This document shows positions 1 through 64,000 of a stretch of 64,000 nucleotides of DNA, in pieces. The notes beneath the pieces were generated by a model, which ran no database searches, was not told the origin of the DNA, and saw only the letters and a list, made by a program, of their open reading frames with translations. Position numbers and translations under genes: made by a program. This stretch comes from Runella slithyformis DSM 19594. GTDB taxonomy: Bacteria > Bacteroidota > Bacteroidia > Cytophagales > Spirosomataceae. The stretch covers positions 1,115,501 through 1,179,500 of the forward strand of contig NC_015703.1 in the NCBI RefSeq assembly GCF_000218895.1, written 5' to 3'. Within the stretch, counting starts at the first letter, position 1. Every line of letters begins with the position of its first letter.

Positions 1-489
1 AAATCTTTTCTGCATCAGTTAGTCCCTTTTCCCGATGATATTCCCGAATTTCTCCACGATACCTGGATTGCCTTTACGGCATCGATCTTAGACCAAATCA
101 GGTATATTCCGGAGCGTTTGGTCAACTATCGCCAACACGCAGCACAGCAGGTAGGCACTCAACCCAAAAACCTCAGGCCGCTGAGCTTCCGGCAGCGATT
201 GGTCAGACCGCATCAGTTAAAATTGATACCGTATCAACAACGGCAGCGCGAACTTCTTACTTTGTATAAACACCTGCAAAGAGTGATACCCGAAGGACAT
301 AAGAACTTGAAAATAGTAGAAGAAAAACTGCGTTTCCTGACCGTAAGAGCCAATCTGCCCAACAATCGGGTACTGCGCATTGTACCGGTGCTTAAGGAAT
401 GGATCAGAGGCAATTACCATTACTTTGCCGATCAGGACGCCACCGCAATAGGGATATTTATGACAGCGCTTGGGGATGTATTGGAATAA
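1..489 (+). CDS. Glycosyltransferase family 2, C-terminal part (5' end outside window)
   Basis: The frame is open from base 1 to the TAA at 487-489, so this is the 3' part of a longer gene. The first residues read LHDTWIAFTASIL followed by IPERLVNYRQH and QVG. This is the usual end of a GT-A family 2 catalytic domain, where a D-x-W segment precedes the L-x-x-Y-R-x-H motif. A roughly 100-residue basic helical tail follows. The family transfers a sugar from a nucleotide-sugar donor during surface polysaccharide synthesis. Two further sugar-transfer genes lie next to it on the other strand, converging with a 21-bp gap. The donor-binding DxD motif lies outside the window, so the substrate cannot be judged. 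Confidence 0.75.
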   Translation, partial: KSFLHQLVPFPDDIPEFLHDTWIAFTASILDQIRYIPERLVNYRQHAAQQVGTQPKNLRPLSFRQRLVRPHQLKLIPYQQRQRELLTLYKHLQRVIPEGHKNLKIVEEKLRFLTVRANLPNNRVLRIVPVLKEWIRGNYHYFADQDATAIGIFMTALGDVLE

Positions 490-510
490 CAGCCTGCCCG
501 GTTCAGGCGT

Positions 511-1710
511 TTACAAAACTTTATCTTCTGACGTAATTTTCTCCACAATCAATTGACTTACTTCAGGTGATTCGATCCTATCGCGGTACAGTATCGTAAC
601 GTTACGACGTACGTACTCCACTCCCCGGCTCAGAAGATGCGTATGAAAGAGCAATACAGGGTAGTTGGCAATAGGGAAAAAAGGCAGACCTGACGCTTTA
701 TAAAGGGTAATGGTTTTACAAAAGATACAACACAGATGCTCCGGAAACGAATCCAGCGTAAGCGCATACTCAGCCTCTGAAGCCAGAAAAGCCAATTCCT
801 GAATGGACAATACTTTAGAGCCATCAATCACGCGTGGTGTAAACTGTGCGTCGGTTGCCCGATGGACTCCCGCTTCAATCACCGACGACAGCGCGGTTTG
901 CCCGCACAGCACCACTGAGTAATCTGAAACTTGAAGTACTTCTTTCAATACACCCACCCAAAAAGAATTCGACATTTGCCGATGTGCTTCTCCCGTTTCG
1001 GGAAAGAGTAAGATATAAGGTTTTGTAAGCGGTAATGAAAGTTTTGATTGAATGGTCGACGACGAAACCGATGCATTAATGGGGAAATACGGTATCACTT
1101 CCTGCAATGTTGTTTCGATGCCGATTTCCCTCAACAGGGCCGCATACGCCTCAAAATGGTGATAGTTGCCGTCTTTTCGGGGAATTTCCAATTCTACATC
1201 CAAAAAACCTCCCATGCCCCGGCGATTAAACCCTACCGCTTTTTTTACTTTCGTAAAAGGCAATATAAAATGTGAGACTCCGTACGAAGTACGAACATCC
1301 AAATAAAAATCATATTGCTCTTGCCGCAAAATGGGCAGCGCCGCTTTAAATGTCTGATAATGCCGGTTTAGCTTTTGCCAAAAGGAGATGGCGCTCCGGT
1401 TGCTCAAAAAATGGTCAATCACCAAAATATGCCGAATGTAGGGATTATGTTGATGGACAGCATTGCACCAGCTTGGTGAGATAATGTCAATAACGGCATT
1501 GGGATATTTTTGGCGGATGATGGGAAACAGATACGATACCGTCAGCGCATCGCCCATATGGCCCAGCGAGGCGATCAGTACTTTAGGAGAGGCAGAAATG
1601 GACCCTTTGTCCCGGCTACGATAAAACCACCGCACATAGATATCTACAAAGAAATCCAGAATGCGTAATGGGATTGTCTCACGAGGGGTGCCGCTGTAAT
1701 GCCGCTTCAT
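511..1710 (-). CDS. Glycosyltransferase family 9 (heptosyltransferase-like)
   Basis: This 399-residue protein has the two-Rossmann-fold layout of GT9 (ADP-heptose:LPS heptosyltransferase) enzymes. After a short basic N-terminus comes VLIASLGHMGDALTVSYLFPII (about residues 44-65), matching the family's 'GD.l...P.l' start. The C-terminal half has LLFPETGEAHRQMSNSFW and later DSFPEHLCCIF, the region that normally binds the nucleotide sugar. GT9 enzymes add heptose or related sugars to lipopolysaccharide core at the inner membrane's cytoplasmic face. The gene starts 3 bp after the stop of the DUF5672 gene, so the two are almost certainly co-transcribed. The exact sugar is not predictable. Confidence 0.8.
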   Translation of the reverse strand: MKRHYSGTPRETIPLRILDFFVDIYVRWFYRSRDKGSISASPKVLIASLGHMGDALTVSYLFPIIRQKYPNAVIDIISPSWCNAVHQHNPYIRHILVIDHFLSNRSAISFWQKLNRHYQTFKAALPILRQEQYDFYLDVRTSYGVSHFILPFTKVKKAVGFNRRGMGGFLDVELEIPRKDGNYHHFEAYAALLREIGIETTLQEVIPYFPINASVSSSTIQSKLSLPLTKPYILLFPETGEAHRQMSNSFWVGVLKEVLQVSDYSVVLCGQTALSSVIEAGVHRATDAQFTPRVIDGSKVLSIQELAFLASEAEYALTLDSFPEHLCCIFCKTITLYKASGLPFFPIANYPVLLFHTHLLSRGVEYVRRNVTILYRDRIESPEVSQLIVEKITSEDKVL

Positions 1711-1713
1711 GCG

Positions 1714-2526
1714 TTATAGTTTATGTCCGAACGTTTCAAAATGGGGTTTCCAGAAATCTAATTCGTGAATATCCCATGCATGGCATCCAAACGGAAGTTG
1801 ATGTCCGTTCAGGACAAACGCTTTGGAAGGCAGATCTTCCACCGAAAAATGCAGTGCTTCGCGCCAATGGGGTAAACTCACTTGCCGGATATACCGGTTC
1901 ATTTCTATACAAAAAAAAATGTCTTCGTTATAAAATGACCCTTTCTTTGCCAAATATTCTTCGATCTTGGGTCGGTTATTGCGTACAATGTTCAGCATTT
2001 TCTTCACTTTCCGTAACGAAAATCCACCGTTTCCAACTGTAAATTTTATCGTTACATCCAGGGGCTGATCATTACGTTGTTTGTTTCGCAGGTTAAGCCA
2101 AATGGCCAATTGCTTTTTAAGACCAAAAACAATGCGATCGGTCACCGAAACAAACTCCCGCTCTATTCGCCAGGGAGCCCCAATATAATCATATCCTTTA
2201 CGGCACCATTCCAACAGCTCATCACGGAAAACAAAAGCATCCAACTGATAAATCAACATATAGTCAAACTCACTGAAACGTTCATAAAACTCCGTCGAAA
2301 GCATCAATCGGTTGTAGGTATGAACGCTTTTGAAATAATCGTCCGCAAAATTTTCCGCCTTCAGTTGCGGATGAGTATTCTGTATGTCCGAAATATCCAG
2401 CGAAAAGGGCTTAATGATAACGATCGGATGTTCTTTCAATACCTGCAAACCCTGGGTAAATGAGATTTGCTCATGCACACTGAAAACAGACTTGTACAGG
2501 GGAATCACAACGGCAACAGGCTTCAT
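1714..2526 (-). CDS. DUF5672 family protein (putative glycosyltransferase)
   Basis: The 270-residue protein begins MKPVAVVIPLYK and carries FDYMLIYQLDAFVF (about 110-123), YDYIGAPW (about 134-141) and VGNGGFSLRKV (about 189-199). These are hallmarks of DUF5672, a family that resembles GT-A glycosyltransferases and sits in LPS and capsule loci. LDAFVF occupies the usual DxD position but has only one acidic residue. The gene is first in a two-gene operon with the GT9 gene and diverges from atpA. The family is recognised with good confidence; the activity is inferred from context and fold resemblance only. Confidence 0.75.
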   Translation of the reverse strand: MKPVAVVIPLYKSVFSVHEQISFTQGLQVLKEHPIVIIKPFSLDISDIQNTHPQLKAENFADDYFKSVHTYNRLMLSTEFYERFSEFDYMLIYQLDAFVFRDELLEWCRKGYDYIGAPWRIEREFVSVTDRIVFGLKKQLAIWLNLRNKQRNDQPLDVTIKFTVGNGGFSLRKVKKMLNIVRNNRPKIEEYLAKKGSFYNEDIFFCIEMNRYIRQVSLPHWREALHFSVEDLPSKAFVLNGHQLPFGCHAWDIHELDFWKPHFETFGHKL

Positions 2527-2911
2527 ACCACCTTTTTTTGTCTGATAATAATTTTTAAGGAGGCAAAAGTAAGCTAAAGGTAAAACAAAAATAGAATCTA
2601 AAATAAAATTTTACCGATACATCGGAGGGCTGTGCGCCAATTTGCACAATAATCGGTTGGTCGATATCGGTATGACCTTCGCCCAAGAAAACCCCCTTTT
2701 GGGGCATTCAGGGCATCTACCCACCCTTTAGCAAAAAATTGTATATTTTTTATAAAGAGCAATGCTAACAAAGCAAATTTATCACTAATTTTGCGGCAAA
2801 TTTAAACGTAGTTGTGAGTAGAAAGAGCAGAAATTACGCATTTGCCGCTTTTGCCTTCTCCCCACAACCGCCAACGGATTATCAATACTAAACAATAAAC
2901 ACAAACATACT
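2527..2911 (+). promoter_or_regulatory. Divergent intergenic region with candidate atpA promoter
   Basis: These 385 bp separate the glycosyltransferase operon from atpA and hold no convincing gene. A Bacteroidota-type -7 box, TAATTTTG (TAnnTTTG), lies at 2786-2793, about 120 bp before the atpA ATG. A clear -33 TTTG at the right spacing is not visible, so the call is tentative. The region is A/T-rich except around 2630-2720. No atpH remnant was seen on the plus strand, supporting independent transcription of atpA. Confidence 0.4.
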
Positions 2912-4489
2912 ATGGTAGCTGTAAGACCGGATGAGGTTTCGGCGATACTTCGGGAGCAATTGGCCGGTGCAAAAACCGACGCCCAACTCGAAGAAGTAGG
3001 TACGGTACTGCAAGTAGGCGATGGAGTAGCTCGCATCTATGGCCTGACAAAAGTACAAGCGGGTGAATTGCTCGTATTTGAAAATGGCCTCAAAGCCCTC
3101 GCGCTCAACCTGGAAGAAGACAACGTTGGAGCCGTATTGCTCGGAGAGTCAAACGAAATCAAAGAAGGGGATACCGTAAAACGTACCGGCGAAATCGCAT
3201 CCGTCAGAGTAGGTGACGGTATCGTAGGACGTGTCGTAAATACACTGGCCGAACCGATCGACGGGATGGGGCCCATTCAGGGAGAAACGTTTGAAATGCC
3301 CGTAGAGCGCAAAGCTCCGGGGGTAATCTTCCGTCAGCCCGTAACCGAGCCGCTTCAAACGGGTATCAAAGCGATCGATGCCATGATTCCGATCGGACGC
3401 GGTCAGCGCGAATTGGTGATCGGTGACCGTCAAACGGGTAAAACGGCCGTTTGTATCGATACCATCATCAACCAAAAGGAATTTTATGACAAAGGTGAGC
3501 CGGTCTATTGTATCTACGTAGCCTGCGGCCAGAAGGCCTCTACCGTTAAGCAGGTAGAAGCTACCCTTCGTCGCTACGGTGCCATGGACTACACCGTGAT
3601 CGTTGCCGCTTCGGCTTCCGATCCTTCACCGATGCAGTTTTTTGCGCCGTTTACGGGTGCGGCCATCGGTGAGTATTTCCGTGATACGGGCCGTCCGGCA
3701 CTGGTAGTGTATGATGACCTGTCAAAACAGGCCGTTGCGTACCGTGAAGTATCGCTGCTGCTTCGTCGCCCACCGGGCCGTGAAGCATATCCCGGTGACG
3801 TTTTCTATCTCCACAGCCGTTTGCTGGAGCGTGCTGCCAAGATCACCACTTCAGATGAAATCGCCAAAAACATGAACGACCTGCCCGCTTCGTTGAAAGA
3901 CAAAGTAAAAGGCGGCGGTTCATTGACGGCCCTTCCGATCATCGAAACGCAGGCGGGTGACGTGTCGGCTTATATTCCTACCAACGTGATCTCAATCACC
4001 GACGGCCAGATCTTCCTGGAGTCCAACCTGTTTAACTCAGGTATTCGCCCCGCCATCAACGTAGGTATCTCGGTATCGCGCGTGGGGGGTAATGCGCAGA
4101 TCAAATCCATGAAGAAAGTAGCGGGTACGCTCAAACTGGACCAAGCCCAATTCCGTGAATTGGAAGCATTTGCGAAGTTTGGTTCTGATTTGGATGCCTC
4201 TACCAAGCTGACCATCGAACGCGGTCGTCGTAACCAGGAAATCCTGAAACAGGGTCAGTTCTCTCCGGTGAGCGTTGGCGATCAAGTAGCCATTATTTAC
4301 GCTTCCATCAACGGAGTATTGGACAAAGTGCCGGTTTCAAGAGTAAGAGAATTTGATACCGAATTTATGAATCTGCTGAAGGCCGTTCATCCGGAAGTAC
4401 TTCCGAACCTCGCTGCCGGTAAGTTGGATGATGCTTCTACCGATATTATTAAAAAAGTTGGTCGCGAATTAGCCGCCAAATACGCATAA
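2912..4489 (+). CDS. atpA: F1Fo ATP synthase subunit alpha
   Basis: This is a full-length 525-residue alpha subunit of the F1 catalytic head, which alternates with beta and carries the regulatory nucleotide site. The Walker A motif [10 protein letters not shown] is at residues 171-180. The N-terminal [17 protein letters not shown] matches the helix that contacts the delta subunit. The signature [14 protein letters not shown] and the helical C-terminal domain are intact. In Bacteroidota atpA usually follows atpB-E-F-H. Here no such genes are upstream; divergent sugar-transferase genes occupy that space, so atpA opens its own operon. A methyltransferase gene begins 9 bp after its stop and atpG follows that. 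Confidence 0.98.
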
Positions 4490-4498
4490 TTGAGCTAA

Positions 4499-5416
4499 AT
4501 GTCGCGAATTAAAGAAATCGTCAAGGCTACGCCCCTCCTCGGGGACGTAGCCCGATTTATCGGTAAGTACCGCACACGGGTGCCGGCGGGGCATTTTTAC
4601 AGCCCCATCGTGTCTGTGGATGAAGTACGCAAACGTGAAGACCAAATCTACCCTGCACCTCCGCGCACACTGCCGGGGCTCGACCTCCGCGAAGAGCAGC
4701 AGGTAGCGTTGATGAAGACCTTCGCTGCGTCGTACTTTCCGTCGGTGCCTTTTACCGATACTCCCCAAGACGGCTTTCGGTATTATTTTGTCAATAAGTA
4801 TTTCATCCACGCCGACGCCACCACGCTCCACTGCATGATGCGGCACTTCAGCCCCAAGCAGATCATGGAAGCAGGGTCGGGTTTTTCGTCGGCGGTGATG
4901 TTGGATACCAACGAGCGGTTTCTCAATCAAAGCGTAAAATTTACGTTCATTGAGCCCTATCCCGACCGTTTGTATTCCTTATTGACTCCCGCCGACCGCC
5001 GGCAAACGACGATTTTTGAAAAGACGCTGCAGGATATTCCCGTTGAGTACTTTGAAAAACTGGAAGAGAACGATATTCTTTTTATCGACTCTACCCACGT
5101 TTCCAAAACGGGAAGCGACGTCAATTACTTTTTGTTTGACATTTTTCCTCGCCTTAAACCGGGCGTTATCGTTCACGTTCACGACGTATTTTATCCGTTT
5201 GAGTACCCCAAAGCCTGGGTGATCGACGGCAACGGTCGTTTTGGCTGGAACGAAGCGTATAGTTTGCGGGCATTTTTGATGTACCAGGATACGTTCGAGA
5301 TCTTATTTCACAATGATTTTCTCCAGACGTTCCATGCTGATTGGCTTGCCGAAAATATGCCCACCTACGCCACCCGCGGGCGGGGATCCAGCATTTGGCT
5401 GCGCAAGGTGAAGTAA
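4499..5416 (+). CDS. Class I SAM-dependent methyltransferase between atpA and atpG
   Basis: The 305-residue protein has a Rossmann methyltransferase core. EAGSGFSSAVML (about 121-132) is the SAM-binding motif I, FTFIEPYPDRL (about 149-159) provides the acidic end of strand 2, and LFIDSTHVSKTGSDV (about 194-208) followed by GVIVHVHDVFYPF (about 223-235) fits the Methyltransf_24/FkbM-like layout. The first 100 residues are a family-specific extension. The gene starts 9 bp after atpA and ends about 115 bp before atpG, so it probably rides on the atpA transcript. No ATP synthase modification is known to me for such an enzyme. Similar proteins act on glycans or small molecules, and the substrate is unknown. 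Confidence 0.75.
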   Translation: MSRIKEIVKATPLLGDVARFIGKYRTRVPAGHFYSPIVSVDEVRKREDQIYPAPPRTLPGLDLREEQQVALMKTFAASYFPSVPFTDTPQDGFRYYFVNKYFIHADATTLHCMMRHFSPKQIMEAGSGFSSAVMLDTNERFLNQSVKFTFIEPYPDRLYSLLTPADRRQTTIFEKTLQDIPVEYFEKLEENDILFIDSTHVSKTGSDVNYFLFDIFPRLKPGVIVHVHDVFYPFEYPKAWVIDGNGRFGWNEAYSLRAFLMYQDTFEILFHNDFLQTFHADWLAENMPTYATRGRGSSIWLRKVK

Positions 5417-5532
5417 AAGTGTACAGTAAGGGCACCCCTTTGCATGAATCGAAAAAGTAAGTGAGTTAAGTTAAAATAGCTTTATCCCCTTAGGATAACT
5501 ATTAACAAATAACAGATAACGGTAATACAACA

Positions 5533-6423
5533 ATGGCTTCATTAAAGGAAGTTCGCAATAGAATCACGTCGGTCAACTCGACGCAACAAATCACGAAGGC
5601 CATGAAAATGGTATCGGCTGCCAAGCTTCGCCGGGCGCAGGATGCCATTCTCCAGATGCGCCCTTACGCCAAGAAGTTGAGTGAAATGCTCGCGACCGTA
5701 TCGGCCGGCACCGAAACCGCCGCCGAAAGCCCGTACAAGCAGGTGCGTCCGGTCGAAAAGGTGTTGATCGTCATCGTTACCTCCGACCGTGGACTTTGCG
5801 GGGCTTTCAATACCAACGTCGTCAAAGCGGGCATGGCCCTCATTCAGGAAAAATACGCTGCACAGGCCGCCAAAGGCAACGTAGAAATATTTGCGTTGGG
5901 CAAAAAAGGCGGTGAAGCCTGCCAACGCCGAGGCTTTAAAGTCAATGCATCGTTCATGGATGTGTATAGCCGTTTAAGCTTCGGCGTGGTGAAAGAAGCG
6001 GCCGAGAGCATCATGGCTGACTTTGAAGCGGGTAAATACGACGCCGTTGAAGTCATTTTCAATGAGTTCAAAAACGTAGCGACTCAGATCATCCGCACGG
6101 ATCAGCTTTTGCCGATTCCCGACGCAAAAGATGAGTTGAAAAAAGCCACAACCTCTAACGTTAACTATATTTTTGAGCCGTCGGAAGAGCAGATCGTGAC
6201 CGATCTGATTCCTAAAACGCTTAAGATCCAGTTGTACCGCGCGGTACTCGAATCCAACGCCTCAGAGCACGGCGCACGGATGACCGCGATGGACAAAGCC
6301 ACCGACAACGCCCAGGAACTCATCAAAGCCCTGCGCTTAGAATACAACCGCTCGCGCCAAGCCGCCATCACCAAGGAGATCCTGGAGATCGTCGGTGGAG
6401 CCGAAGCGCTTTCGAAAGGGTAA
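5533..6423 (+). CDS. atpG: F1Fo ATP synthase subunit gamma
   Basis: The 296-residue protein is the central rotor stalk of F1. The conserved N-terminal helix MASLKEVRNRITSVNSTQQITKAMKMV and the C-terminal helix ending NRSRQAAITKEILEIVGGAEAL are both present. LIVIVTSDRGLCGAFN (about 79-94) is the family signature. It follows the methyltransferase gene at about 115 bp and is terminated by a strong hairpin at 6448-6478. A degenerate copy of its last codons is found 2.2 kb downstream at 8552-8626, evidence of a duplication whose left boundary lies inside this gene's 3' end. Confidence 0.97.
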   Translation: MASLKEVRNRITSVNSTQQITKAMKMVSAAKLRRAQDAILQMRPYAKKLSEMLATVSAGTETAAESPYKQVRPVEKVLIVIVTSDRGLCGAFNTNVVKAGMALIQEKYAAQAAKGNVEIFALGKKGGEACQRRGFKVNASFMDVYSRLSFGVVKEAAESIMADFEAGKYDAVEVIFNEFKNVATQIIRTDQLLPIPDAKDELKKATTSNVNYIFEPSEEQIVTDLIPKTLKIQLYRAVLESNASEHGARMTAMDKATDNAQELIKALRLEYNRSRQAAITKEILEIVGGAEALSKG

Positions 6424-6447
6424 TTTTGAGTACGAATTTCATAACCC

Positions 6448-6478
6448 AAACGGCCCGCTTCGATGAAGCGGGCCGTTT
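6448..6478 (+). terminator. Rho-independent terminator of atpG
   Basis: A perfect 13-bp stem (6448-6460 with 6466-6478) encloses the loop cgatg. The stem is G/C-rich in the middle and A/T at the ends, so it can act on both strands. A related hairpin is repeated at 8644-8690. Confidence 0.85.
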
Positions 6479-6539
6479 GCTTATAAAACTAAGCATTTTG
6501 TAGATACAAACAAGAGATTTCTAAATCATATCAATGAAT

Positions 6540-6636
6540 TTGCATTTTCTTAACGTTATTTTACTACTCCATTTCAAAATTTCCTCCTCTAACTCCTTTT
6601 TAAACATATTTCTGATTCGACCGCCTCTGTAATTAA
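6540..6636 (-). pseudogene. 3' remnant of a glycosyltransferase gene (duplicate of 8775-8865)
   Basis: Read on the minus strand this stretch encodes KKELEEEILKWSSKITLRK, which lines up with KKELEEEVLKWNNKIMLRK at the C-terminus of the intact glycosyltransferase at 8747-9577. One base is missing relative to the intact copy just upstream of this segment, and the last codons are lost. The body of the gene is absent: the outer-membrane barrel gene starts where the similarity ends. It is a scar of the duplicated cassette. Confidence 0.75.
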
Positions 6637-7250
6637 AGCTGAATAAGCATCTGTACCTGTAATGAAACCTTTGAGGCATTATACTTAGGAAGTATCGCAC
6701 TATTAGGTTTAGGTGCTACTTCTTTTTGCCATAAGGGCTGTATGATCCAACTCACCCGTGAAGTAGGTTTATAAATAACTCCCGCACCAATCGTAAAATC
6801 GAAAGCTGTAGCAAATTTAGGCCTTGCTATGGCAACATCCAAGTAAGTTGAGCGAGATGAAACAACTCCCCCGGCAGAAAAATACGGAGAGAACGCATGA
6901 TCAATTAGTCTGTAGTTTATCAGGACAGGAATATTCCAATGATTCGTTTTATATGCTCCTTCAAAAGGGACTTTTCTTCGATAGTTAATCCGGTGATAAT
7001 TCATCCCGGTTGAAATCGACCATTTGCCGGTTATAAAATAATGGCCCATTACACCTATTAATGGGCCATAGCCTTTATCTCGAAAAGCAGGAATATCAAA
7101 ATAGTTATTTGCTGTTACAGACCCATGGATAACACCGACCACAGGAGCAATAGCAAAATGACTCTGTCCCTGTACCCTATTTACGTTTATTATTGATGGG
7201 TGAATAGGTTTGTAAAGTTTGTAAATTGCATTTATGAAAGCAAAATACAA
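6633..7250 (-). pseudogene. Outer-membrane beta-barrel protein, N-terminus cut off by IS630
   Basis: About 190 residues of host sequence form alternating amphipathic strands (for example GPLIGVMGHYFI, WSISTGMNYHRI, SPYFSAGGVV, FDFTIGAGVIY, WIIQPLWQ) and end KVSLQVQMLIQL, as in the PorT-like/OMP_b-brl_2 families. The apparent first 16 or so codons (7207-7250) belong to the insertion sequence, so no signal peptide is attached. A fitting signal peptide is encoded beyond the element at 8307-8245, in a frame one base off. The gene was therefore probably split and is now dead or mis-targeted. The stop codon abuts the glycosyltransferase remnant. Confidence 0.65.
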
Positions 7251-8241
7251 ACCATCAGATTACGAAATACTACGTCGCCGCTGCGTGGAGTTGAAAGAAG
7301 CGGGTTGGAAGCAGAAGGACATCACCTCGGCTCTTGGACTGACCGAGGGCTGGGTAAGCCAGACGCTGAAAAAGTATCGGGAGTTGGGGGCGGAAGGCTT
7401 GCTGGCCCGAAAGCCGCCAGGTTCGTTGCCTAAACTGACGTCAGAACAGCTTTCGCAGCTTGTCGAAGAGCTTAAACAAGGTGCTGTCAGCCACGGTTTT
7501 CCCGGCCACATCTGGACACGCTCTCGTGTCAACGAGTTGATTGGCAGGCTATTCGGTGTCAGCTACGACCTAACGCAGGTGGGGCGTATCCTAAAAAAAC
7601 TGGGATGGAGCTTGCAGAAGCCCGCCAAAAAGGCTCGCCAGCAGAGCAAGCAGAAAGTCCAGCAGTGGCGGGAAGAGACGGTACCGGAATTAAAAAAAAG
7701 CCGAGGATGAGAACCGTGCTATCGTATATATCGATGAATCAGGCTTCTATCTGCTCCCCCTCGTTTGCCGTACGTGGGCACCCAAGGGTAAAACGCCCAT
7801 TATCGAGGAGAAGGCGGGCAAAGAACACCTCAGTCTGATCGCCGCGATGGCCCCTAATGGGAGGCTGTACGTCGGCGGACAAGACAAGGCATACAATAGT
7901 GAGGGGGTGTTGACTTTCTGGAGTACCTATGCCGCAGGTACCGCAGCAAGGACTTGATCGTGATCTGGGATGGCGCGACCATCCACCGTAGCCAAGCCAT
8001 AAAGGACTTTTTGGCGCGCAAGAAAGGGCGCGTGCACCTTGTGGCCCTGCCTGGTTATAGCCCGGAACTGAACCCGGTCGAGTTGCTGTGGAGTCAGTTA
8101 AAAAGAGAGCTCAAAAACCGGGTATTCCTCGACCTGACAGATTTGGCCGAAGTGTTGAAAGAAAAAATTGAGGAGGTCAGAAAAGACACGGAATTGCTGG
8201 TTTCATTCTTTAAAAAGAAGGAAGTAGCTTTCTTTACAGGA
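7207..8241 (+). mobile_element. IS630-family insertion sequence (about 1.03 kb)
   Basis: The element is bounded by TA dinucleotides at 7205-7206 and 8242-8243, as expected from the TA target duplication of IS630/Tc1-mariner elements. Short imperfect terminal inverted repeats share TGTAAAG (left end ggtttgtaaag, right end tcctgtaaag on the other strand). It carries one transposase gene on the plus strand and lies within an outer-membrane protein gene. Confidence 0.75.
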
Positions 8242-8244
8242 TAA
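7234..8244 (+). pseudogene. IS630-family transposase with two frameshifts
   Basis: The first frame (7234-7710) gives an N-terminal helix-turn-helix region with WKQKDITSALGLTEGWVSQTLKKY. The catalytic DDE domain continues in two other frames: IVYIDESGF carries the first Asp (about 7715-7745), and IVIWDGATIHRS plus YSPELNPVELLW in the last frame (7909-8244) carry the second Asp and the Glu. The frame changes at an A8 run (7692-7699) behave like a one-base insertion. A second change at a G5 run (about 7903-7907) behaves like a one-base deletion. The net frame is restored, but about 70 residues between are out of frame. It is probably inactive unless these are sequencing errors or recoding. Confidence 0.8.
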
Positions 8245-8307
8245 TTCATCTATCAATAATATGAACATAAATAAACAGATAAACAATACTTTCTTACCGG
8301 TTTTCAT
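8245..8307 (-). pseudogene. Detached signal-peptide fragment of the split barrel gene
   Basis: The minus strand from the ATG at 8307-8305 reads MKTGKKVLFICLFMFILL and then IDE up to the IS border. It is a typical Sec signal peptide with a basic start and hydrophobic core. It lies directly beyond the right end of the IS630 element, upstream of the truncated barrel gene. Removing the element leaves the two parts one base out of frame, so either a later indel occurred or the boundary is off by one. Confidence 0.45.
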
Positions 8308-8451
8308 AGCTATAACGATTAGTTTTAGTTCTGTTTTTCATAAATCTGTGTTTAAATGGTTAACTGATTGTTTAGAATGCAGTAGCGGCGGACTACCCGA
8401 AAAAGTCACCGCAGCCGTCTAAAATTGTGGTAAGTTTTTCTTTTTGACCTC

Positions 8452-8467
8452 ACTATTGCGCAATAGT
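8452..8467. promoter_or_regulatory. Perfect 16-bp palindrome, also at 11403-11418
   Basis: The sequence actattgcgcaatagt is its own reverse complement and is conserved exactly in the second repeat copy, although surrounding bases have diverged. It lies between a luxR-type 3' end and the promoter region of the minus-strand cargo, so it is a plausible operator. The cognate protein is unknown; the adjacent short LuxR-type proteins are candidates by position only. Confidence 0.5.
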
Positions 8468-8499
8468 CAGGGGCAAATCTCCGCAAAAGATTTTTGCCT

Positions 8500-8523
8500 A
8501 ATCTCCACCCTAGGGTGGAGATT
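8500..8523. promoter_or_regulatory. Perfect 24-bp palindrome
   Basis: The 24 bases form a perfect inverted repeat centred on ccctaggg (8508-8515). Only the central ccctaggg and imperfect arms survive in the second copy around 11458-11470. It has no T-run after it, so a protein-binding site or recombination site is as likely as a terminator. Confidence 0.45.
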
Positions 8524-8551
8524 GGGTCGGTTTTAATGGAAATTTTTGAGA

Positions 8552-8626
8552 ATGGCAGATAAAAACGCCATCACCAAGAAAATCCAGAAGATCGTCGGCG
8601 GAGCCGAAGCACTTTCGCGAGGGTAA
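8552..8626 (+). pseudogene. Duplicated 3' fragment of atpG
   Basis: Read in frame, this fragment gives KNAITKKIQKIVGGAEALSRG and a TAA. It aligns with QAAITKEILEIVGGAEALSKG at the end of atpG (6361-6423). No more upstream atpG sequence is present. Its first bases touch the luxR-like remnant of repeat copy 1, marking the duplication junction. Confidence 0.85.
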
Positions 8627-8643
8627 TTTCGAGTAACAGTTTT

Positions 8644-8690
8644 CATAACCCAAACAGCCCGCTTCAATGAAGCAGGCTGTTTGGGTTATG
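8644..8690. terminator. Duplicated atpG terminator hairpin
   Basis: A 21-bp stem (8644-8664 with 8670-8690) has a single mismatch and the loop caatg. It is longer than the parental hairpin at 6448-6478 because the flanks cataaccc/gggttatg pair too. It would end transcription of the minus-strand glycosyltransferase operon. Confidence 0.8.
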
Positions 8691-8746
8691 AAATTAAGCA
8701 TTTTTCGGATACCAATAGGAGACTCCTAAATCGTATCAATGAATTG

Positions 8747-9577
8747 TTAACTCATACCTATTTTGGAGCAAAAAGCTGATTTTCTTAACATTATCTTATT
8801 ATTCCATTTTAAAACTTCCTCTTCTAATTCTTTTTTAGACATATCGCCGATTCGGTCAGCCTCTATAATTAGCCTTTTTTTTTCTTTATCTGACTTAAAT
8901 CGACTATTAATTCCTCTGGAATGATAAAGATGAAACATTTCTCCTTTAACCCATCCTATACGCATTTCTAATGTACGCCACCTTTTTAATCGCTCACCAT
9001 CTTCAGGGCCCCAACTCGTAAAATTTTCATTTTCCATACCGGCTTGTACATAAGCCTCTCTTCTTGCTATGAAACCTCCACCACAGGCGTTATGTGTATA
9101 AGGGGCTTCCATATCCAACGTATTGCTTTTCAGAACATTAATATCAAGTCGGTCAATGAATAATCGCCTATAAACTACACCTGTATCAATAAATCTTCCA
9201 TCATATGGATAAATAAAATCATATATATTTTTTCGTAGGCTATCAACGGAAACAGCAATCTGCTCCGGTTCAACAAGGACGTCAGTATCCCATATAGCTA
9301 CAAATGGTGTAGTGGATATTCTCACCAATTCATTGATATAATAAGTTCTATGAAATGAAGGATTGGAATCTTTTACGAAAAAGGTTCTGATTTCAGGGCT
9401 TAGTGCTTTTCTCAACAATCCTGTATTTTCGTTATCTGCCTCACAGATGACAATATTTGTTTTAAAATATTTCAATAGAAATGAAGTACACACAATAATA
9501 TTTTCAAGCCTCTCCAATGAGTCAATTCTAAGCGGTATTAGAAAAGTAATATCTGTTAAATCAATTTTAGAAGCCAT
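8747..9577 (-). CDS. Glycosyltransferase, GT2 / galactosyltransferase C-terminal type
   Basis: The 276-residue protein starts ITFLIPLRIDSLERLENI, has the metal-binding WDTDVLVEP (about residues 94-102) and then ACGGGFIARREAYVQAGMENENFTSWGPEDGERL (about 164-197). That segment is the acceptor-side motif of the Glyco_transf_7C/GT2 group. HLYHSRG follows. The gene is the last of three minus-strand genes: lipoprotein, small membrane protein, glycosyltransferase, with a 16-bp gap before it. Glycosylation of the neighbouring secreted protein or of an envelope glycan are both possible. A 3' remnant of a paralogous copy is at 6540-6636. Confidence 0.8.
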   Translation of the reverse strand: MASKIDLTDITFLIPLRIDSLERLENIIVCTSFLLKYFKTNIVICEADNENTGLLRKALSPEIRTFFVKDSNPSFHRTYYINELVRISTTPFVAIWDTDVLVEPEQIAVSVDSLRKNIYDFIYPYDGRFIDTGVVYRRLFIDRLDINVLKSNTLDMEAPYTHNACGGGFIARREAYVQAGMENENFTSWGPEDGERLKRWRTLEMRIGWVKGEMFHLYHSRGINSRFKSDKEKKRLIIEADRIGDMSKKELEEEVLKWNNKIMLRKSAFCSKIGMS

Positions 9578-9593
9578 TTACTAAAACAAACTT

Positions 9594-10001
9594 TTATTTT
9601 TTATATAGAAAATACACTATGGTACAACTGCAAATTAAGCACAGAAATCCGCCTGCCTGAGCTATTATAGACTTTCTCATTTTATCTTTTTTTACTGAAA
9701 GAGTTACCTCTTCGTCTATTTCACTCCTATCAAGTAATGGGTAAATAATAAATTTACATATACCGCCGTAAATTCCAAATCCATAAATTATGACTTCAAA
9801 AAAACCAGGCTTAAATGGACCATATAGTGTCACTATTATACCAAGCAGTAGAAGTAGAACAGCAACGTAATACAGAAAGAAACTGGCGATAAATCTTGAA
9901 TTTATCGTAAACCAATCAATATTTCCTCCCTCATGTTTTCTTGAAAGAAAATAAATTCCTTCATATACATCTCGCAAAAATTTCTTCAGAAAATCTTTCA
10001 T
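9594..10001 (-). CDS. Small membrane protein of the lipoprotein cassette (immunity-like position)
   Basis: The start at 10001 (MKDFLKKFLRDVYEG) is chosen because the longer frame would overlap the upstream gene and run through a hairpin. The 135-residue protein has three hydrophobic segments: FIASFFLYYVAVLLLLLGII, then about FEVIIYGFGIYGGICKFII, and finally IIAQAGGFLCLICSCTIVYFL. A charged stretch DRSEIDEEVTLSVKKDK sits before the last one. I do not recognise a family. Its place directly after a gene for a putative toxin-like lipoprotein fits an immunity or anchoring protein, which is inference from position only. Confidence 0.6.
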   Translation of the reverse strand: MKDFLKKFLRDVYEGIYFLSRKHEGGNIDWFTINSRFIASFFLYYVAVLLLLLGIIVTLYGPFKPGFFEVIIYGFGIYGGICKFIIYPLLDRSEIDEEVTLSVKKDKMRKSIIAQAGGFLCLICSCTIVYFLYKK

Positions 10002-10017
10002 GTCAATATATAAGTAT

Positions 10018-10049
10018 TTTTCGCCTTCTCTTCGCTGAGAAGGCGAAAA
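10018..10049. terminator. Hairpin between lipoprotein and small membrane genes
   Basis: A perfect 13-bp stem (10018-10030 with 10037-10049) with the loop ttcgct and T/A-rich ends lies in the 58-bp gap. It could partly terminate minus-strand transcription after the lipoprotein gene, lowering expression of the downstream genes, or protect the mRNA end. Confidence 0.7.
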
Positions 10050-10059
10050 TGATAAAGCC

Positions 10060-11304
10060 TTAAGGATTAGCAGTAGTATAAATTGAAATTCCTGCCGATA
10101 AAATTCCGGCACTCAAAGCTACCCAGCCAATGGGTGTAGCAACAGACAAAATCCCCAAGCCCAACCCTAAAGCATTAAGCTTATCTCCATCAGTTATTTC
10201 TCCATCAGACCAGCCAATAACAAGTTGTGTAAAACCTATTGATACTCCTGCCCATCCAATTCTACTTGAAACTTTAGAAACTGTAGCTGTACCCATCACA
10301 ATGGCATCTTGAATACCTAATGCCTTTAAGGTAACATCCACGTAAGTAGCAGGTAAACCTAAACTGATTCCTGATACATTAAGAACATTCAAAGCTGTGC
10401 TCAATCTTTGCATAAAATTTTGATAATCTTCACCCTCATGTCGAGCAACCTTATTAAAATCATACTGAACATAAGGTGAATAGAAGTTATAGGGAGGAGT
10501 ATTAGTAACAGTACTATTTCCACCACCACCGCTTGGATAATAGGGATATCCTTGGACTCCTGACCCATTACCTGAATTACCATCATCACAGTAAGTATAA
10601 ACATTCTGATGTAATGTTACTGAAACAGAGGTGCAATTACTACCACAACTTTCAACTGAAACAGTCTGATAACTATAATAAGTAGTATAGCATTGGGCAG
10701 TACGTGCCCCTTTGTTAACATCAGAATCAAAACTGCTATCTAACTTTCCATCTAAAAAACGCCATGCCCTCAAGGGATTTTCATTCAAATCCGAATGAAT
10801 AATCATTCCGGTATAATGACTTTGCTCAATCGCCTTACCTATCTTATGTCTAAAAGGGTCATAAGCTACCTGTACTAAAAAACCATTTCGAACGCCTTTT
10901 TTATCCCGGTATACAATAAATCCCTCAGCTATATTCCATTTAAGAAACTCGGCTAATTTAGGGATATGCTCCTCTCCATCTTTCCAAGATACTAATGTTG
11001 GAAATTCATTTGACTTTTTATACTTTACCGGTACCCAAACAAATTCTTCCTTGTCATTTTTCACTTTTACACCCTTATCCCAATCAAAATCACGCTCGAC
11101 GCTATTATTAGCAATACGCCCCGAAGCATTTTGATAACGAGGTAAATACGTTTTGAAAAATCACTGCTTTGAGTCCTCCAAAGAAAGAGACATAGAAACA
11201 TCATCCAAAAGTGGAAGAATTTCTTCATCAACATCTTTACAACCATATACAAATGCAGTTCCTGTTAATGATAGAATACTTTTTACAAAATCAGTTCTTT
11301 TCAT
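10060..11304 (-). pseudogene. Lipoprotein with Cys-rich linker and hydrophobic C-terminus, interrupted by in-frame TGA
   Basis: From the ATG at 11304 the frame reads MKRTDFVKSILSLTGTAFVY then GCKDVDEE, a lipoprotein signal with lipobox Cys at residue 22. A TGA at 11163-11161 (codon 48) interrupts it, and the same frame continues to 10060, 414 codons in all. Downstream restart at 11064 (MKNDKEEFVW) would give 334 residues without export signal. Features include four cysteines at codons 205, 220, 224 and 239 spaced C-x14-C-x3-C-x14-C, a Gly/Pro-rich linker (about 240-270), and a C-terminal region of Gly/Ala-rich hydrophobic helices. Lipoprotein head, linker and variable membrane-active-looking tail resemble polymorphic toxin layouts, but no known toxin domain is recognised. 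The TGA could be a Trp codon (TGG) mutated by one base. Confidence 0.6.
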
Positions 11305-11530
11305 AAATTTGTAGGAGTTTAAATGGTTAACTAATTGTTTGAACTACCCGAAAAAGTCACCGCAGCCGTCCAAAGTCGTGGTGGCTTTTTCTTTTTGAAC
11401 TCACTATTGCGCAATAGTCAGGGGCAAATCTCCGTAAAAGATTTTTGCCGCGCCTCAACCCTAGGGTGAATTTTTCTCCACCCTAATGGGATAATGGGCC
11501 ATTTCCAACACAAATTTTTGAAAACCATCC
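11294..11530. repeat. Direct repeat, copy 2
   Basis: This is the better-preserved counterpart of 8324-8551. It runs from the start codon region of the lipoprotein gene through the terminator hairpin and the 16-bp palindrome into the 3' end of the short luxR-type gene. It therefore holds the promoter region of the lipoprotein operon and the end of the gene upstream of it. Confidence 0.75.
11350..11391. terminator. Bidirectional terminator between luxR-type gene and lipoprotein operon
   Basis: A 14-bp stem (11350-11363 with 11378-11391, two G-U pairs in RNA) ends in T-runs on both strands. It follows the minus-strand luxR-type gene and precedes the lipoprotein start. In repeat copy 1 the right arm has two changes that weaken it. 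Confidence 0.75.
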
Positions 11531-11787
11531 TTCCCTTCTACCCCCAATTTTGAAATAAGGTTGTTTTTATGGGTCTTGATGGTGGCGATACTTACCTCCA
11601 AAGCCGTCGCTATGTCGGCATTGGTTCGGCGTTGAATGGCATAGTAGAGCACTTTCAGCTCCTGCGGGGTGAGCGCAACCGACCTGCGTTGCAGGAAGGC
11701 ATTCAGTAGTTTCAGTTTTTCCAACTCCTCGGCAGGGAAGTCAGCGGCTGTTTTCTTTGGCATTCGATATGTAGTTATACCACTCAT
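11461..11787 (-). CDS. Short LuxR-type helix-turn-helix regulator
   Basis: The 108-residue protein is almost entirely a LuxR/NarL DNA-binding domain: LTPQELKVLYYAIQRRTNADIATALEVS then IATIKTHKNNLISKLGV, with the recognition helix in the second part. A 35-residue basic N-terminal extension replaces any receiver or ligand domain. Its stop lies in the ccctaggg palindrome of the repeat block. A paralogue lies upstream at 11904-12146. Such receiver-less LuxR proteins may act as partners of other regulators or as local autoregulators. The nearby inverted repeats are possible targets, not shown. Confidence 0.8.
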   Translation of the reverse strand: MSGITTYRMPKKTAADFPAEELEKLKLLNAFLQRRSVALTPQELKVLYYAIQRRTNADIATALEVSIATIKTHKNNLISKLGVEGKDGFQKFVLEMAHYPIRVEKNSP

Positions 11788-11903
11788 TTACACACCATTG
11801 CAAAGACAGATTCTCTCTAAGCAGGCACGGCATTGATTAAAATGAGTTTATCAAAACGTTGAAAAGGGAAGTGCAATTTTGTACAGAATACCCAATGCCT
11901 ATA

Positions 11904-12146
11904 TTAAAGACTGTTGGGCACATTTTGGGCGGCATAAAACAAAAATTGCTGCAGGCCCGCCTTTCCGTCCACGCCGAGCTTGGCAATAAGGTTGTTTTTG
12001 TGCTTCTTCACCGTACAGGCAGCCGTGCCCAATTGGGCGGCAATCTCGCGGTTGTTGCGGCCTTCTTTGGCCCAATACAGCACGTGCAGCTCCGTTGGAG
12101 TGAGAAAAATGGATTGACGGATCAGGAAAATGTCCAGTCCGGTCAA
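11904..12146 (-). CDS. Short LuxR-type helix-turn-helix regulator, paralogue
   Basis: The 80-residue protein again consists of a LuxR helix-turn-helix: LTPTELHVLYWAKEGRNNREIAAQLGTA then ACTVKKHKNNLIAKLGV. KHKNNLI-KLGV is shared with the 11461-11787 protein, showing they are paralogues. It has only about 16 residues before the domain, so the start may be incomplete or the gene may be a shortened duplicate. It lies 116 bp upstream of its paralogue on the same strand. No regulatory domain is present. Confidence 0.7.
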   Translation of the reverse strand: MTGLDIFLIRQSIFLTPTELHVLYWAKEGRNNREIAAQLGTAACTVKKHKNNLIAKLGVDGKAGLQQFLFYAAQNVPNSL

Positions 12147-12613
12147 TGAGTTGAAATGGTTGGATTGCGAATAATGGGCTGTTATTTGTTTCTAATTTTT
12201 AGCTGTTTGAACACTTTCCGGGGTGTTCATCAGCCGCCCCTACAGGGATAGACAGCCTCTGATGAACAGCCTTTGGGTGTGGGCTGTCATGGATTCATTC
12301 ATCAGAAAGCAGGGCAGAAGAGGTATACGTTTGATAACGTATACAGCCCCAAAGATAGAGCGGCTTTTTTGAAAAAAGCAACCGATTCCTCAAATAGTTA
12401 TCCAACGGACTGTGCCCGAAATGATCCTTCCAAAAACGCATCATAGGTGGGTACTTCCACCAAAAAGAGGGGTGTTTCAGAAAAAATACCAAAAAAAATG
12501 TCGTTTTAGGCTAAAAATACCGGAATCCCGGTATTGTGTCTTGCCAAAGCTTGTGGGAACTTTGGGTATTCAAACCTTAGCCCTGATTCACACACATTTT
12601 AACCTACACATCC
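12147..12613. promoter_or_regulatory. Non-coding region with three inverted repeats upstream of LytTR gene
   Basis: No convincing gene is present in these 467 bp between divergent regulators. Three inverted repeats stand out: gttcatcag/ctgatgaac at 12225-12233 and 12259-12267; gtatacgt/acgtatac at 12323-12330 and 12337-12344; and aataccgg/ccggtatt at 12516-12523 and 12528-12535. The last lies about 80 bp before the LytTR start and may be an operator. Promoter boxes are not clear. Confidence 0.45.
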
Positions 12614-12952
12614 ATGAATTTACACGTACTCCTTCCCACCGATTTGACCCACCTCCATCGTATTTCTTTTGACCCGGAAAACATCATACGGCTGGAAGGA
12701 GTACGGAATTACACCCGTTTTATAACGACCCACCAACAACCTGTCATGACGTGCCGCTCATTGGGGATGTATCATGAAAGACTCCCCCTCCAATTTATCA
12801 GAGTACACAAAAGTCACGTGATCAACTCCCGGTTTATCCGCTCGATCGACAAAGACAAAGATTGTATCTTTATGGCAGACGGATCATCGGTTCCGATCGC
12901 CCGCCGAAAGCGGTCGTTTATTTTGAAGTTGATGAAGAAAGGCTACCTATAA
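12614..12952 (+). CDS. LytTR-type DNA-binding regulator (stand-alone domain)
   Basis: The 112-residue protein is a bare LytTR domain. It contains ISFDPENIIRLEGVRNYTRF, the helix-strand start of the fold, then FIRVHKSHVINSRFI, the strongly conserved 'F.RvHKS.lVN...I' motif, and finally DGSSVPIARRKR. There is no receiver or membrane domain, so it is a single-domain factor as found in many Bacteroidota. It lies 91 bp before a NarL-type response regulator on the same strand. Inverted repeats lie upstream at 12323-12344 and 12516-12535. Confidence 0.9.
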   Translation: MNLHVLLPTDLTHLHRISFDPENIIRLEGVRNYTRFITTHQQPVMTCRSLGMYHERLPLQFIRVHKSHVINSRFIRSIDKDKDCIFMADGSSVPIARRKRSFILKLMKKGYL

Positions 12953-13043
12953 AGAACAGCAAATCTACATTATCATTCATTTTTAGCAGCATTTGATACT
13001 TATCGGTAAAAAATCTACACTTTAGGAAAAAGTATCCCCGTCT

Positions 13044-13688
13044 ATGCGTGTCCTGTTGGCAGATGATCACCTTATATTATTGGAAAGCTTGGCCACTTTG
13101 CTGGCCGCTGAGGAAGGTGTTCAAATTGTTGCGAAGGCAACCAATGGATTGGAGGCCCTCCAACTCGTTGAAGAACACCCCGTAGATATTGTCGTATCCG
13201 ATCTCAACATGCCTTTTCTGGGCGGTATCGACATTACCATTCGCCTGAAAGAGCGGTTTCCGCACATTAAAGTACTGCTTCTCACCATGATGGAGGAAGC
13301 CTCACAGATCCGCGAAGCCATTCAGGCCGGAGCGTGGGGGTATATATTGAAAAGTGCTTCTCCCGACGAGCTCAGAAAAGCGCTGGTGGAAATCCACGAA
13401 GGCCGACGCTACTTCAGCCGGGATATTGAAAAGCAACTGGCCTCTCTTCCCAACCTCGCGGTGCCCGATGGCCACGAGATCGTAGACGGCGTTCCGCACC
13501 TGACCAGGCGCGAGATTGAGATCATTCGGTTCATTGTGGAGGACCTATCCAGCGAAGCCATTGCCAAGCAACTGAATATCAGCACCTACACCATCGAGAC
13601 TCACCGCCGCAACATCTTCAAAAAACTGGGGTTGAATACCGTAGTAGGCTTGGTGCGCTTTGCCATTAAGCACCGATTGATCGACTAA
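13044..13688 (+). CDS. NarL/FixJ-family response regulator
   Basis: The 214-residue protein has a receiver domain (1-120) with acidic pocket D7/D8, phospho-acceptor D53 in VVSDLNMP and the conserved Lys in YILKSAS. A LuxR-type helix-turn-helix occupies about 145-210 (LTRREIEIIRFIVEDLSSEAIA, then THRRNIFKKLGL). It would bind DNA on phosphorylation. No histidine kinase gene adjoins it; the nearest in the window is at 40.7 kb. It converges with the DUF4369-like gene, with only 3 bp between stops. Confidence 0.92.
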   Translation: MRVLLADDHLILLESLATLLAAEEGVQIVAKATNGLEALQLVEEHPVDIVVSDLNMPFLGGIDITIRLKERFPHIKVLLLTMMEEASQIREAIQAGAWGYILKSASPDELRKALVEIHEGRRYFSRDIEKQLASLPNLAVPDGHEIVDGVPHLTRREIEIIRFIVEDLSSEAIAKQLNISTYTIETHRRNIFKKLGLNTVVGLVRFAIKHRLID

Positions 13689-13691
13689 GGT

Positions 13692-14675
13692 TTACTTTGG
13701 GGACGGCGCGGCCGTTTTGGGTAGTATCAGGCGCGCCGGAAACTCCTGATGCAGCGCATTGCTGTAGGGTGATTCGGGAAAATCTTCCTTGAACCGCTCC
13801 AACAGTTTTGCCGGAACACTGTATTCTTTCTCGGAGGAAAATGCCGCATAAGAAAATGCTCTTTGGACGGTCTTGGCAAGCAACAGTTCACGGGTCTTCG
13901 GAAATTTACGCAACCCTTCATAGATGGCAGCGTACCTTCCCTCCCATACCGTACTATCCATTTGAAATACAACATTTCGGTTCATAAATCCGTTGGGCAG
14001 GTAGCCCAGCCATTGGGAATAAAGCGCCTCTTGGTACATCTCCGAAATAAGCGCTGCATCGTCCGTTACTTTCAGCCGTAGGGCTTCGTTTTTCAGCGAT
14101 TCCCCTTTGCTTTGCAGGTAGGTTCGTTTCCGCAAAAACCGCTGTCCTTCCAGAGAAGCAAAAACATACGTATTGATGTAAACGTTGGCGGTATCCTGCT
14201 CGCGTTGATAACGCTCTTGGGACTGCGCCCACAGGTCATCCACCACAAACGAATAATCATCCAACGACATGTGTTGAAACAACGGCCGGCGCAGGAGCGA
14301 ATCCTGCCCAAAGAGCAGGCTTTGGTAAAGAAAGGTATGCAGACGGGCCGTGGGACCTTTGACGATTGGAAAATGGGAGCGGTTGGGAGTGAAAAAATAA
14401 AGTGTATCGCTGGGTTTGAGCAAAAAATCAACGCGGTAGCCTAAGCATTCCACCGTTACTTTTTGGGGCGATTCGAGACGAAAATCAGCTTTAAAACAAC
14501 CGCTTTCGTCAGTTCGGGCCTGCGCGGTCAGCTCCTGCGAATGAATATTCAGGGGATTATAGACAAAGACCTGACACAGCGAAGAGGGAAACCCGTCAAA
14601 ATGGCCTTGAATATGCACATTAGGCTGAGCAAAACTGCGCAAATAACAAAAGAATATCAGGAGCAGGTACCGCAT
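13692..14675 (-). CDS. Secreted hypothetical protein with DUF4369-like N-terminus
   Basis: The 327-residue protein has a signal peptide (MRYLLLIFFCYLRSFAQ) and then IQGHFDGFPSSLCQVFVYNPL and later DESGCFKADFRL and DFLLKPSDTLYF. This resembles the beta-sandwich that precedes thioredoxin domains in Bacteroidota (DUF4369). No thioredoxin fold or CxxC follows; instead there is a long helical region. The start is 12 bp after the stop of the FAD-linked oxidase gene, so it may be co-transcribed with it. Function unknown, probably periplasmic. Confidence 0.6.
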   Translation of the reverse strand: MRYLLLIFFCYLRSFAQPNVHIQGHFDGFPSSLCQVFVYNPLNIHSQELTAQARTDESGCFKADFRLESPQKVTVECLGYRVDFLLKPSDTLYFFTPNRSHFPIVKGPTARLHTFLYQSLLFGQDSLLRRPLFQHMSLDDYSFVVDDLWAQSQERYQREQDTANVYINTYVFASLEGQRFLRKRTYLQSKGESLKNEALRLKVTDDAALISEMYQEALYSQWLGYLPNGFMNRNVVFQMDSTVWEGRYAAIYEGLRKFPKTRELLLAKTVQRAFSYAAFSSEKEYSVPAKLLERFKEDFPESPYSNALHQEFPARLILPKTAAPSPK

Positions 14676-14687
14676 ATCGTTGGCTGT

Positions 14688-17654
14688 TTAAGGTCGCAGG
14701 GCTTCCCATAAGATCTCGATCGGGTGTTTGGCTTTGCGTCCCGTTCCGTCTTTGATCTGATGACGGCAACTGGTTCCCGGCGCGGCAATAATCACCGATT
14801 CGGGCTGTTGTCGCACGGTGGGAAAAAGCACCAATTCGCCCACTTGCATGGATAATTCATAGTGTTCTTTTTCGTACCCGAACGACCCCGCCATACCGCA
14901 ACAACCCGAGGGAATCAACTGCACCGTATAATTTTCGGGCAGCGACAGCATCTTTTTGCTCGGCGTCAATGACGATAAGGCTTTCTGGTGGCAATGCCCG
15001 TGCAATTTAATGGTTTTTTCAGTATCCGTAAACTGCTGACGCTGAACTCGTTTCGCGTCGATTTCGCGCGCAATAAATTCTTCAATCTGCAGGGCATTTT
15101 GGGCGAGTTGTTGGGCCGCATCCCGAAGGGCTTCGGGCACCAGGTCGAGGTATTCGTCGCGGAAGGTCAAAATGGCGGAAGGCTCAATGCCGATCAACGG
15201 AGTACCGGCTGAAATAAGGTCTTTCAGCAGGGTTACGTTCTGAACGGCGATGTTCTTTGCTTCTTTGACCAAGCCTTTGGAAAGATACGTCCGGCCGCTT
15301 TCGACATGCTTGGGAATGATGACCTCATAGCCCAGTTTTTCCAGCAATAAGATCGCTTTTTGGCCGATCTCCACGTCGTTGTAGTTCGTAAACTCATCGC
15401 AGAATAAGTAGACTCTTGACGTTGGAGATTGGACGTTAGACGTTGGGCGGCGGTTTTCCGCCCATTTTTTCAGCGTCGTATCTGACAGCATCGGCATGGT
15501 CCGGTCGGGATGGAACCCAACGACCCGGTTGGCCACCCGGCGGAGCAATTCCGTCCCGAAAACGGCATTGTACGCCCAAGGCACGAAGCTCGCCAAACGC
15601 ATCTGTTGGGAGAAATTGGCAATCAAACGGGACCGAAACGGCACTCCGTTGGTATCGTAATAGCTTTGCAAAAACTCCGCCTTCATTTTGGAAATATCCA
15701 CGCTCGACGGACACTCCGATTTACAGCCCTTGCACGACAGACACAGGTCCAGAATCTCCTTGGTCTCTTCGGCCGTTGCATCAACCGACGAAGATTCGGT
15801 ATAAAAATGCCGCAGCATATTGGCCCGTGCGCGCGTCGTGTCGCGCTCGCGGCGCGTGGCCATATAACTCGGGCACATGGTTCCGCCCGTAATGTGTGTT
15901 TTGCGACAATCTCCCGAACCGCTGCACTTTTCGGCCAACCGCAACAGACTCTCCTGTTTGGAAAAATCAAAAACGGTTTGGAGTGGAGACGCTTTTTGGT
16001 CGGGTTGGTAGCGCAGAAACTCATTCATCGGCGGCGTATCCACGATCTTTCCCCGGTTGAAGATGCCTTTCGGGTCAAATATATTTTTTACTTCCCGAAA
16101 CAGCGCGTACACTTCCTCGCCCATCATATAGGGGATAAATTCACCGCGCAGGCGGCCGTCGCCGTGCTCGCCGGAAAGCGAACCGTTGTATTTTTTGAGC
16201 AATACGGCCGTATCGGCCAAAATGGCCCGAAATTTCGCTTTTCCTTCCGATGTTTTCAGGTTGACCATCGGCTCCACGTGCAGCTCGCCCGCACCCGCGT
16301 GGGCATAATATGACGCATGAACTTCGTGCTTTTTGAGCACTTCGCCCAAGTCTTCAATATAATTCGGCAGATCTTCCACGGCCACGGCGCAGTCTTCGAT
16401 GAGGTTGACGGGCTGTACATCTCCGGGCAGGTTACGTATCAGGCCCAATCCCGCCTTGCGCACATCCCAGGCTTTTTTGGATTCGTCGCCAAACAGCAGC
16501 GGATACGCGTAGCCCAATCCGTTGAGCGTTAACTCACTCACCAAGGCCATCGCCATTGCTTCCACTTCCGGACGCGTGGCGGCCCCGAATTCCACCATAA
16601 GCAATGCCGCCGGATCGCCTTCGATAAAAAAGCGATTGTATTGGTATTCATGGTGCCCTTTGGTAAAATCCATGATATACTTATCGACCAACTCCGACGC
16701 CAACGGGTTGTATTTCATGGCAATCCCATTAGCCAACAGCGACTCGTGCAGCGAATGACAATGAATGCACAGCAATCCAAGCTCTGCCGGCGGCAACGGC
16801 AGCAGGTTGAGTTTTGCTTCGGTAATGAAACAAAGCGTTCCTTCTGAGCCGGCAATGAGTTTACACATATTAAAAGCCCCCGTTCCCCCAAAGGGGGCAG
16901 TAGCTAACAAACTATCTAAGGCGTAGCCCGAATTACGACGGGTAACGGTTTTCTTGGGAAAATTCTTTCTGATTTTGGCTTGATTTTCAGGGTCAGAAAG
17001 AATCTCAAAGGTTTTAGCATAAATAGCCCCCTCAAGTCCCCCAATGGGGGAAAGCAGGGTTCCCCCATTGAGGCGGTCCGATGATTCGGATAGGGGGCTA
17101 AACGTCGCCTCGCTCCCATCGCTCAACAGGGCTTTTACCTCCGTGAGATGGTCGCGGGTAGCGCCCCAGGAAATGGAATGCAGTCCGCAGGAGTTATTGC
17201 CGATCATTCCGCCGATCATTGCACGGTTAGCCGTAGACGTCTCGGGCCCGAACATCCATCCGTACGGTTTCAAAACTACGTTGAGGTCATCCCGAATCAC
17301 GCCCGGCTGCACGCGCACCCAACCTTCGACGGCATTGATCTCCAAAATTTTATCAAAATATTTTGAGATGTCCACCACGATGCCGTTGCCGACCACCTGC
17401 CCGGCCAGGGAGGTACCGGCAGCACGCGCAATGAGCGTCGTTTCGTGTTCGGTTGCAAATAGGATAAGCGAACGAATATCGTTGACCGTTTTGGGTAAAG
17501 CCACCGCGAGCGGCATTTCCTGATAAACGGAGGCATCTGTCGAGTAGGCACGCCGAACGGCCTGATGGGTAACTGAGTTGTCAAAAAAGAGTTCTCCCTC
17601 AAACGTAAGGGCTAATTGGTCGAAAGGGAGTTGAATAGACGCAACGTAAAACAT
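14688..17654 (-). CDS. FAD-linked oxidase / Fe-S oxidoreductase fusion (D-2-hydroxyacid or YdiJ-type)
   Basis: The start at 17654 (MFYVASIQLPFDQLAL) is preferred over the upstream frame, which has no homology-like sequence. The 988-residue protein has an FAD-binding-4 domain (TLIARAAGTSLAGQ and MIGNNSCGLHS), an FAD-oxidase C-terminal domain (SGEHGDGRLRGEF), a 4Fe-4S region (CSGSGDCRKTH, then CLSCKGCKSECPSSVD) and two CCG cysteine-rich modules (GHCHQKALS; SGCCGMAGSFGYEKEHY). This is the layout of GlcD/YdiJ-type quinone-linked dehydrogenases for D-lactate or D-2-hydroxyglutarate. Three short repeat elements are inserted in frame at 15412-15447, 16874-16900 and 17025-17099 without breaking it. 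Confidence 0.9.
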   Translation of the reverse strand: MFYVASIQLPFDQLALTFEGELFFDNSVTHQAVRRAYSTDASVYQEMPLAVALPKTVNDIRSLILFATEHETTLIARAAGTSLAGQVVGNGIVVDISKYFDKILEINAVEGWVRVQPGVIRDDLNVVLKPYGWMFGPETSTANRAMIGGMIGNNSCGLHSISWGATRDHLTEVKALLSDGSEATFSPLSESSDRLNGGTLLSPIGGLEGAIYAKTFEILSDPENQAKIRKNFPKKTVTRRNSGYALDSLLATAPFGGTGAFNMCKLIAGSEGTLCFITEAKLNLLPLPPAELGLLCIHCHSLHESLLANGIAMKYNPLASELVDKYIMDFTKGHHEYQYNRFFIEGDPAALLMVEFGAATRPEVEAMAMALVSELTLNGLGYAYPLLFGDESKKAWDVRKAGLGLIRNLPGDVQPVNLIEDCAVAVEDLPNYIEDLGEVLKKHEVHASYYAHAGAGELHVEPMVNLKTSEGKAKFRAILADTAVLLKKYNGSLSGEHGDGRLRGEFIPYMMGEEVYALFREVKNIFDPKGIFNRGKIVDTPPMNEFLRYQPDQKASPLQTVFDFSKQESLLRLAEKCSGSGDCRKTHITGGTMCPSYMATRRERDTTRARANMLRHFYTESSSVDATAEETKEILDLCLSCKGCKSECPSSVDISKMKAEFLQSYYDTNGVPFRSRLIANFSQQMRLASFVPWAYNAVFGTELLRRVANRVVGFHPDRTMPMLSDTTLKKWAENRRPTSNVQSPTSRVYLFCDEFTNYNDVEIGQKAILLLEKLGYEVIIPKHVESGRTYLSKGLVKEAKNIAVQNVTLLKDLISAGTPLIGIEPSAILTFRDEYLDLVPEALRDAAQQLAQNALQIEEFIAREIDAKRVQRQQFTDTEKTIKLHGHCHQKALSSLTPSKKMLSLPENYTVQLIPSGCCGMAGSFGYEKEHYELSMQVGELVLFPTVRQQPESVIIAAPGTSCRHQIKDGTGRKAKHPIEILWEALRP
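15412..15447. repeat. Interspersed repeat inside the oxidase gene (coding)
   Basis: The plus strand shows repeated gttggagattggac and gttagacgttgg units. They encode the low-complexity stretch RRPTSNVQSPTSRV on the minus strand. The frame is preserved. Confidence 0.6.
16874..16900. repeat. G/C-run hairpin repeat inside the oxidase gene (coding)
   Basis: agcccccgttcccccaaagg is followed by gggcag, forming a ccccc/ggggg hairpin. It encodes ATAPFGGTGAF in the gene. Similar elements occur at 17025-17099 and 62708-62785. Confidence 0.6.
17025..17099. repeat. 75-bp inverted-repeat element inserted in frame (coding)
   Basis: The 75-bp unit starts agccccct and ends agggggct, inverted ends, with an internal cccccaatggggg hairpin. 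Seventy-five bases is a multiple of three, and it encodes SPLSESSDRLNGGTLLSPI and then GGLEG without a stop. It looks like a miniature element domesticated within the FAD-binding domain. Confidence 0.65.
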
Positions 17655-17789
17655 TGAAACGATTGGTTTATGCAAATGTAGTTTAAAATCAGATTGGGCG
17701 TACCTTTGTCGGCCTTTGCGGTAAACATTTAGGCCCGGACCCTGTCCCGTCTTACCGCCCATTTTTCACAAAACACGAATTTTACAACG

Positions 17790-18623
17790 ATGCCTGCGAC
17801 TTACATCGAAACACGCCTAACGCTCAACCCTGAGTATAACGAAATCCTGATGGCCGAATTGGCCGAGATCGGCTATGAATCTTTTGTGGAATCCAACGAC
17901 GGTCTCTCGGCGTATATACCTGAAACCGACTTTGATTTGGAGGCACTCCAACAGCTTGTGGAACGCTACCAAGCGTTGACGGAGATCAGCTTGGAATACG
18001 AACAGTTGGAGACCAAAAACTGGAATGAAGAATGGGAACGGAATTACCAACCCATCGAAGTAGCCGGCAAAATCCGCGTTCGGGCTTCTTACCACACGCC
18101 CGATCCGTCGTTTGAATACGACATAGTGATCGACCCTAAAATGTCGTTCGGAACGGGGCACCACGAAACCACCACGTTGGTGATGGAGCAGCAACTCTCG
18201 CTCGACCAACGGGAAAAATCAGTATTGGACGTGGGCAGCGGTACGGGGATTTTAGCCATTTTGGCCGAAAAGCTCGGCGCTACCCGATTGACAGCCTTTG
18301 ACATTGAAGAATGGGCATACCTGAATGCGGTCGAAAATGCCGAAATGAACGGCTGCACGCACATTCATGTGTTTCAGGGCACGATCGCCGATTGCCCGCC
18401 CGATACCTATGACATTGTACTGGCCAATATCAACCGGAATATTTTATTGCAGGAAATCCCCACGTACGTTTCATTTCTTGCCCCCGGCGGAACCCTGATG
18501 GTCAGCGGATTTTATGAGTTTGATATTGCCGATATTGTCCAAAAAGCCCAAGAGGCAGACCTCCGGTTGGTTACCCAAAAAACCCTCAATCAATGGGCCG
18601 TTTTACGATTTGAAAAACCATGA
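17790..18623 (+). CDS. prmA: Ribosomal protein L11 methyltransferase
   Basis: The 277-residue protein has the PrmA layout: an N-terminal L11-recognition domain (1-90) and a class I methyltransferase domain. KMSFGTGHHETT (about 117-128) is the family signature that precedes SAM motif I, LDVGSGTGILAILA (about 146-159). NINRNILL supplies the N-[IV] motif IV near the active site. PrmA trimethylates lysines of ribosomal protein L11 in the cytosol. It diverges from the oxidase gene and overlaps the next gene by 4 bp (ATGA), so those two are translationally coupled. Confidence 0.93.
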   Translation: MPATYIETRLTLNPEYNEILMAELAEIGYESFVESNDGLSAYIPETDFDLEALQQLVERYQALTEISLEYEQLETKNWNEEWERNYQPIEVAGKIRVRASYHTPDPSFEYDIVIDPKMSFGTGHHETTTLVMEQQLSLDQREKSVLDVGSGTGILAILAEKLGATRLTAFDIEEWAYLNAVENAEMNGCTHIHVFQGTIADCPPDTYDIVLANINRNILLQEIPTYVSFLAPGGTLMVSGFYEFDIADIVQKAQEADLRLVTQKTLNQWAVLRFEKP

Positions 18624-19450
18624 AAATAAGCATCTTAGGATGCGGCTGGCTGGGGCTCCCGCTGGCCGCGCAACTTATCGAAGAAGGACACAGCGTAAAG
18701 GGAAGCACCACGAGTGTCGAAAAACTGGCCGTTTTGAGATCCCTTGAAATCGAGCCGCTGTGGCTACAACTGACCCCCGAGCCGAAGGGAATCGGCTGGG
18801 ATTATCTGTTGGATTGTGAGGTGTTGATCGTCAACGTTCCTCCCCGGCTCGAACGGGCGGGCAATGATTTTCATCCGGCCCAACTGCGGCATTTGACCGA
18901 ATTGGTCAAAGAAAGCCCCGTGCAACGTATCATCTATATCAGCTCGACATCGGTCTACCCCGAGCTCAACCGGGAAGTGGCGGAAGAAGATGTGATTCAG
19001 CCGAGCCAATCGGCCGCGCCGTCTTTGGCCGAAGCGGAGCAATTGATCCAAATGCTGCCGCAATCGTGGCTGGTACTGCGCTGCGGCGGGTTAATGGGTT
19101 ACGAGCGGATACCCGGAAAATACGTGGCAGGAAAAAAAGGCATCACTACCGGCGATGTCCCCGTCAATTACATCCACCGCGACGATGTGATCGGAATCAT
19201 CAAAGCGTTTATCCAAAACCCTTCGCTTTGGAATGAAACCTATAACCTAACGACCCCGCTGCATCCCACCCGTCGGGAAGTGTATTTGGCAAGCTGTGCT
19301 CCGTTTGGCTATGAACCGCCTACTTTCCAAACAACAGCAGACAATCCTTATAAAATCGTCTCTTCACAAAAATTACAGGACAAACTCAACTATTCCTTTC
19401 GCTTTCCAAATCCGTTGGTTTTTTTTTACCAAGGATCGAATTTTGTTTAA
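18620..19450 (+). CDS. NAD(P)-dependent epimerase/dehydratase-like protein (YeeZ-type)
   Basis: The 276-residue protein opens MKISILGCGWLGLPLAAQLI, a Rossmann dinucleotide motif (GxGxxG). It continues with RIIYISSTSVYPE, the strand with the Ser/Thr-Tyr region of short-chain dehydrogenases, and VNYIHRDDVIGII, the segment before the substrate domain. The classic YxxxK is not obvious, as in the YeeZ/SDR_a subgroup. Substrate is unknown. It is coupled to prmA by a 4-bp overlap. Confidence 0.75.
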   Translation: MKISILGCGWLGLPLAAQLIEEGHSVKGSTTSVEKLAVLRSLEIEPLWLQLTPEPKGIGWDYLLDCEVLIVNVPPRLERAGNDFHPAQLRHLTELVKESPVQRIIYISSTSVYPELNREVAEEDVIQPSQSAAPSLAEAEQLIQMLPQSWLVLRCGGLMGYERIPGKYVAGKKGITTGDVPVNYIHRDDVIGIIKAFIQNPSLWNETYNLTTPLHPTRREVYLASCAPFGYEPPTFQTTADNPYKIVSSQKLQDKLNYSFRFPNPLVFFYQGSNFV

Positions 19451-19730
19451 TTTTTCTTCAACAAACTTTAAACAGCGTTTTGTTTAATATTAAAAAGGGT
19501 TTGTTAAACAAAATTTTTATCTTGAACTTTTAAAAGACAATCTATCCATTTTAGGCCAAAAAAAGGCCTTACGTATGACAAAAACAATAAAACCCCTATT
19601 GCGCATCCTCCAAAAACTGAAAAAAAACCCTTAATCACAAAAATTTTTTCACTAATTATTTGGAATCTTGTTTAATCTTTACCTAAATTTGTTCAACAAA
19701 ATAAGGGCAACCACCTAAACAAGCCACACA
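19451..19730 (+). promoter_or_regulatory. A/T-rich leader of the ECF sigma gene with candidate promoter
   Basis: The 280 bp hold no gene. A -7-like box TAAATTTG is at 19684-19691, with a TTTG at 19659-19662, 21 bp upstream, close to the Bacteroidota spacing. The tgttaaaca inverted repeat near 19503-19511 and several ttgttt/aacaaa words also stand out and might bind a regulator. Confidence 0.4.
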
Positions 19731-20243
19731 ATGACTGCTATTGAGTTCACTTATCATATTTCTAAGGTCTCAAAGTCACTCAAACCTTTTGCGATGCGTT
19801 TGACAAAAGACAGCGAGGATGCCAATGATTTACTTCAGGACACATTATTGAAGGCTTTTACCAATCGTGACAAATACGCCGACGGTACCAATCTGAAGGC
19901 GTGGTTGTACACCATCATGAAAAACACCTTCATCACCAACTATCAACGGATGGTGCGGAAGAATACCTTTATTGATACAAGCGATAATCTGCACTACATC
20001 AATTCTTTTGAAAACAGTACGGAAAATGAAGCGGCCGGCAAGTTTGTCATGGATGACATCAACCGTGCTGTGAATGCGCTGGAAGAAGCCTACCGCACGC
20101 CGTTCATGCTGTATTATCGCGGATTTAAGTACCACGAAATTGCCGACCGTCTGCGGATTCCCATCGGAACGGTCAAAAACAGAATTCACATTGCGCGCAA
20201 GGAGCTCAAAGACAAACTATACGTATATGCTCACGCATTTTAA
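19731..20243 (+). CDS. ECF-type RNA polymerase sigma factor
   Basis: The 170-residue protein has sigma region 2 (about 20-85, with DANDLLQDTLLKAFTN and LKAWLYTIMKNTFI) and region 4 (about 115-165, with FKYHEIADRLRIPIGTVKNRIH, a helix-turn-helix). It directs RNA polymerase to a specific promoter set. No anti-sigma gene lies beside it, unlike the sigma at 56533. The downstream neighbour murB converges across a terminator. The regulon and stimulus cannot be judged from the sequence. Confidence 0.92.
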   Translation: MTAIEFTYHISKVSKSLKPFAMRLTKDSEDANDLLQDTLLKAFTNRDKYADGTNLKAWLYTIMKNTFITNYQRMVRKNTFIDTSDNLHYINSFENSTENEAAGKFVMDDINRAVNALEEAYRTPFMLYYRGFKYHEIADRLRIPIGTVKNRIHIARKELKDKLYVYAHAF

Positions 20244-20325
20244 TACGAAATTGGGAGACATTGGCGGGATTCACTGCTTCCATGAAGCTACCGATGAGCG
20301 CCGATTTAAAAAGAGGAAGGTTTCG

Positions 20326-20356
20326 AAAAGTTGGTCGGTCTCCGGTCAACTTTTTT
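20326..20356. terminator. Terminator between sigma factor gene and murB
   Basis: An 8-bp stem (20326-20333 aaaagttg with 20347-20354 caactttt) is followed by a T-run on the plus strand. It lies between two convergent genes and can serve both. Confidence 0.7.
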
Positions 20357-20359
20357 ATT

Positions 20360-21379
20360 TTATACAAAATTGACTTCCGTGTGGAGATGAATACCGAACT
20401 GCTCTTCAACGGACGTCTGAATTTTTTCGGCCAACTGCCTGATATCGTTGCCTTTACCGCCACCATAATTGACCAGCACCAGCGCCTGTCGCGCGTGTAC
20501 ACCAATGGCTCCGAAGCGCTTACCTTTCCAGCCACACTGCTCGATGAGCCATCCGGCCGGTACTTTTACCACCTCGTCGCTGAGGATGTAGCCGGGGATT
20601 TCGGGATCCACCGCTTTTAATTCGTTGTACCGGTCGGCAGGAATCTCGGGATTTTTGAAGAAGCTGCCCGCGTTGCCGATTTCGGCCGGGTCCGGCAATT
20701 TACTGCGCCTGATCTTAATAACCGCGTCGCTGATGGCTTTGATGCTCAACTCTTTGACGCCCATTTGGTCGAGCGTTTTCTGAATATCACCGTAAGCTAC
20801 GTGAAAGGTCGGTGTTTTTTGCAACTTAAACTGCACGTTGCAAATGATGTATTCGCCCTTGGCTTCGTTTTTGAAAATGCTGTCGCGGTACCCGAAACGG
20901 CACTCTTCGTTGGTAAATATCCGCTTTTGGCCCGTGGCGATCTCCACCGCTTCCAGCCGGTCAAAGGTATCTTTGATTTCCACACCGTAGGCACCGATGT
21001 TCTGCATGGGAGCGGCGCCGACGGTGCCCGGAATAAGCGATAAATTTTCCAGCCCTGCCAGTCCCCGTTCGACGCAGTAGAGCACAAACTCGTGCCAATT
21101 TTCACCGGCCCCTACCCTGACCCACACCGAGTCCCGATCTTCTTTGGCCGTGCTGATACCCTTGATGTTGATTTTGACCACCAGCCCGTTGAAGTCCTGC
21201 GTGAGCAGCAGATTACTGCCACCGCCCAAAATAAGCTTGGGCAACGTCTGCACATCCGGAAGCTGGAGCAAGGTCTGAATGTCTTCGTCGCTATCCACTT
21301 CTACCAGATAACGCGCCGAGGCATCAATGCCGAAGGTATTGTATTTTTTGAGAGAAACGTTGCTTTGAATGGTAAGCAT
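20360..21379 (-). CDS. murB: UDP-N-acetylmuramate dehydrogenase
   Basis: The 339-residue flavoprotein makes UDP-MurNAc from the enolpyruvyl sugar nucleotide in peptidoglycan synthesis. KKYNTFGIDASARY (about 11-24) and LILGGGSNLLLTQDF (about 48-62) form the FAD-binding part. IGAYGVEIKDTFDRLEAVE and CRFGYRDSIFK carry the active-site region. GNAGSFFKNPEI, with the Ser proton donor, and QCGWKGKRFGAIGVH follow. The length matches type I (E. coli-like) MurB. It is cytosolic and essential. Confidence 0.96.
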   Translation of the reverse strand: MLTIQSNVSLKKYNTFGIDASARYLVEVDSDEDIQTLLQLPDVQTLPKLILGGGSNLLLTQDFNGLVVKINIKGISTAKEDRDSVWVRVGAGENWHEFVLYCVERGLAGLENLSLIPGTVGAAPMQNIGAYGVEIKDTFDRLEAVEIATGQKRIFTNEECRFGYRDSIFKNEAKGEYIICNVQFKLQKTPTFHVAYGDIQKTLDQMGVKELSIKAISDAVIKIRRSKLPDPAEIGNAGSFFKNPEIPADRYNELKAVDPEIPGYILSDEVVKVPAGWLIEQCGWKGKRFGAIGVHARQALVLVNYGGGKGNDIRQLAEKIQTSVEEQFGIHLHTEVNFV

Positions 21380-21425
21380 TTCACCGACGTAGATTCTGGG
21401 GCAAAGAACGCAAAAAATGCCCGGT

Positions 21426-22622
21426 TTACAAAGGTTTCGTCAAACAGGCCATGTAAAAACCATCGGAACCGTCGCGGGCGGGAGAGGTGCGGGCTTCTTC
21501 CGAAAGTTGCCATTTTGTGCCCTGTTCGGCCAAAAACCGCTTTACCTGGTCTTCACTTTCCGACGGCAAAATGCTGCACGTGGCGTAGACCAGCTTCCCG
21601 CCGGGCTTTACCATTTGTGAATAATTCGTCAGGATCTCGTACTGCGTGTGTCGGATCCGGGTCAGAAAATCGGGTTTCATTTTCCATTTGGAATCGGGAT
21701 TTCGACGCAATACGCCCAATCCCGAGCAGGGCACATCCAACAGCAGGCGGTCGGCGGTATCGCGGAGACGCTTGATGGTCTTGGCTTCGATCACGCGCGT
21801 TTCTACGTTGCTGACGCCGTTTCGCCGCGCTCGGCGCTTCAGCTCCTCCAGCTTCCAGCCTTCCACATCCATTGCGATGAGTCGGCCCTGATTATGCATC
21901 AATGCCGCCAAATGCAGGGTTTTTCCGCCCGCGCCGGCACAGGCATCAATGACCCTCATGCCGGGCTGCACATCCAGCATGGGCGCAATACGCTGCGAGC
22001 CGGCATCCTGCACTTCAAACTGTCCGTTTTGGAAATTCTCGGTTTGAAACACGTTCTTTTTTTCGCGCAATTTCAACGCGTCGGGCAAGCCGGGCAGGGT
22101 TTCGGTAAAGATCTCGTTGCCCGCCAAGGCTTCTTTCAAAGCGGCGGCGGTGGTTTTGAGGGTATTGGCTCGCAGTACCACGGGGGCGGTTTGGTTGAGC
22201 GCGTGCAGTTCATCGTCCCAAGCCGCGCCCAATTCGGCCGCGCCGATCTCGTCCAGCCAATCTGGAACCGACTCCCGCACTTTACGGCTTTTTTTGGCTT
22301 CTTCGTAGGCTTGGCGGATGGCCGCGGACTTGATGTGCGCAAATTCCGTCCATGGTGGCAGTTCGTTGCCTTTCAGCAGTTGCCACGCGGCAAAAAAATC
22401 CAGGTACGAAGGATTGCCCAAAGGCCCCGTGACAAAGTCCAGCAAGCGCCACCAGCGCACAATTTCGTAGGTATTTTCGGCAATGAAGCCCCGGTCGCGC
22501 GCGCCCCATTTGCGGTTGGATTTGAGCACCTGCTCAATCACTTTATCGGCCTGACGCCCTTTTTCGAATATTTCGGTCAGCGAAAAAACGATCGCTTCCA
22601 CTAAAACGCGGTGGTATTTCAT
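21426..22622 (-). CDS. RsmB/NOP-family rRNA (cytosine-5) methyltransferase
   Basis: The 398-residue protein is a class I RNA m5C methyltransferase. VIDACAGAGGKTLHLA (about 231-246) is SAM motif I, LLLDVPCSGLGVLRRNPD (about 297-314) is motif IV with the PC catalytic region, and YATCSILPSESEDQV (about 354-368) is motif VI with the nucleophilic Cys in TC. The N-terminal about 150 residues are helical. The family methylates 16S rRNA. The precise position is not clear from sequence, so no symbol is given. It runs toward murB on the same strand with a 46-bp gap. Confidence 0.9.
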   Translation of the reverse strand: MKYHRVLVEAIVFSLTEIFEKGRQADKVIEQVLKSNRKWGARDRGFIAENTYEIVRWWRLLDFVTGPLGNPSYLDFFAAWQLLKGNELPPWTEFAHIKSAAIRQAYEEAKKSRKVRESVPDWLDEIGAAELGAAWDDELHALNQTAPVVLRANTLKTTAAALKEALAGNEIFTETLPGLPDALKLREKKNVFQTENFQNGQFEVQDAGSQRIAPMLDVQPGMRVIDACAGAGGKTLHLAALMHNQGRLIAMDVEGWKLEELKRRARRNGVSNVETRVIEAKTIKRLRDTADRLLLDVPCSGLGVLRRNPDSKWKMKPDFLTRIRHTQYEILTNYSQMVKPGGKLVYATCSILPSESEDQVKRFLAEQGTKWQLSEEARTSPARDGSDGFYMACLTKPL

Positions 22623-23033
22623 GCAATTTGAATCAAAATGTGCCCATTGCCGGCAGCATAGTCTTTACCGAACACCATTTGGAACGAAGTCAGTTCCTTT
22701 GCTCTTGATAAAAGGCATCATTGGCCCCTCGCTTTGTTCGCTACTATGCTCCCAAAAGCCTTCCGCTAAGGGATCTTAATGACGGTGGATAAAAAAATAG
22801 TAATCTCTTTGGGAATGCAACCTCTTTTTGATAAGCTTGTGGGGGGGATGTTAGGGCATTGGTTGATATATGGAAAGTTCATAACGTGTGTTGGATAATA
22901 ATTTCTGTAAAATCATTGTTAATATTCCCCAAAATGTTCGATAAATAAATTAAATGGTTTATAAAAATTTCTCTTATAAGCAATAATTATTGATAAATTG
23001 AGTGACACATGAAAAATTTGCCATTGATAATAA
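22623..23033. other. Non-coding stretch, no clear feature
   Basis: No gene, hairpin or obvious repeat is seen, apart from a local G run at about 22840-22850. The final 100 bp are strongly A/T-rich, as expected upstream of the next gene. Confidence 0.5.
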
Positions 23034-23498
23034 ATTAAAAGAAACATAAAATTATTCATAGTACTAATTTTAATACTAACATCTACAATAGCTATTGCTC
23101 AGAAATTCATAAAGACAGATAGTACTACTTTTAAAAAGTCGAATGTAATTCTATTGTATTCAGAGTTACCGGATGAGGAATTATATAAAATGACTGGAAA
23201 AGTCTTAATTCAAGAGGGGTTTTCTTTGGCCAGATCAGACAAGGATTTTTTAACTATTAAAACAGAAACACAAAGTATTGATGGCTACTCATTTAAAATG
23301 TTCATCAGTGTATCTATCAACAATAAAACTATAATTATAAGAGGAAACTCATTCAATTCAGGATTTGAATTTGGTGCATATTTTGAAGCGAGTAAGACTA
23401 AAACTGTTCCTGGAATGGCATTTAATAAAATGAATGAATATGCCTTAAAATTGCGTGAATTGACAGGGGTATCACGTATTGTTTATGCAAGGGAATAA
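23034..23498 (+). CDS. Small secreted hypothetical protein with non-ATG start
   Basis: The frame is open upstream of the first obvious start. It encodes a good signal peptide: KRNIKLFIVLILILTSTIAIA, then Q. The codon in the start position is ATT at 23034; no ATG or GTG precedes the signal. A TTG at 23154 would remove the export signal. Either ATT (a rare start) is used, or ATG has mutated. The about 130-residue mature part (SELPDEELYKMTGKVLIQEG and IDGYSFKMFISVSINNKTII) has no recognised family. It could be dead or weakly expressed. Confidence 0.5.
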   Translation: MKRNIKLFIVLILILTSTIAIAQKFIKTDSTTFKKSNVILLYSELPDEELYKMTGKVLIQEGFSLARSDKDFLTIKTETQSIDGYSFKMFISVSINNKTIIIRGNSFNSGFEFGAYFEASKTKTVPGMAFNKMNEYALKLRELTGVSRIVYARE

Positions 23499-23744
23499 GT
23501 ATTTAACTTTAAGCATTTATCTTATAAATTAGTAATTTTTATAATCAGTTGTTCGGAGTTTTCCATACTTCGAACCAAAAATAAAAAGAGTATTTGCAAC
23601 ACGGTAAGGACCAATCAATCAGGCTATTGCCCCTCCTCTTTCCTTCGGCTCTTAAAAAGGCGCATTTCTGTATAACTTTGCTTCATAGAACAAATTGTAA
23701 AAAAATTTAAGTAGTCAAGCACAAATTTTAATGTATTATTAGTT

Positions 23745-23920
23745 TAGCTTCGGAGAAGCACAACCTTTGTAGTAGCAGCAGCAGAATAATTGGTTTTATT
23801 AGCTTCGGAGAAGCGAAACCAGGCACTTTGTTGCGCTTCCGCGCGGCGGACCGTTCCGGAGCTAAAAATTAAATAAAAATCTATACTACTCTACAAATGT
23901 TTAGCCTCTGCCGAGGCTAA
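23745..23920. repeat. REP-like cluster of gcttcggagaagc hairpins
   Basis: Two direct copies of ttagcttcggagaagc lie near 23749 and 23802, each with an aaacc-type tail. An inverted related copy (tagcctctgccgaggcta) lies at 23902-23919, preceded by ctacaaatg matching the tttgtag that follows the first copy. Each is a small hairpin. The cluster abuts the start of the nuclease-like fragment, whose apparent N-terminus is made of repeat. Confidence 0.6.
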
Positions 23921-23921
23921 T

Positions 23922-24326
23922 TTGAATCACCCAAAAACTTTTGCTCGACCACTTAATCTTGCTTATCAAGTTGCTGATATTCAAACCGATTTAGAAAAGT
24001 TAGTTTATACAATGAAGACGTTACACAGAACCACTGAAATAAGCCAATATCCATTATTTTGGAATGAGGAGTGGCTTAGGCACGCCATTGATGAATTAGA
24101 CACCCGCAAAATGACTCCTGAAGAAAGAGCCTATTTTGCAAGGGTTACCGCCGCGAATGCAGAGGCAGTAAAAGCGGAGAAAAAAAGGATCGAGGAGGTA
24201 AAAGTTTCAGCTATAAAAAAAGCGTTACAAAGGGGCAAATTAAGCTTGGAAGAAATAGCTGAAGACAACGACGTCGCTGTTGATTTTGTTCTATCAATTC
24301 AACAGGGTTTTTCCTCAGAACAGTAG
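23922..24326 (+). pseudogene. C-terminal fragment of a PD-(D/E)XK nuclease/transposase-family protein
   Basis: The 134-codon frame starts at a TTG and encodes a helical region with LTPEERAYF-like KMTPEERAYFARVTAANAEA and a C-terminal KKALQRGKLSLEEIAEDNDV followed by DFVLSIQQ. That ending is typical of Rpn/PD-(D/E)XK family proteins common in Bacteroidota. The nuclease core with its D...E-x-K residues, expected in the first 150-200 residues, is missing, and the sequence upstream is a REP-like repeat. It is most likely a remnant, although a short expressed protein cannot be excluded. Confidence 0.55.
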
Positions 24327-24381
24327 GTTTTATTCACATTCCTACTGCTCAAACAGCCAAATCCCCCTCCAATTCCCCCTT

Positions 24382-24777
24382 TTACTTCTCCAATTTATAC
24401 CACTTTACATTGCGCAGCGCTTCCCGACGCGAGTAGGCGGCTTGGTTGGGGGCGTAATGTTTGGCGAGATAATCCAATACCGTTTTTTCGGTTTCGCCCA
24501 GATCCCACAGCTTATGATTGCGCTGCATCCAGCGGATCTTGCTCAACCATTCGTCGCGGGTAAAGCGATGCTGTAAGATCAGCTTCGGCGAGTGGCAGCC
24601 CGTGCATTGGGCTTTCACGATCGTAAAATGAGGGTCGAGTGCCAAGCCTGTTTCGGCATCCACGCTGTCGGCCAATGCCTGCGTGGAAGAGGGTTTTGTG
24701 CCGTCATTTTGTTCCCGCTGCACCGCCGCTACGAACAGACCAACGGTGCAAATGAGTAATTGTAGGTTCTTTAACAT
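24382..24777 (-). CDS. Small monohaem c-type cytochrome (SorB-like)
   Basis: The 131-residue protein has a signal peptide (MLKNLQLLICTVGLFVAAV) and one haem-binding motif CTGCH (about residue 60). LILQHRFTRDEWLSKIRWMQ carries the RxxW region, and a helical end with AKHYAP follows. It fits the small cytochrome subunit of SorAB-type sulfite dehydrogenases, which takes electrons from the molybdenum subunit in the periplasm. The gene follows the SorA-like gene on the same strand after 142 bp occupied by repeats, so coupling is likely but not tight. Confidence 0.8.
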   Translation of the reverse strand: MLKNLQLLICTVGLFVAAVQREQNDGTKPSSTQALADSVDAETGLALDPHFTIVKAQCTGCHSPKLILQHRFTRDEWLSKIRWMQRNHKLWDLGETEKTVLDYLAKHYAPNQAAYSRREALRNVKWYKLEK

Positions 24778-24785
24778 ATTTTATT

Positions 24786-24918
24786 GAAGGACGAATAATT
24801 CGAATGACGAGTGACGAATGTTCTTTAAATGACGAATTTAGAACGACGAGTGACGAATAAAACCTCTTATTCTCAACACTTTTTCATTTTACATTTCACG
24901 GTTTATCATTTTGCGGTT
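24786..24918. repeat. 'gacgaat' and 'ttttacatttc' interspersed repeats
   Basis: Several gacgaat/gacgagtgacgaa units lie between 24786 and 24860. They are followed by tttacatttcacggtttatc and ttgcggttttt. The same two repeat types recur at 26320-26530 on the other side of the sorA-like gene. Confidence 0.55.
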
Positions 24919-24919
24919 T

Positions 24920-26152
24920 TTAAACGGCTTTGACAGCGATGCGATGACAGGCGTTGTTGAGGTATCCTCCGGGGTTCCAGGCGGGAATCACCATCGGCTG
25001 CATTATGCCGTTGGCATCCATGGCGCGCGCCCACACTTCATAATAGCCCTTTTTGGGAAGCTGGATCTGCGCCGACCAATGTTGCCACGCCAAACGGTTT
25101 TTGGGGGCCTGCACGTTGGCTTTTTGCCAAGTGGCTCCGTAATCAATGGAAACCTGCACTTCTTTAATCCCAAGGTCGCCCGCCCATGCGTGGCCGCGCA
25201 GCGAAAGGGTTTTGCCCAAATCGAGCATAGCGCCTGATTTGGGCGACGTGATCAGCGATTTGACGGGCATGGATTCAATGATGCGGAAGTTTTCGGGCGT
25301 CTCGGCCAGCTTTTCTCCCGGCGGAACCGGCAGACGTGGCACGCGGTAACTGTGCCCGTCCATTTTCGCGCCGTCGTGTTCTTTGTTGCGAATCGCAATG
25401 GTATGCAGCCACTTGCCCGACACCGAAGCGGGCCAGCCGCCGATGACCAACCGCAACGGAAAGCCGTGCATCAGCGGCAGGTCCTGTCCGTTGACCGCCC
25501 AGGCCACGAGGGTTTCGTCTTCCAGGGCTTTTTTGATGGGCACGCCGCGAGAGATCACCACTTTGCTCGGGTCGCGACTGGGGTGCAGGTCTTTGCCGTA
25601 GTATCCGATGTAGACCGCATCGTCTTTCAGGCCCACGTCGTTGAGAATGTCTTTCAGGCGCACACCCGTCCATTCTGCGCAGCTGACCGCGCCCTGATCC
25701 CACTGATTGCCGGAGGTTTGGGGCACAAATCCGGAGCGCCCGTTGCCGCCGCATTCGAGCACCAACTGATAGGTGTAGGTCTTGAACTTGGTTTTCAGTT
25801 CGCTCAGGCTATAGGTTTTCGGGGCTTTGACCGACTCGCCTTTGATGGTGAGGGTCCATGCCTTCGGGTCAATTTTTTCTTCAGGTACGAGACCATTGTT
25901 ACGAATGAACATTCGCTCAATGGGCGTCACGGCATCGTCCAGCAAATGGGGCGGCGTTTCGACGTTCCAGGGCTTATCACTCAACACGATCATATCGGGA
26001 TGCTTGCCCGCCAATCCATCCTCCAAAGCCAGCGGAACGTGGTGTTTGGGCATATTTTCGGCAAAAACGATCTCCGTTCCGACGATTCCCGCCAACGTGG
26101 TCAAGGCACTTTTCTTTAAAAAACCGCGACGGTTGTGAATCCTTTCGTTCAT
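24920..26152 (-). CDS. Molybdopterin-dependent sulfite oxidoreductase (SorA-like)
   Basis: The start at 26152 (MNERIHNRRGFLKKSAL) gives 410 residues with a Tat signal (NRRGFLKK), as expected for a folded Mo-enzyme. LVLECGGNGRSGF (about 131-143) contains the Cys that ligates molybdenum in the sulfite oxidase family. VISRGVPIKKALEDETLVAWA and HGFPLRLVIGGWPASVSGKWL are family segments that precede the dimerisation domain (about 290-405). It would oxidise sulfite to sulfate in the periplasm, passing electrons to the adjacent cytochrome. Other substrates, such as those of YedY-type enzymes, are possible. Confidence 0.87.
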   Translation of the reverse strand: MNERIHNRRGFLKKSALTTLAGIVGTEIVFAENMPKHHVPLALEDGLAGKHPDMIVLSDKPWNVETPPHLLDDAVTPIERMFIRNNGLVPEEKIDPKAWTLTIKGESVKAPKTYSLSELKTKFKTYTYQLVLECGGNGRSGFVPQTSGNQWDQGAVSCAEWTGVRLKDILNDVGLKDDAVYIGYYGKDLHPSRDPSKVVISRGVPIKKALEDETLVAWAVNGQDLPLMHGFPLRLVIGGWPASVSGKWLHTIAIRNKEHDGAKMDGHSYRVPRLPVPPGEKLAETPENFRIIESMPVKSLITSPKSGAMLDLGKTLSLRGHAWAGDLGIKEVQVSIDYGATWQKANVQAPKNRLAWQHWSAQIQLPKKGYYEVWARAMDANGIMQPMVIPAWNPGGYLNNACHRIAVKAV

Positions 26153-26319
26153 TTTCTGTTCAATTTTATAATCTATGGGATTACCGGATGATTTCATTTT
26201 TCAAAGATGCTACAAAAAAATGTATAATTGAAACGTTCTTTTGCCGAGATTTTGGGATGGAAGCCTGAAAGCCGTTATTCCTCCCTATTGGGCTAATGAC
26301 AGAAGGCAAAAATTGAAGG

Positions 26320-26530
26320 ATTCTGCGTATGTTTGGGCGAAGGATTCGAATGACGAATGATTCGAATGACGAAGTACGAATGCCGGGTTTGGGAATGACG
26401 ATTACGGACTTTCTCATTTTTTACTTTTCAGTTTTAGAATTCTTAACTTTTACGGTTTACTATTTCTCGCGGGGCCATCCATGCGGTTTTACATTTTTCG
26501 GTTTTACATTTCTCGGTTTTATCCTTATTT
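26320..26530. repeat. Second cluster of 'gacgaat' and 'ttttacatttc' repeats
   Basis: gaaggattcgaatgacgaat and related words lie at 26338-26400, then repeated ggttttacatttttcgg and ggttttacatttctcgg at 26480-26520. The latter overlap the apparent start of the aminotransferase gene and code for its odd Phe/Tyr/Arg-rich beginning. They mirror the repeats at 24786-24918. Confidence 0.55.
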
Positions 26531-27653
26531 TCACTTGCAAACTCCCGCTCATTTCCACCAAATAGATCATCTTCCCGGTCGCAGCATCGACCTGGAGGGC
26601 AAAAACTACCTGTATTTCAGCGGCACGGCCTATTTGGGCCTGCCACATAACCCTGATTTCCAGAACCTCATTCAGGAGGGTTTACATCACTACGGAAGTG
26701 TGTACGGCAGCTCCCGAAACGGTAATTTACAGTTGACCGTCTACGAACAGGCCGAGCAAAAACTGGCGTTATGGGCAGGCGCAGAGGCTGCGCTCACGCT
26801 GTCGTCAGGGATGCTGGCAGGACAGGCGGCCATTCGGCAGTTGATGCTCGAAGGTTACGACTTTATGTATGCGCCCGATGTTCACCCGGCCGTTTGGCAC
26901 TTACCACAGGTGGATATTCCAAAAATGGAGTTCACAGCTTGGAGTTTACAGTTTACCGTCGCCAATCGCGCGACAAACCATCACCAACCACCAATCACCA
27001 ATCACGCAGCGAAGCGTCACCCCTTAGCCCTCGTCACCAACTCCGTCGATGCACTGCGCGGAAAACTGTATGATTTTGAATGGGTGAACGAACTGCCCGA
27101 AGACCGGGAATTCGTGTTGGTGGTCGATGATTCTCACGGCATGGGCGTTACGGGCGAGGGTGGGCGCGGTGCATGGGGACGCATTCCCAAACGAAAAAAT
27201 GTTCGGGTGATCGTCACCGCTTCACTGGCCAAAGCCATGGGATTGTCGGGCGGGGTTATTTTTTCCGATGCCGCCACGCTGCACCGCATCCGGTATTCGG
27301 CGTATTTTGGCGGCTGCTCGCCCATCTCTCCCGATCACCTTTATGCCTACCTGCACGCCGATGCCCTGTACGACGACGCCTATGCGCGTTTGCAGGCCAA
27401 CATCAACCGATTTACGGCTTCTATCCGGGCGTTAAACCTGTTGAGCTTTACGGACCATTACCCCGTTTTTTACAGTAAGCACGACGAATTGTATCCTTTT
27501 TTGTTGGAACGGGGCATCTTTATTTACCGTTTTTCGTACCCCAAACCCACCGACAAAGCCAACACCCGCATCGTGTTGAGTGCGTGGCATACGCCCGAAG
27601 ACATTCAGCAACTCAGCGCGGCCTGTCATGACTTTTCCCAAAAGTTTCTTTAG
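26481..27653 (+). CDS. PLP-dependent aminotransferase class I/II (AONS/KBL-like)
   Basis: The 390-residue frame has the alpha-oxoamine synthase layout: SIDLEGKNYLYFSGTAYLGL, SVYGSSRNGNLQL, LVVDDSHGMGVTGEGGRG with the PLP-binding Asp and His, and VTASLAKAMGLSGGVIF with the Schiff-base Lys. Relatives join an amino acid to an acyl-CoA (KBL, 8-amino-7-oxononanoate synthase, serine palmitoyltransferase). The substrate is unknown. The first 15 or so codons (MRFYIFRFYISRF) are repeat-derived, so the true start may be later or non-ATG. A second repeat insertion (26930-27020) adds a low-complexity loop in frame. Confidence 0.8.
   Translation: MRFYIFRFYISRFYPYFHLQTPAHFHQIDHLPGRSIDLEGKNYLYFSGTAYLGLPHNPDFQNLIQEGLHHYGSVYGSSRNGNLQLTVYEQAEQKLALWAGAEAALTLSSGMLAGQAAIRQLMLEGYDFMYAPDVHPAVWHLPQVDIPKMEFTAWSLQFTVANRATNHHQPPITNHAAKRHPLALVTNSVDALRGKLYDFEWVNELPEDREFVLVVDDSHGMGVTGEGGRGAWGRIPKRKNVRVIVTASLAKAMGLSGGVIFSDAATLHRIRYSAYFGGCSPISPDHLYAYLHADALYDDAYARLQANINRFTASIRALNLLSFTDHYPVFYSKHDELYPFLLERGIFIYRFSYPKPTDKANTRIVLSAWHTPEDIQQLSAACHDFSQKFL
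26930..27020. repeat. Repeat tract inserted in frame in the aminotransferase gene (coding)
   Basis: ttggagtttacagtttaccg and accaccaatcaccaatcacg encode about 25 residues including TAWSLQFTV and NHHQPPITNHAAK. The words resemble the 'ttacagtt' and 'ccaatcacc' interspersed repeats. The frame is kept and no stop arises. Confidence 0.6.
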
Positions 27654-27785
27654 TGTTGTTCTTCACCCCTGTGTTTTTACGCTTCACTCCCCGGGGCCGT
27701 TGCTTCGTCGGAAAAGGGCTGTGTAAGGGCGCGGTGCCGCTGATATTTGTTTTGTTGTTCGACCTCAACCAAACAAAAGACTGCC

Positions 27786-28487
27786 ATGAAAACATTTTTC
27801 CTCATCACCCACATTGCCGTTGGATTCTTAGCCCTCGCCGTTGGACTCGTTCCGATGCTCTCCAAAAAAGGAAGCCGTTTGCACAACGTTACCGGATTGA
27901 TCTATTATTGGTCAATGGTCGTTGTAGCCGTCTCAGCGGTAGTACTGGTCTTTCTTTCGCCGGTCACCGACGGGCGTTTGTTTTTGACCGGTATAGCCGT
28001 ATTCAGCTTTTATTTGTGCTTTACGGGCCGCCGCTCGCTCAAACAACGAAACAATGAGCCGGTCAGGTGGTACGATTGGGGAATCTCAGGCCTGATGGCC
28101 GCTACGGCCGGTGCGATGGTTTCTTACGGTTTGTATCATCTTTCTTCTCTTTGGTTGGAGGGAAAATTTGAGAGCATCGGGGTTCTGTTTATAGTGTTCG
28201 GTTTTTTTGCCGGCTCCAACGCCCGCTACGATTTCAAGCGGTATCGCTCACCTGACACCGCCAAATACGGCAAGCGCGAGTGGTTCTTTATGCATATCGT
28301 ACGTATGTGCGGGTCGTATATTGCCACCTTTACGGCCTTTGCGCTGGTGAATATACGTTACGTGTTTCCCGATTCTCCGGCGGTCGTTTACATCGCTACC
28401 TGGATATTGCCCGGTGTGATTGGCGGCATGATTATCAGCAGAGTTGTACGGTTTTATTTGGTAAAATTCAAAATATCGGTACAATAA
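27786..28487 (+). CDS. DUF2306 family membrane protein
   Basis: The start at 27786 (MKTFFLITHIAVGFLAL) is chosen because the first upstream codons are unlike the family and would weaken the membrane signal. The 233-residue protein has six to seven membrane segments, the first two being FFLITHIAVGFLALAVGLVP and YYWSMVVVAVSAVVLVFL. RLHNVTGLIYYW and RYRSPDTAKYGKREWFFMHI are typical of DUF2306. His residues near the membrane surface suggest haem or metal binding, but this is not shown. It is not clearly linked to the neighbouring regulator. Confidence 0.8.
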   Translation: MKTFFLITHIAVGFLALAVGLVPMLSKKGSRLHNVTGLIYYWSMVVVAVSAVVLVFLSPVTDGRLFLTGIAVFSFYLCFTGRRSLKQRNNEPVRWYDWGISGLMAATAGAMVSYGLYHLSSLWLEGKFESIGVLFIVFGFFAGSNARYDFKRYRSPDTAKYGKREWFFMHIVRMCGSYIATFTAFALVNIRYVFPDSPAVVYIATWILPGVIGGMIISRVVRFYLVKFKISVQ

Positions 28488-28603
28488 TGTGCTCTGCGGC
28501 CATACCTTAATCAATTTTAACGCCTATCTTTGCCTATCTGACACTGATAAAAAACTTCCCGCCTTTGGCAGAGCATTCTCCCAAGACGCGGGAAGTTTTA
28601 CAA

Positions 28604-29095
28604 ATGACATCAATTAAACAGGCAATGCGCAAGGAAAAAACGGTCGACTTTCATATCAAATGGGCTTGGCACGCCATTTCCCGGATGTATAATACGTACG
28701 CATCCCGCCGGTATGGTATGACGATGGCCATCGGGTATGTATTGTTGAATATTGATATGGAAAACGGCACTCCTGCCACCCGCATCGGGCCATCGATCGG
28801 TATGGAGCCACGCAGCCTCACCCGTACGCTCAAAGCCCTCGAAGAGCGCGGCTGGATTCGACGCGAAACCGACGATGTTGACAAACGCTTTGTAAAAGTT
28901 TTTTTGACCGACGAAGGAAAAAGAAGGCGTGAACTCGCCCGCGAAGGTGTCATTTCCTTCAATACCATGCTGCGAGACCAGATCCCCCTGGATAAGTTGG
29001 TCATTTTCTTTGACGTCATCAAAGAAATCAACCGATTGGTCGAGGAAGAAAACACCAAAATCAAAGCCGAAAACTTCCTCAGCGACCATATTTGA
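28604..29095 (+). CDS. MarR-family transcriptional regulator
   Basis: The start at 28604 (MTSIKQAMRKEKTVDF) drops a 13-residue upstream extension without homology-like features. The 163-residue protein has the MarR winged helix: TRIGPSIGMEPRSLTRTLKALEERGWI (recognition helix) and RRETDDVDKRFVKVFLTDEG (wing). The long C-terminal helix would form the dimer interface. MarR proteins often repress efflux or stress genes, and the RND efflux operon begins 420 bp downstream, but that operon has its own TetR gene, so a link is only possible. Confidence 0.9.
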   Translation: MTSIKQAMRKEKTVDFHIKWAWHAISRMYNTYASRRYGMTMAIGYVLLNIDMENGTPATRIGPSIGMEPRSLTRTLKALEERGWIRRETDDVDKRFVKVFLTDEGKRRRELAREGVISFNTMLRDQIPLDKLVIFFDVIKEINRLVEEENTKIKAENFLSDHI

Positions 29096-29513
29096 CCTTC
29101 CCTTATTTTTTTATCCCCCAAATCTTCCCTTTTGTCCGCTTTTTCACCCACTTCACGCTTTTTTACCGGCGGTGAGGGGCGTGAACAATTACCTTTGCCT
29201 TCGCGTGAGGCTAGGCCTCAATGGGCACGTATTTTCAGACGGAATCATTTATTTTAACAAATTTTTTCTTAAAATAATACAACACACATTTGTTACCATT
29301 TCCATTGTTTTCTTTTTGGATTAAATAAAATTTTTCTCAAACCCTGCTGACATAGGGTTGTCAGTGGTAGGTATTTAATTTGTATCGGCTAAAAAACGCG
29401 TTAAAAACCTCTTTCTCCGCCGTAGTTCACAATTTTTTTTTCAAAAAACTTCGGAAACTTTGAACTTTCCTGTAGTTTCCGAAGTTTCTGTCTTTAAAAA
29501 GTGAAAAACGATA
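29096..29513. other. Non-coding region upstream of the TetR/efflux operon
   Basis: No gene is seen. A short hairpin, tgaggc/gcctca, lies at about 29207-29221. The rest is A/T-rich, and the operon promoter should lie here, but no clean TAnnTTTG box was identified. Confidence 0.45.
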
Positions 29514-30164
29514 GTGAGAGAAAGAATCCTTGAAAAAGCGCAGGAACTGTTTTTTAGGTTTGGCGTCAAAAGTGTGACGATGGACGATATTGCCCGTGAG
29601 TTGGGTATTTCGAAGAAAACCATCTACCAACATTTTGAAGATAAAAATTCGATGGTATGTGCCGGGGTAAAACATCATTTTGAATGCGACCACTTCGTTG
29701 CGGAGAAAATTCATAACGAAGCCCCCAATCCGATCGCCGAAGCCGTGATGGGTGCCGAAATGATGCGACAAACCATGTCGGGACTGAATCCGTCCGCCAT
29801 TTTTGACATCAAGAAATATTACCCGCAGGCATGGGATCTGTTTTCGCAGTACAAAAAGGAATTTGTCCTGGATATGATTCGCAAAAACCTGATAAAGGGC
29901 ATTGAAATGGGGTTGTACCGCTCCAACGTCAACGTCGAAGTAGTTTCCAGATTACGACTCGAACAGATCGAAATGGGGCTTGACCCGTACATTTTTCCGC
30001 TGGGCCAATTCAACCCCCTGGACACTCAGCTGGAACTGCTCGATCATTTTTTGCGCGGCATTGTCACCCCCGAGGGGCTCAACTTATATGAAGAATACAC
30101 CAAAAAGCAGCTTTCCATGTCTATATCCCTTTCAGCGCTGCTGAACACCAAAAGTACCTGTTAA
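29514..30164 (+). CDS. TetR-family transcriptional regulator of the efflux operon
   Basis: The 216-residue protein starts at a GTG. It has a standard TetR helix-turn-helix (about 5-50): ILEKAQELFFRFGVKSVTMDDIARELGISKKTIYQHFEDKN. The C-terminal ligand domain is helical, with an atypical sequence, so the inducer is unknown. It is the first gene of the cluster, 63 bp before the TolC-like gene, and most likely represses this operon, releasing it when a compound binds. Confidence 0.92.
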   Translation: MRERILEKAQELFFRFGVKSVTMDDIARELGISKKTIYQHFEDKNSMVCAGVKHHFECDHFVAEKIHNEAPNPIAEAVMGAEMMRQTMSGLNPSAIFDIKKYYPQAWDLFSQYKKEFVLDMIRKNLIKGIEMGLYRSNVNVEVVSRLRLEQIEMGLDPYIFPLGQFNPLDTQLELLDHFLRGIVTPEGLNLYEEYTKKQLSMSISLSALLNTKSTC

Positions 30165-30227
30165 CAGCCCATTTTTTAAATCGTACCGGTCGGAAACGGC
30201 CACCAAACACAAATTCAATCACACTCT

Positions 30228-31583
30228 ATGCAATCAATTCAACGCAAATGGAACTGGCTGGTGCTCTGCCTGCTCCCGCTCTTTCCAACGTACAGCCAAA
30301 CGCGTTATTCGCTTCAGGAAGCCATTCAATACGGAATAACGCACAACATCAACGTCAAAAACTCGCAGACGGACGCACAAAGTGCCGAATCACGCATCGG
30401 CGAAATTCGCTCGGTGGGTTTGCCTCAGGTAAACGCAACGGTAAGTTTGATGGATAACCTTATTATCCAACGTGCCTTTTTACCGGCTGCTTTCTTTGGG
30501 GGAGGCCCTGACGACGCGCCGAGAGCCGTTCAGTTTGGGGTAAAATACTCAGGAAATGCCGCCGCCCAATTCAACCAAATGATCTTTAATGCCCAATGGC
30601 TATTGGGACTGAAAGCGGCCCAGGCATATCGTGAATTAGCGATCAAGAACATCACCCAATCCAAGGTGCAGGTAGCGGAAAACGTTTCAAAAGCCTATTA
30701 CGGTGTATTGGTGGCCGAAGAACGGGCCAAGCTGTTGGATCTGAACATTCAGCGGCTGGATAGCCTTACCCGCGAAATGAGCGCCATGAACCAAAAAGGA
30801 TTCGTCGAAAAACTGGACGTGGACCGCCTGGAAGTATCTTTGAATAACCTTAAAACGGAGCGCTCCAAGGTGCAAAACATGGTAGACCTGAGTTATTATA
30901 TGCTCAAGTTCCAAATGGGCATGAAGCTCGACGAAGCCATTCAATTGACTGACCGCATCACCGAAGCGGATGTGGAACGAATCGCTACCGAAGTAAAAGT
31001 CGAAGAAGTGAGCGAATTTAAATATGATCAGCGCATCGACTATTCTATTTTGAAGAGCAATTTACGCCTTTCAGAAATGGACGTTGAAAACAACAAAAGA
31101 GGCTACTACCCTACCGTTTCAGCCTTTGCGGGGTATGGCTACAACACGGGCCGGAACAGTTTCAGCGAAGTATTCGGTTCGCCCTGGTTCAACAACGCCA
31201 ATATCGGTTTGAGCATCAACGTTCCTATTTTCGACGGCTTTGCCAAAAAATACAAGATCCAACAGGCCAAATTTACGGTCGATAAAGTAAAGCAAAGTCT
31301 GAGTTTGGTGGAGCAATCCATTGATCTGCAGATTCGCAGCGCCAACATCACCATCATCAACGGCCTCGAAACCCTCAAAACTCAAAAGCGCAATCTTGAT
31401 TTGGCGCAGGAAGTGGTACGGGTTTCAAAGATCAAATACCAATCCGGTACGGGTTCCAACATTGAAGTGATCAATGCAGAATCAGCCCTGAAAGAATCAC
31501 AAACCAACTATTTCGCTTCGCTCTACGATCTGCTGCTGGCAAAAGTAGACCTCGACAAAGCCAAGGGAAAATTAACTAACTAA
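30228..31583 (+). CDS. TolC-family outer membrane efflux protein
   Basis: The 451-residue protein has a signal peptide (WLVLCLLPLFPTYS, then QTRYSLQEAIQYGITHN). It shows the two-fold alpha-helical repeat of the TolC/OEP family, with long coiled helices and VSKAYYGVLVAEERAKLLDL in the first repeat and VRVSKIKYQSGTGSNIEVINAE in the second. It forms the trimeric outer-membrane channel for export by the RND pump encoded two genes downstream. The gap to the adaptor gene is small (about 70 bp), indicating one operon. Confidence 0.93.
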   Translation: MQSIQRKWNWLVLCLLPLFPTYSQTRYSLQEAIQYGITHNINVKNSQTDAQSAESRIGEIRSVGLPQVNATVSLMDNLIIQRAFLPAAFFGGGPDDAPRAVQFGVKYSGNAAAQFNQMIFNAQWLLGLKAAQAYRELAIKNITQSKVQVAENVSKAYYGVLVAEERAKLLDLNIQRLDSLTREMSAMNQKGFVEKLDVDRLEVSLNNLKTERSKVQNMVDLSYYMLKFQMGMKLDEAIQLTDRITEADVERIATEVKVEEVSEFKYDQRIDYSILKSNLRLSEMDVENNKRGYYPTVSAFAGYGYNTGRNSFSEVFGSPWFNNANIGLSINVPIFDGFAKKYKIQQAKFTVDKVKQSLSLVEQSIDLQIRSANITIINGLETLKTQKRNLDLAQEVVRVSKIKYQSGTGSNIEVINAESALKESQTNYFASLYDLLLAKVDLDKAKGKLTN

Positions 31584-31653
31584 ACACCGAGCCTCTTCGA
31601 TGAAATTCTCTCTTTTAGGAGCGGAAGAGGTCGACATTCAAACAATACATTTT

Positions 31654-32790
31654 ATGAAAACACAATACATCTTCTTATTAACAGCCACTTTATTCATCAC
31701 TGCCTGCGGAGGCGAAAAGAAACCGAATACGTTAGCGGAGAAAAAAGAAGCGTTGGCCAAATTGAAAGCCGATTCCAAAGCGCTGACCGAAAAGATCACG
31801 GCACTGGAAACCGAGCTAAAGGCCACTGACCCAAGCATGAAAGCCGCCGAAAAAGTAATTCCGGTAGTCACTACGGCCCTTGAACCCAAAAGTTTCAAAA
31901 GTTTTATCGAGATTCAGGGAACGGTAGAAACCAAAAACACCGCTACCGCTACACCACGCATGGCCGGTACGTACACCACGGTGTATGTAAAAGAAGGCCA
32001 GACCGTGAAAGCGGGCCAGTTACTGGCTAAAATCGACAACGCCATTCTGCGTGACCAGATCGCCGCCTTAAAGCAGCAAATGGAATTGGCCAATACCGTT
32101 TACGACAAACAAAAATCCCTTTGGGACCAAAAAATCGGCACGGAAATTCAGTTTTTGCAGGCAAAAAACAACAAAGAGTCGCTGGAAAAAAACCTTGCAG
32201 TACTCAACACCCAGATTGAACTGTACAATGTATACGCGCCCATCAGCGGAGCGGTCGAAAAAGTGATGGCCAAAACGGGTGAGGTGGCCGCGCCGGGTAT
32301 GCCGCTGGCAAGTATTGTCAACTTAGGCAGTCTGAAAGCCACGGCAAATGTACCGGATACGTATTTAAGCAACATCAAAATGGGAGACGCTGTAAGGGTA
32401 AACCTGCCGGACATTGGTCGTGAGATCAACGCCCGTATCACGTTTATCAGCAAATTGGTCAACCCCGCCAACCGTACATTTAAGATCGAAGCCTCGATTC
32501 CAACCACGGCTGACATCAAACCCAACATGCTTTCGGTCCTTAACATTGCCGATATTAACAAATCCAACGCGCTGGTCATCAAGCAGAATTATATTCAAAG
32601 CACCGAGTTTGGTGATGTGGTATACGTAGCCGAAACGGAAGGAAATAAGAAAGTGGCAAAGGCACGCAAGATCAAAACGGGAGTGTCTTATAACGGCGAA
32701 ATCGAAATCACGGAAGGTCTCCGCGCCGGAGATCTGATCGTAACGGAAGGTTATCAGGATTTGGTAGACGGACAGGTTATCAGTTATTAA
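31654..32790 (+). CDS. RND efflux periplasmic adaptor (HlyD/AcrA-type lipoprotein)
   Basis: The start at 31654 gives MKTQYIFLLTATLFITACGG, a lipoprotein signal with the lipobox Cys at residue 18. The 378-residue protein has an N-terminal coiled coil (LAEKKEALAKLKADSKALTE), then a lipoyl/barrel-sandwich part (VYVKEGQTVKAGQLLAKIDN), an alpha-hairpin, and membrane-proximal beta domains. It bridges the inner-membrane pump to the TolC channel. It sits 18 bp before the permease gene. The longer frame from 31600 would hide the signal. Confidence 0.93.
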   Translation: MKTQYIFLLTATLFITACGGEKKPNTLAEKKEALAKLKADSKALTEKITALETELKATDPSMKAAEKVIPVVTTALEPKSFKSFIEIQGTVETKNTATATPRMAGTYTTVYVKEGQTVKAGQLLAKIDNAILRDQIAALKQQMELANTVYDKQKSLWDQKIGTEIQFLQAKNNKESLEKNLAVLNTQIELYNVYAPISGAVEKVMAKTGEVAAPGMPLASIVNLGSLKATANVPDTYLSNIKMGDAVRVNLPDIGREINARITFISKLVNPANRTFKIEASIPTTADIKPNMLSVLNIADINKSNALVIKQNYIQSTEFGDVVYVAETEGNKKVAKARKIKTGVSYNGEIEITEGLRAGDLIVTEGYQDLVDGQVISY

Positions 32791-32808
32791 TAGCAGTCAA
32801 ACACTCTT

Positions 32809-35800
32809 ATGACAACCCTAAAAGACTTTGCAATTACCCGTTGGTGCTTAGAAAACAAGACCACGGTATATCTCTTCACAGCCATTATTTCACTGGCGGG
32901 CTTGTTCGTGTACTTCACGATGCCCAAAGAGCAGTTTCCCGAAATCGCCGTGCCCACGGTCATCGTTTCAACGATCTACCCCGGTGCCAGCCCTTCAGAC
33001 ATTGAAACGATCATTACGAAACCCATCGAAAAGCAGTTGAAAGCCGCCAGCGGAGTGACTAAGATCAAATCGAATTCGATTCAGGACTTTTCACTCATCA
33101 CGGTTGAATTTACGACGGGAATCACGGCCCAGATGGCCAAGCAGCGCGTCTCCGACGCCGTTGATAAGGCGCTGGTCGACCTTCCGACCGACCGTAAGCA
33201 GGACCCTTCGGTGCAGGAGGTAAACTTCTCGGAATTTCCGATCATGAACATCAACCTGGCGGGCAATTATTCGTTGAAAAAACTGAAAGATTACGCCGAG
33301 CAATTGAAAGATGAAATTGAGTCATTGCCCGAGATTACCCGCGTAGACATCGTGGGGGCGCTCGACCGCGAGATTCAGATCAACCTCGACCTGTACAAAA
33401 TGCAGGCGGCGGGGGTATCGTTCTACGAAATCCAGAATGCCATTCAGGGCGAAAACATCAACATATCGGGCGGTGAGCTCAACGTCGACAACGTACGCCG
33501 CAACCTGCGCGTGGTGGGAGAGTTCAAGGATGTGAATCAACTGAACAACATCATCATTCGTTCTTCGACCGGCGCTACGCTCAAACTCAGCGAGATCGCC
33601 GAAGTAAAAGACGCTTTTGCCGAAAAACAAAGCTACGCCCGTTTGGACGGAAAAACGGTTATCACCCTCAATGTCATCAAGCGAGGGGGAGAAAACCTGA
33701 TTTCAGCCGCCGATGAGATCAAAAATATTCTGAAAAAATACGAGGAGACAAAGTTCCCCGAAGGATTGAAAGTGAGCCTGACCAACGACAGCTCTGAACG
33801 TACCAAGGTGGAGTTGAATGACCTGTTGAACACCGTTATCCTGGGCTTTATCTTCGTGGTATTGGTGCTGATGTTTTTCATGGGTGTTCAGGATGCCATT
33901 TTTGTGGGGCTTTCGGTTCCGCTTTCTACCTTGGTAGCCTTCGTGTTATTTCCGGTCATTGCTTCGGCAACGGGTATCACCTTTACGTTGAACACCATCG
34001 TACTTTTTGCGTTCCTGCTCGGGCTCGGGATTGTGGTGGATGATGCCATTGTGGTGATTGAAAACGCGCACCGCGTGTACAATGACGACAAAAAACTCAG
34101 TCGAAATCAGGCCATTTCCTTTGCGGCGGGGGAAGTATTCGTCCCTGTATTGACGGGAACACTGACCACGATCGCGCCGTTTTTGCCGCTGTTGTTTTGG
34201 CCCGGCATTGTGGGTGAGTTTATGAAATTCTTACCGCTGACGCTGATCATTACGCTTTTTGCATCGTTGTTTGTAGCCTACGTCATGAACCCGGTCTTTG
34301 CTTCATCGTCGCTGAAACGCGTAGAAGAGCACGCCAGCGAAGACAAGTCATTCCGTTCTATTTTAAAACCGCTGTTGGTTTTGGTTGGACTGTCGATCGT
34401 TGGGTATTTTATCAACTTCGGTATCGGTAACTTATTTGCGCTCATTACGATTCTATACGTCTTCAATCATTATATTCTGACCCCATATATCATTGTTCCT
34501 TTTCAGGAAAATGTATTTCCACGGCTCAAAAACGGCTATCGTAAACTCATCTCGTGGGTGATTACGGGCGCTCGTCCGTACGTATTGTTTGCCGGAGTAA
34601 TTGTGTTGTTTGTCGGTACCATCATCCTGACGGGCATTGTTAAACCCAAATCGGTCTTTTTTCCTTCAGGCGATCCTGACTTTGTGTACGTGTATTGTGT
34701 CATGCCGCAGGGCACCGACGCCGCCAAGACCAACGACATAATGAAAACCCTCGAAGATCGGGTGTATGGCGTAATCGGCAAAAACAGTCCGATCGTGGCT
34801 TCGGTCATTACCAACATCGGTATCAATGCCGGTGACCCTTTCAACCCTGACCGTACGGTGGTGCCCAATAAAGGGAAGATCACGGTAGCGTTCAAGAGTG
34901 TGGAAGAACGGGTGCACTACGGTATCTCTACCGCCGATATATTGGCTCAGGTGCGTGAACGCGTGAAAGGAATTCCGGGGGCACAGGTAACGGCCGAACC
35001 GGAAAGCAACGGCCCGCCAACGGGTAAGCCGGTCACCATTGAAATTGCCGGTGAAGATTTTGATAAATTGGTCAGCCTGACCGCCAACGTAAAAAATGCC
35101 ATTATTAAATCGGGTGTGCAGGGCATTGAAGAACTGAAATCGGATCTGGTACTGAATAAGCCGGAGATCGTGATCGACATTGACCGCGAGCAGGCCGCCC
35201 GTGAAGGTATCAGCACGGCGCAAATCGCGATGCAAATTCGCGGGGCATTGTTCGGAACGGAAGTATCTAAATTCCGCGACGACAAAGACGATTATCCCAT
35301 CATGGTTCGCCTAAAGGAAAACGACCGCGGTCAGATCGAAAAGCTGTTGAGCATGAACATCGTCTACCGCGACATGAACCTTGGCGGGGTATTGCGCCAA
35401 GTGCCCTTAAACACGCTGACCAATATTCGCTACTCGACCACGTACAGCGGTATTAATCGTAAAAATCAGGAACGGGTCGTAACGCTTTCTTCAGATGTAT
35501 TGGGCGGGTTTAACGCCAACGACGTAAACGCCCAGATCAAAGAAGTGGTCGACGGCCTGGAGATTCCGCAAGGCTACAACATACGTCTGGGCGGCGAGCA
35601 GGAAGAGCAAATGAAATCCATGCAATTTTTGAGTGTGGCCTTCTTGGGCGCTATTCTGTTGATCTTCCTGATCCTGGTGACTCAGTTCAACTCCATGAGT
35701 AAGCCGTTCATTATTTTCTTTACGGTATTGTTCAGCCTGATCGGAGTATTGTTAGGATTTATGATCACGGGCAAAACCATGTCCATCATCATGACGGGCG

Positions 35801-36285
35801 TAGGTATCTTTGCCCTGGCGGGTATCGTAATCAAAAACGGAATCCTGCTCATCGAATTTACCGAAGAGTTGCGCGGACGCGGAATGCCGGTACGTCAGGC
35901 GCTTATCGAAGCGGGGGCGGCACGTCTTACGCCGGTATTGCTGACGGCTTCGGCCTGTATTTTGGGTCTGGTGCCTCTGGCGATCGGAATGAACATCAAC
36001 TTTGTGACCCTCTTTACGGAGTTTGATCCGCAGTTCTTTATCGGTGGTTTCAGCGCCGTGTTCTGGGGCTCACTGGCGTTCACGATCATCTTCGGATTGT
36101 CGTTCAGTACCGTATTGACGCTGGTGATGGTTCCGGCCATGTACTACATCATTGAGCGTTTGAAAAATCGTTTCGGCGTCAAAGACCGCTACGTATTGGC
36201 TCCCGTTGTCAGTGACGTGGACGGCAACCCATCGTCCAACGGTAAGAGTGCCAAATCGAAGCAGGAAAAGAATTTAGAAGTATAG
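32809..36285 (+). CDS. RND-family inner membrane efflux permease
   Basis: The 1158-residue protein has the two-half RND layout: an N-terminal membrane helix (YLFTAIISLAGLFVYF), porter domains (KQFPEI-like KEQFPEIAVPTVIVSTIYPG; IPGAQVTAEPESNGPP), and a proton-relay segment with LGLGIVVDDAIVVIENAHR in helix 4 (Asp pair). It is longer than the usual about 1030-1050 residues. The extra length is a loop with two more hydrophobic segments (about 505-570) between the two halves. The C-terminus is a polar tail. It exports toxic compounds or lipids using the proton gradient. Confidence 0.93.
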   Translation: MTTLKDFAITRWCLENKTTVYLFTAIISLAGLFVYFTMPKEQFPEIAVPTVIVSTIYPGASPSDIETIITKPIEKQLKAASGVTKIKSNSIQDFSLITVEFTTGITAQMAKQRVSDAVDKALVDLPTDRKQDPSVQEVNFSEFPIMNINLAGNYSLKKLKDYAEQLKDEIESLPEITRVDIVGALDREIQINLDLYKMQAAGVSFYEIQNAIQGENINISGGELNVDNVRRNLRVVGEFKDVNQLNNIIIRSSTGATLKLSEIAEVKDAFAEKQSYARLDGKTVITLNVIKRGGENLISAADEIKNILKKYEETKFPEGLKVSLTNDSSERTKVELNDLLNTVILGFIFVVLVLMFFMGVQDAIFVGLSVPLSTLVAFVLFPVIASATGITFTLNTIVLFAFLLGLGIVVDDAIVVIENAHRVYNDDKKLSRNQAISFAAGEVFVPVLTGTLTTIAPFLPLLFWPGIVGEFMKFLPLTLIITLFASLFVAYVMNPVFASSSLKRVEEHASEDKSFRSILKPLLVLVGLSIVGYFINFGIGNLFALITILYVFNHYILTPYIIVPFQENVFPRLKNGYRKLISWVITGARPYVLFAGVIVLFVGTIILTGIVKPKSVFFPSGDPDFVYVYCVMPQGTDAAKTNDIMKTLEDRVYGVIGKNSPIVASVITNIGINAGDPFNPDRTVVPNKGKITVAFKSVEERVHYGISTADILAQVRERVKGIPGAQVTAEPESNGPPTGKPVTIEIAGEDFDKLVSLTANVKNAIIKSGVQGIEELKSDLVLNKPEIVIDIDREQAAREGISTAQIAMQIRGALFGTEVSKFRDDKDDYPIMVRLKENDRGQIEKLLSMNIVYRDMNLGGVLRQVPLNTLTNIRYSTTYSGINRKNQERVVTLSSDVLGGFNANDVNAQIKEVVDGLEIPQGYNIRLGGEQEEQMKSMQFLSVAFLGAILLIFLILVTQFNSMSKPFIIFFTVLFSLIGVLLGFMITGKTMSIIMTGVGIFALAGIVIKNGILLIEFTEELRGRGMPVRQALIEAGAARLTPVLLTASACILGLVPLAIGMNINFVTLFTEFDPQFFIGGFSAVFWGSLAFTIIFGLSFSTVLTLVMVPAMYYIIERLKNRFGVKDRYVLAPVVSDVDGNPSSNGKSAKSKQEKNLEV

Positions 36286-36315
36286 TTAATTTTAAAGGTT
36301 TAGAGATGCTTGGCC

Positions 36316-36347
36316 AAAAAAGCCGCTCCGCTTGGGGCGGCTTTTTT
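36316..36347 (+). terminator. Rho-independent terminator of the efflux operon
   Basis: A perfect 11-bp stem (36316-36326 aaaaaagccgc with 36337-36347 gcggctttttt) lies 30 bp after the permease stop, with a T-run. It could also serve the convergent msrB gene. Confidence 0.9.
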
Positions 36348-36370
36348 AGTGTTTATTCTCAGAGGACTGT

Positions 36371-36883
36371 TTAATGGTTTTTGCTTTCCTTAATCCCCAC
36401 AAACTTCAGCGCCAGCGAATTCATGCAATACCGTTGCCGGGTGGGGGAAGGGCCATCGTAAAACAAATGCCCCAAATGCCCGCCACAGCGCCGACAACGC
36501 ACTTCAATACGCTCTTCGCGTGCTGAAAAGTCTTTTCTAAAAAGCAGTCGATCGGGTTCGGCAGGTTGCCGAAAACTGGGCCAACCCGTACCGCTGTCGT
36601 ATTTATGGGCCGAGCTGAAAAGGAGGTTTCCGCAGGCCGCGCAGTGATACTGCCCGGTACCTTTAAAATCCCAATACTCGTTGGTATACGGCATTTCGGT
36701 GGATGCTTCGCGAGTAACAGTATAAACACCATCGGTCAATATTTCTTCCCAAGTGCTGTTGGGCAAGCGCAGCGCGGTGGTATCCGTCAATGAGAAATAG
36801 GGGTTGTTTTTTTTTACCCCGTTTTTGCAACTTATGAAGAGTCCACAAATACCAATAAGCCAAAATCCGCAAACCGTTTTCAT
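36371..36883 (-). CDS. msrB: Peptide-methionine (R)-S-oxide reductase, lipoprotein form
   Basis: The start at 36883 gives 170 residues with a lipoprotein signal (MKTVCGFWLIGICGLFISC). A longer frame from 36961 would overlap the DUF5615 gene. The MsrB domain has CAACGNLLF and CRRCGGHLGH, the two zinc CxxC pairs; YDSGTGWPSF; and RYCMNSLALKF with the catalytic Cys. It reduces methionine-R-sulfoxide in proteins; the lipid anchor puts it in the periplasm. It is close after the DUF5615 gene but probably unrelated. Confidence 0.93.
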   Translation of the reverse strand: MKTVCGFWLIGICGLFISCKNGVKKNNPYFSLTDTTALRLPNSTWEEILTDGVYTVTREASTEMPYTNEYWDFKGTGQYHCAACGNLLFSSAHKYDSGTGWPSFRQPAEPDRLLFRKDFSAREERIEVRCRRCGGHLGHLFYDGPSPTRQRYCMNSLALKFVGIKESKNH

Positions 36884-36896
36884 TATCGTGTTAAAG

Positions 36897-37259
36897 CTAT
36901 TCCTGAAAATTATAAACGGTAATGGTGTCTCCCATTTCCAAATAAAATCGTTCATTTTCACCTAACTCCTGAATAAGAGATAAATATTTATCAAACAGAG
37001 ATATAAGAGAAGCATTGGAAATATTGCCTAACAAAATACGAATCAGTTTTCGAGGTGTGCGTTGCAGGAAAAAAGAGTTGCGGAAGTCTTCGTCTTTCGT
37101 AATGACAATCAAATCATTAGCATCAGCGAAACGGCAAATTTCACCGTCTTTGGTGTACCATTTATTTTCCAGGGAATTTACGTGACAGGCTTCTAAACCC
37201 TTAGTCGTCAGAAAACGAACAAGTTTGTATGAAATATGAACGTCACAAATAAATTTCAT
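36897..37259 (-). CDS. DUF5615 PIN-like protein (toxin of pair 1)
   Basis: The 120-residue protein has MKFICDVHISYKLVRFLTT, with the family's first Asp, then EICRFADANDLIVITKDEDFRN with the later acidic residues, as in PIN-like nucleases (DUF5615/Mut7-C type). It follows the DUF433 gene with stop and start adjacent, an arrangement typical of this toxin-antitoxin family. RNA cleavage is expected from the fold but not shown. A second, clearly related pair is at 60528-61068. Confidence 0.82.
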   Translation of the reverse strand: MKFICDVHISYKLVRFLTTKGLEACHVNSLENKWYTKDGEICRFADANDLIVITKDEDFRNSFFLQRTPRKLIRILLGNISNASLISLFDKYLSLIQELGENERFYLEMGDTITVYNFQE

Positions 37260-37487
37260 CTAGGCTGCTTCTCTGAGGGAACGCCCTGATACCAACAGCT
37301 TAGCATAATTAAGGCAAGCTAAAATGTCTTCCTGCTCCAATTCAGGATGATCTTCCACAATTTCGTCAAAAGACATGCCGGCTCCCAACATATCAATAAT
37401 TACCTCCACCGGCCAACGCATTCCCCGTACACAGGGTTTGCCGTGGCATAGCTCAGGGTCAATGGTAATTCTTTCAAGATATTGCAT
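37260..37487 (-). CDS. DUF433 protein (antitoxin of pair 1)
   Basis: The 75-residue protein matches DUF433, a small helix-turn-helix antitoxin-like family: ITIDPELCHGKPCVRGMRWPVEVIIDMLGAGMSFDEIVEDHPEL. The conserved GKPCVRGxR segment and the 'EIVEDHP.L..EDI' region are present. It is immediately followed by the DUF5615 gene. It would neutralise the PIN-like protein and may bind its own promoter. Functional proof is lacking for most members. Confidence 0.85.
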   Translation of the reverse strand: MQYLERITIDPELCHGKPCVRGMRWPVEVIIDMLGAGMSFDEIVEDHPELEQEDILACLNYAKLLVSGRSLREAA

Positions 37488-37572
37488 GATACACTTTTTT
37501 ATACCGCAAGATAACAGCGAACCAATTCATAAACAACCCATTCCAATGGTTTACATTTTCCGTTAACTGCCT

Positions 37573-38187
37573 TTAATGTTCTTTGCCGTAAATCTTCTCC
37601 CCTGCCTCCAGTCGTACCTCCAAATGATTTTCCCGCGGCGGAATGGGGCAACTGTACCCCTCGGCATAAGCGCAGTAAGGATTATAGGCCTTGTTAAAAT
37701 CGACCGTAACCCGGCCATTCTGAAAATCTTTCAGCCGAAAATCCAGGTAGCGCCCGCCGCCATAGGTCTCTTTGCCCGAGGTGCCGTCGCGAAAGGGGAT
37801 AAAGACATAATCTTTATAATCCGGCATTTTGATCAGGGTCAGACTTTGATACACCGATAGCCTGTACGGTTTGCCGTTTACGTTAAAACTCACGATCCCA
37901 TACTTTACGTAAGCGGCTCTTTTTCCGTCGGTGGTAGCCATGGTAAACGGCTCAGCGTCGGGGGTGAGTTGAAAAGAGGCGAGAAGTCTGAATTTGGGAT
38001 TGGCGGCATAAAAACGCAAAAACGATAAGTCTTCCTGTTTGAGCGGTGAGCCGGCACTTTTCAGGAATTCTTCCCGGTAATTTTCGCGGTGTTTTTCCAG
38101 GCTATCGGCATACGTAGCAGCCTGCTGAGCGTAGCCGCAGTAACTGACCCACACAAGAATGACCGTCAAATGAGCGATTGCTTTCAT
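37573..38187 (-). CDS. DUF1684 family secreted protein
   Basis: The 204-residue protein begins with a signal peptide (MKAIAHLTVILVWVSYCGYA) and carries the DUF1684 motifs EKHRENYREEFLKSAGSPL, YGGGRYLDFRL, and VDFNKAYNPYCAYAEGYSCPIPPREN. The last is the family's most conserved stretch, with two cysteines. The biochemical role of DUF1684 is not established. It is a single gene on the minus strand, downstream of the esterase gene with a 95-bp gap. Confidence 0.85.
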   Translation of the reverse strand: MKAIAHLTVILVWVSYCGYAQQAATYADSLEKHRENYREEFLKSAGSPLKQEDLSFLRFYAANPKFRLLASFQLTPDAEPFTMATTDGKRAAYVKYGIVSFNVNGKPYRLSVYQSLTLIKMPDYKDYVFIPFRDGTSGKETYGGGRYLDFRLKDFQNGRVTVDFNKAYNPYCAYAEGYSCPIPPRENHLEVRLEAGEKIYGKEH

Positions 38188-38282
38188 GGATTTTGGCTGT
38201 TTTACTGCTTTGCTTCTTTTGAAAAATTCCCGTGTATCGGTTGGTATTTATGATACCTGCCCATACACAGGAATCAGTATTA

Positions 38283-39992
38283 TCAATACCGCCAACTCTT
38301 CAAATCGGCACCGGCGGGAGCGCCTGCTTCGATACGTTGGAGGATTTTGGGGATATACATGGTATTGTACCGCAAACGCGTCACGTGATTGGGCAGGTTA
38401 GGGTCGCCGTTCCAGCAATGCTCAAAGCGGTCACCGTATTTTACCTCCCCATCGTAGTGCGGATTTTTGGTGGTTTTTAAATAATCTTCCATCAGATAAA
38501 CCGCATTGTTGAGGTAATAATTGTCCATATCACCGCAATAAATGTGAATCTTTCCCTGCAATTTCTTGCCGACCGTCGCCCACTGCCGTTTCAGGATGTG
38601 CATCAGGTCGTAGTTTTCCGACCAGTATTTTGCTACCGAACGGTCAATTTTTCCCGTTGCCTTATCCCAGATCGGTTTGGGATACCCATTTTCGCCCGCC
38701 GGCGAGAACGTGGCCTGCCAAATATCCCATTGGTCGCCGGAGCGGGAATTGTCGCCGATGGCCAATTCACGTTGATTGATCTCCTCAATGGTACATTTAA
38801 CCTGCCCGAGGTAATTGCGCATACCCGGGCGCGGGGTCTTCTTGAAATCTCCGGTCAGGAAATACGCATTCTCATCCTTGTAAATATCAACGACCGTATA
38901 CGCCTCAAAGGTGATCGGGTCCGGACAGGCGGCAAAGCAGCCGTTGTATTCATCGGGATAAAATACCTGCGCCGCCAACGCTTCCCAACCGCCCGTACTG
39001 CCGCCGTACAGGAACCGCGCCCAGCCTTGGCCGATTCCGCGAAAACGTTTTTCAATTTCGGGAATCAACTCGTACGTAATGGCATCGCCGTAAGGGCCCA
39101 TGTTGGCCGAATTAACCGCGTAAGAATCGTCGTAATAGGGCGTAGCGTGCTGAATTTCAATGATGAGCATTCGTGGAAAGTCCTTGCTCGTCCATTGCTT
39201 ATAAAAGTTATAAGCTTCCTGCCACACAAATTTTTTGTAGCCATACACGCCGAAACGCGCTACGTAATCGGTGGTATCCATGTCGGCCGGGGGCGGCGTT
39301 TCTTTGAATCCGTCAAAATCGGCCGGGAAGTGGCCGTGATTGATGCAAAGCGGATATTTGGCCTCGGGGTGTTCGTCAAACCCATGCGGCAACAGCACAT
39401 GTGCGCCCAGATACATGGGCCGCCCCCAAAATTCGGTCAGCATTTTGCTCTGAATTTTGATGTGCTTGATGTATTTCGTGTCTTTGGGTTCTTCAATGGG
39501 CGGATTTTCCTGATCCAATACGATCTTCACCACTTGTTTGGCTTTGGGGTCAAACTTGATTTTGAAGGGTTTTGAATACAGGTTTCCGGGTGCCGTACGA
39601 TAGTTTTGACCTTCGCCGCGATCCATCGGTAGCTTGACCGTATAGCCGGTTTTGAGTTTGAAGGTTTCGTATTTGTGCAACAGAGCCTGCACCCAGTATT
39701 CTCCGGCCGGAAAACCCGCCAACGATTTGACCGGATACCCCACCGCCGCCGCCCCAACTGACGCCGGTTTGCCGGCCTGCCAGCCATCCACATTTTGACC
39801 GAATAATTGTTGAGAATTGGCCTCGTCGCTGATCTGAAAACGAGGCTCCGATTTGTTGTCTTTTGCCAGAAACAGCATCAGACGGCCATCAAAGGAGGCT
39901 CCTTTTGCAGCAGGAAATGTAACCGAAAATTGGGTTTGGGCGGAAGCTGCGGCAGCCCAGCAGACAAATAGGGGCAGGAGTAGTTTATACAT
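38283..39992 (-). CDS. Secreted alpha/beta-hydrolase (esterase-like)
   Basis: The 569-residue protein has a signal peptide (MYKLLLPLFVCWAAAASAQ), an about 150-residue beta-rich N-terminal part, and an alpha/beta-hydrolase domain. FLYGGSTGGWEALAAQVFYPDEY (about 317-339) contains the G-x-S-x-G nucleophile elbow. The His is likely the one near FEHCWNGDPN, close to the end, and an Asp lies between (YCGDMDN). It resembles putative esterase D-type enzymes of Bacteroidota. The substrate may be a glycan ester, but this is inference. Confidence 0.72.
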   Translation of the reverse strand: MYKLLLPLFVCWAAAASAQTQFSVTFPAAKGASFDGRLMLFLAKDNKSEPRFQISDEANSQQLFGQNVDGWQAGKPASVGAAAVGYPVKSLAGFPAGEYWVQALLHKYETFKLKTGYTVKLPMDRGEGQNYRTAPGNLYSKPFKIKFDPKAKQVVKIVLDQENPPIEEPKDTKYIKHIKIQSKMLTEFWGRPMYLGAHVLLPHGFDEHPEAKYPLCINHGHFPADFDGFKETPPPADMDTTDYVARFGVYGYKKFVWQEAYNFYKQWTSKDFPRMLIIEIQHATPYYDDSYAVNSANMGPYGDAITYELIPEIEKRFRGIGQGWARFLYGGSTGGWEALAAQVFYPDEYNGCFAACPDPITFEAYTVVDIYKDENAYFLTGDFKKTPRPGMRNYLGQVKCTIEEINQRELAIGDNSRSGDQWDIWQATFSPAGENGYPKPIWDKATGKIDRSVAKYWSENYDLMHILKRQWATVGKKLQGKIHIYCGDMDNYYLNNAVYLMEDYLKTTKNPHYDGEVKYGDRFEHCWNGDPNLPNHVTRLRYNTMYIPKILQRIEAGAPAGADLKSWRY

Positions 39993-40737
39993 TTCGATAA
40001 ATTATAGGTTGTTGATAATCACTACATTTCAGGTTAGAATGATTTTATCTGACAGCATCACTCATCTTCCTGCAATATTACATAATTGTACTACGCGTAC
40101 TTTAGCCTCATGCTGAATTTATTCGTTGCTAAAAGGCATTTTTGTATGAGGCAGTGCTGAGTTTTGGGAAAAGAAAAAAAGTGGACAGAAGAAAAAGAAC
40201 CAAGGCTCCTACCAAAAAATATCCTGAAACATTAAATACCGCAAAACAAAATTTTTGAGATGAAAAATAATTATATCAAAAAAACAATCACCGAAAACAG
40301 ACTTTCAGCTCGGCTAACAAATACGACCCGCAGTCGTTGTCCTTTCATGAATTTTATTAATTTTGGCTAAATTACAAGTGCCGAAAGAATCAATAATGCA
40401 ATAAAAAATTGTTTATTGTCAAATTGTTCTACTATTAATACTACTCATGATCATGAAAACGTTGCTCTTCAATACCCTATTAAACAAACTCGTATCAATT
40501 GATATTTTCTTTCCGTAACCTTTTAAGAGTTTAGGCTTTCCCCATTCTTACCGACTGAACAAAGGTATAGTATTGGAAGTACCAAAAACGCCCTCAGACA
40601 TACTGTTTTCCTAAAAACGAAGTTCGGGCCTTACAACACTCAAATGCACGAAGCCGGTTTGTCCAGTAAAGCGTTGATGACCCGATTCACCTACCCAAAA
40701 CTGCCCTGAAAACTCGAAGGGGTGCAATTGAATCTGA
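39993..40737. other. Long non-coding region upstream of the phosphorelay cluster
   Basis: The 745 bp lie between the esterase gene and the histidine kinase. I see no convincing gene; a 21-codon frame near 40454 is too short and isolated. The middle is strongly A/T-rich. The promoter for the kinase cluster must be here, but no clear -7 box was found. Confidence 0.5.
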
Positions 40738-43700
40738 ATGATCATGATAGAAAACGGGCTTCAAAAAATAATAAACCGCTTTCTGGAAACACTCTGTACA
40801 ACGGATGCAGAAGGCAGGTTTCTGACAATCAGTACTGCTGCCGCACACTTATGGGGCTATACGCCCCATGAACTCTTAGGGATGAGCTACTGTGAGGTAA
40901 TGTACGCGGATGATAAAGAGGTCGGCGAACAAAAACTGGCAGAGATTAAATCACAAACCCAAACGATCACCTTTACCAACCGATGTATCCACAAAAACGG
41001 ATGGTTGATTTACATCATTTGGTCAGGTTTTTGGGATAATGACGAGCAACGGTTTTACCTAACGGTGAAAGAAGCGGAACAACAACGGCCGGAGGAGTTT
41101 GCTCCTTACCAAAAAGAACTGAATACTCTATTTTCTCCCGAAAGAAATAATAAACAACCCGACACCAACACCAAGAGTGCGGAGCGAAAAGCAGAATATC
41201 ATCATTTAAAACTGTTAGAATCAGTTATTACCAACACCACCGACGCTGTTATTATCACCGAAGCAGAGCCCATTGATGATGTAGGTCCTCGGATTTTATA
41301 TGTTAACGCCGCCTTTACGCACATGACCGGCTATACGCGAGAAGATGTACTCGGCAAAACCCCCCGTATTCTTCAGGGCCCTAAAACCGACCGACGGGAA
41401 CTGGACCGGATGCGGCATGCGCTCGAAACCTGGCAACCCTGCGAAATCACCGTAATCAATTACAAAAAAACCGGAGAGGAGTTTTGGATTCACATGGCCG
41501 TTAACCCGGTAGCCGATGAGAATGGTTGGTATACCCACTGGGTTTCGATTGAACGGGATGTAACCCAACAAAAAAACGAAGAATTGCGCAAACGCCTTTT
41601 GGTCGAAATAAGTCAACTCTTCAATCGCAACGAAACCCTTATTCCTACCCTCCAAACTGTATTGGAGCATCTGGCGGCATTTGCCGGTTTTAATTTGGCA
41701 GAAGCGTGGCTCATCAGCTCCGACCAAAAGCAGATCAACCTCATTGCCACCTATTCCAAAGACGAAGCTGCCCGCAAATTCTACAAAGAAAGCGAAAACA
41801 TCAAATCGTTTCCATTCGGGAATGGACTGCCGGGTACCGTGTGGAAAAACCATAAAGTAGAACTTTGGGGCCAACTTCATTCAAAAGATGATTTCATCCG
41901 AAAAACCGCCGCCGAAATATCAGGAACAACCGCTGTAATGGGCATTCCGCTGACGCATAACGAAAAGGTGCTGGGCGTTTTGGTCTTCGGCACCTGTCAG
42001 CCGGCCGCCCAACTGACTTATTTTGAAGAGCTTTTCAAAGAACTTGAGTTTTTTTTAGGAACCGAACTCAGGCGCAAATTAATAGAGGATGAGTTAAACC
42101 ATATTTTCAACTCTACTCCCGGCATTATTTGCCTGAGCAGCTTTGACGGTTATTTTAAACGAATGAGTCCGGCCGCCTGCCGCTTGCTTGAGTATAGCGA
42201 AGAAGAATTATTGGCACAGCCATTTCTGCATTTTATCCATCCCGACGACTACCACAAAACAACCCATGAAGTGGCCCATCTTCAGCAGGGCCAAACTACG
42301 TTTCACTTTGAGAATCGCTTTATTACCAAGACCGGTAAGGTGAAGTGGCTGGCATGGACAGCTACCAAATCTGCGGAAGAAGATTTGATGTTTGGCATTG
42401 CCAAGGATATTACCGAGCAAAAAAACCTGCAGCTGCTGCTGGACACCGCTTCTGAGTTGGCCAAGATCGGAAGTTGGGAACTGGACCTGATCCACCACTC
42501 TATTTACTGGTCGAAGGTCGTAAGAGACATTCATGAAACAGGCAAAGATTTTATTCCGGACTTTATCAACGGACTCCATTTTTACCGGGAAGATGTCCGG
42601 GAAACGGTATTGAAAATCATTCGAGAGTGCATCAAAAACCGTACTCCGTTTGATTTTGAAATGCCCATTATTACCGCCAAAGGCAACGAACGCTGGATAC
42701 GAACTATCGGGCAGGGCGAATACAAAGATGAAAAATGCGTGAGGCTGTATGGGAGTTTTCAGGATATTCATCTGCGTAAAATGGCCGAGCTGGAACTGCA
42801 ACAGGCCTACGCCGAAAAGAACAGCATTCTGGAAAGTATTCAGGACGGATTTCTTACCGTAAATAAAGAATGGGCCGTCACGTATTGGAACAGGAAGGCT
42901 GAAACGATCCTGGGCACCAATCGGGAAGGAATAATCGGTCAAAAACTTTGGGATACCAACAAAGTCTTCATTACCCCTGAACTGTATGCCCATTTACATA
43001 AAGCAGCCGACACCGGGGCGGCAAGCTCTTTTGAAACGTATTTTCCGGAATTGGAAAATTGGTTTGAAATCAGCATTTATCCTTCTGAGACAGGTCTTTC
43101 GGCATACTTTAAAGACATAAGTAATCGAAAAAAAGCCGAGGAGGAGTTCCGTCAATCCAATGAGCGCTTTCAGAAAGTAACGGCCGCCACGCAGGATGCG
43201 ATCTGGGATTGGGACATTGAAAATGACAGCCTTTATTGGGGAGAAGGGTTCAAAACACTCTTTGGCTATTCGATCGAGTCATCTGACCCAACGCTGCACT
43301 CCTGGAGAGACCGTATTCATCCCGAAGATTTGGAAGAAATCACGCAGGCTTTGGCCAATCTCTTTGCAGACCCTTCCATCAACAAGTGCCAGCAGGAGTA
43401 TCGCTACCGAAAAGCAACGGGTGAGTATGCCTTTGTGATCGACCGCTACGCGATCATTCGTAATAAAGATGGGAAGCCCATACGAATGATCGGCGCAATG
43501 ACAGACATCACCTACCGAAAAGAGGCTGAAGAAGCGCTGAAACGCCTCAATGAAACCCTGAATGTACGCGCCAAAGAACTCGCGCTTTCCAATGCCGAAT
43601 TGGAACAATTTGCCTATGTGGCTTCCCATGATTTGCAGGAACCCTTGCGGATGGTGACGGGCTTTTTAACGCAGCTTGATAAAAAATACGGAGATTCACT

Positions 43701-44259
43701 GGACGCGAAAGCAAAACAATACATTGCCTTTGCCGTCGATGGGGCAAAACGAATGCGGCAGATCATTTTAGACCTGCTGGATTTTTCCAGAGTGGGAAAA
43801 ACCGTAAACACCATTGAAGATGTATCCATTAAGGCCCTTACTGATGAAGTTTGCCAACTGCAAAGTACACTTATTGAAGAAAGCAAGGCCGTTTTTCACT
43901 GTCATCATCTCCCAACCATACGCACCTACCGAGCGCCTTTATTTCAGGTATTTCAAAACCTGATCGGCAATGCCCTAAAATACCGAAAAGAAGGCATTCC
44001 GCCTGAAATAGTAATCCAAGCTACCGAAAACCCGGCGGAGTGGCTGTTTAGTATCCGGGACAATGGCATAGGTATCAGGGAGGAGTATTTCGAAAAAATA
44101 TTCGTCATTTTTCAACGGCTTCACAACAAAGAGAAATACAGCGGAACGGGAATAGGGCTGTCGATTGTGAAAAAAATCATTGAAAACCTGGGGGGCCGGA
44201 TTTGGTTGGAATCTGAACCCGACCGGGGAAGTACTTTCTATTTTACCATACCAAAATAA
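40738..44259 (+). CDS. Multi-PAS/GAF histidine kinase (phytochrome-type transmitter)
   Basis: The 1173-residue soluble protein has about six PAS-type domains (about 5-120, 157-275, 455-570, 575-695, 700-800, 805-930), one GAF (about 290-445), a HisKA domain with phospho-acceptor H964 (VASHDLQEPLRM) and an ATPase domain with N box GNALKYRKEG, DNGIGIREEYFEK and GTGIGLSIVKKI. No membrane segment is seen. The second PAS looks LOV-like, but the Cys position in GKTPRILQG (206-214) is Pro209, so LOV photochemistry is unlikely. The transmitter resembles Cph1-type kinases, and a Rcp1-like receiver follows 6 bp later. Confidence 0.93.
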   Translation: MIMIENGLQKIINRFLETLCTTDAEGRFLTISTAAAHLWGYTPHELLGMSYCEVMYADDKEVGEQKLAEIKSQTQTITFTNRCIHKNGWLIYIIWSGFWDNDEQRFYLTVKEAEQQRPEEFAPYQKELNTLFSPERNNKQPDTNTKSAERKAEYHHLKLLESVITNTTDAVIITEAEPIDDVGPRILYVNAAFTHMTGYTREDVLGKTPRILQGPKTDRRELDRMRHALETWQPCEITVINYKKTGEEFWIHMAVNPVADENGWYTHWVSIERDVTQQKNEELRKRLLVEISQLFNRNETLIPTLQTVLEHLAAFAGFNLAEAWLISSDQKQINLIATYSKDEAARKFYKESENIKSFPFGNGLPGTVWKNHKVELWGQLHSKDDFIRKTAAEISGTTAVMGIPLTHNEKVLGVLVFGTCQPAAQLTYFEELFKELEFFLGTELRRKLIEDELNHIFNSTPGIICLSSFDGYFKRMSPAACRLLEYSEEELLAQPFLHFIHPDDYHKTTHEVAHLQQGQTTFHFENRFITKTGKVKWLAWTATKSAEEDLMFGIAKDITEQKNLQLLLDTASELAKIGSWELDLIHHSIYWSKVVRDIHETGKDFIPDFINGLHFYREDVRETVLKIIRECIKNRTPFDFEMPIITAKGNERWIRTIGQGEYKDEKCVRLYGSFQDIHLRKMAELELQQAYAEKNSILESIQDGFLTVNKEWAVTYWNRKAETILGTNREGIIGQKLWDTNKVFITPELYAHLHKAADTGAASSFETYFPELENWFEISIYPSETGLSAYFKDISNRKKAEEEFRQSNERFQKVTAATQDAIWDWDIENDSLYWGEGFKTLFGYSIESSDPTLHSWRDRIHPEDLEEITQALANLFADPSINKCQQEYRYRKATGEYAFVIDRYAIIRNKDGKPIRMIGAMTDITYRKEAEEALKRLNETLNVRAKELALSNAELEQFAYVASHDLQEPLRMVTGFLTQLDKKYGDSLDAKAKQYIAFAVDGAKRMRQIILDLLDFSRVGKTVNTIEDVSIKALTDEVCQLQSTLIEESKAVFHCHHLPTIRTYRAPLFQVFQNLIGNALKYRKEGIPPEIVIQATENPAEWLFSIRDNGIGIREEYFEKIFVIFQRLHNKEKYSGTGIGLSIVKKIIENLGGRIWLESEPDRGSTFYFTIPK

Positions 44260-44265
44260 CACATC

Positions 44266-44691
44266 ATGAAATACATACACGTTCTGTTGGCAGAAGATAA
44301 TGAGGGTGATATCCTGCTGACCACCGAAGCTCTTGAAGAACATAACATGATCAATACCATCAGCGTAGTAAAAAATGGACAGGAAGCCCTCGATTTTGTC
44401 TTTCAAAAAGGGGCCTACCGGCATGTCAAGTTGCCGGACCTGATCCTTTTGGATATAAATCTGCCCTTAAAAAGCGGCCATGAAGTACTGCAGGTCATCA
44501 AATATGACCCTGTTGTAAAGCACATCCCGGTCATTGTGCTCTCTACTTCTTCGTCTGAAAAGGATATAAAAACAGCCTATGCTCATTATGCCAATTGCTA
44601 TATTACCAAACCCGTCGATATAAACCAATTTATGGATGCCATTACCTGTATTGAACACTTTTGGCTGGACGTTGTAAGCTTATCCAAATAG
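44266..44691 (+). CDS. Rcp1-like single-domain response regulator
   Basis: The 141-residue protein is a lone receiver: LLAEDNEGDILLTTEAL carries the acidic pocket, D63 in LILLDINLPLKSG is the phospho-acceptor, and VLSTSSSEKDIKTAY with CYITKPVD holds the Thr/Ser and Lys. The sequence after D63 (LPLKSGHEVL) is typical of cyanobacterial Rcp1, partner of Cph1. It starts 6 bp after the kinase stop, so it is the probable direct partner. It has no output domain and would relay phosphate or act by protein contact. Confidence 0.93.
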   Translation: MKYIHVLLAEDNEGDILLTTEALEEHNMINTISVVKNGQEALDFVFQKGAYRHVKLPDLILLDINLPLKSGHEVLQVIKYDPVVKHIPVIVLSTSSSEKDIKTAYAHYANCYITKPVDINQFMDAITCIEHFWLDVVSLSK

Positions 44692-44698
44692 AAACAGT

Positions 44699-45718
44699 AT
44701 GCAAAAAGATGCTAAAGCATATCATATAATGGTGGTAGAAGATAATCCCGGCGATTATCTGTTGCTGGAAGATTACCTGAATGAACTTTTTATTGTCCCA
44801 ACCCTGATCAAAGCCGAAAGCTTTAAAGAAACTCATGAAATTTTAACAAACAGTAAGGAGGTCATCGACGTGATCCTGCTGGATTTGTCCTTACATGACC
44901 GACAGGGGGAGGCATTGATACACGATGTAAAGGCCGTCTCAGGAAATACTCCGCTTATTATTCTTACCGGCTATTCTGACGAAAATTTTGCCATCAATTC
45001 GTTGTCAATCGGGGCAACCGATTACCTGCTTAAAGATGAACTCACCCCCACAACCCTCTACAAAAGTATTGTTTACAGCATTGAGCGAAACAGAATCCTG
45101 AGGAATTTAAAATATTCAGAACAACGCTACGCTGATCTTTTCCATTTCAGCCCCCAACCGATGTGGGTTTTTGATGTGGAAACCTTAAGATTTTTGGATG
45201 TCAATGAAGCGGCTATCTTATCTTATGGCTATTCGTATGAGGAGTTTCTTTCCATGACCATACGCGATATACGGCCTAAAGAGGATGTGCCTCTACTCCA
45301 ACAGGCACTGATACAGCTGCAAAATGGGGGATTCTTTCGAGGAGAGTTCAGGCACAAAAAAAAGAACGGTGAGATCATTTATGTCGATCTGCGCAGCAGC
45401 AACATTATTTATAATGGCCGAGCGGCCAATATCATCCTGTCCAACGACGTCACCGCCAATAAAATATACTTAACCGCCATTGAACAGCAAAACGACACAC
45501 TGAAAAATATTGCCTGGCTTCAATCGCATGTCGTAAGGGCACCGCTGGCAAGGATGATGGGGTTGGCGCACCTGCTCATTGATGATGAACTACCCGAAGC
45601 CGAATACCGGGAATACCTGAATGAGCTATTAAACTCAGCCAATGAGCTTGATACCATCATCAAAGATATTATTCGTAAAGCACAGGGAATTAATTTTAAT
45701 ATTGACAAAAATGACTAA
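44699..45718 (+). CDS. Receiver-PAS-DHp protein lacking an ATPase domain
   Basis: The 339-residue protein has a receiver (1-125, D62 in VILLDLSLHDRQG), a PAS domain (about 140-255) and then a helical hairpin with QSHVVRAPLARMMGLAHLLID, in which H277 is in the position of a HisKA phospho-acceptor. Kinases with this sequence continue into an HATPase domain, but here the protein ends at KND about 60 residues later. It may therefore accept phosphate from another kinase as a phosphotransfer module, or be a truncated kinase. It is 7 bp after the Rcp1-like gene and overlaps the next receiver gene. Confidence 0.85.
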   Translation: MQKDAKAYHIMVVEDNPGDYLLLEDYLNELFIVPTLIKAESFKETHEILTNSKEVIDVILLDLSLHDRQGEALIHDVKAVSGNTPLIILTGYSDENFAINSLSIGATDYLLKDELTPTTLYKSIVYSIERNRILRNLKYSEQRYADLFHFSPQPMWVFDVETLRFLDVNEAAILSYGYSYEEFLSMTIRDIRPKEDVPLLQQALIQLQNGGFFRGEFRHKKKNGEIIYVDLRSSNIIYNGRAANIILSNDVTANKIYLTAIEQQNDTLKNIAWLQSHVVRAPLARMMGLAHLLIDDELPEAEYREYLNELLNSANELDTIIKDIIRKAQGINFNIDKND

Positions 45719-46121
45719 TGAACTACTTCTCATAGATGATGACAAATTTTTCATCATGATGGCAAAAAAGATGGTGGCGAAATGCGCCCTCCACCCGTCT
45801 CCGCTTACCTTCGAAAACGGGCGCTTAGCCTTGGACCACCTGAAAGAAGTATACAACACTGAAAACGTTTTTATCCTGCTGCTGGACATTAATATGCCGA
45901 TCATGGATGGTTGGGGACTTTTGGAAGGATTGAAGGCATTTGCTTCTCCCGAAAATACCTTTGTCGTGATGGTCACCTCCTCCACGGATGAAGCCGACAT
46001 CAAAAAAGCGCATCAAAGCCCGTTTGTCGTCGACTATTTAACCAAGCCGCTTATGAGCCACACCCTGAATCGTCTGAGAGATATACCCGCATTGCACCCT
46101 TTTTTTCTTCCGAAAAATTGA
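45711..46121 (+). CDS. Single-domain response regulator
   Basis: The start at 45711 (MTNELLLIDDDKFF) overlaps the previous stop by 8 bp; a longer upstream frame is not needed. The 136-residue protein is a receiver with acidic residues D9-D11, phospho-acceptor D59 in LLLDINMPIMDGWG, and VMVTSSTDEADI with TKPL for the Ser/Thr and Lys. This variant, with a long helix before D59, is common in Bacteroidota phosphorelays. It probably takes phosphate from H277 of the preceding protein or from the hybrid kinase. Confidence 0.92.
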   Translation: MTNELLLIDDDKFFIMMAKKMVAKCALHPSPLTFENGRLALDHLKEVYNTENVFILLLDINMPIMDGWGLLEGLKAFASPENTFVVMVTSSTDEADIKKAHQSPFVVDYLTKPLMSHTLNRLRDIPALHPFFLPKN

Positions 46122-46143
46122 CGCCTGTTGACGGGCAAAAGAA

Positions 46144-47163
46144 CTACAGCGAACCCCGGCGAATCAGCCCAAAAGGATTTTTGATTCGGGCAGTGCTTCC
46201 CTCCAGGATCAGCATAGCGGCCGAGCGGCCCATTTCTTCGTGGTCGGTAGAAATAACTGTAATGCCATCGGCCAGCACTTCCTTGAGCGGCGTATCATTG
46301 AAGGCCATAACGCCTACGTCTTTGCCTAATTCCAGGCCCTGCACTTTTGCTTTTTTGACCAATTCGGCCAAATCCGAATCTTCCAATACCGCATAAGCAC
46401 GGCCCTTGAGGTCATTTTCGGAAGAGGCACTTTCGATGGTTCTTCCTTTTTTATGAAAATGGGCACAAAAATTCCGAAACCCACGCACGATCTCCGGCGG
46501 ATACTTCACATCTTTTGGAAACACGAGCACGAGTTCGTCGTATTTGTCAAGCAGATCCTGCCCGGATTCCAGTGCTCCGTAAAGATCATTGGTAAAATCC
46601 TGAAAGATACTGGAATGCGCTTCCGTCAATTCAGGAATCTCTTTATCAAGCAATACCAGTTCATTGGCGGGAATCTGACGCAAAGTATCAATCACCGACG
46701 CAATAGTAACATCGTTGTAAAAATGGGGCATAATGACGTACGAATGATACTGCCCCAAACTCTCCTTGATAATATCCCTGAAAATGCGCAAACTGCCGTG
46801 GTGGATATGCAGCGTAACGGTAGCGCGCTCGCCCAACGTAGCGACAAAAGACTCATAAATGGCTTTTTTGTACGCACTCAACTTATTCATGACCAACAAC
46901 ACCCGAATCTGTTTGGGCTTTTCGTTGAGAATATAGTAGCCCTTGCCCCGCACCGAATCAATAATGCCCAAGGCTTTGAGTTCTTTATAGGCTTTTTCGA
47001 CAGTATCACGGGCTAAGTAATACTCTTCACTCAATTCATTAATTGAGGGCAATTGTTGGTGACGCTTTAAAGAACCCCTTTCAACTCCGTCGATGACTGA
47101 CTTAACAATCTGCTTATACTTAGGGGTTTTAGCGTCGTGATTTAAGTGAAGGGAAAAAGACAT
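46144..47163 (-). CDS. GntR-type regulator with LacI-like sugar-binding domain
   Basis: The 339-residue protein has an N-terminal GntR winged helix (about 12-80): YKQIVKSVIDGVERG, QQLPSINELSEEYYLARDTVEKAYKELKALGII and GKGYYIL. The rest looks like a periplasmic-binding-protein-type effector domain, with VGVMAFNDTPLKEVLADGIT, as in Bacteroidota GntR/LacI chimeras that respond to sugars. No sugar-use operon adjoins it in the window, so the target is unknown. It converges with the phosphorelay cluster. Confidence 0.87.
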   Translation of the reverse strand: MSFSLHLNHDAKTPKYKQIVKSVIDGVERGSLKRHQQLPSINELSEEYYLARDTVEKAYKELKALGIIDSVRGKGYYILNEKPKQIRVLLVMNKLSAYKKAIYESFVATLGERATVTLHIHHGSLRIFRDIIKESLGQYHSYVIMPHFYNDVTIASVIDTLRQIPANELVLLDKEIPELTEAHSSIFQDFTNDLYGALESGQDLLDKYDELVLVFPKDVKYPPEIVRGFRNFCAHFHKKGRTIESASSENDLKGRAYAVLEDSDLAELVKKAKVQGLELGKDVGVMAFNDTPLKEVLADGITVISTDHEEMGRSAAMLILEGSTARIKNPFGLIRRGSL

Positions 47164-47184
47164 ACGCCGGTACTTTTTTCAAAT

Positions 47185-47991
47185 TTAGCCTTTTTGTGCT
47201 TTCTTCAGCTTCTTTTGCTGCTGTTTTTTCTTGATTTCTTTCAGCGGATTTTTATGCAACTCCACCTTTTGGCCCAATAATTCACGAATAACGACTGAGG
47301 CACAAACACTTCCGAAGGTAGCCGGAATGTACGAGATCGTGCCGTAGGCCGACCGTTTAAAGTTATTCCCGTCGGTCAGCATGAGCGAATCTTTCTGTAC
47401 TTTCTCCGTCGAGAATACCGCTTTTATGCCAGATACGATCCCGTATCTTTTGAGCCGCTTGCGCACATAATGCGCCAACATGCACTCATACGTATCAAAC
47501 AGATCAGCTACTTTAAGCCGGGTCGGGTCGTATTTGCCGCCCGCGCCCATGGAGCTGATCAACGGATAGTTGTAATCCAGTGACGTTGACAAAAGGGTCA
47601 GTTTGGGCGTAATGCTGTCGATGCAGTCCATGACATAATCGTACGGCCCCGCTTCCATGATCTCGCGTACTTTTGCGGGCGTCAAAAACTCTTTCACCAC
47701 CCGCAGCTTCAGTTCGGGATTAATCGCCAGCAGGCGCTCGGCCATGAGTTCGGCTTTGGACTGTCCGTGCGTAGTGGCAAGGGCGGGCAACTGACGATTT
47801 CGATTGGACGGGTCTACCACGTCACCATCCACGATGGTCATGGCACCCACGCCCGAGCGGGCAATAAACTCGGCGGCAAATGAACCTACGCCGCCCAATC
47901 CCACTACCAGCACGTGGGCCTTTTGAAGTTGGTTCAATCCTTCATCGCCCACCAACAGGTGCGTGCGCGAAAGCCATGACAGATCAGCCAT
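47185..47991 (-). CDS. tcdA: tRNA threonylcarbamoyladenosine dehydratase-like (TcdA/ThiF family)
   Basis: The 268-residue protein has an E1-like adenylating fold: VLVVGLGGVGSFAAEFIARSGVG (GxGxxG), DGDVVDPSNRNRQLPA with the metal and ATP residues, and DYVMDCIDSITPKL. STSLDYNYPLISSMGAGGKYDPTRL is characteristic of TcdA (CsdL), which cyclises t6A at tRNA position 37. The basic Lys-rich C-terminus (KKKQQQKKLKKAQKG) suits RNA binding. A general ThiF/MoeB-like role is the alternative. It lies 21 bp upstream of the GntR-type gene on the same strand. Confidence 0.85.
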   Translation of the reverse strand: MADLSWLSRTHLLVGDEGLNQLQKAHVLVVGLGGVGSFAAEFIARSGVGAMTIVDGDVVDPSNRNRQLPALATTHGQSKAELMAERLLAINPELKLRVVKEFLTPAKVREIMEAGPYDYVMDCIDSITPKLTLLSTSLDYNYPLISSMGAGGKYDPTRLKVADLFDTYECMLAHYVRKRLKRYGIVSGIKAVFSTEKVQKDSLMLTDGNNFKRSAYGTISYIPATFGSVCASVVIRELLGQKVELHKNPLKEIKKKQQQKKLKKAQKG

Positions 47992-48074
47992 TGTAAATCA
48001 GTGTAAAGAGTCGTATGTAAAGGGTTATGTATAACGGGTCAAACGGGAAGTGTTCATAAAAAAACGTCCCTGCT

Positions 48075-48740
48075 TCACCGGTTAAATACAGCGGCAAAGT
48101 TAGTCCAAATTTGGGTTTTTAACGCATCGACCGATATTTCCAGCGTGGCCGCCGCCGCTTCGTATATTTTTTCGATGGGCGTATCGTGATCGTCGTTTTC
48201 TAAGAAAAACCGGGTGAGAGGAAGGCATTTCACCACTTTTGCCGCGTTGGACTCAGGCCTGAGCAAGGGTGTTCCCAGGGAAAAGTAAAAATCATGCGCC
48301 ATTAATTGCTGCGCGGTTTCCGGGTTATTATTAAAACCGTGAATAATGAGCAGAACGGTAGGTTTGGCCTTTTTCTTCCATTGCAATAATTCGTTAAAAG
48401 CCCGTACACAGTGAATAATGACCGGCTTTCGGAGTCTTTGTGCGAGTTGTACCTGAGCATCAAAAATTTCCAGTTGGGCAGCTAACGGAAGGGCGATGCC
48501 GCGGTCAAGGCCGCACTCACCAAGGGCGATCACGTTGGTATCAACGGCCATTTGCTCAACCGCCCCCAACTGTTGTTGCCAATGCTGTGCCTCAGCGTAC
48601 CAAGGGTGAATTCCTGCCGAAAACCACTGCCCTTTTACTTCGTCAAATCGGCCGATGTCCTGAATGAGCAGGTTATAAATGCTCTTTTCGTCGGTATTCG
48701 GCGGAAAATTATGCGTATGAAAATTGAGAAATTGTGTCAA
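48075..48740 (-). CDS. TatD-family metal-dependent hydrolase (divergent)
   Basis: The 221-residue protein keeps the TatD core: FHTHNFP (metal-binding HxH), ALGECGLDRG, PVIIHCVRAFNELL, LIIHGFNNNPE, and ENDDHDTPIEKIYEAAA. It is shorter than the usual about 260 residues, and sequences such as FNLLIQDIGR are family-variant. TatD proteins are DNases or hydrolases of unclear substrates in the cytosol. It diverges from the GNAT gene, with 49 bp between the starts, so regulatory signals overlap. Confidence 0.78.
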   Translation of the reverse strand: MTQFLNFHTHNFPPNTDEKSIYNLLIQDIGRFDEVKGQWFSAGIHPWYAEAQHWQQQLGAVEQMAVDTNVIALGECGLDRGIALPLAAQLEIFDAQVQLAQRLRKPVIIHCVRAFNELLQWKKKAKPTVLLIIHGFNNNPETAQQLMAHDFYFSLGTPLLRPESNAAKVVKCLPLTRFFLENDDHDTPIEKIYEAAAATLEISVDALKTQIWTNFAAVFNR

Positions 48741-48789
48741 CTTTGCGAAAATTTCAGCATCAGATCCAACTTAGTAAACCTCCTCCGCC

Positions 48790-49248
48790 ATGAGCAACGT
48801 TACGTTTCAGTGCCTGCCTTTCGACAGCCTCAGCCTGCGCCGGCTTTATGATGTACTGGCCTTACGAATCGATGTGTTTATTGTGGAGCAAAACTGCCCT
48901 TTTCACGACGCCGACCGTAAGGATTTTGTGGCGCATCATTGCTTAGGCTACGATCAGGACGGCGATCTGGTGGCCTATACACGTCTTTTTGATGTCGACC
49001 TGTCGTTTGAAGGCTATACTTCCATTGGCCGCGTCGCCACTTCCCATAAAGTACGCGGGCAAGGAATCGGCCAACAGCTACTGGCTTTTTCGCTCCAACA
49101 ATGCGAACAGCTCTACGGCCGACAACCCATCAAAATCGGTGCCCAAAAGTACCTTTTGAAGTTTTACGAATCCTTCGGTTTTCAATCCACGGGAGAAGAT
49201 TACCTGGAAGACGGCATTCCTCACACCATTATGATCCGCGAAGTTTAG
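48790..49248 (+). CDS. ElaA-like GNAT N-acetyltransferase
   Basis: The 152-residue protein matches the ElaA/GNAT fold: LYDVLALRIDVFIVEQNCPFHDADRKDF is the ElaA start, and IGRVATSHKVRGQGIGQQLLAF carries the acetyl-CoA loop (R/Q-x-x-G-x-G/A). FYESFGFQSTGEDYLEDGIPHTIMIRE closes the fold. The acceptor is unknown. The stop overlaps the 3' end of the convergent symporter gene by 4 bp. Confidence 0.88.
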   Translation: MSNVTFQCLPFDSLSLRRLYDVLALRIDVFIVEQNCPFHDADRKDFVAHHCLGYDQDGDLVAYTRLFDVDLSFEGYTSIGRVATSHKVRGQGIGQQLLAFSLQQCEQLYGRQPIKIGAQKYLLKFYESFGFQSTGEDYLEDGIPHTIMIREV

Positions 49249-50579
49249 CGCAGATTATCCGTTTTTATATCTTCAAACTGCTCCACGTGTCCGAAAGCGT
49301 AATTCATTTTTTGGCGGTCAAACTCTTTTTCATTATTGGCGATCCAAATCGTCGCTACGCCGTTGCCGATAAAGTTGGTGATGGCGCGGGCTTCTGACAT
49401 AAATCGGTCTACGCCCAGCAACAGCGCCAAACCCTCCACCGGAATCACCTTAATGGCCGACAGCGTACTGGCCAATACGATAAACCCGCTGCCCGTCACT
49501 CCCGCCGCACCTTTGGAGGTGACCATCAGAATACCGATGATGGTTAGAATCTGTCCTATGTCAAGGTGCACGTTGAATACCTGCGCCAGAAAAATCACGG
49601 CCATCGAAAGGTAAATGGTGGTGCCGTCCAGATTGAACGAATACCCCGCAGGGACGACCAGGCCCACCACGGATTTGGAACACCCCATCCGCTCCAGCTT
49701 TTCCATCAATGAAGGCAATCCCGCCTCCGACGACGACGTCCCCAGCACGATCAGCAATTCTTCCCGAATAAAACGCAAAAATTTGAAGATGCTGACCTTG
49801 TAATACCGCAGTATAAAATACAGCACCACAAACACAAACAGCGCCATGGTGATGTACACCGTCAGCATGAGTTTGCCGAGCGGCAAAAGGGTCTTGATCC
49901 CGTACTTACTGATGGTAAAAGCCATGCCGCCAAACGCTCCGATGGGTGCCAAAAGCATCACTTTGTGCAATCCCCAAAAGATCGTTTTTGAGATCGGGGT
50001 CAAAAATTCAATGAATTTATACCGTATCGAACGCCCGCTGATGACAATGCCGGAAACGATAGCCACCACGAGCACCTGAAGCGTCACATTGTCCCAAAAG
50101 AATTTCCACCAACTGAACGTATCGGCACTTTTGGTGTATTTGGAAATATCGCCCCCCTGAATGGCATCCGTAATGACGCCATCACCGGGCCGAATGATAT
50201 TGGCCACGACCACCCCTACCACAAGGGCAATGGTGGTGACGACCTCGAAATACAGTAACGCCTTCGCTCCCACTTTCCCTACTTTTTTGAGGTCGCCCAT
50301 ACTGATGATGCCAATGGTAATGGTCACGAAAATGATGGGATTGATAAAGAGCTTAACAATGCTGATAAAAATACTGCTCAAAAACTCACTGAACGTGGTT
50401 TTAATTTCAAATTCAGAAATCCAGAGGCTGAATTTAATGGGCTTTTCCATAATGGGATGCAACGCCGCCGAAGGGTAATAATGCCCCAGCAATACCCCTA
50501 AAGTAATGGCCGTTAAGACCCAAAAAGTCAAATTGGTGAAGAGTTTGGTTAATCCCGAACGAGGAGTTGTCTGTTGCAT
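49245..50579 (-). CDS. Dicarboxylate/amino acid:cation symporter (DAACS family)
   Basis: The 444-residue protein has about eight transmembrane helices and two hairpins. Family motifs are SSSEAGLPSLMEKLERMG (serine-rich hairpin HP1), PAGYSFNLDGTTIY (TM7, Na+ binding and NxDG), TSKGAAGVTGSGFIVLASTL (hairpin HP2) and LGVDRFMSEARAITNFIGNGVATI (TM8). It takes up C4-dicarboxylates or glutamate with Na+ or H+. The N-terminal long segment before TM1 and the loop after TM3 are slightly longer than in GltP. Confidence 0.94.
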   Translation of the reverse strand: MQQTTPRSGLTKLFTNLTFWVLTAITLGVLLGHYYPSAALHPIMEKPIKFSLWISEFEIKTTFSEFLSSIFISIVKLFINPIIFVTITIGIISMGDLKKVGKVGAKALLYFEVVTTIALVVGVVVANIIRPGDGVITDAIQGGDISKYTKSADTFSWWKFFWDNVTLQVLVVAIVSGIVISGRSIRYKFIEFLTPISKTIFWGLHKVMLLAPIGAFGGMAFTISKYGIKTLLPLGKLMLTVYITMALFVFVVLYFILRYYKVSIFKFLRFIREELLIVLGTSSSEAGLPSLMEKLERMGCSKSVVGLVVPAGYSFNLDGTTIYLSMAVIFLAQVFNVHLDIGQILTIIGILMVTSKGAAGVTGSGFIVLASTLSAIKVIPVEGLALLLGVDRFMSEARAITNFIGNGVATIWIANNEKEFDRQKMNYAFGHVEQFEDIKTDNLR

Positions 50580-50622
50580 TGTCAGTGTTTAGGGCTTATA
50601 TTTGTTTAAAAATGATTAGGCG

Positions 50623-51240
50623 ATGACCATTACTCAAAAAGTACCCCGCCGTAAGCGAAAAGTGGAGAAGATCCCTTCCTATTTAGTTTATGAAACCCTG
50701 AATGGCAAAGTGTTGCCGTATAAAGGGTATAAAGAGGTATTGGCGAAAAAGAAAAAAACGTCTGAAATCATGGGTTGCAGTTCTTTACAGGGGATTCTGG
50801 TTAGTATTATTGTTTGGTTTGTAAACAACCAAATTAATCGAAAAAAATATTTTGTGGCTACCAATGAGATTGGTATCCATATCAGTAAGAACACCAATAT
50901 TTCAAACGATATTGCCATTTTTGAAAAAGAGGGAATTATATTAACTAACCAATACTTTGAAGTTGCCCCCAAAGTAGTTATTGAAATAGATGTTAAAGTT
51001 GACATAGACCCCGACGACCATGAGGAAAATTCCAACTACATCATTGAAAAAGCGCAAAAAATGCTCGACTTCGGTACTGAAAAAATCATCTGGATCCTAA
51101 CCCAAAACAAAACCATTTTTGTCTTCTCAAAAACCGAAACCTGGACCCTTGTGCCTTTCCATACGGATATTCCTGTGCTCGATGACTGCATTCTGAACCT
51201 TGCCCGATTGATGCAGGACGAAGGCATTGACGAATTTTAA
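50623..51240 (+). CDS. Uma2-family (DUF820) putative endonuclease
   Basis: The 205-residue protein resembles Uma2, a PD-(D/E)XK-like family. ISNDIAIFEKEGI holds the Asp, PKVVIEIDVKVDI has the E-x-D/K strand and MLDFGTEKIIWILTQNKTIFVF follows. The N-terminal MTITQKVPRRKRKVEKIPSYLVYE is basic. Most Uma2 copies are orphans of unknown biological role, expanded in cyanobacteria and Bacteroidota. It diverges from the symporter gene, with 43 bp between the starts. Confidence 0.78.
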   Translation: MTITQKVPRRKRKVEKIPSYLVYETLNGKVLPYKGYKEVLAKKKKTSEIMGCSSLQGILVSIIVWFVNNQINRKKYFVATNEIGIHISKNTNISNDIAIFEKEGIILTNQYFEVAPKVVIEIDVKVDIDPDDHEENSNYIIEKAQKMLDFGTEKIIWILTQNKTIFVFSKTETWTLVPFHTDIPVLDDCILNLARLMQDEGIDEF

Positions 51241-51269
51241 AGCTGTCTGTCGGGCCTTGGCTACTTTTT

Positions 51270-52190
51270 TCAAAAATAGCCAATCCATTCCAATATCCAA
51301 ACCAATAGACTGATCGTCACCAGCGACAGCGGAATACCGACACCCACCATTTGAGCGGCCAATGCGGGATTGAGCCGATAGTTGGACGCAATGATGGCAA
51401 TCGTATTCATGGGCCCCAAGGCCGCACCCAATACGCACATCTCGACCACAATGCCTCTTTGTTTCAGCAGTACGGCAAAAAGCAAAAAGATCAGGGCCGG
51501 TGCCAAAATCAGTTTATACCCCAGCCCCCACCCCAACGCGCGCCAATCAATACTCTTATTCCGAAAATCAATCTGCATACCAATCGAAATCAACGCCAAC
51601 AGACTGAAAGGGGCGGCAAGTTTTTTGAGCAGATCCATGGCCATTAAGGGCAAAGAAATACCCGATACATTGATAATTAACGCTATACAGAAAGCCATAA
51701 AAGTTGGAAACCGCAGTACATCCCATAAAAAAGCCCACCTCCCGTTTTGGGCATTGGCATAATAAGAGGCCGTCATAATCCCCGCCGTGCTGCACACCAA
51801 AAAGGACCCCGCCTGACTCATCAGCACGCCTATTTGCATTCCTTTTTCCCCGTACAATAACTCAAAGATCGGAAAACCGACAAACGATACGCTCGGAATA
51901 CCGGCGGTCAGGATAAGTACCGCTTCGCTGTGGCGGTGAAAGGGCACAAACTTTTTTAAGGCCCGAAAAAACAGCAATGATCCCATAAACGAAATCCACG
52001 GCATCAACACCGGCAATACATAGGCAGGGTCAAATTGGGTGGTGGAAGTGTACAGCAGCGTAGCGGCGGGCAGGCATACGTACAGCAACAGGTTATTGAT
52101 GACCAACGGTCCGTTTTTGCTCAATGCAGGGACTTTTTTGAGAAGTATACCCAACATAAGGCAAACGAGCAGAAAGGCGATATTGGTCAT
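51270..52190 (-). CDS. AEC-family transporter (auxin efflux carrier-like permease)
   Basis: The 306-residue membrane protein has the ten-helix layout of the AEC family: LVCLMLGILLKKVPALS, LLLYVCLPAATLLY with its Pro, FVGFPIFELLYGEKGMQIGVLMSQ, and near the end VVEMCVLGAALGPMNTIAIIASNYRLN. Members export dicarboxylates, malonate or other small acids. It is downstream of the TonB receptor gene on the same strand, with a 63-bp gap, so it could be part of that operon. Confidence 0.87.
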   Translation of the reverse strand: MTNIAFLLVCLMLGILLKKVPALSKNGPLVINNLLLYVCLPAATLLYTSTTQFDPAYVLPVLMPWISFMGSLLFFRALKKFVPFHRHSEAVLILTAGIPSVSFVGFPIFELLYGEKGMQIGVLMSQAGSFLVCSTAGIMTASYYANAQNGRWAFLWDVLRFPTFMAFCIALIINVSGISLPLMAMDLLKKLAAPFSLLALISIGMQIDFRNKSIDWRALGWGLGYKLILAPALIFLLFAVLLKQRGIVVEMCVLGAALGPMNTIAIIASNYRLNPALAAQMVGVGIPLSLVTISLLVWILEWIGYF

Positions 52191-52253
52191 GTGAGGATTT
52201 AGCTTTCGGGAAGTCGCTGCAAATAAAACAAACTTCCCGAAAGTTAAGGGAGT

Positions 52254-55200
52254 TTAAAAATTTACCGTTGCATTCAGGTAGTAAAACGCGCCGTTGAATC
52301 CAAACTGATTGGCATTTCGGGTAAACGGTATTTGACCGTTAGAGTAGCCCGCAAAGTTTCGTGCCACACGGTCAGGATACACGTTGGTTACGTTGTTGCT
52401 GCCCACCGAAAGGTTAAAGGTTTTGTTGGGCGTATAAGTAATCACTACATCGTGGAGGGTTTTGCCGGCAAAAGTCTGCGTGATGTGCGGGCGATTGGCG
52501 GGCTTTTCCCAGGCAGTAACTGAGCCGAAATACGATGTTCGCCACGTAAAATTCACCTTATTAGCCTGATAACTAAGACTTAAGTGCATTTTCTGACGTG
52601 GCTGTGCCGTTTCTATTAAGCTGATACTCACCGTATCGATCACCAGGATCCGTGCGGCAGTACCTGCCTGTAAGGCTGCCGGGGTGGGGCGTTGAGCCGT
52701 AATTTCAGTTTCATTGAACGTCAGGGCCAGACTTGCCGTAAAACGGTTTTTAGCGTTGAAATCATGTTTATAAGTCGTTACAAAGTCGATGCCCTTCGTC
52801 GTCGTATTGACGTGGTTGGTAAAAAAACGAATCTCCGAAATACCGGGGAACAGCGGGCGCAGTGCGGCAATCTGACTTACAATCATACGCTCGGCCAGGA
52901 TGATACGGTCTTTAATGTCGATTTGATACGCATCAAGCGTAAACAAAAATTTACTGCCCGCTTTGGCCGTAACGCCCAAACTATAGTTCCACGAGGTTTC
53001 GGCAGTAGGGTTTGCTACACCAATCTGCGCCAAACGAGGGTCATTGTTGGGCAACTGCTTGGTCTGTATAATAGCTCCTGCCTGCACAGTAGAAGTAGTG
53101 ACACTGTTGAAAGTCTGCGCCAATGAGGGCGCACGAAAGCCTCGGTTGACAGACCCCCTCAATGAGACGTTTTCGCTCAGTTTGAGGCGTGAGGCCAATT
53201 TTCCCGATACGTTAGAGCCAAAATCACTGTAATTTTCGTAGCGTAATGCCCCTGTGAGTAAGAATTTATCCGTAATGTCCGTTTCTACGTCAGCATAAAA
53301 TCCGATATTGCTGCGGGTGGTGTTGGTTTCATCGGCAGGCGCAATGCCGGGACGACCGCTCGACCCCGGCAGTTTGCCACGGCTTGTCGCCAAAGGTCCT
53401 ACTTGAAACGATTCGGGCGAGCCTTGTTTCAAAATAAAATTATCCACTCGGTATTGGGTTCCAAAGGCTACGTTAAAGGTTTTTGTACCCATCAATCCAT
53501 TATAATTGCGGCTCACGTTGGCCTCTAACGTAGTTTGCCCAAAGGCGTTTTGGCCCACATAAAAACTTGTAGGCGACTGCGCCCCCATCGAAGGATTGGT
53601 GGTATTTTGGGCCCACATGTCCAGGTTGTTGAAACCATACCCGGCACTGAAATCCAAGTTCCATCCATCACTGAGTTTCCGATTGATTCCCACCACGGTT
53701 GAGTAGTCACGGGTCATGCCCGGAAGTTCGGGCGTATAGCCGTCGGGAAAAATTTCAGGCGTGGCGTTGGCATTGGTAGGAGTAGCGACACGAAAAAAGC
53801 CATAGGCCATTACGTCTTTTATAGACACCCCGCCAAAACTGTACAAATTCCAGTTTTTAGCCAACGGATAGCCTAAATTGTAAAATCCCTGATAAGCCGT
53901 AGTTTGGTTACTGCCATAAATACCGACACGAAATGTACTGTAGGCAGGCCATACGCCGCGAGAGGTACGGGTTGCTTCATCAGCAGCGGGAGTATTGGAA
54001 TAAATTCCGGTATAAGCCCCTCCTTCTACAGGGCGTGGGATGTAGTTGTCAGAGCGATTGGTACCATTGGCTTTTTGATACTGAAACGAAAGGTTTAAGT
54101 AGCTTTTCTCTTTACCTAATTTAAAACCATAATTGAAAGCTCCCAAAAACGTACCGCCATCCCCTTCTTTTGTGACACCATACTGCGTTTTGAAAGTGCC
54201 TTTCCCCACGCTTCTGTTGAGACCGATATTTACGATACCGGCAATGGCGTCAGAGCCGTACTGGGCCGCTGCCCCATCGCGTAATACTTCGATTCTATCC
54301 ACTGCCAACGACGGAATAGCATTCATGTCCGTCACTACCGTCCCCAAACCTACCGTGACGTTTAAGTTCAATCCCGAAAATTGATGACGGCGCTTGCCAT
54401 CTACCAGTACCAATACCTGATCGGGCGAGAGCCCCCGCAAAGTAGCAGGGTCAGCATAATTAGCCACGCCGTTTACGCCCGTTTTGGCCGAATTGAACGA
54501 CGGCGACGTAAACTGCACCATTTGTGCTACCTCTATCTGACCTGTGCTTTGGAGTTCTTTGGCACTGATTACATCTACAGGTACCGGACGATCCACGTCT
54601 GTGCGCGGCGCACCGCGTGACCCTACCACTACCACTTCTGAGAGTGACGAAGCACTCTCATTGAGGGTAACACTCATCACTTGGCTCACGTTTTCGACAC
54701 GTACTTCTTTTGACTGATACCCGATGTATGAAAAAACCAGAATTTCACCCGCCTCGGCGTTGAGTTTAAAAATGCCTTCGGGGTCTGAGATGGTACCGCG
54801 CGTCGTTCCTTTTATCTGAACACTTACCCCGGGCATGGCCGCTCCGCTTTTATCCTTTACTTTGCCTTCGACGGGTGCGACTGCTGCCGTCGGTTCGGGG
54901 GTTGGGGAAACATCGGGGGGTGAAGCGACCGTACTTAGTACAATTTGGTTTTTAAAGGTTTTATAGCTGATCCCCAATGGATTAAAAAACCGATCCAATA
55001 CCTCCGATAATCGTTCATTCTGAGCCACGAGCGTTACTCTACGATCCGCTTGAATAAGTTTAGGACTGTAAACAAACTTTACTTCTACCGTCTTTTCAAG
55101 TTGCGCCAAAACCTCATGAATACCTTTATCCTGCAACCTGAGGGAGACGTTCCGTTCCAAAAAATCCTGACCGTGCGTCTTGTGCGCCAGCGAACTTCCC

Positions 55201-55286
55201 ACCAACAAAAACGCCAGCAGAAGTTGAGTAAAGGATACTTTCATGATTTTTGCCAAAACACGTTTGACATTTGTAAAATTTTGCAT
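52254..55286 (-). CDS. TonB-dependent outer membrane receptor with STN domain (signalling type)
   Basis: The start at 55286 (MQNFTNVKRVLAKIMKVSF) gives 1010 residues; a longer frame from 55388 adds an unneeded extension. Domains in order are signal peptide, STN domain (about 35-105, RDVSLRLQDKG-like NVSLRLQDKGIHEVLAQLEK), carboxypeptidase-regulatory-like domain (about 140-225, VEGKVKDKSGAAMPGVSVQIKG), plug (about 240-350) and barrel ending LNATVNF. The STN domain and the sigma-FecR genes upstream indicate cell-surface signalling: ligand binding is relayed to FecR and the sigma factor. No SusD partner gene is present. The ligand is unknown. Confidence 0.92.
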   Translation of the reverse strand: MQNFTNVKRVLAKIMKVSFTQLLLAFLLVGSSLAHKTHGQDFLERNVSLRLQDKGIHEVLAQLEKTVEVKFVYSPKLIQADRRVTLVAQNERLSEVLDRFFNPLGISYKTFKNQIVLSTVASPPDVSPTPEPTAAVAPVEGKVKDKSGAAMPGVSVQIKGTTRGTISDPEGIFKLNAEAGEILVFSYIGYQSKEVRVENVSQVMSVTLNESASSLSEVVVVGSRGAPRTDVDRPVPVDVISAKELQSTGQIEVAQMVQFTSPSFNSAKTGVNGVANYADPATLRGLSPDQVLVLVDGKRRHQFSGLNLNVTVGLGTVVTDMNAIPSLAVDRIEVLRDGAAAQYGSDAIAGIVNIGLNRSVGKGTFKTQYGVTKEGDGGTFLGAFNYGFKLGKEKSYLNLSFQYQKANGTNRSDNYIPRPVEGGAYTGIYSNTPAADEATRTSRGVWPAYSTFRVGIYGSNQTTAYQGFYNLGYPLAKNWNLYSFGGVSIKDVMAYGFFRVATPTNANATPEIFPDGYTPELPGMTRDYSTVVGINRKLSDGWNLDFSAGYGFNNLDMWAQNTTNPSMGAQSPTSFYVGQNAFGQTTLEANVSRNYNGLMGTKTFNVAFGTQYRVDNFILKQGSPESFQVGPLATSRGKLPGSSGRPGIAPADETNTTRSNIGFYADVETDITDKFLLTGALRYENYSDFGSNVSGKLASRLKLSENVSLRGSVNRGFRAPSLAQTFNSVTTSTVQAGAIIQTKQLPNNDPRLAQIGVANPTAETSWNYSLGVTAKAGSKFLFTLDAYQIDIKDRIILAERMIVSQIAALRPLFPGISEIRFFTNHVNTTTKGIDFVTTYKHDFNAKNRFTASLALTFNETEITAQRPTPAALQAGTAARILVIDTVSISLIETAQPRQKMHLSLSYQANKVNFTWRTSYFGSVTAWEKPANRPHITQTFAGKTLHDVVITYTPNKTFNLSVGSNNVTNVYPDRVARNFAGYSNGQIPFTRNANQFGFNGAFYYLNATVNF

Positions 55287-55439
55287 AGGTTTAACAAAGG
55301 TTTTGTTTAGACAATAGACAAACTGCTCCCGAACTGTAACTTGACAGAAAGGTTCGGGCATTTTCTCGAATCGGTTGTGTGGCCGCACAACCGATTCTTT
55401 ATTTTTATTTTACTTCAATGCCGGAAAAAGGAAGGATAC

Positions 55440-56453
55440 TCATTGACATCCTTTCCCGTTAATCACGATTCTCGTGCCCCGGACTTGGTACGACGCTGCC
55501 AACGACTGACAGATCACCTCTAACTTTTCGTACATTTCAAGTCCCTCCAAATTGCCCGTCAGGGTACAGTTTTTCAGTGATTCGTTCTCAAAAAACAATT
55601 CAATACCGTAGGCTTTTTCCAATACTTCGACCACTTTTTCGAAAGGCTCGTTCTTAAAATCAAACGCATAATGATTCAACGCAGCGGCTTTGATAATTTC
55701 GGGCTTTTCTACTAAACCCGCCACAAAATGCTGCTCGTCGGCAAAATAGGTGACCTTCAGATTAGGTGTCAGTATTACGCCATTCTCCATGGGCTTATCA
55801 AGCATTTTCTTCTCAAAAACAGCCACCTTGCCCGTTTTTACACCTACTTCTATCTGTTTATTGTGAGTGCCGCGTATCCAGAAGCTTGTTCCCAGTACTT
55901 TGGTGACCACATTACCCACATTGACCAAAAACGGTTTTTCCGGATTATGAGCAATGTTAAAAAACGCATCTCCTTCAAGCTTGATTTCCCGTACGCTGCC
56001 TGTAAAAGACTTCGGCGAAATCAATCGCGACGTAGGTTGAAGCTGTACTTTACTGCCATCCGACAGCACTACTGTCTTTGCTTCAGGGGCTTGGTTTTTC
56101 CATTCAATCCTATCACTGTATTCTTTACTGAGCAGTTGGGCTGCCTGTCGTGACTCGGGCGATTGACGTACCCAAAAAGCAATACCGAAAGCTAACGCCA
56201 CGCAGGCTGCCGCTACCGCACGAAAAACAGCTTTTTGATAGAACGGAATGATTGCGGGCTCGACTATTTGGGCTTGTTTTTTCACCTTAAGCCACATTTT
56301 GGCTTTAGTGATTTTCCAATCCGCCTCGCTTTGAGGGGGTTGTAATTCTTTTCCCACTAAATTGTACCATTGCTCTACCAGTTGTTTTTCCGCAGGGGTG
56401 CATTCGCCGGCAAGGTACTTTTCCAATAAATGTTCAAAAGACTGCTTACTCAT
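55440..56453 (-). CDS. FecR-family anti-sigma factor
   Basis: The start at 56453 (MSKQSFEHLLEKYLAG) gives 337 residues. AVAAACVALAFGIAFWV (about 80-96) is the single membrane helix, with the cytoplasmic anti-sigma part before it (1-78). The periplasmic part has the FecR domain (KTVVLSDGSKVQLQPTSRLI and VLGTSFWIRG) and a C-terminal DUF4974/STN-like domain (FKNEPFEKVVEVLEKAYGIE). It holds the sigma factor inactive until the TonB receptor signals. It lies between the sigma gene and the receptor gene. Confidence 0.93.
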   Translation of the reverse strand: MSKQSFEHLLEKYLAGECTPAEKQLVEQWYNLVGKELQPPQSEADWKITKAKMWLKVKKQAQIVEPAIIPFYQKAVFRAVAAACVALAFGIAFWVRQSPESRQAAQLLSKEYSDRIEWKNQAPEAKTVVLSDGSKVQLQPTSRLISPKSFTGSVREIKLEGDAFFNIAHNPEKPFLVNVGNVVTKVLGTSFWIRGTHNKQIEVGVKTGKVAVFEKKMLDKPMENGVILTPNLKVTYFADEQHFVAGLVEKPEIIKAAALNHYAFDFKNEPFEKVVEVLEKAYGIELFFENESLKNCTLTGNLEGLEMYEKLEVICQSLAASYQVRGTRIVINGKGCQ

Positions 56454-56532
56454 CCTTGTAAGTGGTTTACCCACCTAAGGTCGAAAAAAGCAGATACACC
56501 CCTAAAAGAACTGTAAAAAAATCTTGAAAAAT

Positions 56533-57099
56533 TTACAAATGCACCAAGAGCAGCACGGTTAGAAAGTCGCGCAGGTGGGTACGGAGATGTCGAAGGGCTT
56601 GGGTAATATGGTATTCAACCGCTTTTTCGGTAAGGTCGAGGCGTTGGGCTATTTCACGGTGTGAGAGGTATTCATAACGACTTAACCGAAATATCTGACG
56701 GGTTTTTTCGGGCAATACTTCCAACGATTTTTCGAGGGCGTTTTGGAGGTCTTCGACCGTTAGAGGGAGTTCTGCTTCCTGCATCAATAGGGACGCCTGT
56801 TCCCGGGGTTCCACAAATTTTCGTTGCGCAATGACTGCTCGAAGCTGATTGATCACTTGGTAACGCACTGCTGAAAGCAGGTAATTTTCGACATGACCGA
56901 TCAATAAATTTTCACGTTTTTCCCAGACACCTACGAATACTTCCTGTACGATCTCTTCAGCGGTTTGAGCCGAAGCGGTTTTTTGATAAGCAAGTCTGTA
57001 GAGTTTTTCAGCAAATCGCTCATACAACGTACGAAACGCCAATGCAGCTTTATCGCCGCGAAGTTCCCGGAGTAATTGTTCGTCAGAAAGCAAATGCAT
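56533..57099 (-). CDS. ECF-type RNA polymerase sigma-70 factor (FecI-like)
   Basis: The 188-residue protein has sigma region 2 (about 15-85: FRTLYERFAEKLYRLAYQKT and AEEIVQEVFVGVWEKRENL) and region 4 (about 125-175: LPEKTRQIFRLSRYEYLSHREIAQRLDLTEKAVEYHI). A hydrophobic C-terminal end is typical of the Bacteroidota FecI-like sigma group. It is the first gene of the sigma-FecR-receptor cluster and probably drives the receptor gene. The target promoter is not visible. Confidence 0.93.
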   Translation of the reverse strand: MHLLSDEQLLRELRGDKAALAFRTLYERFAEKLYRLAYQKTASAQTAEEIVQEVFVGVWEKRENLLIGHVENYLLSAVRYQVINQLRAVIAQRKFVEPREQASLLMQEAELPLTVEDLQNALEKSLEVLPEKTRQIFRLSRYEYLSHREIAQRLDLTEKAVEYHITQALRHLRTHLRDFLTVLLLVHL

Positions 57100-57179
57100 T
57101 GAGAAACTCTAAAATTCCGGCAGAAAAGTACAACTTTTCGGAGAATATATAGAAGATTCTACCACCTTATTGAAATACG

Positions 57180-57404
57180 TAATCCTAATTATATCCTGAA
57201 TTACATTTTGCCTGAGTTCCATTTCCTTCCGTCTCAGCCTCGAAAAAGACTTTCCACGTGCCGTTTTCTGTTCATAAGATCACATTGAACATACCCTGCC
57301 GAAGCTCCCTTTTGATCGGCTTCTTCGCCTTTGATTTTAGCATAACCAATCGCATTGGCTATCGTTTGCGGTCCATGTAACATCCGCGTTGGCACTGGCT
57401 TTGT
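57180..57404 (-). pseudogene. Possible decayed secreted-protein gene
   Basis: No intact gene lies in the 305 bp between the sigma factor and the deacetylase, but the minus strand looks coding in pieces. From an ATG at 57383 one frame reads AIGYAKIKGEEADQKGASAG and then YVQCDLMN. A neighbouring frame further on reads ENGTWKVFFEAETEGNGTQ followed by AKC. The pieces sit in different frames, as after a frameshift. I do not recognise the family. Confidence 0.35.
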
Positions 57405-58418
57405 CTACCGGAACAAAAACTTATAGCCCGACACGATCGTGTGCAAATGTGCCGCATCAGCCACGGGTGGAAACGCAAAACGCGGTACGGTAAGCGAAGG
57501 CTCGAGAAGCAAATGATGGCGCACATTCATCAACGCCGTTTGATAGCCGGCTTCCTTCGCGGCATTTACCGTAGCTTGGTCAATTTCGGCCATACTTCCA
57601 TACGGATACACCAAAACATCAACAGGTATATTTAACTGATTTTCAAGCCGTTTTTTCGATTCAACCAACTCATACTGTTTTTCGTCTTCCGGCAAAAATT
57701 TCAATATACGGTGCGTCATGGTGTGTGATGCGACCCGGTGGCCGCGCTTGGTCAGGTCCTGAATCTGCGACCAATTCATGAATTGATACCGGAGCGGGTC
57801 ATGGAGGATTGGGCTATAAGCCCCTTTGTTTTGCTCACAAATTTCACGAACAAGACCGTAAATATCAGCTACCTGATTTTCGTAAACGTATTTTTTCACT
57901 TCACGTGTAAGGTGATTGATACTTAGCGAATTGCCCGCCACTTTAAACGGTTTTCGGTAGTGATCAATGGGTAGCCATACCTCTTGCCCCTGTGCGCGGT
58001 GCAGCAGCAAAAACACATGATCGCGCCAAATGTGGGGTACTTCTCCGTCAACCATGGCCGGGCAAATGGCAAAAAGTGCAGAAAGACCATGTTCTTTCAG
58101 GATCGGGGCCAGGATTTCATAGTTGTTCAGCATGCCGTCATCTACCGTCAAAAACAGTCCCTTCGCATCAGGGTTTTCCAGCTCCTGAATGGGTAATACC
58201 CGAAAATGCTTTTTCAGAAAGGCTAACTGTCGGTCAAACACCGCCGCCGTCACGTCTACATTGTACGTATCAAAGGGCGGCAAACTGCTTATCGGCAACA
58301 CATTATGATAGGAAATAATGCCCCGCTTTCGTCCCGCCAGCGCATGATACAACCGGCTCAATCCCGTGTAATACGAAGCCGTGAGCCAACTGTCGCGGAC
58401 AAAATGGATGAACGACAT
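57405..58418 (-). CDS. Polysaccharide deacetylase family protein
   Basis: The start at 58418 (MSFIHFVRDSWLTASY) gives 337 residues and leaves a small gap to the esterase gene. The NodB-type domain has GIISYHNVLP, LFLTVDDGMLNNYEILAPIL (the TxDDG metal motif), VASHTMTHRILK (metal His pair) and DVLVYPYGSMAEIDQATVNAAKEAGY. It removes acetyl groups from an amino-sugar polymer such as peptidoglycan, chitin-like or exopolysaccharide. No signal peptide is seen, so it may be cytosolic or membrane-associated. It is next to an esterase and a TIM-barrel protein on the same strand. Confidence 0.88.
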   Translation of the reverse strand: MSFIHFVRDSWLTASYYTGLSRLYHALAGRKRGIISYHNVLPISSLPPFDTYNVDVTAAVFDRQLAFLKKHFRVLPIQELENPDAKGLFLTVDDGMLNNYEILAPILKEHGLSALFAICPAMVDGEVPHIWRDHVFLLLHRAQGQEVWLPIDHYRKPFKVAGNSLSINHLTREVKKYVYENQVADIYGLVREICEQNKGAYSPILHDPLRYQFMNWSQIQDLTKRGHRVASHTMTHRILKFLPEDEKQYELVESKKRLENQLNIPVDVLVYPYGSMAEIDQATVNAAKEAGYQTALMNVRHHLLLEPSLTVPRFAFPPVADAAHLHTIVSGYKFLFR

Positions 58419-58425
58419 GCCTCCG

Positions 58426-59256
58426 CTATTTACTTTTTTGTTTGTCAAAATACTGCTTCATAAACAGCAGTTGGTAACTGACGGCACTGTTCCAATACGG
58501 CCAATTGTGCCCTCCCGGGCGGGAAATATAATCGTGAGGAATATTACGCTCTGCCAGTTTCTCGTGAAGATTATTATTGACCCTGTAAAAGAAATCCTCG
58601 CTGCCGCAGTCAATGATGAGCGCCAGAGAATTGGGCGTCAGCAAATGCAGCATATTGATGACTGTGTTCTTTTCCCAGTTTTCGGGCGCTTCCGAATATT
58701 TACCCAGGCGTTTGGCCATGTCCCAATTATTGGGAAAAGGGCGAATGTCTACTCCCCCGCTCATGCTGCCGGCCACGCCAAATACATCCTGATGTTTCAG
58801 GGCCAGATACAGCGCCCCGTGGCCGCCCATGCTCAGGCCCGTAATCCCCCGCCCTGCACGACTTCTGACGGTTTTGTACTTACTGTCTACCCACGCCACC
58901 AATTCATTGGAGACGTAGGTTTCATAGCGCATCGTAGGGTCTATGGGGCTATCCCAGTACCAGCTTGAGAAGCCGCCGTCCGGGCACACAATGATGGCTT
59001 GATAAAGATCGGCCGCCTCGCGCATGAAGGGTGCTTTTTTGACCCAGCCGTTGTAACTGTCGCTGTAGCCGTGCAACAGATATACCACGGGAAACTCCCT
59101 GGTTCCATCGTACGAATCGGGTGTGATAACGACGGCTTTGATGCTTTTTTTCATGGAAGCGCTGTAGGTCTCTACGGTATCGATTTTTACCGCCCAAGCG
59201 GCCTGACTCAACCAAAAGGTGAGGCCCGCAAACAGCATTTTTTTAAGAAAGTTCAT
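58426..59256 (-). CDS. Secreted esterase (CE1 / esterase D-like)
   Basis: The 276-residue protein has a signal peptide (MNFLKKMLFAGLTFWLSQAAWA) and an alpha/beta-hydrolase catalytic triad. ITGLSMGGHGALYLA holds the nucleophile Ser in GLSMGG, LIIDCGSEDFFY holds the Asp, and SRPGGHNWPYW holds the His. VVYLLHGYSDSYNGWVKKAPF forms the oxyanion part. This is the layout of carbohydrate esterase family 1 (feruloyl or acetyl xylan esterases). It is 7 bp upstream of the deacetylase gene, so joint action on a polymer is plausible. Confidence 0.87.
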   Translation of the reverse strand: MNFLKKMLFAGLTFWLSQAAWAVKIDTVETYSASMKKSIKAVVITPDSYDGTREFPVVYLLHGYSDSYNGWVKKAPFMREAADLYQAIIVCPDGGFSSWYWDSPIDPTMRYETYVSNELVAWVDSKYKTVRSRAGRGITGLSMGGHGALYLALKHQDVFGVAGSMSGGVDIRPFPNNWDMAKRLGKYSEAPENWEKNTVINMLHLLTPNSLALIIDCGSEDFFYRVNNNLHEKLAERNIPHDYISRPGGHNWPYWNSAVSYQLLFMKQYFDKQKSK

Positions 59257-59307
59257 ACGGAATAAGGGTTGATAGGCAAAATTCAGTGATTGGATTTACT
59301 TAGACAG

Positions 59308-59345
59308 GAAAAGCCTTTTCAAGTCATTAAAACTTAAAAAGGCTT
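59308..59345 (-). terminator. Terminator after the TIM-barrel gene
   Basis: A 14-bp stem with one mismatch (59311-59324 with 59332-59345) has T-runs on the minus strand. It lies between the isomerase-like gene and the esterase gene, arguing that they are separate transcripts. Confidence 0.75.
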
Positions 59346-59367
59346 ACGGGTAATTTCCGCTGAACGG

Positions 59368-60300
59368 TTACACTTCCGACATCTGTTGTTTCAGGACTTC
59401 GATGCTCTTTTTGGCTTCGTTGTCAAAATCCTTCCAGCGGCATTCGATGGATAACCCGCCTTTGTATTTTATCTTTTTCAACGCTTTGAAATATTCTCTG
59501 AAATCATCGCCGACCGCACCGGGGGCGGTACGATTTTGTTTTTCGGCAATGTGACAATGCGTAATGTATTTACCATATTTTACGATCTGCTCCGGTCCTT
59601 CGTTGTCTTTCATCATGTGGTAAATATCGCACAGCAACCGAAAGCGCGGGTGATTGACGGCTTCGATGATCTCGACGCCCTCGGCCAAACTGTTGATAAA
59701 GTTGGTCTCGCTGCGGTTGAGCGGTTCAATGGCCAGCGTGACGCCGTGCTTTTCGGCCAAAAGGGCCATTTTTTTACTCAGTTCGATGTGCTGCTGTTTG
59801 GCTTTTTCGCGGTCAAAGCCCTCCGGAATGAACCGTGAGCCACCGCTGCCAAACACGATATTGGCCGAGCCGCATTCTTTGGCGCGTTTCAGGGCCAGAT
59901 CGGCACGCTGTAGAATGGCGTCGTGGTGGGTATCATTGCCCACGGATTTGAGCGTTCCGGGAAAGAAACTCACGTACGACCGCAGCGGAAAACGTTCGGC
60001 CTGAAGTGCGGCGAAATTCTTTTGGTATTGCTCATCGCCGCCTTTGTCCGGAATCAGAAATCGCCCGACGTTTTCTTCGATAAACGAATAGCCTAAACTT
60101 TTCAATAACGGGGCTTTGTCATATGAGGTACAAATACCCAACGGCAAGGATAAAGCTCTGTGGGTTTCACCCATAAAAGCGGCTTCGGCCACGGTGCCTG
60201 ACGTCACGATTCCCGCCACTGCGCCGGTCGCTGTTTTGAGAAAGTTTCTTCTTGAATTCGTATTGTCGAATGATTGCATCGGATGAAAAGGGATTTTCAT
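59368..60300 (-). CDS. Tat-exported sugar phosphate isomerase/epimerase-like TIM barrel
   Basis: The 310-residue protein has a Tat-type signal (SRRNFLKTATGAVAGIV) followed by a xylose isomerase-like TIM barrel. LRSYVSFFPGTLKSVG, IVFGSGGSRFIPEGF, VTLAIEPLNRSETNFIN, LLCDIYHMMKD and GGLSIECRW carry the usual metal-binding Glu, Asp/His and Glu. Such exported barrels are common in Bacteroidota; the substrate is unknown. The start could be 60300 or 60279 (MQSFDNTNSRRNFLK). It ends 111 bp upstream of the esterase start. Confidence 0.83.
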   Translation of the reverse strand: MKIPFHPMQSFDNTNSRRNFLKTATGAVAGIVTSGTVAEAAFMGETHRALSLPLGICTSYDKAPLLKSLGYSFIEENVGRFLIPDKGGDEQYQKNFAALQAERFPLRSYVSFFPGTLKSVGNDTHHDAILQRADLALKRAKECGSANIVFGSGGSRFIPEGFDREKAKQQHIELSKKMALLAEKHGVTLAIEPLNRSETNFINSLAEGVEIIEAVNHPRFRLLCDIYHMMKDNEGPEQIVKYGKYITHCHIAEKQNRTAPGAVGDDFREYFKALKKIKYKGGLSIECRWKDFDNEAKKSIEVLKQQMSEV

Positions 60301-60527
60301 TCAGAAGCACCCTTACCCCCTTTTTTTACTATCCGGTGAGAGTGAAACACGTTATTTTTAATCAGAAAGTACCATTTCAATCTCGTTTGTATTATCAACA
60401 AACAGTTAAAGGGGCCCTTTTTAAGATGGGCTTACAGGCTTTGGTGCAAAAAAATAAGGAAAAGAAGATATGCCGGTAACACCAAATACGGCTAAAATAA
60501 CTTCATCCGTATATTTACAAAAAACGT

Positions 60528-60854
60528 TTATTTTACCACATAGACTTGGTTTTCAAGCGATTGTTTGAGCAAATCTACCAGAGAAGGGTAAGCCGTTTTT
60601 AAACTTGGCAGCACATTTTTATGAATATCTATTACAATAACAGGTAACGCAAGAATAGATAAGTTTTGTTGATATGGCAAATTTTTATCAACGCAAATAA
60701 AAGCATCAAAGCCATAATCTGCGGCTAATTTTAGGAGTTTGCCGTTTTTAATACCGTTCCATTCCATATCTCGCACAGTTAATACTTCATAGATGGTTGC
60801 ATCAAAACAAAATTTGAAACGCACATCAACATTCTCATCAAGCAGCAGCTTCAT
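60528..60854 (-). CDS. DUF5615 PIN-like protein (toxin of pair 2)
   Basis: The 108-residue protein opens MKLLLDENVDVRFKFCFD with the family's Asp-Glu start, then KLLKLAADYGFDAFICVDKNLPYQQNL carries the later acidic residues. It overlaps the DUF433 gene by 17 bp, the same order as pair 1 at 36897-37487. PIN-like nuclease activity is expected from the family. The proteins of the two pairs are clearly different in sequence, so they are separate acquisitions rather than a recent duplication. Confidence 0.82.
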   Translation of the reverse strand: MKLLLDENVDVRFKFCFDATIYEVLTVRDMEWNGIKNGKLLKLAADYGFDAFICVDKNLPYQQNLSILALPVIVIDIHKNVLPSLKTAYPSLVDLLKQSLENQVYVVK

Positions 60855-61068
60855 AATGACGCGTAAAGGTATTTAAAAGGCTGGATGCCAATTCAATAAC
60901 AGCTTCTGCCTGCTCACGACTCACGCTTGGATAACCCTCCAAAAAATCATTTAAAGAGCTGACTTCTAAATAATCGAACAACGTTTTTACTGCTACTCTT
61001 GTACCTCGAAATACGGGTGTACCACCCAATATTTCAGCATCCACGACAATCACATCTTTCTGATTCAT
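60838..61068 (-). CDS. DUF433 protein (antitoxin of pair 2)
   Basis: The 76-residue protein matches DUF433: VVDAEILGGTPVFRGTRVAVKTLFDYLEVSSLNDFLEGYPSVSREQ. GGTPVFRGTRV is the classic family motif, more canonical than GKPCVRGMRW in pair 1. It is followed by, and overlaps, the PIN-like gene. The pair would form a toxin-antitoxin unit. It sits in a region between the isomerase-like gene and the DUF1501 gene. Confidence 0.85.
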   Translation of the reverse strand: MNQKDVIVVDAEILGGTPVFRGTRVAVKTLFDYLEVSSLNDFLEGYPSVSREQAEAVIELASSLLNTFTRHYEAAA

Positions 61069-61177
61069 AATCTTCGTAATCGCTTAGTTTCTTTAACAAA
61101 TATACACAATATACCCGTTGATGCTATTCATAAAAATACGCCCCCCTCTTAGATAGCCTTCCTCAATAAAAAATATC

Positions 61178-62692
61178 CTATGCCAAAATCCCCTTTACTA
61201 ATTTCCCGTGTACATCCGTCAGGCGAAAGCGGCGCCCCTGAAATTTATACGTAAGCCGCTCATGATCAACCCCTAACAGGTGCATCAGCGTAGCGTGAAA
61301 ATCATGCACGTGCACAGGGTCTTTGATGATGTTGTAACTGAAGTCGTCGGTTTCGCCGTAGCTGATGCCGGGCTTTACGCCCGCTCCGGCCATCCACATC
61401 GTAAAGCAGCGCGGATGGTGATCGCGGCCGTAATTGTCGGCCGTGAGTTTTCCCTGCGAGTATACCGTCCGTCCGAATTCTCCGCCCCAGATCACCAGCG
61501 TATCGTCCAGCATCCCGCGACGTTTGAGGTCAATGATGAGCGCCGCCGTGGCCTGGTCCACCTGTTTGCATTGATTGGCAATGCCCTTAGGCAAGCCACC
61601 GTGCTGATCCCATCCCTGATGATACAACTGCACAAATTTGACGTCTTTTTCGAGCAGCTTCCGGGCCAAAATACAGTTGGCGGCGTAGGTGCCGGAATCG
61701 CGGCTGTCGGGGCCATAGAGTTGAAATACTTCGTCCGATTCGCCCGAGAGATCCATCACTTCCGGTACGGAGGTCTGCATTCGGTAGGCCATTTCGTACT
61801 GCGCGATGCGGGCGTCCACTTCGGGGTCGCCGTAAGCTTCGTTTTGGAGCTGATTAAGTTTGGTAAGGTAGTCCAGCATTTCCTTGCGGTCGCTGCCGTC
61901 GTAACCTTCGGGGTTGTTGAGAAACAACACCGGGTCTTTGCCCGACCGAAACTGCACGCCCTGATGCCGGGAGGGCAAAAATCCATTACCCCACAAACGC
62001 GCATACAACGGTTGGTCTTTGGGGGCGTTTTTGGAAACCAATACAATGAACGTCGGCAGGTTTTTATTGTCTGAGCCCAGACCATAACTCACCCATGAGC
62101 CAATCGACGGACGGCCCGGGAGTTGATTGCCTGTTTGAAAGAATGTAATGGCGGGGTCATGGTTAATGGCCTCTGAATGAATGGATTTTACCAGGCATAA
62201 GTCATCAACGACCTGTGCTGTATACGGCAGTAATTCACTGATCCACGTCTGACTTTTGCCGTGTTGATTAAATTTATAGATCGAAGGCACTACAGGCAGG
62301 GCACTCTGATTGGCGCTCATCCCCGTAAGCCGTTGCCCTTTCCGCACCGAATCAGGCAGGTTTTGGCCCGCCATTTCGTAGAGTTTGGGTTTATAATCAA
62401 AGGTCTCAAACTGCGATGGGCCGCCGCTCATAAAGAGGTACACTACCCGTTTGGCTTTGGGGGCAATGTGCGGCAGTGCCTTCAGTATTTCTTCTTCAAA
62501 ATTGGTCGAACTTTCCTCCTTTATGCCGGGAGAAGCCCCAAACAAATGCTTCGCACCAAACAGTGAGCCTACCGCCAGCGCGCCTAACCCCAACGAGGTT
62601 TTGGTCAGGAAATGACGCCGGTCGAGGCGTTTGTTCAGCTCCTGAAAATCAGGAGTATGGAGTCTGAATTCGTCGTCGTGATGATGTGACAT
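61178..62692 (-). CDS. DUF1501 domain protein (Tat-type exported)
   Basis: The 504-residue protein has a signal (RRHFLTKTSLGLGALAVGSLFG) with twin-Arg-like RR and matches DUF1501: KRVVYLFMSGGPSQFETFDYKPKL, VQLYHQGWDQHGGLPKGIANQCKQVDQA, LVIWGGEFGRTVYSQGK, GRDHHPRCFTMWMAGAGVKPG, and DFHATLMHLLGVDHERLTY. The domain is alkaline phosphatase/sulfatase-like in fold and usually partners DUF1553/DUF1549 proteins, first seen in Planctomycetes. It lies directly downstream of the DUF1553 gene and is probably in the same operon. Function unknown. Confidence 0.9.
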   Translation of the reverse strand: MSHHHDDEFRLHTPDFQELNKRLDRRHFLTKTSLGLGALAVGSLFGAKHLFGASPGIKEESSTNFEEEILKALPHIAPKAKRVVYLFMSGGPSQFETFDYKPKLYEMAGQNLPDSVRKGQRLTGMSANQSALPVVPSIYKFNQHGKSQTWISELLPYTAQVVDDLCLVKSIHSEAINHDPAITFFQTGNQLPGRPSIGSWVSYGLGSDNKNLPTFIVLVSKNAPKDQPLYARLWGNGFLPSRHQGVQFRSGKDPVLFLNNPEGYDGSDRKEMLDYLTKLNQLQNEAYGDPEVDARIAQYEMAYRMQTSVPEVMDLSGESDEVFQLYGPDSRDSGTYAANCILARKLLEKDVKFVQLYHQGWDQHGGLPKGIANQCKQVDQATAALIIDLKRRGMLDDTLVIWGGEFGRTVYSQGKLTADNYGRDHHPRCFTMWMAGAGVKPGISYGETDDFSYNIIKDPVHVHDFHATLMHLLGVDHERLTYKFQGRRFRLTDVHGKLVKGILA

Positions 62693-62707
62693 GGTGATAT
62701 TTGGTTA

Positions 62708-62785
62708 ACCCCACCCCTGCCCCTCCCCTGTGAGGGAGGGGTATGTTAAACTCCCTTCCCCTAACAGGGGAAGGGCTGGGGATTA
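62708..62785. repeat. G/C-run hairpin repeat between DUF1501 and DUF1553 genes
   Basis: The unit contains ccctcccctgtgagggaggg and cccttcccctaacaggggaa, two hairpins. It overlaps the last codon of the DUF1553 gene. Related G/C-run elements lie inside the oxidase gene at 16874-17099. Confidence 0.6.
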
Positions 62786-64000
62786 TCTCTTTGTTAAACT
62801 TGCATCTGAATTTAAAATCGTGCTCGCTACCACGGCGTTGGCGGCAATGAGCGAAGCATCCAATGTGACATCGACCGTGTATTGCCCGGCCGTAAGCCAT
62901 CCGTTCGTTTTCAACGGATTTGCTTTGAATTTTTGCCGTTGTGCCTGCTGTAAACTCACCAATAGCGCCACTTCTTTGGGCGACGGCCGCCGCCCGGTCA
63001 GCTTTCGATACACCGTTACAATGGCCTGTTTGGCATCGGGCATTTTGGCCATTTGCTCACCCATTACCTTAGCCGTTTCCACAAAGGTTGGGTCATTGAG
63101 CGTCACCAAGGCCTGCAACGGCGTATTGGTCTTCTGACGACGCACCACGCAAAAACTCCGCGAGGTGGCGTCAAACGTGGAAAGCGTGGGATTCGGAACA
63201 GCCCGTTTTGCCAGAATGTACAGGCTTCGCCGATACACGGCATCCCCCGAATCACGCACATAATTGGCGCTGTTGATTTGCCATAAACCTTCCGGCTGAT
63301 AGGGCTTTATGCTTACGCCTCCGATTTTAGGGTTCAATAATCCGCTCGCTGCGAGGGCATTATCCCTAATCATCTCGGCCGTAAGGCGATACGACGGCCC
63401 GTGCGACAGCCAGCGGTTCTCCGGGTCTTTTTCACGGGCTTCTTTCGATACGAATGATTCCTGTCGGTACGCCGCCGACATCACAATGAGCTTGTTTAAG
63501 TTTTTTACATCCCAACCGCTCTCTCTGAACGTCACCGCCAGCCAATCCAAGAGTTCTAAATGACTCGGCAGTTCGCCCTGATTCCCGAAATCTTCGGTGG
63601 TTTTGACCAATCCCGTTCCGAAGAAATTTTGCCACAACCGATTCACTGCCACTCTGGCCGTCAGCGGGTTATCTTCGTGGGTCAGCCATTGCGCCAATCC
63701 ATACCGATTTTTGGAAAACTCCTTCGGAAACGCCAAAATGGATTCGGGCGTATTGGGAAACACTTCTTCGCCCAAGGCATCGTAATTGCCGCGCAAAAGG
63801 ATATGGGCTTTTTTGCGTTTCGGCATTTCCTGCATCACCATCAGCTCTTTGACCTTTTCGGTGGAGTCGGCCAATGCGGAGCGCAATTGCTGCAATTTCT
63901 GCTGCTCCATAAGCGTATTCGGTTCAACCGCCGATAGATAATACTCCTTCAGATCGGCCAATTCGGCCGCCGAAAGTTGGGCTTTTGCTTTGGCCGCAAC
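62783..64000 (-). CDS. DUF1553 domain protein, 5' end beyond window (planctomycete-type cytochrome-like)
   Basis: The frame is open to base 64000, so the gene starts outside. The visible about 405 residues match DUF1553 (PSD1): EEVFPNTPESILAFPKEFSKNRYGLAQWL, TARVAVNRLWQNFFGTGLVKTTEDFGNQGELPSHLELLDWLAV, MSAAYRQ, NRWLSHGPSYRLTAEMIRDNALAASGLL and RSFCVVRRQKTNTPLQALVTLNDPTF. Full-length members begin with a PSCyt (haem) domain and DUF1549, not visible here. The partner is the DUF1501 gene. The C-terminal codons run into a hairpin repeat. Confidence 0.88.
   Translation of the reverse strand, partial: VAAKAKAQLSAAELADLKEYYLSAVEPNTLMEQQKLQQLRSALADSTEKVKELMVMQEMPKRKKAHILLRGNYDALGEEVFPNTPESILAFPKEFSKNRYGLAQWLTHEDNPLTARVAVNRLWQNFFGTGLVKTTEDFGNQGELPSHLELLDWLAVTFRESGWDVKNLNKLIVMSAAYRQESFVSKEAREKDPENRWLSHGPSYRLTAEMIRDNALAASGLLNPKIGGVSIKPYQPEGLWQINSANYVRDSGDAVYRRSLYILAKRAVPNPTLSTFDATSRSFCVVRRQKTNTPLQALVTLNDPTFVETAKVMGEQMAKMPDAKQAIVTVYRKLTGRRPSPKEVALLVSLQQAQRQKFKANPLKTNGWLTAGQYTVDVTLDASLIAANAVVASTILNSDASLTKR

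Follow-up and report, generated by a model that had tools for sequence, protein, structure and literature searches.

Short interspersed repeats of several hairpin-prone families probably undergo fast turnover at tolerant positions in Runella slithyformis DSM 19594 and its relatives, displacing loops in frame and then decaying, and two elements in a dehydrogenase gene of the window (the whole stretch of 64,000 nucleotides that was analysed) are best read as two copies from two such families. We observed the repetition itself, in-frame positions in many genes, orthologous sites that lack the repeat, native loops that have been replaced, copies in decay and slots occupied by different repeats in sister species, and we infer that the repeats arrive as moving DNA copies, that selection filters them and that the host proteins stay functional.

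According to this model the families would be a GC-run palindrome (AGCCCCC-n-CCCC-n-GGGGG), often present as an inverted pair of ~54–75 bp, and 7-nt repeats. Turnover would take place at sites tolerating foreign sequence, such as intergenic spacers, surface loops, interdomain linkers and signal peptides, and within genes only frame-preserving copies at tolerant sites would survive. Such a copy would mostly displace the native loop and be translated, with SPLTPNGG...PPLGVGG as the favoured peptide, and would then decay through point mutation to an ordinary loop.

Repeats in the dehydrogenase gene

The gene (14688–17654, minus strand) is an ORF of 988 aa for a FAD-linked/4Fe-4S dehydrogenase with Pfam and NCBIfam matches to FAD_binding_4, FAD-oxidase_C, Fer4 and a GlpC-like CCG part, its top NCBIfam score being YdiJ-like and below the cut-off of that family. 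It carries three elements A, B and C, which the original prediction had described as interspersed repeats domesticated in frame. All three are in frame and B and C are interspersed repeats, but A as an insertion is not supported, and instead of the single family that had been proposed the three elements represent at least two distinct ones.

Element B (17025–17099, minus strand; aa 186–210, translated as SPLSESSDRLNGGTLLSPIGGLEGA) is a 75-bp imperfect palindrome of the GC-run family that folds with -46.3 kcal/mol (z -4.7; 0 of 200 shuffles equally good). A second copy with 83% identity over 40 nt is located at C4:2286668 of the own genome (G000; 6,919,729 bases, 6 contigs), where it lies in the TMD-NBD linker of an unrelated C39-ABC transporter gene in the identical reading frame. 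The left half of B is common to the orthologue L098 from genome G006 and missing from L094–L097.

Element C (15418–15449, minus strand; aa 736–746), a gttggag-type repeat in the linker that precedes the GlpC-like part, encodes PTSNVQSPTS (aa 737–746) and is a 7-nt periodic tandem repeat like other heptamer SSRs, with 16 of 21 lag-7 matches (0 of 2000 shuffles equally good). The own-genome paralogue L213 also has gttggag heptads in loop 3, the same loop as C, and none were seen by eye in loop 3 of its genus orthologues (L214–L223). In this linker the repeat type differs between species. Across the loops of the gene the relatives show other repeats: the third loop of L098 has a palindromic stretch of ~78 nt, L105 has one and the same CCCCTCTCATTGAGGAGAGGGG element in both loop 1 and loop 2 together with a GC-run unit in its loop 3, and L099–L102 have GGGCAAAGG-type repeats.

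Element A (16875–16898, minus strand; APFGGTGA, aa 253–260) is an exact match to the genome-wide GC-run unit with an unexceptional hairpin (z -0.8). APFGGT is found in the orthologues L098–L100 and L102 and in paralogues (L213–L217), VPFGGT in L101 and the related AFEGTKPFN in L112, a member of another family. Because relatives and paralogues have equivalent residues, which is the finding that the original prediction had named as speaking against insertion, A is not a simple insertion and we dropped it as an independent one. While its DNA matches the repeat, the residues are ancestral-looking, and A may stem from an old copy, from convergence or from overwriting.

The predicted extra loops held in part. 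In an AlphaFold model built with 27 homologues (mean pLDDT 81.5) the confidence falls below 50 at residues 191–203 within B and 739–741 within C, and A falls in a coil region with averages of 82–89 per 10-residue block. The lengths of these loops differ across 29 aligned relatives; compared to the same-genus L094 the loop of B is ~10 aa and that of C ~5 aa longer, but with other genera as the reference (e.g. L107) the excess shrinks to ~1 aa for either loop as read from the alignment, and therefore both loops are mostly substituted and not added.

GC-run units and heptads in the own genome

A genome search for each element, as had been suggested, returned the second copy of B, exact unit matches for A, even if the residues of A look native, and arrays related to C. 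Using the pattern GCCCCCN1-5CCCCN2-5GGGG and its reversed form as control, we obtained 20 rows in G000 (control 0) clustering to 12 places, 8 of them inside long ORFs; the locus L148 misses the coding criterion and is not part of these 8, and B and the copies in an SDR gene and in L145 deviate from the strict pattern and were not counted in the 12. A stricter TCCCCC..GGGGGA core gave few matches and was dropped as a definition of the family. Arrays of two C-related heptads gave 64 rows against 4 in the control. A CutC-like motif in L144, YPNPTSN in L179 and other 2-mismatch heptads within ORFs were set aside by eye as chance matches.

In-frame copies, strict or near, occur in genes for an SDR, Mfd and C39-ABC transporters as well as in signal peptides, and unrelated proteins have stretches of ~20 residues in common. 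The SDR copy comprises 13 aa compared to 4 in the nearest orthologue and is missing from 7 of 7 genus orthologues. The Mfd copy is shared with L242 from G006, and graded decay is visible among the Mfd orthologues, with decayed forms of equal or near-equal length in L239, L240, L243 and L245 and a different loop in L246 and L247. In the C39-ABC transporters the GC-run copies are located in the C39 loop or in the TMD-NBD linker, and L145, which keeps an empty C39 site (HFVVVYRIKKNQIYVADPAKG), serves as an internal control among the paralogues. Of five copies that were folded, four reached z -4.7 to -9.3, the perfect or near-perfect 60-nt hairpins being at -7.5 to -9.3 and A being the exception.

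Some further loci were noted during these searches. The C39-ABC transporter gene in L148 is broken at ~1930 (C4:3490380) by an in-frame TAG at a codon that reads Trp in the paralogue L141, with a GC-run pair just downstream. In the SusD-like lipoproteins L150 (~2000; C4:4636010) and L153 (~2000; C4:5188618) the unit encodes the lipobox LLPLWGLGGC, and among the orthologues of L150 PLWGLGGC is retained in L234 and L235 and absent from L250–L252. At C4:4914938–4915086 of G000 (L155–L160) heptads of the GACGTTGGA type form a long array in noncoding DNA.

Distribution in relatives

At least one match to the GC-run unit was found in 64 of 121 genomes, and the reversed-pattern control stayed near 0 in most of them, with G066 (42 rows, control 19) as the clear exception. 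From the 154 rows of G010, a genome of the same genus, we sampled 49 clustered copies among the matches listed. More than half (29/49) are inside ORFs (minimum ORF length 150 aa, with 20 aa or more to either side of the copy), compared to an ORF background of 82% by the same criterion, while the 20 outside face only ~18% of the positions in those loci, which corresponds to a ~3 times higher density per base; coding DNA is thus underrepresented per base but still holds most copies. The unit is present on both strands and in several frames with a bias towards one frame for each orientation (16/19 sense and 12/20 antisense units), part of which results from stop codons closing one frame in some copies. 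In a sample of 30 loci from the wider family an ORF covers the unit in 10, and the repeat peptide is clear in about five (L258, L260, L278, L284 and perhaps L279).

There is good support for the proposal that the repeats can enter genes without inactivating them, as in-frame copies are present in many unrelated genes and in clear cases are absent from orthologues. Moreover ValS, LeuS, MiaB, SelD and MetH each gave a single match in G010, namely the copy with the repeat, which argues that this copy is the working one.

Loop replacement

We compared G010 with G001, the flanks being ~87–95% identical and the segment limits read by eye, for the 13 of 16 searched fragments for which an orthologue locus had been retrieved (all but L322, L334 and L335). 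In G001 the G010 copy is absent in 9 cases, decayed in 1 and kept in 3, and all 12 copies with a fetched counterpart in G000 are absent there (both by eye). In genes that we take, from their sequences and not from a family search, to encode the following proteins, the change from G001 to G010 is 6 to 17 aa in ValS (+11), 11 to 19 in a FabG-like gene (+8), 16 to 13 in MiaB (-3), 10 to 11 in a UxaA-like gene (+1), 28 to 42 in MetH (+14), 6 to 20 in LeuS (+14), 24 to 24 in a KdsB-like gene (0), 21 to 21 in an IMPase-like gene (0) and 18 to 20 in SelD (+2). The simple addition of loops that the original prediction had implied does not describe these data, as the native loop is replaced in most compared cases; usually the repeat displaces it rather than merely adding residues, with a net change of -3 to +14 aa. 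The exact swap of 21 for 21 aa in the IMPase-like gene is unlike plain insertion and counts against our best explanation, as do the higher density per base outside ORFs, the own copy in the broken gene of L148 and the lack of a mobiliser at the Y1 loci considered below. MITEs have terminal inverted repeats with a target-site duplication; inverted pairs are present here, but neither such a duplication nor a clean integration boundary could be defined in the G010/G001 comparison, where replacement hides the boundaries, and this too counts against our explanation.

Slot sharing and possible overwriting

A strict lag-7 scan over the retrieved loci gave 1–2 runs per set, and heptad turnover was therefore tested slot by slot. 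Among 17 aligned G001 slots, read by eye, 2 keep the repeat, 1 has a decayed form, 7 hold a repeat of another type and 7 no repeat. In 7 of the 10 tested among them (3 intergenic, 4 coding) the G001 counterpart is 7-nt periodic with at most 12 of 2000 mononucleotide shuffles equally good, and in one 6-kb stretch 5 of 6 GC-run slots of G010, spacers and genes alike, hold 7-nt repeats in G001. Unrelated repeats thus occupy the same place in two closely related species, and the simplest account of this is fast turnover at permissive places.

A more novel account is an overwriting process. In its broader form, which is conceivable but which we do not favour, fixed slots such as permissive loops and intergenic hairpins are rewritten in each lineage by the active repeat family, the surface loops of core enzymes being swapped from time to time for peptides encoded by repeats, through a mechanism distinct from both plain insertion and RAYT transposition. 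Slightly less probable still is that old hairpin slots are overwritten species by species through a conversion-like or template-switching process with no new insertion at all. The 6-kb stretch, the length-neutral replacements in the IMPase-like and KdsB-like genes and the gttggag repeats in the same loop of both own-genome paralogues (the dehydrogenase and L213) would fit such a process, but GC-run and 7-nt repeats have no common sequence for homologous conversion, the 7 of 17 slots without a repeat in G001 (by eye) speak against it, and in ValS and LeuS the repeat seems to have been gained where none stood before.

Comparison with known systems

The Rickettsia palindromic elements (RPE) form ten sequence families of about 150 bp and show a reading-frame preference, which the frame bias in G010 resembles; they were reportedly studied by Ogata et al. 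in 2000 and 2002, as related in a review. The repeats described here differ from them in length (54–75 bp compared to about 150 bp), in phylum, in residing in large genomes and apparently in sequence, as well as in replacing native loops and in unrelated repeats occupying the same slots of sister species. Both systems have in common the self-complementary hairpin (in the GC-run unit, that of A being unexceptional) and copies in frame in many unrelated genes, as described for RPE in a review (PMC10969869).

Among intragenic REPs of the GTAG and CGTC classes, some lie wholly in ORFs and code for 20–30 residues (PMC3733652). The GC-run repeats are similar in being short palindromes, often inverted dimers, with some copies within ORFs, but ORFs hold more than half of the copies sampled in G010 while REPs are largely found between genes (PMC3733652). 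They also differ in having neither a GTAG/CGTC tag (G010 flanks, by eye) nor an association with RAYT (own-genome Y1 loci). Repeats of heptamers, for example TAACTGA, have been reported in some Bacteroidota, chiefly in intergenic regions (PMC4679880), whereas here other heptamers are involved, some of which lie in frame within coding loops whose slots are taken by GC-run palindromes in relatives. Our literature search, with subscription papers mostly outside it, returned papers on RPE and on intragenic REPs, but the titles and abstract openings covered mention no in-frame palindromes for Runella, Cytophagales or Bacteroidota. The GC-run system works like RPE or intragenic REPs but is a different family, and loop replacement and slot-swapping look new. 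It would add a further natural example, on a large scale and distant from Rickettsia, of essential proteins receiving new peptide segments from repeats. Filled and empty sites in close relatives make the question of how selfish DNA becomes protein testable, with gain, replacement and decay side by side, and the repeats show which loops are permissive in proteins such as aminoacyl-tRNA synthetases, SDRs and C39 transporters.

It is improbable that we are dealing with REPINs whose movement depends on a Y1 transposase of the RAYT type. Inverted pairs of short palindromes do have a REPIN-like organisation, G000 has 8 Y1_Tnp loci above the Pfam cut-off and intragenic REPs are already on record (PMC3733652), but the GC-run hairpin is present at 0 of these 8 loci, the two loci checked for inverted repeats are both flanked by other palindromes, and the flanks of 20 noncoding G010 copies show no constant GTAG/CGTC tag by eye. 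We therefore dropped a RAYT association in the own genome, and the search of these 8 loci revealed no mobiliser for the GC-run unit. The two flanked loci, L205 (1958–2528; GCTTCGGAGAAGC) and L206 (1426–2093; CCTCCTGCTTTAGC), are likely classical REP/RAYT sets.

It is highly improbable that no mobile repeat exists and that freely evolving Pro/Gly/Ser-rich loops and codon bias mimic GC-run hairpins and heptads: this holds at least partly for A, whose residues occur with other codons in relatives and paralogues, and some 2-mismatch heptads in ORFs look native (YPNPTSN in L179), but the unit is also intergenic, on both strands and in several frames, its copy number ranges from 0 to 242 rows among relatives with a control mostly near 0 (G066 42 vs 19), unrelated proteins share stretches of ~20 residues, and perfect or near-perfect 60-nt hairpins have z -7.5 to -9.3.

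Other repeats in the window

Noncoding repeats of the ACGAATG and TTTACATTT types at 24786–24904 and 26348–26519 of the window flank an ORF at 24920–26197. Furthermore, the window contains duplicated stretches of 80–91% identity at 6363–6540/8566–8745 and 8392–8517/11343–11468, one of which has a 43-bp hairpin (CAAACGGCCCGCTTC/GAAGCGGGCCGTTTG).
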